Source: Dehalococcoidia bacterium (GTDB lineage Bacteria; Chloroflexota; Dehalococcoidia; Dehalococcoidales; W498). Taken from it: a DNA stretch of 34,189 nucleotides. The stretch lies in the NCBI GenBank assembly GCA_011191875.1, contig DUFC01000012.1:1-34189 (forward strand), in the 5' to 3' direction. The position numbers were made by a program, and so were the translations under genes. The notes under the pieces are model-generated. The model searched no databases. It worked only from the letters and a program-made list of their open reading frames with translations, and was not told where the DNA came from. Below, in pieces: positions 1 to 34,189 of this stretch; position 1 is the first letter of the stretch; each line of letters opens with the position of its first letter.

Positions 1-1
1 A

Positions 2-1810
2 TTTATGGCGCTTGACGAACAGACTCAGAGAAACCTGGAACTTTTCCGAACCAGTCATTCGGGAACGATTGGTGGCTCACTATTGTCGATTATTGACCTA
101 ACCAAGACAGCTATGGGGGGAAGGTTAGTAAAACGATGGCTAGGTCAGCCCCTTCTTGACATAACGGAATTGGTTAAAAGACAAGATGCTATCAGCTGGT
201 TTTATGATAATACGCTGGTTCGTAATCAGATTATCTCTTTGCTGGGTGAAGTGGCTGACCTTGAACGGCTGATAAATAGGGTAAAGAGTAGTATTGCTCT
301 ACCCAGTGAGCTAGTTACCTTACGCCGTAGCGTGGAGGTAATACCTGAGCTGAGGAAGATGCTTGGGGACGATAACTCAATAGTATGGCTCAGGGAAGAG
401 TTGAAGTCCTGCACGGATGTGGTTGATTTGATTGCTGAAGCTATAGCCGAGCAGGCATCTGGTTTTGATGAAGGCGGTGTCATCAAGCAGGGTTTTTCTG
501 AGGAACTGGATAGCCTTCGCCAGACATCTAAAAATGCCAAGCAATACCTGGCTAATCTGGAGAGCCAGGAACGAGAAAAAACCGGGATAAAATCGCTAAA
601 GGTAGGTTATAATAAGGTCTTCGGCTACTATATTGAGGTATCTAAATCAAATTTATCTCAAGTGCCTCAAGAATACATTAGAAAACAGACACTGGTCGGT
701 GGTGAGCGATTTTTTACTCCTGAGCTGAAAGAATACGAGTCGTTGATTTTAAATGCAAACGAAAGGCTCAGTGAGCTTGAGGCTGCTCTCTTTCGTCAGG
801 TATGTCATCAGATAGGAGCCGATAGCGAACGCATTTTAGATGTGTCTAATGCTATGGCTAATATAGATGTCTTCTCCAGCATGGCTGAGGTGGCGGTTCG
901 CTATAGCTATATCCGACCTGAGCTGAAAACAGATAATAAAGTGACCATTAACAAAGGACGGCATCCAGTAATAGAGAGAAGCTTGATTGATACTGGCTTT
1001 GTACACAATGATACATACTTATCCAATGATGATGCCCAGCTTATTGTTCTTACCGGTCCCAATATGTCAGGCAAGTCAACTTACTTAAGACAAGTAGCCT
1101 TAATTGTGCTTCTAGCTCAGATAGGCAGCTTTGTTCCCGCCGACTCAGCTACCATTGGCTTGGTTGACCGTATCTTTACCAGAGTTGGTGCCAGGGAGGA
1201 TTCAGCTGCCGGTCAATCTACATTTATGGTGGAGATGGTAGAGACAGCCAATATTCTAAATAACGCTACACCACGTTCGCTAATTATACTCGATGAGATT
1301 GGGAGAGGCACTAGCACCTATGATGGGCTGTCTATCGCCAGAGCCGTTGCCGAGTATATCCATAGTTATCCCGGACTGGGAGCTAAGACTCTGTTTGCTA
1401 CTCATTATCATGAGATGGTGGAGCTAGCTGGTTTTCTACCCCGGGTGAGAAACTACAATGTGGCTGTAACTGAAGAGGGTGGCGAAGTTACCTTTTTGTA
1501 CAAGATTATGCCCGGTGGAGTAGATAAGAGCTATGGAATCCATGTGGCTAAACTGGCTGGACTACCCAAATCAGTGGTGCATCGTGCCCAGGAGGTACTA
1601 GAGGAACTGGAGGAGGGTAGCCGAAAGGATTTGACTAGGCGCTCGCCCAAGGATCGCCGACCAAAAGAAGCAATACCACTACAGCTATCACTTTTAGGAA
1701 AAAAGTCACCGCTTATAGAGGAGTTTGAAAAACTGGATATAGACTCACTCACCCCACTAGAAGCAATCACCAAACTGTACGAACTGCAAAAGAAGGCAAT
1801 GGAGGGGTAA
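2..1810 (+). CDS. mutS: DNA mismatch repair protein MutS, C-terminal part (5' end outside the window)
   Basis: Reading frame is open to the window edge (..FMALDEQTQRNLELF). Walker A TGPNMSGKSTYLRQ, Walker B LIILDEIGRGTSTYDG, ATHYHEM and the C-terminal KLYELQKKAMEG tail are typical of MutS. Confidence 0.97.
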   Translation, partial: FMALDEQTQRNLELFRTSHSGTIGGSLLSIIDLTKTAMGGRLVKRWLGQPLLDITELVKRQDAISWFYDNTLVRNQIISLLGEVADLERLINRVKSSIALPSELVTLRRSVEVIPELRKMLGDDNSIVWLREELKSCTDVVDLIAEAIAEQASGFDEGGVIKQGFSEELDSLRQTSKNAKQYLANLESQEREKTGIKSLKVGYNKVFGYYIEVSKSNLSQVPQEYIRKQTLVGGERFFTPELKEYESLILNANERLSELEAALFRQVCHQIGADSERILDVSNAMANIDVFSSMAEVAVRYSYIRPELKTDNKVTINKGRHPVIERSLIDTGFVHNDTYLSNDDAQLIVLTGPNMSGKSTYLRQVALIVLLAQIGSFVPADSATIGLVDRIFTRVGAREDSAAGQSTFMVEMVETANILNNATPRSLIILDEIGRGTSTYDGLSIARAVAEYIHSYPGLGAKTLFATHYHEMVELAGFLPRVRNYNVAVTEEGGEVTFLYKIMPGGVDKSYGIHVAKLAGLPKSVVHRAQEVLEELEEGSRKDLTRRSPKDRRPKEAIPLQLSLLGKKSPLIEEFEKLDIDSLTPLEAITKLYELQKKAMEG

Positions 1811-1815
1811 TTAGG

Positions 1816-2580
1816 CTACTTGCTGTCACCAACTACATAATTTCTTAGTGTGCCTATCGTCTCTATTTTTATCTCCACTGTATCGCCAGGATACATTGGA
1901 CCAATACCGCTGGGTGTGCCGGTAGCGATAATATCACCCGGTAACAGGGTCATGACATGAGAGATAAAGTCTATCAGCTCTGGGACGGAGTAGATAAGGT
2001 CGCTAGTGTTACCTTTCTGTTTAAGCTCTCCACTTAAGTATGTTTCAACAACAAAATTTCCCGGGTCGAGTTCTGTCTCAATACACGGTCCCGCAGCAGC
2101 GAAAGTATTAAAACTCTTGGCTCTAGTCCACTGCTTATCGTGGTATTGTAGGTCGCGGGCAGTAACATCATTAAAGCAGGTATAGCCCAAGACATAGTCA
2201 AGTGCATCTTCTACTGATACCTTCCAAACTGGTTTCTTTATCACTACTCCTAGCTCGCCTTCATAGTCAACTTTATGTGAGGTCGAAGGATAAACAATAT
2301 TATCGCCTGGTCCTATTAATGCTGTTGATGGTTTGAGGAATATCAAGGGGGCGTTGGGGACGCGGGCATTAACTTCCTTAGCATGGCTATGGTAATTAAG
2401 CCCTATAGCCACTATCTTGGAGGGTGTGCATGGAGGTAAGAGTTTAACCTCGCTTAGTTGATAGTAACAATCAGAGGGTTTGATGCCACGGTAAGGCTTG
2501 TCTTCAATAGCCTGGATAGATTCGCCTTTTAGTATGCCATACCTGACCTTATTATCAATGGCAAAACGCACAATCTTCAT
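1816..2580 (-). CDS. Fumarylacetoacetate hydrolase (FAH) family protein
   Basis: Motifs KIVAIGLNYHSHAKE, DYEGELGVVI, GYTCFNDVTARDLQ, GDIIATGTPSGIGP are typical of the FAH/HpcE family. Confidence 0.93.
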   Translation of the reverse strand: MKIVRFAIDNKVRYGILKGESIQAIEDKPYRGIKPSDCYYQLSEVKLLPPCTPSKIVAIGLNYHSHAKEVNARVPNAPLIFLKPSTALIGPGDNIVYPSTSHKVDYEGELGVVIKKPVWKVSVEDALDYVLGYTCFNDVTARDLQYHDKQWTRAKSFNTFAAAGPCIETELDPGNFVVETYLSGELKQKGNTSDLIYSVPELIDFISHVMTLLPGDIIATGTPSGIGPMYPGDTVEIKIETIGTLRNYVVGDSK

Positions 2581-2642
2581 GGGTTAGAAGTTAGTTTACC
2601 TGTATCAGTCCTAGATTGCAAACTGGATGATGTAACCAGTTC

Positions 2643-2686
2643 ATCACCAAACTCTACGAACTCCAACAGAAGGCAAGAGAGGGGTA
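2643..2686 (+). pseudogene. Diverged duplicate of the mutS 3' end (14 codons plus stop)
   Basis: 39/44 nt identical to mutS 1766-1809. Translates as ITKLYELQQKAREG* against mutS ITKLYELQKKAMEG*, with the stop at the equivalent position. Confidence 0.75.
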
Positions 2687-2832
2687 GGAGGTACTGAACC
2701 TTAAGATTAAGCTATTTATTAATTTGCCCTAAAATAATTTCAAGATCCTTATCAAGACGCTCCACTAGTTGCAAAAACATATATTTAATACTTATGAGTT
2801 CCTTTGAAGGACTCGCAAAGATGAAAGGGAAT

Positions 2833-2933
2833 GTCATTGCGAATGAAAGCGTGGTCATTCGGGGCATTTCTGAGGATTGCTTCGTCGCTTCTCCTATGCT
2901 TTACTCAGAGCTTAGGCACACTTTAGAAATGAC
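2833..2933. repeat. MITE-like interspersed element with GTCATT...AATGAC ends
   Basis: Starts gtcattgcga, contains gaggattgcttcgtcgctt, ends aaatgac. Related to the gtcattgcgag...gaagcaatct segment at 19541-19601. Confidence 0.6.
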
Positions 2934-3092
2934 GAGAGGAGGGTAAAATCGAGATCCCCGAAAATCTTAATATTTGGGGTAAATTACGGTGGTTTCCAGG
3001 AAAATCAGACAATATTATGCGTGCTTTAGTTGGATAAGGTAGATAATCAATCAAATTGCCTTAGTTATGTTCAGTATGATATAGTTTTGGTG

Positions 3093-4310
3093 ATGGAAGC
3101 TAAAATTAAGTTTATTACCGGGGGCAGTATTACCTCCCCTCGAGGACTTCACGCTGGGGCTACATACGCTGGGATAAAGAAAGAAGCTGATAATGCCTTA
3201 GACCTCGGTATACTGTTTTCTGAGGCACCATGTAAGGCTGCAGCTCTGTTTACCACCAATAGGATTAAGGCAGCCCCGATAGTTCTGTGTCAGCAGCGGT
3301 TGCAGTCGGGGAGAGCGGCAGCCATAGTGGTAAATAGTGGCTGCGCTAATGCCTGTAATGGTGAGCAGGGTCTTAGCGATGCCATTGAGATGGCAGAGTT
3401 GGCAGCTTGGAATATAGGGCTATCACCCGAGGATGTTCTAGTAGCTAGCACCGGGATGATTGGTCAACCGTTACCGATGAATATGATAAGAGCTGGTATA
3501 GGACAAATTGTTCTTTCGCGAGAGGGCGGTAACGAACTGGCAAGGGCTATGATGACTACTGATACTATTCCCAAAAAAGCAGCAGTAGATGTAAGGATTG
3601 GTGACAGCGAATTTACCATTGGAGGTATAGCTAAGGGGTCGGGAATGATTCACCCTAATTTAGCTACTTTACTTTGCTTCTTAACTACCGATGCTACCAT
3701 AGATATAGATTTCCTAAGACTTGCACTACGAAAGGCAGCGGATGATTCCTTTAATATGGTATCAATTGATGGTGATACCAGCCCCAATGATATGGTGCTG
3801 ATAATGGCTAACGGACTGGCAGGGAATAGAGTGATTGAGCAAGATTCAGACCAAGCTAGTGCCTTTCAGGAAGCGCTTGACCAAGTTTGTATTTATCTGG
3901 CTAAATGCATTGCCAGTGATGGTGAGGGAGCTAGTAAGCTTATGGAAGTTACCGTTAAGGGGGCGCCTAGTGTGGCTGGGGCAAGACTGGCTGCTCGAGC
4001 AGTGGCAAGTTCACCACTGGTGAAGGCAGCAGTACACGGCGGTGACCCTAATTGGGGACGGATAATGGTAGCGGTAGGGCGAAGTGGGGTAGAAGTGATG
4101 GAATCAAAGATTGACCTTTATATAGGTAATATCAGCCTGGTTAAAGCTGGTCATCAATTACCCTTTGACAGGGAGAAGGTAGTAGCAGTATTTCGTAGTA
4201 GTGAGGTATCAATAACTTTGCAGCTTAATCTGGGCACAGCTACTGCCACCGCCTGGGGTTGTGACCTGTCTGAGGAATATGTAACTATTAACAGTCAATA
4301 CACGACTTAA
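3093..4310 (+). CDS. argJ: Glutamate N-acetyltransferase / amino-acid acetyltransferase ArgJ
   Basis: GGSITSPRGLHAGATYAGIK, VVNSGCANACNG, STGMIGQPLPM, KGSGMIHPNLATLLCFLTTDA (autocleavage site), HGGDPNWGRI. The ATG at 3093 is a more likely start than the TTG at 3030. Confidence 0.96.
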   Translation: MEAKIKFITGGSITSPRGLHAGATYAGIKKEADNALDLGILFSEAPCKAAALFTTNRIKAAPIVLCQQRLQSGRAAAIVVNSGCANACNGEQGLSDAIEMAELAAWNIGLSPEDVLVASTGMIGQPLPMNMIRAGIGQIVLSREGGNELARAMMTTDTIPKKAAVDVRIGDSEFTIGGIAKGSGMIHPNLATLLCFLTTDATIDIDFLRLALRKAADDSFNMVSIDGDTSPNDMVLIMANGLAGNRVIEQDSDQASAFQEALDQVCIYLAKCIASDGEGASKLMEVTVKGAPSVAGARLAARAVASSPLVKAAVHGGDPNWGRIMVAVGRSGVEVMESKIDLYIGNISLVKAGHQLPFDREKVVAVFRSSEVSITLQLNLGTATATAWGCDLSEEYVTINSQYTT

Positions 4311-4360
4311 TCTATAGCAGTTAAGAGAATTTTAAAGGAGCGTTCTTCTAAAAGGAATTC

Positions 4361-4400
4361 TCTTTCCCCTTTCCCTTAATAAGGGGAGGATAGGGGTAAT
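4361..4400. repeat. C-rich/G-rich imperfect palindrome, dispersed repeat family
   Basis: tctttcccctttcccttaataaggggaggatagggg; similar to copies at 19621, 23542 and 26217. Confidence 0.5.
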
Positions 4401-4438
4401 GAACAATCTTATTGTTATTGTGAGAGGTAGAGGTTAAA

Positions 4439-5236
4439 TTGGATAAAGTTATCGTGGTTAAACTTGGTGGTGCTATCTTTGGTAGCCATGACACTACTAT
4501 TGAGGATATAGTTGAGCTTCAGCAGCAGGGTCGACTACTGATTATAGTGCATGGCGGGGCTAAAGTAGTTACTGAGTGGCTTTCACGACAAGGGATTTCC
4601 ACCAGATTTGTTGATGGTGAGCGAGTAACCGATAAGACAATGCTGGAGATGGTAACCGCAGTACTAGGTGGCTTAGTCAATAAGGAAATTGTAGCTTCAA
4701 TCAATACCTTAGGTGGACGGGCAGTGGGTATTAGCGGCGTGGATGGAGGTCTTATTAAAGGTAGGATTAAGAGCGACCAGATGGGCTATATGGGAACCGT
4801 AGTGAAGGTAGACTCTGCTCTATTGGAGGCACTATTACAGTCAGGCTATATTCCGGTGGTGGCTCCGGTAAGCCTCTACTCATTTGATAGACCAGACAAA
4901 GCTCCACCGATTCTTAATATTAACGGTGACCCGGTGGCTGGTGAAATTGCTGCCGCTATTGGTGCCGAAAGGCTTATCTTTCTAACCGATGTGGTTGGTA
5001 TCTGTGACGCCTCAGGTAAATTGCTGCCTAAGCTATCGCCTAATGAACTTGAAGCCTTAGTGGCTTCGGGTGTGGTTTCAGGGGGTATGATTCCTAAGAT
5101 TAGAGCCTGCTTAAGGGCTTTATCTACCACTTCAACTACCCGCATCATAGATGGCACGCAGCCACATACCTTGCTTAGGGAGATTGAGGGAGGCAGTGGC
5201 GGCACGACAATACAGCGTTTATCAATGGTAGATTGA
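4439..5236 (+). CDS. argB: Acetylglutamate kinase
   Basis: VVKLGGAIFGS, IVHGGAKVV, ILNINGDPVAGEIAAAIGAERLIFLTDVVGI, GGMIPKI. TTG start. Confidence 0.96.
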   Translation: MDKVIVVKLGGAIFGSHDTTIEDIVELQQQGRLLIIVHGGAKVVTEWLSRQGISTRFVDGERVTDKTMLEMVTAVLGGLVNKEIVASINTLGGRAVGISGVDGGLIKGRIKSDQMGYMGTVVKVDSALLEALLQSGYIPVVAPVSLYSFDRPDKAPPILNINGDPVAGEIAAAIGAERLIFLTDVVGICDASGKLLPKLSPNELEALVASGVVSGGMIPKIRACLRALSTTSTTRIIDGTQPHTLLREIEGGSGGTTIQRLSMVD

Positions 5237-5277
5237 AGGGGCAAAGCCTCTTCTAATAAATAATCTCACAATAGGGT

Positions 5278-6471
5278 ATGAAAATGAGCTACTGGCAGGA
5301 GCTTGAGCATAAATACTATATGAGCACTGTAGAGCGCTTACCTATAACCCTGGTTAGGGGGCAGGGGGCGCGGGTATGGGATGAGGATGGACGGGAGTAT
5401 CTGGACTTTGTTGGTGGCTGGGCGGTTAATAGTTTGGGACACTGTCACCCGGTGGTTGTAGAAGCAGTAGTGGAGCAGGTACATACACTTATTCAGGCTT
5501 CAAATCAGTTCTATACTGTTCCTCAGGTTCGTTTGGCAGAGCTTTTGGTTCAAAATAGTTGTTTGGATAAGGTCTTTTTTTGTAATAGCGGGGCTGAGGC
5601 TAATGAAGGAGCGGTGAAGCTAGCCAGGCGATATGGGCAGCTCAATCTGAGTGGAGCCCATGAGATTATTACTACGATGGGTTCCTTTCACGGGCGCACC
5701 CTAAATATGGTGGCAGCTACCGGTCAGCCTAAATTCCAGCAGCCGTATATTCCCTTGCCGGGTGGATTTATCAATGTAGAGTATAACAGTATTGAAGCTA
5801 TAAAGGCAGCTACAACCAGTCTAACCTGCGCCGTGATGCTGGAACCGGTGCAGGGGGAGGGAGGAGTTAACCTGCCTGACAATAACTATTTAACCGCAGT
5901 GCGGGAGTGGTGTGACCGAAAGGGTATTCTACTTATTTTGGATGAAATTCAAACCGGTGTGGGGCGAACGGGGATACTTTTTGCTTACCAACAGCTTGGC
6001 ATTGAACCTGATGTTATGACACTGGCTAAGGGTTTAGCCAGCGGCATACCAATTGGGGCTATTTTAGCCAAGGATAGAGCCTCTGTCTTCAATCCCGGGG
6101 AGCATGGTTCTACCTTTGGTGGTAATCCTTTAGCCTGTGCTGCTGGTTATGCTACATTAAAATTTATTCTTGACAACGATGTTGCTGGGAATGCTAGCAG
6201 AATAGGGCGTTATCTTATTGACGGGCTGAAAGGCTTTAAGCAGAAGTTCCAGTTCATCACTGATGTTCGGGGATACGGGTTATTGGTAGCTCTGGAGTTT
6301 AGTAGCGATATTTCCCAGTCTTTAGTAATGGATTGCCTTGATAGAGGTTTATTGGTTAACCAATTGAAGCCCAATGCCTTGCGTTTTATGCCTCCCCTTA
6401 TCATTGGTAACGAGGAGGTTGATGAGGCGCTAAGCATTCTAGATAAGGCACTGTCTATTATTGTTAGCTAA
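5278..6471 (+). CDS. argD: Acetylornithine aminotransferase
   Basis: GRTLNMVAATGQPKFQ, LEPVQGEGGV, LLILDEIQTGVGRTG, LAKGLASGIPIGA (PLP Lys), HGSTFGGNPLACAA. Confidence 0.96.
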   Translation: MKMSYWQELEHKYYMSTVERLPITLVRGQGARVWDEDGREYLDFVGGWAVNSLGHCHPVVVEAVVEQVHTLIQASNQFYTVPQVRLAELLVQNSCLDKVFFCNSGAEANEGAVKLARRYGQLNLSGAHEIITTMGSFHGRTLNMVAATGQPKFQQPYIPLPGGFINVEYNSIEAIKAATTSLTCAVMLEPVQGEGGVNLPDNNYLTAVREWCDRKGILLILDEIQTGVGRTGILFAYQQLGIEPDVMTLAKGLASGIPIGAILAKDRASVFNPGEHGSTFGGNPLACAAGYATLKFILDNDVAGNASRIGRYLIDGLKGFKQKFQFITDVRGYGLLVALEFSSDISQSLVMDCLDRGLLVNQLKPNALRFMPPLIIGNEEVDEALSILDKALSIIVS

Positions 6472-6485
6472 AATGGAGGTGTATA

Positions 6486-7742
6486 GTGTCAGATAAGGTA
6501 GTATTAGCTTACAGTGGTGGATTGGATACATCAGTAGCTATCAGATGGCTGAAGGAAAAGTATAACCTGGATGTTATTGCCCTTACTATTGATGTGGGTA
6601 ATGAGCGTGACTTTTCTGCTATTCAGCAAAAGGCGCTTAAGGTTGGCGCTGTGAAGGCATTGGTAGCAGATGCTAAGGAGTTATTTGTAAACCATTTTAT
6701 TTTCCCGGCACTACAGGCAGACGCTATCTATGAGGGACAATACCCATTAGCTACCGCCCTGTCTCGTCCGTTAATGGCTAAGCTGCTAGCGGACACTGCG
6801 GTGGAGGAAGGGGCTTCAGCAGTGGCACATGGTTGCACCGGCAAGGGGAATGACCAAGTGAGGTTTGAGGTAAGTATTAGCGCACTGTCACCCACTCTCA
6901 AAATTATAGCACCGGCTCGAGAGTGGGGCATGACTCGTGAACAAACCATTGAGTATGCCCAGCGTTATGACATCACAGTACCAGCTACTACTTCAAGTCC
7001 GTATTCCATTGATGAGAACCTGTGGGGGAGGAGTATTGAGTGTGGAGTTCTTGAAGACCCGTGGGTTGAATCACCCGAAGAGGTATTTGCCTGGACAACG
7101 TCAGCTAGTGAAGCGCCCGATATACCAGAATATGTTGAGATTGGCTTTGACAAGGGAATCCCGGTTACCTTTAATGGGCATAAACTAGATGGTGTTAGCT
7201 TAATTCAACGACTGAATGAGCTAGCTGGCAGGCATGGGGTAGGCAGGATTGACCATTTGGAGAATAGGCTGGTGGGAATAAAGTCAAGAGAAATTTACGA
7301 AGCCCCGGCGGCAATAGTTCTACTCCAAGCACACCAGGCTCTAGAGGCAATGACCTTGTCTAAGGACCAACTACGGTTTAAACAGAAGGTAGCTCAGGAA
7401 TACGCCGACCTCATCTATAACGGTCTATGGTTTACCTCGCTCCATCAAGATTTAGCTGCCTATGTAAAGAGCTCACAGTGCTATATAACCGGAACAGTTA
7501 GACTGAAGCTATTTAAGGGAAGCTCAAGTGTTGTCGGGCGGAAGTCACCTAAATCACTATATAACTATGGTCTGGCTACCTACGATAAGGGAGACGAGTT
7601 TGACCAGAGTGCCTCCCCCGGCTTTATCCATATTTGGGGATTGCCAGTCAGAACCCAGGTACAAGTACAGCTATTAGGTAAAGCTGAGGGTCCACTAAGC
7701 ATTATGATACCAAAGAGAAAGAAACAAAGGCGGAAGGGTTAA
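6486..7742 (+). CDS. argG: Argininosuccinate synthase
   Basis: KVVLAYSGGLDTSVAIRWLK, AHGCTGKGNDQVRFE, ENLWGRSIECGVLEDP. Confidence 0.98.
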   Translation: MSDKVVLAYSGGLDTSVAIRWLKEKYNLDVIALTIDVGNERDFSAIQQKALKVGAVKALVADAKELFVNHFIFPALQADAIYEGQYPLATALSRPLMAKLLADTAVEEGASAVAHGCTGKGNDQVRFEVSISALSPTLKIIAPAREWGMTREQTIEYAQRYDITVPATTSSPYSIDENLWGRSIECGVLEDPWVESPEEVFAWTTSASEAPDIPEYVEIGFDKGIPVTFNGHKLDGVSLIQRLNELAGRHGVGRIDHLENRLVGIKSREIYEAPAAIVLLQAHQALEAMTLSKDQLRFKQKVAQEYADLIYNGLWFTSLHQDLAAYVKSSQCYITGTVRLKLFKGSSSVVGRKSPKSLYNYGLATYDKGDEFDQSASPGFIHIWGLPVRTQVQVQLLGKAEGPLSIMIPKRKKQRRKG

Positions 7743-7743
7743 A

Positions 7744-9129
7744 ATGAGCCATATTCGTGGTCGTTTTCACAAGAGTGTTGATAAAATGGTAACAGAATAT
7801 ACTGCCTCTATTCCATTTGATTGGCGTTTATATCGCTATGATATAGCCGGGTCAATTGCCCACGCCAGGATGCTGGCAAAGCAGGGTATTGTTTCACAGG
7901 AAGAAGCTGAAACTATTACTAACGGACTAGCGGTTATTAGACAGGAAATAGAGCAGGGTCAATTTCAGTTTAAAACTGAATTAGAAGACATCCATATGAA
8001 TATTGAAGCCCGGTTGCTGGAGAAGGTAGGTGAGGTAGGTGGCAAGCTCCATACGGCTCGTTCCAGAAATGACCAGGTGGCTCTGGATTTGCGCCTCTTT
8101 GCTAAGGAAGCAATCTCTGACACCTTGATAAAGCTGAGGGAATTTCAGCAGGCTTTAATTAGCCTGGCTGAAGCTAATAAAAGTGTGGTTATGCCGGGAT
8201 ATACCCATTTGCAACCAGCACAACCGGTGTTGCTGGCCCATCACATTTTAGCCTATTTTGAGATGTTTCAGAGGGATGTTGCCCGATTCAGCGACTGCTT
8301 CAAGAGAGCTGATGTCATGCCTTCAGGCAGCGGAGCTATAGCTGGTGTAGCCTACCATATTGACCGGGAATTCTTAGCTCATGAATTAAGTTTTAGCGAG
8401 ATAAGCCAAAATAGCATTGATGCTGTCTCTGACAGAGATTTTGTGGTGGAGTATGAAGCAGCCGCTAGCCTGTGTATGATGCACCTCTCCCGACTGGCTG
8501 AGGAAATTATCCTGTGGTCCTCAGCCGAGTTTGATTTTATTGAGATTGATGAGGCATATGCCACAGGCAGCAGCATTATGCCCCAGAAGAAGAATCCTGA
8601 TGTCGCCGAGCTGGTTCGTGGTAAGACAGGGCGGGTCTATGGCAAGCTTATGGCTCTGCTGACGACTATGAAAGGTCTACCCTTGTCCTATAATAGAGAT
8701 ATGCAGGAAGATAAGGAGGGTTTCTTTGATACCATAGACACATTGCTATCTACCCTAGAAGTGTTTGCTGGTATGGTTGAAACACTTAAAGTTAAAGCTG
8801 AAAATACAGGGCAGGCGGTTAAGCGAGGCTACATTCTAGCCACTGACCTGGCTGACTATTTAGTCAGAAAGGGAGAAGCATTCCGCACCGCTCATGATAT
8901 AGTAGCTAGGTTAGTGAGTTACGCTATGGAGAAGGTCAAATCATTTAGTGAGCTTAGCCTTACTGAGTATAAGGATTATTCTCCCTTATTTGAAGAGGAT
9001 GTTTACTCAATAACAATAGAATCATCTATTGCAGACAGGGATATCATTGGTGGCACCGCCCCGAGGCAGGTAGAGCAGGCGTTAGCCACTGCCAAGGAAA
9101 TAATCGGAGATTCTAAAAGTGGGAAGTAG
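7744..9129 (+). CDS. argH: Argininosuccinate lyase
   Basis: LHTARSRNDQVALDLRLF, GYTHLQPAQPVLLAHH, TGSSIMPQKKNPDVAELVRGKTGRVYG. Confidence 0.98.
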   Translation: MSHIRGRFHKSVDKMVTEYTASIPFDWRLYRYDIAGSIAHARMLAKQGIVSQEEAETITNGLAVIRQEIEQGQFQFKTELEDIHMNIEARLLEKVGEVGGKLHTARSRNDQVALDLRLFAKEAISDTLIKLREFQQALISLAEANKSVVMPGYTHLQPAQPVLLAHHILAYFEMFQRDVARFSDCFKRADVMPSGSGAIAGVAYHIDREFLAHELSFSEISQNSIDAVSDRDFVVEYEAAASLCMMHLSRLAEEIILWSSAEFDFIEIDEAYATGSSIMPQKKNPDVAELVRGKTGRVYGKLMALLTTMKGLPLSYNRDMQEDKEGFFDTIDTLLSTLEVFAGMVETLKVKAENTGQAVKRGYILATDLADYLVRKGEAFRTAHDIVARLVSYAMEKVKSFSELSLTEYKDYSPLFEEDVYSITIESSIADRDIIGGTAPRQVEQALATAKEIIGDSKSGK

Positions 9130-9787
9130 CTATAAGGTTAAGCTTGCCCCGTCAATTCTCTCCGCTGATTTCAGCTGTCTTGGTGAGCAGGTAGCTGAGA
9201 CAACTAAGGCTGGCGCTGACTACATTCACATAGATGTTATGGATGGGCGTTTTGTGCCTCAAATAACCATCGGTGCTCCGGTAGTAGCCGCTATTCGTCC
9301 TTGGACTAACTTGCCTCTGGATGTCCACCTTATGATTGAGGCGCCAGAATCTCAAATTAGTCAGTTTATTGATGCCGGAGCCGACATTATCACCGTTCAT
9401 ATAGAAGCCTGTCCTCATATTCACCGAGCGGTGCAGACAATTAGGGAAGCTAGAGTTAAGGCAGGAGTTGCCATCAACCCGGACACATCAATAGATACGG
9501 TTATGGATGTTCTTCCTTCCCTTGATTTAGTCCTGCTTTTAACGGTTAATCCTGGTTTTGGCGGGCAGACCTTTATTGAGGCTGTGCTGGATAAGGTAGC
9601 CCAATTGCGCGCTGAGTTAGATAGAAAGAATTTAAATACCGAGCTAGAAGTGGATGGTGGCATTAATGCTGAAGTTGCCCCCAGGGTAGTAAGAGCCGGA
9701 GCCAGGGTATTAGCAGCCGGATCAGCCGTGTTTAATTCAGAACAAACTATAAGCGAAGCCCTAGGAAAGATACGGGCTAGCTTGTAA
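9119..9787 (+). CDS. rpe: Ribulose-phosphate 3-epimerase
   Basis: LAPSILSADFSCLGEQV, HIDVMDGRFVPQITIG, VNPGFGGQTFI, ELEVDGGIN. GTG start overlaps the end of argH. Confidence 0.96.
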   Translation: MGSSYKVKLAPSILSADFSCLGEQVAETTKAGADYIHIDVMDGRFVPQITIGAPVVAAIRPWTNLPLDVHLMIEAPESQISQFIDAGADIITVHIEACPHIHRAVQTIREARVKAGVAINPDTSIDTVMDVLPSLDLVLLLTVNPGFGGQTFIEAVLDKVAQLRAELDRKNLNTELEVDGGINAEVAPRVVRAGARVLAAGSAVFNSEQTISEALGKIRASL

Positions 9788-9974
9788 TTAGCTTTTTAGC
9801 AACTTTATGCTGATTGCGTAGGCATCTAGTGCATAAGTTAAGCCGTTTTGATTGACCATCTATGGTAATGGTAACCGGATGAATATTAGGCAACCAACGA
9901 CGATTGGTATGGCGTTTAGAGTGACTAACATTATGACCAAATTGAGGTGACTTCCCACATAAATCACACTTCAA
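9777..9974 (-). CDS. rpmB: 50S ribosomal protein L28
   Basis: CDLCGKSPQFGHNVSHSKRHTNRRWLPNIHPV...LNLCTRCLR. The TTG at 9974, preceded by AAAGGAGAAGAAATA, is a better start than the ORF-track TTG at 9998. Confidence 0.93.
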   Translation of the reverse strand: MKCDLCGKSPQFGHNVSHSKRHTNRRWLPNIHPVTITIDGQSKRLNLCTRCLRNQHKVAKKLITS

Positions 9975-9987
9975 TATTTCTTCTCCT

Positions 9988-10016
9988 TTGACTATCAAGT
10001 AGCTTTATTATAAAAT
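9988..10016 (+). promoter_or_regulatory. Sigma70-type promoter for the fakA-like operon
   Basis: TTGACT (9988-9993), 17-bp spacer, TAAAAT (10011-10016), about 50 nt upstream of the ATG at 10067. Confidence 0.6.
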
Positions 10017-10066
10017 ACCATTCAATATTAGCATAGATAAACCTGTTTGGCAAGGAAGGGATTAGA

Positions 10067-11701
10067 ATGAAACAAGTTGAATCAATCACCGGTCAAGAGC
10101 TGAGGGAGATGTTTGCCACAGCTACTGCCTGGTTGGAGAAGAGTGTACCAGATATTGATGCCCTGAATGTATTCCCTGTACCTGATGGTGATTGCGGGAC
10201 TAATATGCTGCTTACCATGCGTTCGTCTGTTGATGAGGCATATCGGGCTCCTGACTATGGCGCTTCCACTGTGGCTCAAGCCATGGCTAAAGGTGCGTTG
10301 ATGGGAGCTCGGGGTAATAGCGGGGTAATCCTATCACAGATTTGGCGTGGACTAGCACAGGGTTTGGCGGAGAAGGAATCGCTTATCGGCAGTGACTTGG
10401 CTGATGCCTTACTGCAGGCATCCACCATGGCTTATAAGGCACTAAGTAACCCCATGGAGGGAACTATTCTTACTGTGGTTAGAGAAGCGGCATCGGCTGC
10501 TGAGGCACAAGCTTCAAGCGGCAACGATGACCTGATATCAGTTATGGAGGCTACAGTTAGTGCCGCTAATGAGTCCGTAGCTAATACCCCTAGCCTTCTG
10601 CCGGTATTAAGAGAAGCTGGAGTGGTGGATGCTGGTGGGCAAGGTCTATATACCATTCTGGAGGGAGCACTCCGGTATCTCAGGGGCGAGGTAGAACTGA
10701 TGCAATTCCGCAAACCCCAGATGATTGCTAGTAATATACCTCTGGTTACTAGGTTGCCACAAATGGTGACAGTAGAGGAGGTGCCCTACGGATATTGCAC
10801 TGAGTTTCTACTTAAGGGACAGAAGCTTAAACCAGATAAAATGAAAATACGACTGGAGAATAAGGGTCAGTGTCTGATTGTAGTTGGTGATAAATCTGCG
10901 GTTAGGGTTCATATTCATACCCTAGACCCAGGTAGTATTATCCGCTATGCTACCTCGTTAGGTACTGTACATCAGGTATCAATTCGGAATATGGACGAAC
11001 AGCACGAGGACTTCTTAAAGATACAGAGAGAAAGGATGCCAGCGGTTGATATAGCTGTAGTTGCTGTTGTATTAGGTGATGGGCTCAGTGATATATTTAC
11101 TAGCCTGGGGGTGGCAGCTATTGTCCCTGGCGGACAGACAATGAACCCCAGTACCAAGGACTTGGTGCAGGCTGTAGAGTTAGTAGTTTCAGACAAGGTT
11201 ATCATTCTGCCTAATAATAAAAATGTAGTGCTTACCGCTGAGCATGTTCAGTCTCTAACTACAAAATCTATTAAAGTAGTACCTACAGAAACAATTCCCC
11301 AAGGAGTGGCTGCTCTTTTAGCCTTTGACTATGAGGCTGACCTGGAAACAAACACCCAGCTTATGACAGAGGCAAAATCAGCAATAAAGTCTATTGAAAT
11401 TACCCGAGCTGTGCGCTCAACACAGCTAAATGGTCTATCCATAAAGAAGAAACAGGCTATTGGTCTTCTGGATGGAGATTTACTAGTGGCAGGTAATAAT
11501 ACTGCTGACGTCCTCAATAAGATGCTGAATAAGCTAGATTTAAAGAGATCTGAAATAATTACCATTTACTATGGAGCGGATACTGAGCTAGTTGAGGCAG
11601 AGCAAGTTAGCGCCAGTATTCGTGAGCAGCACCCCCAACTTCAGGTTGATGTAGTTCGAGGAGGTCAACCTCACTACAACTACATTGTCTCCATAGAATA
11701 A
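10067..11701 (+). CDS. DAK2 domain protein, fatty acid kinase FakA-like
   Basis: DIDALNVFPVPDGDCGTNMLLTM, GARGNSGVILSQIWRG, DAGGQGLY, and the C-terminal DegV-like/DAK2-associated domain (VKVVPTETIPQGVAALLAF). Confidence 0.92.
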   Translation: MKQVESITGQELREMFATATAWLEKSVPDIDALNVFPVPDGDCGTNMLLTMRSSVDEAYRAPDYGASTVAQAMAKGALMGARGNSGVILSQIWRGLAQGLAEKESLIGSDLADALLQASTMAYKALSNPMEGTILTVVREAASAAEAQASSGNDDLISVMEATVSAANESVANTPSLLPVLREAGVVDAGGQGLYTILEGALRYLRGEVELMQFRKPQMIASNIPLVTRLPQMVTVEEVPYGYCTEFLLKGQKLKPDKMKIRLENKGQCLIVVGDKSAVRVHIHTLDPGSIIRYATSLGTVHQVSIRNMDEQHEDFLKIQRERMPAVDIAVVAVVLGDGLSDIFTSLGVAAIVPGGQTMNPSTKDLVQAVELVVSDKVIILPNNKNVVLTAEHVQSLTTKSIKVVPTETIPQGVAALLAFDYEADLETNTQLMTEAKSAIKSIEITRAVRSTQLNGLSIKKKQAIGLLDGDLLVAGNNTADVLNKMLNKLDLKRSEIITIYYGADTELVEAEQVSASIREQHPQLQVDVVRGGQPHYNYIVSIE

Positions 11702-11719
11702 AAAGGAGGAATATTTATT

Positions 11720-12565
11720 ATGACAGTCAAGATTGTAACTGATAGCCTATCTGATATTACCAGTGACGTAGCCGAAGGGTTAGGAATTACCGTTGTGCCG
11801 CTAACCGTAACTTTTGGTCAGGAATCCTTTCTTGACCGCATTACTATGAACACAGATGAATTCTATTATAGGTTAACTCATGATGCTACCTGGCCGACTA
11901 CAACACAGCCCCCTCCTGGCACTTTCGTTGATGTCTATAATAAGCTGGCTAAAGAAACTGACGAAATTCTAGTTATTACTCTGTCCAACAAGCTTAGTGG
12001 CACCTATCAGTCGGCTCTAAGCGCCAAGAGCATGGTGGAGACAGGGTGCCGTATTGAAGTGATTGACTCGCTGACGGTGGCGATGGGTCTGGGGCTAATA
12101 GTCATTGCTGTGGCTAAAGCAGCCCAAGCTGGAGCAAACCTGAACGAGCTTACTGATTTGGTGCATGGGGCTATACCTCGGTCGCACCTTATTGCATTTT
12201 TTGACACCCTTAAATACCTAGCCAAAGGGGGGCGTATCGGTAAGGCAAAGGGGCTGCTAGGCGCAATGGTATCCATAAAGCCAATACTTACCGTGAAGGA
12301 TGGCGAGATGTCAGAAAAAACAAAGTTGCGGTCTCGCTCAGCGGGTATGGATTATCTATACAATTTTGTAGCAGGCTTTACCCATATTGAGGAGTTGGCA
12401 GTTGAGCATGCTACTACCCCTGAGGATGCCGAAGAGCTAATTGAGCGACTCAGCTCGTTATTCCCCAAGGAGCGTATCCACAAGTCGACAATCAGCCCAG
12501 TGGTGGGAACATATGCCGGACCTGGTGCCATGGCGGTAACCGTTCTGGAGGCAGAAAGCAATTAG
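11720..12565 (+). CDS. DegV family protein (FakB-like fatty-acid-binding protein), copy 1
   Basis: MTVKIVTDSLSDI..., LSNKLSGTYQSA, FFDTLKYLAKGGRIGKAKGLLG, VVGTYAGPGAMAV. Confidence 0.93.
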   Translation: MTVKIVTDSLSDITSDVAEGLGITVVPLTVTFGQESFLDRITMNTDEFYYRLTHDATWPTTTQPPPGTFVDVYNKLAKETDEILVITLSNKLSGTYQSALSAKSMVETGCRIEVIDSLTVAMGLGLIVIAVAKAAQAGANLNELTDLVHGAIPRSHLIAFFDTLKYLAKGGRIGKAKGLLGAMVSIKPILTVKDGEMSEKTKLRSRSAGMDYLYNFVAGFTHIEELAVEHATTPEDAEELIERLSSLFPKERIHKSTISPVVGTYAGPGAMAVTVLEAESN

Positions 12566-12568
12566 TTA

Positions 12569-13516
12569 ATGACGGTAAAGATTGTCACTGATAGCACATC
12601 CGACCTTCCCGCCCAAATAGTTCAGGAGCTTGGGATTACAGTGGTACCGGTCTATCTTCGCTTTGGAGAAATGGTCTACCGGGACGGGGTGGATATAAGT
12701 GAGGACGAATTTTATCGGAAGCTGGTGGAGAGTCCCATTCATCCCTCTACTTCCCAGCCCACACCTGCCGACTTTGCCGATGTCTATAGTAGGTTGTCAA
12801 AGGAAACCGATGAGATAGTCTCTATTCATCTCACCAGTAGCCAAAGTGGCACCTACAACTCAGCGTTGCAGGGAAGGGAACTAGCCCAGACAAGATGTCA
12901 TATTGAGGTAGTAGACTCACGTTCACTATCTATGGGCCTGGGAATGGTAGCCATGGGTGCTGCTAGGTTAGCCAAGTCTGGAGAAAGTTTGCCAGCGGTA
13001 ATGGAAGAGATTAGGCAGGCTATTCCCAATATACATCTGCTTGGTGTTTTTGATACACTTAAATACCTGCTTCTAGGAGGACGTATCGGTAAGGCTAAGG
13101 CATTATTGGGCAGTATACTCAATGTAAAGCCGCTGCTTACTATGCGAAATGGTGAGCTTTCACCGGTTGGTCTAGCCCGCACCCGTGCCAGAGGTGTAGA
13201 CCGTTTATTTGATTTTGCAAAGAACGCCTTTAATATTCAAGAATTAGCTATTGTCCATAGCACTACACCTGATGAAGCTGGTTCGCTAAGGGAGCGCATA
13301 GCTTCTATCTTTGATAAGGGGCAGATTCACCTAACTAGGCTAGGACCAGCTCTAGGGGTTCATGGTGGTCCCGGCACCTTGGTTTTAGCCTTGAGAGAAA
13401 AGATAAGTAATATAGGGCAGAACGCTGGTGAAGGTGAGCCCTCAAGGAAGAGAATTTCTTTACCTTATTTACACAGACCTAGATTGAGTTTTTCTTGCCT
13501 GCGGCTACTCGCCTAG
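12569..13516 (+). CDS. DegV family protein (FakB-like), copy 2, with an extra C-terminal tail
   Basis: MTVKIVTDSTSDLP, LTSSQSGTYNSA, VFDTLKYLLLGGRIGKAKALLG, LGVHGGPGTLVLAL; tail GEGEPSRKRISLPYLHRPRLSFSCLRLLA. Confidence 0.92.
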   Translation: MTVKIVTDSTSDLPAQIVQELGITVVPVYLRFGEMVYRDGVDISEDEFYRKLVESPIHPSTSQPTPADFADVYSRLSKETDEIVSIHLTSSQSGTYNSALQGRELAQTRCHIEVVDSRSLSMGLGMVAMGAARLAKSGESLPAVMEEIRQAIPNIHLLGVFDTLKYLLLGGRIGKAKALLGSILNVKPLLTMRNGELSPVGLARTRARGVDRLFDFAKNAFNIQELAIVHSTTPDEAGSLRERIASIFDKGQIHLTRLGPALGVHGGPGTLVLALREKISNIGQNAGEGEPSRKRISLPYLHRPRLSFSCLRLLA

Positions 13517-13534
13517 ACGAATGGAGACGAAGCC

Positions 13535-15988
13535 GTGCCAATAAATGTTGAGCCTCTGCATAAGATTCTTGAATTAGAATGTAAAAGGGGTTATGTAGAT
13601 TCAGCAGTAATTGGTGGTTTGGATAGCTTCTTTCACAACTGGGCTGGTCAGGCTATAGAATCGATAACTAACCCTCAGCTCTTAAACCGTTTTCATGAAC
13701 TTCATCTTGCTAACCCTAATTATGCCTCCTTGACTAAGCAGCAGCGTAAAGAATGGGTAAATAATGTGCTTAACTTTGTAGCTGAGGCAGAGCCCAAGGA
13801 AGAGGAAATAGTTAAAGCAAAGCCAATACCGCTGGTTAGTAAGCTTTCTTCTAGACCAAAACGACCCGGTGTAGTAGCTAAACAATCCATTGATTCAGCC
13901 ATTACTACTATTAGGGGCATTAGCTCAAGCCTGGCTACCAAGTTTAACCGGTTGGGGGTAAAGACAGTCCGAGACTTGCTCTATTTCTTCCCGCATCGTC
14001 ACCTTGACTACAGCCATAGGAGTTCTATCTCTGAGCTTGTTGAGGGAGAGGAGCCGACTATTATTGTAAATGTGTGGCAGGCTAAGGAGATTATACTGGG
14101 TGGCAGGCGTAGCACTGAGGCTATTGTTGGCGATGAAACCGGCAATATCAGGGTAGTATGGTTTAATCAACCCTACTTGGCTAGGAAGCTAGTTACTAAT
14201 ACTAAGATTGTTCTTAGTGGTAAGGTGAGACTGTTTAACGGACGACATGTGTTTGAATCCCCGGAGTGGGAGGTTGTTGAAGATAAAGAGTTAATTCACA
14301 CCGGGCGCCTGGTTCCCATCTACCCTCTCACTCAGGGATTGCACTCCCGCCAAGTTAGAAAATTGATGAAAGGGGTTATAGACCAGTGGGCGTGGCAGGT
14401 GGAAGATTATTTGCCACAAGAGTTGAAAGAGCGGTGTAACCTTCTGGAGCTATCTGAGGCAATAAATCAGGCTCACTTCCCAGAAAATGAAGTACTGAAG
14501 GACAAGGCAAGGGTTCGCTTGGCTTTTAATGAGCTATTTCTCCTACAGTTAGGTGTGCTGAACAAGAAACGCGACTGGCAGGAGGACCAGCCAGGTAGCC
14601 CTTTTAGTACCGAGACACCAGTGCTAGATGCTTTTATAAGTTCTTTGCCCTTTGAACTAACTGCGGCTCAACACAGAGTTCTCAAAGAGCTACTGGCTGA
14701 TTTAGAGAAACCAATACCGATGTCCCGGTTATTACAGGGTGAGGTAGGTAGTGGCAAGACGGTAGTAGCTACGGCAGCTCTGCTAGTGGCTGCTGCCAAT
14801 AACTATCAGGGAGCATTTATGGCGCCTACTGAAATTCTGGCTGAGCAGCATCATTCGGCTATTTGCGAGCTTCTATCTAGAGTAGGACATCAAGAGGAAG
14901 GGAAAGATTACCTCTGTAGCTATTCCGGTCTGGTATCACATCCTCTTACTGTGGCACTACTTATTGGTGACATTAACCAGGTTAAGAAACAGAAGCTCCA
15001 GCAGGATATTGTAAATGGAGATATAGATATCGTTATTGGAACCCACGCTCTTATTCAAAAGGGAGTGGAGTTCTGCCGATTAGGGTTCGCCGTAGTAGAT
15101 GAGCAGCACCGATTTGGAGTTACCCAGCGCTCAGCACTACGGCAAAAAGGATTTAGTCCTCATGTGTTGGTAATGACGGCTACACCTATCCCACGAACTC
15201 TAGCCCTGACCTTATATGGCGACCTTGACCTGTCGGTTATAGACCAGCTTCCTCCGGGGAGACAGGAAATAAAGACCAAGTGGCTTAAACCAGGGCAAAG
15301 GGATAGCGCCTATGCTTTTATCCGCCGTCAGGTAGCTAGCGGTAGCCAAGCATTTATTATCTGCCCACTTATTGAAGAGTCAGAGACAATTCAGGCTAAG
15401 GCGGCAATAGCTGAATATGAACGCTTATCTGATGACGTCTTCTATGACTTACGACTGGGCTTGCTTCATGGGCGTATGCCGGCTAGTGAGAAAGATAAGA
15501 TAATGCGTTGTTTTCGCTCTGGCGAGCTGGATATTCTGATTTCAACTCCGGTGGTAGAAGTAGGCATAGATGTACCTAATGCTACGGTGATGCTGATAGA
15601 AAGTGCTGACCGTTTTGGTCTTTCGCAGTTACACCAGTTTCGTGGCCGGGTGGGACGTGGACAGGAGCAAAGCTACTGCATACTGTTAGCCGAAAACCCT
15701 TCAGAGGTCAGTAGAGAGAGACTTGACATAATAGAGAAGATTCAAGATGGCTTCAAACTGGCTGGAGAGGACTTGAGTCGGCGGGGTCCGGGAGAGTTCT
15801 TTGGCACCAGGCAGAGTGGTTTACCTGAACTTCGCATGGCTAGGCTTACCGATGTGGCACTACTAGAGCTAGCCCGAAGTGAGGCAATAAAACTATTTCA
15901 GATAGACCCCGGCTTGGATAAGTCTGGGCATCATCCTCTAGCTAAGGAGCTAGCTCGAGTATGGCCGGAGGCTGGTGAATGGAGCTAG
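13535..15988 (+). CDS. recG: ATP-dependent DNA helicase RecG
   Basis: LLQGEVGSGKTVVA, DEQHRFGVTQR, VMTATPIPRTLALTLYGDLDLSVIDQLPPGR, HQFRGRVGRG, SRRGPGEFFGTRQSG. GTG start, N-terminal extension of about 120 aa. Confidence 0.97.
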   Translation: MPINVEPLHKILELECKRGYVDSAVIGGLDSFFHNWAGQAIESITNPQLLNRFHELHLANPNYASLTKQQRKEWVNNVLNFVAEAEPKEEEIVKAKPIPLVSKLSSRPKRPGVVAKQSIDSAITTIRGISSSLATKFNRLGVKTVRDLLYFFPHRHLDYSHRSSISELVEGEEPTIIVNVWQAKEIILGGRRSTEAIVGDETGNIRVVWFNQPYLARKLVTNTKIVLSGKVRLFNGRHVFESPEWEVVEDKELIHTGRLVPIYPLTQGLHSRQVRKLMKGVIDQWAWQVEDYLPQELKERCNLLELSEAINQAHFPENEVLKDKARVRLAFNELFLLQLGVLNKKRDWQEDQPGSPFSTETPVLDAFISSLPFELTAAQHRVLKELLADLEKPIPMSRLLQGEVGSGKTVVATAALLVAAANNYQGAFMAPTEILAEQHHSAICELLSRVGHQEEGKDYLCSYSGLVSHPLTVALLIGDINQVKKQKLQQDIVNGDIDIVIGTHALIQKGVEFCRLGFAVVDEQHRFGVTQRSALRQKGFSPHVLVMTATPIPRTLALTLYGDLDLSVIDQLPPGRQEIKTKWLKPGQRDSAYAFIRRQVASGSQAFIICPLIEESETIQAKAAIAEYERLSDDVFYDLRLGLLHGRMPASEKDKIMRCFRSGELDILISTPVVEVGIDVPNATVMLIESADRFGLSQLHQFRGRVGRGQEQSYCILLAENPSEVSRERLDIIEKIQDGFKLAGEDLSRRGPGEFFGTRQSGLPELRMARLTDVALLELARSEAIKLFQIDPGLDKSGHHPLAKELARVWPEAGEWS

Positions 15989-16001
15989 GTATATAGGTAT
16001 A

Positions 16002-16559
16002 ATGGAAAAATTAGAAATTGTTCAAATCGTGATGGTATCCATATTCGCAGTAACATTGATAGTTGCAATTATTGGTACAGTCTTCAGCATAAAAGCGGCT
16101 AAAGCCGCAATAGAGACGGCTTCTAAAGAATCAAGACCTTGGGTTTTTCCAGTTAAAATTAACACATACTTGCACAGAGATATGATGACAATAAAGGTCG
16201 AAATAACGAATGGGGGAAAGATTCCCGCTTTTATGAAACTAACTCCTTGTATGAAGGTTGGATCTGAAACTAAAAAGCCAGAGGAAACTGAAACAAGTCT
16301 GTCAATTATAATGCCAAATCAAGTCGTTAAGACCTCTTTTGTAGTAAAAAATGCTTCGTACCAAGCTGTAATCAAAGGGGAAAAAGATTTAGCAATAGAT
16401 TTGGCAATTGAATATTCTGACAGAAAAGAGAAAATTGATAAGTATTTTTCTCATACTATTTGGGGGTTTGAACCAACTTTTATACCTACTAGTTGGGATC
16501 GGGTATCTCCAATTGAAATGGTAGCTATTTGGAGAATTAGCAGTGCAGATATGAAATGA
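16002..16559 (+). CDS. Hypothetical membrane-anchored protein (single N-terminal TM helix)
   Basis: The ATG at 16002 gives MEKLEIVQIVMVSIFAVTLIVAIIGTVFSIKAAK, a TM helix followed by a soluble beta-rich domain. Visibly AT-rich relative to flanks. Confidence 0.7.
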   Translation: MEKLEIVQIVMVSIFAVTLIVAIIGTVFSIKAAKAAIETASKESRPWVFPVKINTYLHRDMMTIKVEITNGGKIPAFMKLTPCMKVGSETKKPEETETSLSIIMPNQVVKTSFVVKNASYQAVIKGEKDLAIDLAIEYSDRKEKIDKYFSHTIWGFEPTFIPTSWDRVSPIEMVAIWRISSADMK

Positions 16560-16713
16560 GAAATAACAGTTTTTACAACTTATATTAAAAGCTTAACTAC
16601 GGTTCACTTTTAACACCCACTAAGTTTACCAAGATAGAGACAATGAAAAAGGTTTGTTTTTTATCCCACAGACAGGTAAGGATGCAGGTTACCCTCTTCA
16701 ACCAGCATTGTGA

Positions 16714-16719
16714 TATAAT
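16714..16719 (+). promoter_or_regulatory. Probable -10 (TATAAT) for argS
   Basis: TATAAT in attgtgatataatctggg, 28 nt before the argS ATG. The -35 is weak. Confidence 0.4.
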
Positions 16720-16747
16720 CTGGGCATAAGGATAGCTTGGAGTAGTA

Positions 16748-18406
16748 ATGCTTAAGCAGAGGCTTATAGAACTATTGACACAAGCGGCGGGTGAGGCTCA
16801 GCAGATGGGTAAGCTACCCTCTATTGCCTTACCTGAGGTTACTATAGAGCGCCCCCAGAACCCAGAATATGGAGATTACGCATCCAGTTTTCCCTTGAAG
16901 TTGGCTCGGTCAGTCGGAGTGAGCCCTCTGACTATTGCTAATGATATAGTGGAGCTTACCACTCCCGGCCCTGAAATCGATACTATTACTGTAGCGCCAC
17001 CGGGGTTCATTAATTTCACCCTTAAAAGTGACTGGTTGACCAACCAGATAGATTCAATACTAGCCGCTGGCAATGCCTATGGCAATGCTGTCCTGGGACA
17101 GGGCAGCCGAGTTCAGGTAGAATTTGTTAGTGTTAATCCCACCGGACCGCTTCATGTGGGGCATGGTCGTGGTGCTATTCTGGGTAGTACCTTAGGTAAT
17201 GTCCTGGCTTCTGCTGGTTACGATGTGGAGAAGGAGTATTACATTAATGATACGGGCAATCAAGTAGATGCTTTTTATCGCTCCCTCAATGCTCGCTATC
17301 AACAGTGTTTGAATATTGATGCTGAGATGCCGTCTGACGGCTACTTTGGCAGCTATATGGTAGAGCTGGCTAAGGAGATTGCGGCTGAGGAGGGAGACAG
17401 ATTTCTTACTATACCAGAGCAGGAAGCAATATCGCAGTTAGGTCAGCTCGGTTTGGAGAAGATGATAAACCAAATTAAGAGTGACCTGGAGTTATTGGGG
17501 GTAAGCTTTGATGTCTGGTTTAGTGAGCGAAGCCTTTATGATAATGAGCAGTACCAGACGGCAATGTCACTCTTGCGCCAAGCGGATTATATAAGAGAGA
17601 AGGAGGGCGCTACCTGGTTTGTATCTACTGCTCTTGGTGAAGACAAAGACAATGTAGTACTACGTAGCGATGGCTCACCTACCTATTTTGCCTCTGATAT
17701 TGCTTATCACTACAACAAGTTTATAGAACGCAAATTTGATAGGGTGATTAATATTTGGGGGGCTGACCATCAGGGGCATATATCTAGAATGAAAGCAGTG
17801 GTTGGTGCCCTGGGTGTTAACCCTGAACGGCTTGAGGTAATAATCTCTCAGATGGTTACCTTGCGTCGTGGTAACGAATTGATACGTATATCTAAGCGCA
17901 GCGGTGATATTATTACCCTGCGTGAGGTGATTGATGAGGTGGGAGTTGATGCCTGCCGCTTCTTCTTCTTATCACGCTCGGCTGATAGTCAAATGGACTT
18001 TGACTTAGAATTAGCTAAAAGGGAGTCGGCAGATAATCCTGTTTACTATGTGCAGTACGCCCACGCTCGTATCGCTAGCATCCTCCGTCTAGCTCAGCAG
18101 AGAGGGGTTAACTATGAGGATGGGGATGTTTCTCTACTCTCTAAGGAGCCTGAGTTGATATTAATCCGAAAAATGCTACTGTTACCAGAGATAATTGAGA
18201 TAGTAGCTAATACTCTGGAACCTCATCATCTTACCTACTATGCTCAGGATTTAGCTACTGTCTTCCATAGCTTTTACAAGCAATGCCGGGTCATTTCCCG
18301 TAATGAGGCACTAACTAAAGCTCGTCTCAAGCTAGTTGAGGCGGCCAAGGTTGTTCTAGCTAAAACCCTTCAACTTATGGGGATGGCAGCACCGGAAAAG
18401 ATGTAA
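16748..18406 (+). CDS. argS: Arginyl-tRNA synthetase
   Basis: [23 protein letters not shown] (HIGH), [37 protein letters not shown]. Confidence 0.97.
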
Positions 18407-18476
18407 GAGTGGTAAACAATCTCAGCCTTGTCGCTATAACCCTTTCTATGTTACACTTTCTGATTGAGGAAGTTAG

Positions 18477-19451
18477 ATGAAGCGTCGTGTTTTCTCTGGG
18501 GCTCGTCCCACCGGGAGACAGCACCTGGGGAACTTCTTGGGAGCAATACAAAACTATGTGAACCTTCAGGACGAGTATGATTGCGTCTATTGTATTGTTG
18601 ATGTTCATGCTCTAACCTCATTGGAAGACACCGGTGGGTTGCAAAAAAATATCAACGAGATGGTGCTGGACTGGCTAGCAGCTGGTCTTGACCCTCGGAA
18701 AAGTATCCTTTTCGTCCAGTCTCATATCCCTGAGGTGATGGAACTGCATACCCTACTCAGCATGATTACCCCCTTGGGCTGGCTACTCAGGGTGCCTACC
18801 TTTAAGGAGAAGGCAAGACTCCAACCCGAGAATATTAACTATGGGCTGGTAGGCTATCCGGTTCTAATGACCGCCGATATTGTGCTGTATAAGGGTGAAT
18901 TTATACCGGTTGGTGAAGACCAACTGCCCCATATAGAGTTAGCCAGGGAGATTGCCCGCCGCTTTAACAACCTATTTGGCTACACCTTTCCTGAACCGGA
19001 AGCCAAGCTTACCTTGTTTCCGTTGATACTGGGATTGGATGGTAAAGAGAAGATGAGCAAGCAAGTGGGCAATGATATTGACATATCTCTTTCCGATAAG
19101 GAGACGACAGAACGGGTAATGACGGCGGTTACTGACCCGGCTCGTCGATACCGTAATGACCCCGGGCACCCGGAGATATGCAATATCTATCGGCTTCAGC
19201 AATATTTCAATCCTTTTGGGTTAGATAATATCGGTGAGCAGTGCCGCACAGCTAAAATTGGCTGTGTTGATTGCAAGATGCTATTGGCTCAAGAGATTAA
19301 TTCTACCCTTAAACCTTTTAGGGAACGGCGGGCGGCTCTAGCTGAGAAGCCAGGATATTTAGTTGATGTATTAGCTGATGGCGCTCAACGAGCCCGAGCT
19401 ATTGCCAAAGAAACCCTAAAAGAGGTTAAGCAAAAGATGGGGCTTCTTTAA
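18477..19451 (+). CDS. trpS: Tryptophanyl-tRNA synthetase
   Basis: RVFSGARPTGRQHLGNFLGAI, YPVLMTADIVLY, VGEDQLPHIELAREIARRFN, GLDGKEKMSKQVGN (KMSKS). Confidence 0.97.
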   Translation: MKRRVFSGARPTGRQHLGNFLGAIQNYVNLQDEYDCVYCIVDVHALTSLEDTGGLQKNINEMVLDWLAAGLDPRKSILFVQSHIPEVMELHTLLSMITPLGWLLRVPTFKEKARLQPENINYGLVGYPVLMTADIVLYKGEFIPVGEDQLPHIELAREIARRFNNLFGYTFPEPEAKLTLFPLILGLDGKEKMSKQVGNDIDISLSDKETTERVMTAVTDPARRYRNDPGHPEICNIYRLQQYFNPFGLDNIGEQCRTAKIGCVDCKMLLAQEINSTLKPFRERRAALAEKPGYLVDVLADGAQRARAIAKETLKEVKQKMGLL

Positions 19452-19540
19452 GTTTAATCTACCTCACCTTATTCTTTTGTGAAATCCTAAACTCGCTTCG
19501 CTTCAAATCCTAATATCTAAATACTAATTGTTATTCCCGT

Positions 19541-19601
19541 GTCATTGCGAGGGTGAGCCGAAGCCCTGAGCGAAGCGAAAGGGGAATCACGAAGCAATCT
19601 T
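19541..19601. repeat. Partial copy of the gtcattgcgag / gaagcaatc interspersed element
   Basis: gtcattgcgagggtgagccgaagccctgagcgaagcgaaaggggaatcacgaagcaatctt; shares its end sequence and core motif (inverted) with 2833-2933. Confidence 0.55.
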
Positions 19602-19620
19602 AAGAAGCACCCAAAAATAT

Positions 19621-19650
19621 CCCCTTTCATCTTTATAAGGGAAAAGGGGA
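19621..19650. repeat. C-rich/G-rich palindromic repeat copy
   Basis: cccctttcatctttataagggaaaagggga; same layout as 4361-4400. Confidence 0.45.
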
Positions 19651-19678
19651 CAAACAGAGATGGGATTAATAAAACAGT

Positions 19679-20872
19679 CTACTTCTTATGCCTATCTACA
19701 AACCGTTTCATCCGGGATAGGGCTTCCTCAATATCAGCCAATGAAGTGGCATAGCAGCAACGGACATACCCCTCACCACACTGTCCAAAGGCTGTGCCAG
19801 GGACAACCGCTACCTTTTCCTCAATTAGCAGATTTTCGGCAAACTCCTCTGAGGTCATGCCGGTACTCTTTATTGATGGGAAGGCATAGAATGCCCCCCT
19901 AGGCTCAAAACAGGATAAACCAATATTGTTTAACCCCTGAACGATTATCAAACGCCGCTGATTGTACTCCTCAACCATCTCGGCAACACTAGCATCGCCT
20001 GATTTTAATGCTTCAATAGCGGCTACCTGCACCATTATCGGTGCACACATCATAGTATACTGGTGAATCTTAGTCATTGAGGCAATAACCTCTGCAGAAG
20101 CGGCAGCATAGCCGATACGCCAACCGGTCATAGCATAAGCCTTGGAGAATCCGCTGAGAAGGATGGTGCTCTCCTTCATCTCAGGTAGTGTCGCCAAGCA
20201 AGTATGCTCCACACCATAGATGAGCTTGGCGTAAATCTCGTCACAGATTACTAATAGCTTATGACGCCTAGCTATGTCTGCTATTGGCAATAGTTTATCC
20301 TTGGGAATTACCGCTCCAGTAGGGTTGGCGGGGTTGCCAATAAGAATCGCCTTAGTCTTGCTGGTAACCCGTGCCTCAATATCGGCAGCACTAATCTCAA
20401 AATTATTCTCCTCGCTGGTCGGCACCATAATTGGTGTGCCTCCAGCCAGAATGACACAAGGGCTGTAAGAAACATAGCAGGGGTCGGGCATAATAACCTC
20501 ATCCCCGGTGTTTACAATAGCTCTCATTGCCAGGTCTAATCCTTCACTAACACCGACTGTAATTAAAAGTTCACTATCTGGATTATATCCCAGCTCATAG
20601 TTATCCCTCAGGTATCGTGACAGCTCCTGACGCAGCTCAGGCATCCCTAAATTTGAGGTATACATGGTATAGCCCTTCTCCAACGAGTAGATAGCTGCTT
20701 CACGAATATGCCACGGGGTGACAAAGTCAGGCTCTCCAACACCGAGGGAAATGACCTCTTCCATAGAAGCCAGCAGGTCAAAGAACCTTCTTATCCCGGA
20801 AGGGGATAATTGCTCTACCCGCTTTGAGGTAAGACCATATTTTCTACGCTGACTACGGGGTCTTGTTGACAT
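19679..20872 (-). CDS. Class I/II PLP-dependent aminotransferase (AspC/PatA-like)
   Basis: GVGEPDFVTPWHIREAA, GNPANPTGAVI, ICDEIYAKLIYG, LSGFSKAYAMTGWRIGYA (PLP Lys). Confidence 0.95.
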   Translation of the reverse strand: MSTRPRSQRRKYGLTSKRVEQLSPSGIRRFFDLLASMEEVISLGVGEPDFVTPWHIREAAIYSLEKGYTMYTSNLGMPELRQELSRYLRDNYELGYNPDSELLITVGVSEGLDLAMRAIVNTGDEVIMPDPCYVSYSPCVILAGGTPIMVPTSEENNFEISAADIEARVTSKTKAILIGNPANPTGAVIPKDKLLPIADIARRHKLLVICDEIYAKLIYGVEHTCLATLPEMKESTILLSGFSKAYAMTGWRIGYAAASAEVIASMTKIHQYTMMCAPIMVQVAAIEALKSGDASVAEMVEEYNQRRLIIVQGLNNIGLSCFEPRGAFYAFPSIKSTGMTSEEFAENLLIEEKVAVVPGTAFGQCGEGYVRCCYATSLADIEEALSRMKRFVDRHKK

Positions 20873-20892
20873 GATAAATCTCCTAACGGTAA

Positions 20893-21375
20893 TTAGAGTA
20901 TTACCGGCTGCCGCTTAACCTCCTCTTTCCCTTCCAGGATTTCACCATCTTCTTTATATCGCTTAAGCATAAAGTGGGTAACTGTCCCCTGTAACCCCTC
21001 CAAAGGGGCAAGTTTTTGCGATACGAAGTCAGCCACCTCATGCATGGTTTTACCTATTACCAGAACAGCCAGGTCATAGGTTCCTGAGAGCAGGTAGACC
21101 GAACGAGCCTGCGGGAAGCGGTAAATACGCTCGGCTATAGAGTCAAAACCAACATCTCTCTCGGGAGTAATCTTGACCTCTATCAAAGCCAATACCTGCT
21201 CCTCCCCCACCTTTTCCCAGTTGACAATAGTTTTGTATTTAAGGATGGTTCGGTCTTTCTCAGCCTGCTTAATGAGCTTGGCAACCTCAGTGCTGGGGGT
21301 GCCGGTCATAGTTGATATTTGTTTGGTGGTAGTTCGGGCATCATTTTCCAGTATTTTAAGAATGTCTTTTATCAT
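20893..21375 (-). CDS. Lrp/AsnC family transcriptional regulator
   Basis: N-terminal HTH (DILKILENDARTTTKQISTMTGTPSTEVAKLI) and C-terminal RAM-like domain (ALIEVKITPERDVGFDSIAERIYRFPQARSVYLLSGTYDLAVLVIG). Confidence 0.93.
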   Translation of the reverse strand: MIKDILKILENDARTTTKQISTMTGTPSTEVAKLIKQAEKDRTILKYKTIVNWEKVGEEQVLALIEVKITPERDVGFDSIAERIYRFPQARSVYLLSGTYDLAVLVIGKTMHEVADFVSQKLAPLEGLQGTVTHFMLKRYKEDGEILEGKEEVKRQPVIL

Positions 21376-21377
21376 AT

Positions 21378-21608
21378 TTAGCTCCTTAGTAATTCGGTTA
21401 GCGACCAGTGCTTTTCCGTATCATTATAGCAGAGTTGGAACAGTTTGTTATCCCTGGTTCTGACCTGAAAATGCCTCTCTCCCGGCTCCAGCCATGCTTT
21501 TTCTATTTCCACCAACTCATACTTTATACCCTGCCACAGAAAAGACTCGGATCTTTCAGCGTAGGTATTCCCTGAATAGCAGTTAACTTTTAGATTATTC
21601 AACTCCAT
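21378..21608 (-). CDS. Small conserved-looking hypothetical protein (76 aa)
   Basis: Directly upstream of and nearly abutting the Lrp gene (2-nt gap). Compact W-rich beta domain: SFLWQGIKYELVEIEKAWLEPGERHFQVRTRDNKLFQLCYNDTEKHWSL. Confidence 0.7.
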   Translation of the reverse strand: MELNNLKVNCYSGNTYAERSESFLWQGIKYELVEIEKAWLEPGERHFQVRTRDNKLFQLCYNDTEKHWSLTELLRS

Positions 21609-21699
21609 CTCTTTTGGTTTTTATTAGGTAATCATCATCCTTTTAAGCACACATAATAATCTTCGATTTTCTGGGTACACGCTTTGTTCCCTCTCCCTC

Positions 21700-21790
21700 T
21701 GGGCTAGAGCCCTCCACGGAAAAGTCTTTAATAACGGAGGGGAATTAGTTTATATAAGAGGGGCTCTGCCCCTATTGGACTCCTCATTTC
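21700..21790. repeat. Dispersed hairpin repeat (second family member)
   Basis: gaattagtttatataagaggggctctgcccctattggactcc resembles agataatttatatagaggggcttcgcccctctaaactcccc at 23571-23612. Confidence 0.55.
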
Positions 21791-21861
21791 AGTTACTTTT
21801 TTATAATATCTCGGGGAATATAATCTGGTTTCGGAATAGGGCTCTGAACAATTATATTTCC

Positions 21862-22041
21862 TTACACATTTATCTTCTGCTTCTCAACAACCTTATATTT
21901 CTTTACCTTAGATGATTTCATTTTTATGTATAGCAACAAATTGAATTCATGGCAAAAAAGATGACCATCGTAATCGTCAGGGTCAATATATGAAGGAAAT
22001 TTAATCGGCTTTTTGCATACGATACAACTAATTTTATCCAT
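21862..22041 (-). CDS. 59-aa putative metal-binding micro-protein (not in ORF track)
   Basis: Minus-strand ATG at 22041 preceded by GGGGGAGACAAA: MDKISCIVCKKPIKFPSYIDPDDYDGHLFCHEFNLLLYIKMKSSKVKKYKVVEKQKINV*. CxxC and CH motifs. Confidence 0.6.
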   Translation of the reverse strand: MDKISCIVCKKPIKFPSYIDPDDYDGHLFCHEFNLLLYIKMKSSKVKKYKVVEKQKINV

Positions 22042-22067
22042 TTTGTCTCCCCCTAAATCATTCCACC

Positions 22068-23519
22068 TTAAATTTCGGGTCTCCTCTTATGCCACTCGGT
22101 TGCCTGCTGGTAGGCGTGAGCTATTTTCAATATTGTTTCTTCGTTGAATGGCTTGCCGATAATCTGTAGTCCAATGGGCAGACCATTGTCGAAGCCGGCG
22201 GGAATGGAAATAGCTGGAATACCGGCAATATTTATCGGCAGGGTGCAGATATCACTGAGATACATCTGGAGAGGGTCATCCACCTTCTCACCGATTTTAA
22301 ACGGGACGGTGGGAGAAGTTGGAGTTACCAGGGCATCATATTTGTCAAAGGCATGGTCAAACTCCTGCCGAATAAGGGTACGAACCTTCTGGGCTTTAAC
22401 ATACCAGGCATCATAATAACCGGCAGAAAGGGCGTAAGTTCCCAGCATAATGCGTCTTTTTACCTCATCACCGAAGCCATACTGGCGGGTCTTCTCCAAA
22501 GCCTCCCACATACTGTCGGTGTCCAAATAGGAGAAGCCATACTTCACCCCATCGTAGCGAGCCAGATTAGCCGAAGCCTCTGAGGGAGCAATGATGTAGT
22601 ATGCTGCCAGGGCGTAGGGAGTATGGGGTAGTGATACCTCCCACTCTACCTTCGCCCCAAGCTCTTCGAGCTTACTGATGGCGGCTCTTATGGCTATTTC
22701 CACCTCTGTCTGCATTCCTTCAACAAAATACTCTTTAGGGATGCCGATTCTAAGCCCGTTAAGGTCGGTAGTCAGGCATTGAGTATAATCGGGCACAGGG
22801 GAAGGAACTGAAGTAGAGTCTCTACTGTCGTAGTCGGCAATGGCATTTAATACCATAGCGCAATCCATAACATCCTGGGTTAAGGGACCAATCTGGTCGA
22901 GAGAACTGGCAAAAGCAACCAAGCCATAACGACTTACCCTGCCATAGGTAGGTTTTAAACCGGTAACGCTGCAGAAACCAGCCGGCTGACGAATACTGCC
23001 TCCGGTATCTGAGCCCAAAGCGAAAATGGTCTCACCGGCAGCCACAGCCGTTGCTGAGCCTCCACTACTACCCCCGGGGACGCGACTTAAATCCCAGGGG
23101 TTATGAGTAGGAAAGAAAGCAGAGTGTTCAGTAGATGAACCCATAGCAAATTCATCCATGTTGGCTTTACCTACCAATACCACGCCACAGCCATTTAATT
23201 TTTCCATGACGGTAGCGTCATAAGGTGGCACAAAATTTTCTAGTATTTTTGATGAGCAAGTGGTTCGTATTCCTTTGGTGCAAATAACATCTTTGATTAC
23301 TACCGGAATGCCAGTGAGAAAGCTAATATCACCAGAGGCGATAAGCTCATCAGCCTTTTGGGCTTGCTTCAAAGCCAGCTCATCGGTAATGGTAACCAGG
23401 GCATGAACCTTTGGCTCCACCTGGTGAATACGCTCTAGGCTGGTTTTGGTTAGTTCAACTGAGGACAACTGCTTGGTCTTAAGCAGCCTGTGTGCCTCAT
23501 GAATGGTCAATTGACTCAA
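22068..23519 (-). CDS. gatA: Aspartyl/glutamyl-tRNA amidotransferase subunit A
   Basis: [68 protein letters not shown] (amidase signature). Confidence 0.97.
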
Positions 23520-23541
23520 TAGTAACCCTATCCCCCTTTAT

Positions 23542-23570
23542 CCCCCTTCCCCTTATCAAGGGGAAGGGGG
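23542..23570. repeat. Perfect 13-bp inverted repeat hairpin between gatC and gatA
   Basis: CCCCCTTCCCCTT (23542-23554), ATC loop, AAGGGGAAGGGGG (23558-23570). Confidence 0.85.
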
Positions 23571-23584
23571 AAGATAATTTATAT

Positions 23585-23603
23585 AGAGGGGCTTCGCCCC
23601 TCT
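23585..23603. repeat. 8-bp perfect hairpin AGAGGGGC-TTC-GCCCCTCT
   Basis: 23585-23592 pairs perfectly with 23596-23603. Same motif as agaggggctctgcccctat near 21767. Confidence 0.8.
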
Positions 23604-23617
23604 AAACTCCCCTTTAA

Positions 23618-23905
23618 TTACTCGAGTACGGCTCTTACTCTAAAGAAGTTTCCCTCCTTTCGGGGGGCATTGGCTAGAATCTGACTTTGGTCTAAGGAAG
23701 GTGTTACCTCGTCGTCCTTGGTTACATTCTGGAGAGGAATAGATTGGGCTGTGGGCAAGATACCACTAGTATCTACCTGCTGTAATATCTCGAAGTTCTC
23801 CAGGATGTTAGACAATTGCTCTCCGAGTCTTTCCACTTCGGCTTCGGTTAAGCCCAGCCGAGCCAGGAGACCAATATGTAACACTTCCTCACGGCTTAGT
23901 TTCAT
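23618..23905 (-). CDS. gatC: Aspartyl/glutamyl-tRNA amidotransferase subunit C
   Basis: MKLSREEVLHIGLLARLGLTEAEVERLGEQLSNILENFEILQQVDTSGI...; typical GatC. Confidence 0.94.
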   Translation of the reverse strand: MKLSREEVLHIGLLARLGLTEAEVERLGEQLSNILENFEILQQVDTSGILPTAQSIPLQNVTKDDEVTPSLDQSQILANAPRKEGNFFRVRAVLE

Positions 23906-23998
23906 TTACTTACTCCGTATAGTTATGTTTACCAATTATAGCACCCATATTTTAGTATCGGCAACAGTAGCAGTCCTGCTATAATAGAATAGAGGAAG

Positions 23999-24412
23999 TT
24001 GGGGAAGATAATGAGAGGTAGACTTATATTAGCCATTGTTAGCACCATACTTGAGGAGTCAGCTATAGCGGTGATTGTGCTGGTAGGCTTGCCCCACTTA
24101 GACATTCACATACCTCTGTGGGGTCTTATCGCCTTGATGGTAGCATGGGGTACATATTCTATTACTACTTATCGGATGGGCAGCCGGGCTCTGAGGAAGA
24201 AACCGGAAATAGTTCTGCCTCTGATTAGCAGCAAGGGCAAGGTGGTAAGCCCGTTAACCCCAGGCGGTATCATCAGAATTAAGGGAGAGCTTTGGCAGGC
24301 TACCTCGATAGGTGGGAACATAGACAATGGTGAGGAAGTTACCGTAGTGGGACAAGATGGACTTAAGCTAATATGCACGAGGAACCCTGGTGATTTAAAG
24401 GATGGTGAGTAA
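23999..24412 (+). CDS. NfeD-like protein (TM segments plus C-terminal OB-fold)
   Basis: Two hydrophobic segments, then GKVVSPLTPGGIIRIKGELWQATSIGGNIDNGEEVTVVGQDGLKLICTR (NfeD-type OB-fold). The start may be the ATG at 24011. Confidence 0.8.
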   Translation: MGKIMRGRLILAIVSTILEESAIAVIVLVGLPHLDIHIPLWGLIALMVAWGTYSITTYRMGSRALRKKPEIVLPLISSKGKVVSPLTPGGIIRIKGELWQATSIGGNIDNGEEVTVVGQDGLKLICTRNPGDLKDGE

Positions 24413-24440
24413 TGATATATATAAATAGGAGAGGCAAGCC

Positions 24441-25448
24441 TTGCTTTATATTCTACTAGGTCAGGATGATTTCTCTATCGGTCACTCCCTTGAGGAAATA
24501 AAGAGAAGTATAGGTGACCAAACACTTTTAGAGGCTAATACCACCACACTCGATGGACAACAACTCACCTTAGACCACTTAAGAACTGTTTGTGAGACGG
24601 TGCCTTTTCTGGCTGAAAAACGCCTAGTCATTATCAACGGTCTGCTGGAGCGCTTTGAACCTAGAGGTAAATCCAGCCGAAAGAGAAAAAACACGCATAT
24701 AACCAACCAGCAAGACGAGTATAAATCGTTAGCTGCCTGTATTACTAAAATACCCGATAGCACCATATTAGTATTAATAGACAGTAATGTAAAAGGTAAG
24801 AATCCTTTGCTCAAGGAGCTTTCGTCCAAGGCGGAAGTAAAGTCTTTCCCTCTATTGAGAGATGCTAAGCTGCGTCAGTGGATTCAAAGATATGTGGCAA
24901 AGGAAGACTGCAGCATATCTCCTCAAGCAGTAAACTCAATAGCTAAACTTGTGGGTAGCAATTTACGGATTATGGCCAATGAAATCAATAAGCTACTACT
25001 ATTTACCTCGGGTCGCCGTATTGAGGAGGAGGATGTTGACATGGTAGTAAGCTATGCTCAGGAGGCTAATGTTTTTACTATGATTGATGCTATCCTTGGT
25101 TTCAAAGCTAAGGTAGCCGAACAAGCGCTACAGCAGTTACTGCAAATAGGAGCCGCCCCGGCTTATCTTCTGGTTATGCTATCACGCCAGGTTCGGATGA
25201 TTGTTCGAGCCGGAGAGCTAAGACACCAAGGAGAGCCCAAGACAGAGATTCAAAATAGGTTAGGTTTGACCTCAGAATTTGCTTTACATAAGATATTAGA
25301 CCAAGCTGATAGGTATCCTTTGGAACGGCTTAAGCAAGTATACAATAAACTCTTAGAAGCTGACCTCTCCATTAAGACAGGAAAATATAATGCTGAGCTT
25401 ACACTCAATATTCTAATTGCTGAACTGTGCCAGCAAGGCAAGGTATAG
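24441..25448 (+). CDS. holA: DNA polymerase III subunit delta
   Basis: LYILLGQDDFSIGHSLEEIK, VPFLAEKRLVIINGLL, VGSNLRIMANEINKLLLFT, LLVMLSRQVRMIVRAGEL, ADLSIKTGKYNAELTLNILIAELC. TTG start. Confidence 0.9.
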   Translation: MLYILLGQDDFSIGHSLEEIKRSIGDQTLLEANTTTLDGQQLTLDHLRTVCETVPFLAEKRLVIINGLLERFEPRGKSSRKRKNTHITNQQDEYKSLAACITKIPDSTILVLIDSNVKGKNPLLKELSSKAEVKSFPLLRDAKLRQWIQRYVAKEDCSISPQAVNSIAKLVGSNLRIMANEINKLLLFTSGRRIEEEDVDMVVSYAQEANVFTMIDAILGFKAKVAEQALQQLLQIGAAPAYLLVMLSRQVRMIVRAGELRHQGEPKTEIQNRLGLTSEFALHKILDQADRYPLERLKQVYNKLLEADLSIKTGKYNAELTLNILIAELCQQGKV

Positions 25449-25473
25449 GTAGTTCACCTCAAGAAGGAGTTTA

Positions 25474-26202
25474 ATGGCACTGCATTATCATATTGGCACA
25501 TCAGGCTGGCATTATGAACACTGGCGGCACCGATTTTATCCCGTGAAATTGAGTAAGACGAAGTGGCTTGAATTTTATGCCACCAATTTCTCTACAGTTG
25601 AACTCAATAACAGTTTTTACAAGCTACCTTCAGAAGCTGCTTTTACTACTTGGCGTGACTCCTCACCAGCCAACTTTACCTTTGCTGTAAAGGTTAGTCG
25701 TTTTATTACTCATATTAAGCGGCTGAAAGATACCGAGGAAGCGGTAGGGAGGTTCATCGGTAGGGCTCAAATATTGGGAGAGAAATTAGGCCCGCTTTTA
25801 TATCAGCTTCCACCTAATATGCGTCGTGATGATGAAAGGTTAGAGGCATTCGTATCCATTTTACCGCAGGAGCTGAAGCACGTGTTTGAATTTCGGCACC
25901 AATCCTGGCTTGAAGAGCCGGTTTTTAAAATATTACATAAGTATAGTATTGGGCTTTGTGTTTTTGATATGCCATCCCTTAGTTGTCCCTTGGTGGCGAC
26001 AGCTGATTTTGCCTATGTCAGGTTTCACGGCAGCACCGGACTCTATTGGAGCTGCTACTCCGATGATGAACTAGCTGATTGGGCAAAGAGACTGGCTGAT
26101 TTAGCCGCAAACCTGAAAGAAGTTTATATTTATTTTAATAATGATGCTGAAGCCTTTGCCGTGAGAAATGCCATGACACTTCGTGGTTATCTGCAAGCAT
26201 AA
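25474..26202 (+). CDS. DUF72 (YecE-like) family protein
   Basis: YHIGTSGWHYEHWRHRFYP, LEFYATNFSTVELNNSFYKLPSE, LYQLPPNMRRDDERLEAF, VFEFRHQSW, YVRFHGSTGLYWSCYSDDEL, YIYFNNDAEAFAVRNA. Confidence 0.96.
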   Translation: MALHYHIGTSGWHYEHWRHRFYPVKLSKTKWLEFYATNFSTVELNNSFYKLPSEAAFTTWRDSSPANFTFAVKVSRFITHIKRLKDTEEAVGRFIGRAQILGEKLGPLLYQLPPNMRRDDERLEAFVSILPQELKHVFEFRHQSWLEEPVFKILHKYSIGLCVFDMPSLSCPLVATADFAYVRFHGSTGLYWSCYSDDELADWAKRLADLAANLKEVYIYFNNDAEAFAVRNAMTLRGYLQA

Positions 26203-26216
26203 TTAGTTATTCTTCC

Positions 26217-26246
26217 GCTTAATAAGGGGATGAAGGGGATAGGGCT
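26217..26246. repeat. Partial copy of the G-rich dispersed repeat
   Basis: cgcttaataaggggatgaaggggataggg; compare cccttaataaggggaggatagggg at 4374-4397. Confidence 0.4.
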
Positions 26247-26370
26247 TTAACCAATTCCATTACTCTTTGTTGGACAGTATTAAAGGTAAAAGCTATAATC
26301 GCAGATAGATATGCGCTGTAAATATAATTTAGTTATGCCTTAGAACTATCATGACTCTGGGTATTAAGAC

Positions 26371-26399
26371 TTGACACGCGTGCTAAAACATTGCATATT
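26371..26399 (+). promoter_or_regulatory. Sigma70-type promoter for the unknown four-gene cassette
   Basis: Consensus TTGACA (26371-26376), 17-bp spacer, CATATT (26394-26399), followed by SD GAGGAGG (26421-26427). Inverted repeat GCTAAA/TTTAGC spans the spacer and -10. Confidence 0.55.
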
Positions 26400-26464
26400 T
26401 AGCGTGGAACTATAAATAATGAGGAGGAATAGCGATGGCTAAGTAAGCAAAACCGAAGGCAGGG

Positions 26465-27067
26465 ATGGAGGAGAACGTTACTGAGTTAGCTCACATTCTT
26501 ACCGATAACCCATTAATAGAGCAGCGGATTCGTGAAACCATCGAGCATCATTTGAAGCGGGGAATCGATGGTGAGACCTATATCAATATATTTACGAGCT
26601 TGAAAATCCTCGTGGGAACAAAAGCAAGACGCCTTATAGTGGATTCATTCCTAGCTAATTCGAGCAAATTCTTCGAGGATATAAGAGAGCAAATTGAAGG
26701 TGAGGGCATAGACAAAGTCCTTCCCTTTCTGCAATATATCACCGCGCTATACGGGGATGAACTAGAAAAGGCTTACGATTTGTTTGGCGAAAAGGCTGAT
26801 GATTGGAGAACTGCGGACATTACCGCATTCCGTGAGGGTGGGGAAAAGGAGACTTGGTTCATCGAGCTAGATCTTACAAAGAATAATGGTGAGAAGGTTT
26901 ATCTGCGAACGCTACCGTGGTCAGCCTTGGTACTTGCACAGCGCCTCCTCAGAGAAATAGATAAAGCGCCCAAAGAGATGATTGTTGAAGAACTCATTAC
27001 AACGTTCAACGAAGAAATCAAGTCTTTCCAGGAAAAGTTCTTAGGACACAGCAGCAAGGAGAATTGA
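26465..27067 (+). CDS. Hypothetical protein, cassette ORF1 (200 aa; in-frame UAA just upstream, see findings)
   Basis: Long ORF with coherent amphipathic protein sequence (LTDNPLIEQRIRETIEHHLKRGIDGETY...). No family recognised. Confidence 0.7.
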   Translation: MEENVTELAHILTDNPLIEQRIRETIEHHLKRGIDGETYINIFTSLKILVGTKARRLIVDSFLANSSKFFEDIREQIEGEGIDKVLPFLQYITALYGDELEKAYDLFGEKADDWRTADITAFREGGEKETWFIELDLTKNNGEKVYLRTLPWSALVLAQRLLREIDKAPKEMIVEELITTFNEEIKSFQEKFLGHSSKEN

Positions 27068-27070
27068 GCA

Positions 27071-27505
27071 ATGGACCCCGGTATCGCAGCGTTGTTAGGT
27101 GCACTTTTGGGCGCATTTGCTGGAGGGGGATTTTCATTTCTGGCTACTTGGTATCACTTAAAAAAACAACGGGAAAAAGATATTTGGATTAGGAAAGTAT
27201 CTCGGCTTGAAGAGGCAGATATAAAGATTTTCCAACCTTTCTTGAAGTACGCATATAGATTAGATGTTAAGCATGATGTCAATGACCTCAATGGCATATT
27301 GGGGGCATTACGAGAGGGGAGAACTTGTTTTACCTATTGCACCAACGATTTAAGGCAAAAGCTTCTTGAGCTTTATTCAACTTTAGAGAAAAAGGTTACG
27401 GAAAGGGAGGGAAGGTGGGATGAGGAGTATATTGATAATATCGCTCCGAATATCAAGCATATTGAAACTTTGATTTACGATGCTTTCTCCTCAATGGAGC
27501 TATAG
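27071..27505 (+). CDS. Hypothetical protein with N-terminal TM/signal anchor, cassette ORF2
   Basis: MDPGIAALLGALLGAFAGGGFSFLATWYHLKKQREKD: Gly-rich TM helix then a charged helical domain. Starts 3 nt after ORF1 ends. Confidence 0.7.
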   Translation: MDPGIAALLGALLGAFAGGGFSFLATWYHLKKQREKDIWIRKVSRLEEADIKIFQPFLKYAYRLDVKHDVNDLNGILGALREGRTCFTYCTNDLRQKLLELYSTLEKKVTEREGRWDEEYIDNIAPNIKHIETLIYDAFSSMEL

Positions 27506-27507
27506 AT

Positions 27508-27936
27508 ATGGAAGAGAAATCGGGCGATTTTGGTTGGAGACCCGCGATTGGAAAGCCATCACTTGAAGAGATAGGATTTGAGCGTCTTCGCGATGCAAAA
27601 AGGAGGATAGAGAGGCTTCAGGAGAAAATCTATTGTAAAGTCGAGGAATACATTGAACAACAAGTTAAGCCTCATGAAGACATCACTAGTGAAGAGATGG
27701 AAGAGCTTAAGCAGCGTTTATTTCAGACTTACAAAGATCAACGGGTAAAACCTCTCGAAGAGGAAGCCAAGGTATGTGAAGAATACCTCGAAACGGCGAT
27801 AGATAAAGACAGGAGAGTGACCAAAAAACTCGAGGAGGCGGAACGAGAGTTTAAAGATGTTTCAGAATTTGAGCTTAAAAGATCATCCGAGAGGACATTG
27901 AGAGACATTCGTAGGGAAAAGGAAGAGAAAGCATGA
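27508..27936 (+). CDS. Hypothetical coiled-coil protein, cassette ORF3
   Basis: Highly charged heptad-like sequence (RLRDAKRRIERLQEKIYCKVEEYIEQQ...KKLEEAEREFKDV). 2 nt after ORF2. Confidence 0.7.
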   Translation: MEEKSGDFGWRPAIGKPSLEEIGFERLRDAKRRIERLQEKIYCKVEEYIEQQVKPHEDITSEEMEELKQRLFQTYKDQRVKPLEEEAKVCEEYLETAIDKDRRVTKKLEEAEREFKDVSEFELKRSSERTLRDIRREKEEKA

Positions 27937-28418
27937 AAGATGTATCTATTGGCATAATATTTACCCCTCTTACGGCAGAAGACTGGGATTTAAAGGAAAT
28001 ATCAGCGGAAATAACAAGGAAGGGTGAATTCGAAGAGATTCATTCACCTGATAACTATTATGTATGGCTCTTATCCATTGAGGGGAGAACCGAAGTCGGA
28101 GTCTACTTCGATGGAATGGTCTATTACATCAAAAAGGTACGAGAGGAAGATGTTACTCCTACGCAAATGCTCGACATTGTAAAAGAGGGCTTTGACTTTA
28201 TACAAAACTCAACACTTGATAAAGAATACTTACGGAGGATAGGGCTAGTAATAAGAGGTAAGCAGATGAAAGGTTTCTATGCCGAGAAGGAACGAGTGAT
28301 AGAGGAATTTGGCAAAAGGCTGTTTGCAAAGCCCCTTATTGGAGAGGCAGAAATAACTGATTCTGATATCCAAATGTCCATTAGAGAGATGCCGCTTCTA
28401 AGTTTTACATCTAGCTAA
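27933..28418 (+). CDS. Hypothetical protein, cassette ORF4
   Basis: ATGA overlap with the ORF3 stop. MKDVSIGIIFTPLTAEDWDLKEISAEITRKGEFEEIHSPDNYYVWLLSIEGRTEVGVYFDG... Confidence 0.7.
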   Translation: MKDVSIGIIFTPLTAEDWDLKEISAEITRKGEFEEIHSPDNYYVWLLSIEGRTEVGVYFDGMVYYIKKVREEDVTPTQMLDIVKEGFDFIQNSTLDKEYLRRIGLVIRGKQMKGFYAEKERVIEEFGKRLFAKPLIGEAEITDSDIQMSIREMPLLSFTSS

Positions 28419-28485
28419 GGATGTGCGTTGGTATCTAGCCTTTCTTGAACCAGGATTTGAGGGAGGACTATAATCTGAGTTAGCT

Positions 28486-29019
28486 ATGGATTCTCAACCT
28501 ATACTTCATATCCTTCTCACCAAGGAAGAGATAGAAGCCGCAGTCAAACGGCTGGCGGCTGAAATAAAAGAGAATTACCAAGGTAAGTATCCCCTTTTGA
28601 TAGGTGTTCTAAAAGGTTCTTTTATGTTTATGGCTGACCTGATTCGGCAGCTTGACTTCCCACTGGAGGTGGATTTTATCCGGTTATCTAGCTATGGTCG
28701 GGGTAAGGAGACTTCAGGGAGGATCAAAGTGGTGCAGTATCTCCACTCCCAAATTAAAGGCAGGGATGTGTTGGTCATTGAGGACATAGTGGATACTGGT
28801 ATCACTACTGGTTTTCTCTTGGATTATTTGCACAAGAAAAAGCCGGCCTCTTTGAGGCTCTGTACTCTGACTGACAAGCCTTCCCGGCGTCGTGCTCCGG
28901 TTACCATTGATTATCTGGGTTTCACCGTTCCCAATAAGTTCCTGGTGGGTTACGGGCTGGATTTGAACGAGAAGTTCCGCAATCTTCCCGATATATGCGT
29001 TTTGGAGGAGGAAAGTTGA
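28486..29019 (+). CDS. hpt: Hypoxanthine phosphoribosyltransferase
   Basis: LLIGVLKGSFMFMADLIRQL, VDFIRLSSYG, DVLVIEDIVDTGITTGFL (PRPP loop), VGYGLDLNEKFRNLPDICVL. Confidence 0.96.
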   Translation: MDSQPILHILLTKEEIEAAVKRLAAEIKENYQGKYPLLIGVLKGSFMFMADLIRQLDFPLEVDFIRLSSYGRGKETSGRIKVVQYLHSQIKGRDVLVIEDIVDTGITTGFLLDYLHKKKPASLRLCTLTDKPSRRRAPVTIDYLGFTVPNKFLVGYGLDLNEKFRNLPDICVLEEES

Positions 29020-30725
29020 CACCAACGAAGCTAGCTCGCTTAATTTCGGTGGCTAAGGGGGAGCTTCCTGCCGACCTGGTTCTGACTAATGCCAGGGTGG
29101 TGAATGTGTTTACCGGTGAGATTGAGTCAGGCAATGTGGCTATTTGCGGAGACAGGATTGCCGGAATAGGGGATTATAACCAGGCTAAACAGGTGCTGGA
29201 CTTAAGAGGTAGATACCTGGCACCGGGTCTTATTAACGGACATACTCATTTAGAAAGCTCTATGCTTGATGTGGGTCAATATGCCAAGGCAGTAGTGCCG
29301 CGGGGCACTTTGGCGATGGTTACCGACCTCCATGAGATAGCAAATGTCTGTGGACTAGAAGGTATAAGGTATATGCTGGGCGGCGCTCGCCGTTTACCCC
29401 TTAAACTTTTCTTAATGGCTCCGTCTTGTGTGCCAGCTACTCCTTTGGAGACATCGGGAGCCAGCCTTGAGCCTGAAGATATCCGCCGGCTTCTCAGGTG
29501 GCAGGGATGTATTGGGCTGGGGGAGGTAATGAATTTCCCCGGTGTGCTTGGTGGTGATGTGGGTGTACTGAGTAAAATTAGCCTGGCTAAAGGGAAAGTG
29601 GTTGATGGTCATGCCCCCGGCGTTACCGGGAAGGACCTCACTGCCTATATTGCCGCTGGCATCTATTCCGACCATGAATCTGTTTATCTGGATGAGGCTA
29701 GAGAGAAATTAAGTCAAGGTATGTATGTCATGATTAGAGAGGGTTCTTCAGAGAAAAACCTTGATGCCTTATTGCCTTTGGTTACTGATAAAACCTATAA
29801 AAGATACTTTTTTGTAGTTGATGATCGTAGTTGTGTTGACCTGCTTAGGGATGGTGATATTGATGCCGTAGTGCGAAAGGCAATTAGTCGCGGTCTTGAC
29901 CCGGTGCGGGCTATCCAGATGGCTACTATCAATACCGCCGATTATTTCGGGCTGGATAAACTGGGAGCAATAGCCCCCGGCTATTTCGCCAATTTAGTTG
30001 TGATTGAAGAGCTATCTAGCCTGCAAATAGATATGGTTTTTTACCGAGGTCGCCTGGTAGTCAGGGAAGGGAAACCGCTATTCCCTTCATATCAGGGTGG
30101 AGGCAAGGGGCTGGCTAATACGGTAAATATTAAACCCTTCAATAAAGAGGCATTGAGGATTTTTCCCTCAGGGGAAACTGAGCCGGTTATTGAGATTGTC
30201 CCTGGTCAGATAATTACCAGGAAAAAAATAGAAAAGATTAAGATTTTGGATGGAGTTGTTGTGCCTGATATTGACCGGGATATTCTGAAGGCAGTTGTAG
30301 TAGAGAGGCACAAGGCTACAGGCAACATTGGTTTGGGGCTGGTCACGGGATTTGGTCTGAAGAGAGGTGCTCTGGCTTCTTCTATTGCCCATGATTCTCA
30401 TAATATCGTTGCCGTCGGGACAAATGATGACGACATATTTGCTACCGTTAAGGAAATTGAAAAACTAAACGGTGGTCTGGTGGTTGCTGCCGATGGCAAG
30501 GTATTAGCCAGCTTAGCCCTACCTATTGCTGGATTGTTATCTGATGAACCATTAGAGGTGGTGGTGAGTAAATTGGAGGAGCTGGAGCGGCTAACCGTGG
30601 ATTTAGGAACGACCCTGTCTTCACCTTTTGCTGCCCTTTCCTTTCTAGCTCTACCAGTGATTCCTGAAATCAGGCTCACTGACCTGGGGCTGGTAGATGT
30701 GAACGAATTTAAACTGATTAAATAA
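29016..30725 (+). CDS. ade: Adenine deaminase
   Basis: LAPGLINGHTHLESSMLDVGQYAKAVVPRGTLAMVTDLHEIANVCG, DGHAPGVTGKDLTAYIAAGIYSDHE, IAHDSHNIVAVGTNDDDI. TTG start at 29016 overlaps the hpt stop (TTGA) after GGAGGAGGAAAG. Confidence 0.95.
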   Translation: MTPTKLARLISVAKGELPADLVLTNARVVNVFTGEIESGNVAICGDRIAGIGDYNQAKQVLDLRGRYLAPGLINGHTHLESSMLDVGQYAKAVVPRGTLAMVTDLHEIANVCGLEGIRYMLGGARRLPLKLFLMAPSCVPATPLETSGASLEPEDIRRLLRWQGCIGLGEVMNFPGVLGGDVGVLSKISLAKGKVVDGHAPGVTGKDLTAYIAAGIYSDHESVYLDEAREKLSQGMYVMIREGSSEKNLDALLPLVTDKTYKRYFFVVDDRSCVDLLRDGDIDAVVRKAISRGLDPVRAIQMATINTADYFGLDKLGAIAPGYFANLVVIEELSSLQIDMVFYRGRLVVREGKPLFPSYQGGGKGLANTVNIKPFNKEALRIFPSGETEPVIEIVPGQIITRKKIEKIKILDGVVVPDIDRDILKAVVVERHKATGNIGLGLVTGFGLKRGALASSIAHDSHNIVAVGTNDDDIFATVKEIEKLNGGLVVAADGKVLASLALPIAGLLSDEPLEVVVSKLEELERLTVDLGTTLSSPFAALSFLALPVIPEIRLTDLGLVDVNEFKLIK

Positions 30726-30736
30726 GGAGGACGACA

Positions 30737-31414
30737 ACGTATTCTACTGCACCCCAAGCTGTCTTTGAGAACAGACAGGACGCCGGTAGACGGTTGGCCG
30801 CCGAGCTAGGTGAATATAATAACCGGTCCGTTGTAGTGCTTGCCATCCCTAACGGGGGTGTACCGGTGGCGATAGAGGTAGCTGATACGCTCAAAGCTGA
30901 CCTTGACCTGGTTATTTCTCGTAAAATTCCGGCGCCCCTTAACCCTGAAGCCGGCTTCGGTGCCATTGCCGATGATGGAACAGTTATACTCAATGAGGAA
31001 GCAGTAAAAAGAATCGGATTAAGCCGGCAACAAATAGAGTATGAAGCTAGCAAAGTAAGAGCTGATATTAAACAGCGGAGCATACTCTACCGAGGAGATC
31101 GACCCCTGGTTAGAGTGAGTGGCAGAGTGGTAATAATCATAGATGATGGACTGGCTTCAGGCTTTACCATGATGGCAGCGGTGGAATCCGTGCGCCATCG
31201 CCGACCAAAGGAAACAATGGTAGCGGTGCCTTGTGCTTCGGCACTAGCCGTGAAGCAGTTAGAAAAAGTCACTGACAAGGTAGTAACCTGCACTATGGGA
31301 TTCATGCCCAAATTCTACGTATCCGATTTCTATCGTTACTGGTATGATGTTAGCGACGATGAAGTAGTTCGGCAACTTGCAGAATGGCGCAGACGGCGCT
31401 TGTGGCGAGATTAA
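30737..31414 (+). CDS. Phosphoribosyltransferase-domain protein (start uncertain; no standard start codon at the conserved N-terminus)
   Basis: Upstream in-frame TYSTAPQAVFENRQDAGRRLAAELGEYNN, then VVLAIPNGGVPVAIEVADTLKADLDLVISRKIPAPLNPEAGFGAI and VVIIIDDGLASGFTMMAAVESVR (PRPP loop). The ORF track starts at the TTG at 30794. Confidence 0.85.
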   Translation, partial: TYSTAPQAVFENRQDAGRRLAAELGEYNNRSVVVLAIPNGGVPVAIEVADTLKADLDLVISRKIPAPLNPEAGFGAIADDGTVILNEEAVKRIGLSRQQIEYEASKVRADIKQRSILYRGDRPLVRVSGRVVIIIDDGLASGFTMMAAVESVRHRRPKETMVAVPCASALAVKQLEKVTDKVVTCTMGFMPKFYVSDFYRYWYDVSDDEVVRQLAEWRRRRLWRD

Positions 31415-31564
31415 CCACCGCCAAATAGGTAACGGGTCTGGTGGATGCGGATGGGTTTGGTTAGTTGAGCAGTTATTTTAGGCAGATAAAAAAGCTTCCC
31501 TGAACAGGATTGGAACCTGTACTGACTCCATGTTCATCACATCAGCTTGCCGGTTGCAAACAGT

Positions 31565-32086
31565 TTACCTACTTTTCTTGATTGTATACCTGATGATGGT
31601 CTTGACCACTTTAGCGTCGGGGCTGGTGAGGTATTCTTCCTCATGGGCACCAGCTATCTCGTAGCCGCTGTCTTCAATGAACCTCTGTAGGCGCTCAACA
31701 GTGGGACCTTCTTCATCATAAGCTCCAAGGTAAAGAATTTGGGCTACGGTGCCATATTCCCAGTTCTCAATCTTGACTTCAGTGCCAGCTACCTTCTGAG
31801 GTAAGGACGTGGTATCCTCAGGAATAGGCAAGCCGATAATATGTGTCCATTCATCCATAGGCACAAGATGGGCATCAGGATAGCGGGCGCGGAGTCCGCT
31901 GACCTTAAAGGTCGGCAGTCCCTTCTTCTTAAGGTCAAACTTTAGCGTGTAAACTGAGCCGTATAGGGCAGGCATGAGTTCAGGGAAGACCTTATCTGGA
32001 GTACCCTTGCCATAGACTACTGCCACCTTTTGTGGCGGCATTTCCAGGATTTGGGGTTCTGTCTTAGATGATTTTCGTGGTGTCAT
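31565..32086 (-). CDS. GyrI-like small-molecule-binding domain protein
   Basis: ILEMPPQKVAVVYGKGTPDKVFPELMPALYGSVYTLKF, VPMDEWTHIIGLPIPEDTTSLPQ, IENWEYGTVAQILYLGAYDEEGPTVERLQRFIEDSGYEIAGAHEEEYLTSP. Confidence 0.85.
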   Translation of the reverse strand: MTPRKSSKTEPQILEMPPQKVAVVYGKGTPDKVFPELMPALYGSVYTLKFDLKKKGLPTFKVSGLRARYPDAHLVPMDEWTHIIGLPIPEDTTSLPQKVAGTEVKIENWEYGTVAQILYLGAYDEEGPTVERLQRFIEDSGYEIAGAHEEEYLTSPDAKVVKTIIRYTIKKSR

Positions 32087-32184
32087 TTGCTTACCTCCCC
32101 TTGGTGAGTTTCTGTGCCTTAACTTTCACCCGTATTGCCAAATCTTCTCTTGGTCATTGGCACCCTAATCATATCATACTTATG

Positions 32185-33240
32185 TTATAAGCCAAATTCA
32201 TCCTTAAGTATTTCTGAAAGTATCCCCAGATAGGCAAATGCCCTTTCAACGAGGCTTTCTTCAATGCTGGAAATCTGGGAGCCCTCCGCACTCTGGCTTA
32301 TAACCTCGTCTACCGCACCAACCTGCCCTATATTTTTAAGACAGCATCTGGCTGGAGCAATTAACGCCTGCTTGGCAATCTGCTTTGTCGATAAACCACT
32401 ATGCCGGGATACCACCTCCCAGTAACCTGACAGCAGCTTAGATAGCGTTTCCGGTGTCTCCTTAGCCCGGCTTGAGGAATCAGTGGGCACAATGCCCCAG
32501 GAGATAACACCACCGCTTCTTAGAAATTCGGCTACGGTGCTGGTATATCCTTTAGGCATAAACTCTAATTGATAGGCGTCGAAGGATAGAAGCTCGATTC
32601 CCAGTCCTAACAGATATGGCAGGTTAACCTTGGCACAAAGGTGTAGTGCTTTAGGACCTTCTAGTCCATCCATGAAATCCCCGTAATCTTTCCTGGCTTG
32701 GACATCGTTATAGCCAGATAGTCCGCTGAAGACCCAGCCAAGACCTGGCTCGTCCAGCCAGACAAAGGCGTTATGATTTCTCTCCTTAAGCTCACGGTAC
32801 TGGATGTTTGCCTTCCTCTGAATGAAGTCGAATAGGATAGTCCTCGTTTCATCGTTGTAAATGATTGGCTTGTTGCCCTCATCCAGAATCTTGAATCCGA
32901 AGCTTACCGGCCCAGTTAGCTGTCCCCTGATGGCGTGGTAGCCTTCAAGTTCATTGGCTAAGAATTTATGATAAACTACTGAATAGTCCCGGCTGATGGT
33001 AAAAATATCAGGCTCATCCATTTTCTGAGAATAACCCGCAAGTTCCCGTTCAAACCCAGCAGTATCGAAGCTGATTCTTTTATCCTCAGGGTCGACAGCT
33101 ATCCCGGGAAAGTTTTGTGATACCTGGGCATACATATCCTCATAGAAGTTTATGTTAGGGAGCTGTGGCCAAAATGGGATATCCAAGCTGAGACTCAGTC
33201 TGAGGGCTTTTTCAATATCGGTGTGAGGCATGATGCCCAT
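32185..33240 (-). CDS. Cobalamin-independent methionine synthase (MetE) C-terminal-domain-like protein
   Basis: IRGQLTGPVSFGF, NAFVWLDEPGL, KALHLCAKVNLPYLLGLGIELLSFDAYQ, GGVISWGIVPT, LIAPARCCLKNIG: stand-alone MetE/UROD-like barrel. The start may be the in-frame ATG at 33231 instead of 33240. Confidence 0.75.
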   Translation of the reverse strand: MGIMPHTDIEKALRLSLSLDIPFWPQLPNINFYEDMYAQVSQNFPGIAVDPEDKRISFDTAGFERELAGYSQKMDEPDIFTISRDYSVVYHKFLANELEGYHAIRGQLTGPVSFGFKILDEGNKPIIYNDETRTILFDFIQRKANIQYRELKERNHNAFVWLDEPGLGWVFSGLSGYNDVQARKDYGDFMDGLEGPKALHLCAKVNLPYLLGLGIELLSFDAYQLEFMPKGYTSTVAEFLRSGGVISWGIVPTDSSSRAKETPETLSKLLSGYWEVVSRHSGLSTKQIAKQALIAPARCCLKNIGQVGAVDEVISQSAEGSQISSIEESLVERAFAYLGILSEILKDEFGL

Positions 33241-33337
33241 AGCGGTGGTTTTGCATCTTGCATCCAGTTCTATGTTAACCTCCGGGTAAAAATTAAATTC
33301 TTAACGCTTTTCTCTTCCCAGCATTTTAATCGCTTTA

Positions 33338-34189
33338 TCACTGTTTATTTTTTTGCTCCTGTATTAGCTTTTCACCATACTCAAGCAGGAGCCCGGTTCG
33401 TTCCGGGGTTAGCTTCTTTGACTGAAGATAGGCTTTCAAGGCTTCAAGAGGGGTTATTTCTTCGGCTGTCCACTTGCCCAGCCTGAGGCGTGTCTCTCGC
33501 TGTATATCCTTAGCAACGGTAAAATAGTGAGCCTCCTTGGCCGCATCCCTGATGTCACTATCCCTAAATAAGCCCTCACTCTGCTCCCATAGGTTAATCC
33601 TTAGTCGGACAACGGCATCTCTAATCTTGTCCTCTTGCTCAACAATAGCCCTGAGCACGGTTGCTGTCGGGTCAGTATCTTGTGGCTCAATATCAATATT
33701 GATAGTAAGAAAGCAGCGCCCAGTTACTGGGTGAAAGTCAAAGGAGACCTGTCTTTTACCTGTTTCCTTATCCGATTCAATCTCTACCAGGTAGAAGCCC
33801 TTGTCGTCTTCTTCCTCACTGAAATCTATCCGCTCCAGGCTACCGGAGTAAACTACCGGTGGATTATGGGACAAGACCTGGCGCCTATGAATATGACCTA
33901 AGGCGATATAATCAAAAGCAGGATTAGCCACATTACTTAGTAACAAAGCGTGCTCTTGCCCGATGGTCATTAACCTCTCTGAGCCAACCTTGGCTCCGGA
34001 GACCCAGACATGAGCGGCTAGTATGGACGGTAGCCTGGGGTCAAGCTTTAAGATATTGGCAGCAATAACATTGGTTAACACCTGCTGTAATTTTTGATTG
34101 ATCTGCTCCAAGCTAAGGTTCTTAGTCTCCTCTTTGCTTAATATGGCACTGCGTCTTAGCCAGGGCAGGGAGACTATTTGAATAGTACC
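33338..34189 (-). CDS. sbcD: DNA repair exonuclease SbcD, C-terminal part (N-terminus beyond the window)
   Basis: Frame stays open to the window edge (..TIQIVSLPWLRRSAILSKEETKNLSLEQINQKL). AAHVWVSGAKVGSER, DYIALGHIHRRQVLSHNPPVVYSGSLERIDFSEEEDDKGFYLVEI. Confidence 0.9.
   Translation of the reverse strand, partial: GTIQIVSLPWLRRSAILSKEETKNLSLEQINQKLQQVLTNVIAANILKLDPRLPSILAAHVWVSGAKVGSERLMTIGQEHALLLSNVANPAFDYIALGHIHRRQVLSHNPPVVYSGSLERIDFSEEEDDKGFYLVEIESDKETGKRQVSFDFHPVTGRCFLTINIDIEPQDTDPTATVLRAIVEQEDKIRDAVVRLRINLWEQSEGLFRDSDIRDAAKEAHYFTVAKDIQRETRLRLGKWTAEEITPLEALKAYLQSKKLTPERTGLLLEYGEKLIQEQKNKQ

Follow-up and report, generated by a model that had tools for sequence, protein, structure and literature searches.

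Caspase-type modules of bacteria, chloroflexi among them, are interpreted as systems of conflict or regulated death whose effectors can be exchanged (PMC7159879, PMC8195603). They are multi-gene systems in which caspase-type components are combined with adaptors and effectors are swapped. In Craspase, the CHAT protein TPR-CHAT/Csx29 is combined with partner proteins (PMC9729208, PMC10028731), an arrangement comparable to that of operons which we found to carry relatives of a gene in the locus described here. This locus is a cassette of four genes (ORF1–ORF4) within a window of 34,189 nucleotides, which is the whole stretch of DNA analysed. It differs from Craspase in having neither a CRISPR component nor CHAT. 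The hallmarks of the ternary/EAD conflict systems (Kaur et al.), namely MoxR-vWA, VMAP, iSTAND, GAP1 and known EADs, were not detected in ORF1–ORF4 by Pfam and NCBIfam scans, which are blind to any domain that lacks a model in these libraries.

Two groups of operons resembled the cassette. The CHAT operons of three genomes (G783, G857 and G779) share with it a clear ORF1 homologue (about 21–29% identity), small helical partners and tight operon packing. However, they end in a caspase-like CHAT protease, whereas family scans of the cassette found neither this protease nor another effector that could be recognised. Their ORF1-family gene is the third of the operon, whereas ORF1 is the first of the cassette. 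The operons of three other genomes (G199, G470 and G527) have no adjacent CHAT, like the cassette, and place an ORF1 homologue beside two helical proteins (A4 and A5), one of which has a hydrophobic terminal helix; no sequence relation of A4 or A5 to ORF2–ORF4 could be demonstrated.

Four intact genes between DUF72 and hpt

The cassette is encoded on the forward strand and consists of ORF1 (26465–27067, 200 aa), ORF2 (27071–27505, 144 aa), ORF3 (27508–27936, 142 aa) and ORF4 (27933–28418, 161 aa). The earlier note on this DNA had described four co-directional frames joined at intervals of 3, 2 and −4 nt, and all coordinates, lengths and junctions were confirmed, including the ATGA overlap between ORF3 and ORF4. 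When 2.05 kb sequences were simulated with a Markov-1 model and the longest ORF of each trial was recorded, the median was 90 aa and a length of at least 142 aa was reached in 3.7% of the trials. Four successive same-strand ORFs of 142–200 aa are far beyond chance. The GC content and codon usage of the cassette resembled those of the host and of the neighbouring genes. As that note had also stated, the cassette has housekeeping genes on its flanks, which we identified as holA, DUF72, Pribosyltran (hpt) and adenine deaminase. The note had raised a link to defence islands; no such island surrounds the cassette here, and no defence genes neighbour it.

None of the four products, which the first reading had failed to recognise, gave a match of meaningful score in Pfam, NCBIfam, PADLOC or PHROG. 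Matches to LapA_dom, ACT_phage, COPR5 and other families were below threshold and were attributed to chance, as was the one sub-threshold match in an Rfam search. PADLOC families of known anti-phage systems were likewise not found for any of the ORF1–ORF4 proteins.

ORF2 is predicted to be a membrane-anchored protein with a helical cytosolic domain, in accord with the earlier description. Its N-terminal hydrophobic helix (residues 5–23, hydropathy maximum 1.81) carries a GxxxGxxxG motif (G10, G14 and G18) and is followed by KKQREK, from which the cytosolic placement of the helical domain is predicted. By composition, ORF3 encodes the highly charged, helical product that had been proposed (51% charged residues), which is soluble and coiled-coil-like. 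ORF4 is a predicted alpha/beta protein, and it took an alpha/beta form in a low-confidence model; single-sequence AlphaFold models were poor for both ORF1 and ORF4 (pLDDT 48 and 43, respectively).

Family libraries and genome searches gave no significant homologue of ORF2, ORF3 or ORF4. The three genes had no relative in 157 genomes of the host class, a search of 393 genomes of this class gave no credible match to ORF4, and neither ORF1 nor ORF4 had a relative in the 60 nearest genomes. No relative was found when viral contigs were scanned with all four ORFs, or when phages and plasmids were scanned with ORF1, ORF2 and ORF4. When ORF1 and ORF4 were used in two pattern scans across 84,980 species genomes, there was again no match; such scans depend on nearly exact peptides of 8 residues, and they overlooked the remote relatives of ORF1 that were detected by searching whole genomes. 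An ORF4 match in G149 (E = 0.0045) was a short overlap inside a 1163-aa helicase-like protein and was rejected as chance. The complete ORF1–ORF4 set was present in no other genome searched. Co-conservation of the four genes is thus not supported: ORF2–ORF4 were present in none of the other genomes searched, which by the earlier note's own standard speaks against a fixed four-gene system.

The ORF1 family and its operons

The search with ORF1 matched a 228-aa protein of G199, a genome of the same class and another family (E 2e-7). A match in G265 from the same search (E = 0.009) was a short overlap with a much larger or unrelated gene and was discarded as chance. A profile of the two sequences detected relatives in two genomes from other parts of the phylum, G470 and G527 (E about 1e-27), and the resulting four-sequence profile detected those of G783, G857 and G779 (E 1e-26 to 1e-30). 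Against a leave-one-out profile built from the six remote relatives with ORF1 excluded, ORF1 scored 93.1 bits (E 1e-24 at Z = 1e6), and the best of 2000 shuffles scored 6.8 bits. In tblastn searches of the six relative loci with ORF1, all six were significant (E 4e-15 to 1e-8). The alignment of the seven sequences has twelve invariant columns, including YG, W and K-x-NGE; Y96, G97, W114, K139, N141, G142 and E143 were identical in 7 of 7 sequences. ORF1 thus shows the full-length similarity, including the YG...W...K-x-NGE core, by which the family is defined, and its membership in an undescribed protein family is well supported by these comparisons.

This family, known solely from the members found in this analysis, has no model in Pfam, NCBIfam, PHROG or PADLOC. 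Profile matches to designed helical proteins in the PDB covered only short helical stretches and were set aside. The family was represented in 2 of 245 host-class genomes and in 5 of 249 genomes of another class, a rare and patchy distribution as expected of accessory conflict genes. In the family tree, the CHAT-linked relatives split from the others with moderate to good support, and ORF1 formed a very long, deep third branch.

The six relatives belong to two conserved types of operon, all within the phylum of the host. In G783, G857 and G779, the genes are tightly packed on one strand in the order A7, A8, ORF1 family and CHAT protease. A7 (about 200–220 aa) and A8 (about 160–195 aa) are both helical. 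The gene directly downstream of the ORF1-family gene matched the Pfam CHAT model in all three genomes (E 7e-25, 1e-22 and 9e-27; 88.5, 81.3 and 94.7 bits against a cut-off of 24), and PADLOC SAVED_CHAT also matched the CHAT protein of an ORF1-family operon (E 1e-15). His212 and Cys257 (numbering of the G783 protein) were invariant across the three proteins, and we take them, from known caspase-clan motifs, to be the putative catalytic dyad. No sequence match to the CHAT proteins of these relatives was found among solved structures. The CHAT proteins (L050 6386–7669, L051 2373–3653 and L052 8405–9700) also share a conserved C-terminal helical tail (HERNRRVLEEQ...), which may be an adaptor-type domain. 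The tail had no Pfam or plasmid match, and we could not confirm that the CHAT C-terminus represents an effector-associated domain common to several proteins. In the host genome itself, which is about 94% complete, there was no match to PF12770 (CHAT).

In G199, G470 and G527, the order is A4, A5 and ORF1 family. A4 (about 180 aa) ends in the hydrophobic helix, A5 is about 375 aa long, and both are helical. A4 and A5 are related to each other (up to 33 bits), and A5 is weakly related to A7 (13–14 bits). A small gene of G199 with a LuxR-type (GerE) HTH (L035 4091–4399), downstream of the ORF1-family gene and co-directional with it, is a possible regulator of this operon.

Comparison of the cassette with these partner proteins gave at best a hint. 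Residues 42–106 of ORF2 aligned with the C-terminal part of the A7 profile at 3.3 bits, a score equalled by 8 of 1479 shuffles. We do not claim homology of ORF2 to A5 and A7, as a combined A5 and A7 profile gave only 0.2 bits and the segment aligned to A5 (4.3 bits) differed from that aligned to A7. ORF3 and ORF4 gave no signal against the partner proteins A4, A5, A7 and A8.

The 5' end of ORF1 holds a feature that was absent from the earlier note. An ideal Shine-Dalgarno sequence, AGGAGG (26422–26427), precedes an ATG at 26435 that is in frame with ORF1, but the fourth codon is TAA, so that the frame reads MAK*AKPKAG-MEEN... and the usable start of ORF1 is 26465, which has only a weak upstream GAAGG. 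In alignments, the relatives have an N-terminal extension ahead of the conserved domain, and a longer ancestral start of ORF1 is therefore plausible. The site of the mini-ORF (ATG GCT AAG TAA, 26422–26446 with its Shine-Dalgarno sequence, forward strand) may be a start cut short by a nonsense mutation, a minimal leader ORF or an error in the assembly.

Copies of the hpt leader on both sides of the cassette

The earlier note had asked whether relatives lack the cassette at the DUF72–hpt junction. This was checked in one genome of the same genus (G001), and there the cassette was indeed absent: DUF72 and hpt are adjacent on one contig, 488 nt apart. The last 100 nt of the G001 hpt leader (L004 1404–1503) aligned to positions 26211–26313 of the window, to the left of the cassette, with a score of 112, which was reached by 0 of 1000 shuffles (maximum 29). 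Its last 49 nt aligned to positions 28439–28487, to the right, with a score of 32, again reached by 0 of 1000 shuffles (maximum 24). The upstream half of the G001 leader resembles the left copy and the downstream half resembles the right copy, and the core CTATAATC is common to all three. Because the G001 leader matches both ends, an imperfect direct repeat of approximately 50 bp brackets the cassette.

A TATAAT-type promoter is retained on each side. The left leader copy (26211–26313, forward strand) contains TGGACA-N17-TATAAT at 26271–26299 (11/12 in the promoter scan), and the right copy (28439–28488, forward strand), which runs into the hpt ATG, contains TTGAAC-N18-TATAAT at 28445–28474 (10/12). 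Thus hpt keeps a promoter, and the left leader copy reads into the cassette. As for the cassette promoter that had been claimed, TTGACA-N17-CATATT (26371–26399, forward strand), the string is present and scored 10/12 in the consensus scan, but it is not significant alone, as 5 promoter-like matches were found against 4.9 expected; it is retained as putative.

The alignments with this one relative fit both a gain of the cassette by recombination at the hpt leader and a loss in G001 between the repeats. In the DUF72–hpt gap of G001 (L004 1014–1403) there is another small frame, on the minus strand, which encodes a hydrophobic stretch and appears to be degraded. This junction is therefore variable, and genes may have been gained and lost here repeatedly. 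The accessory status of the cassette is well supported, and we read it as a laterally variable operon which in this lineage sits at the 5' end of hpt and which is missing from the relative.

Possible roles of the cassette and competing explanations

The proposal of an accessory module in the earlier note was upheld in part. The unrecognised operon, the empty site in the relative and the occurrence of the ORF1 family beside CHAT agree with it, whereas the four genes are not conserved together; a sensor/effector role of the cassette is possible. By analogy with caspase-type modules that bear exchangeable effectors, the most likely role of ORF1 is that of adaptor or regulator in a conflict module (defence or regulated cell death), and the cassette is probably an accessory module of the defence or cell-death type. 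The reading that we prefer, which we put a little short of an even chance, is that the cassette is an accessory operon built on an adaptor family of CHAT operons, which lacks the protease and may have a membrane effector in its place.

The main rival, somewhat unlikely in our estimate, is that unrelated orphan genes were inserted, ORF1 being a fragment of a CHAT-type operon beside three unrelated small genes with no joint function. The restriction of ORF2–ORF4 to this genome among those searched, the very long branch of ORF1 and the in-frame stop that has cost ORF1 its best start codon all agree with such an origin. However, the four frames are intact and packed at 3, 2 and −4 nt, with host-like GC content and codon usage, which is not expected of a decaying chance assembly. 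A mobile element or prophage that had integrated at the hpt leader, and of which the cassette is a remnant or the cargo, would account for the absence of the cassette from the same-genus genome and for the imperfect direct repeat with its core CTATAATC at both ends. Nevertheless, this repeat derives from the hpt leader itself, and neither an integrase, transposase, relaxase or phage gene was found within or beside the cassette, nor a tRNA, a PHROG match or a relative in viral contigs, phages and plasmids, so that we regard such an origin as improbable. The cassette, with its small coupled genes, a membrane-anchored product and a highly charged one, could also be a module of the toxin-antitoxin-like or stress type, with ORF2 as a membrane toxin that its neighbours neutralise. 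This too is improbable, since Pfam, NCBIfam and PADLOC gave no similarity to toxin or antitoxin families and the relatives of ORF1 are found in CHAT operons rather than in toxin-antitoxin loci.

If the cassette is an accessory operon of the adaptor family, as we prefer, it would be a protease-free variant in which the membrane protein ORF2 is, speculatively, the best effector candidate. ORF2 might be kept inactive by a scaffold of ORF1 and ORF3; if ORF4 or ORF1 sensed a trigger, the complex might rearrange, and the released ORF2 could then oligomerise and disturb the membrane. A broader version, which we consider doubtful, is that the ORF1 family is a novel group of adaptors in a modular conflict system whose exchangeable effector is CHAT in one subtype, an unidentified protein in a second and a glycine-zipper protein in the cassette. 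The cassette would then be a third, protease-free subtype, in which the glycine-zipper membrane protein ORF2 is partnered by the coiled-coil ORF3 and the alpha/beta ORF4.

An anonymous block of genes is now tied to a protein family that has no library model and is consistently encoded beside CHAT or beside the helical proteins that are its likely partners. If this family is an adaptor that links sensing to exchangeable effectors, the principle of effector swapping would reach small genomes (about 1.1 Mb), in which cell-death systems are less expected. Elsewhere in the window, an unrecognised 194-aa protein without a Pfam match is encoded at 15975–16559, in a low-GC patch after recG, and has a strong N-terminal membrane helix (hydropathy 2.90).
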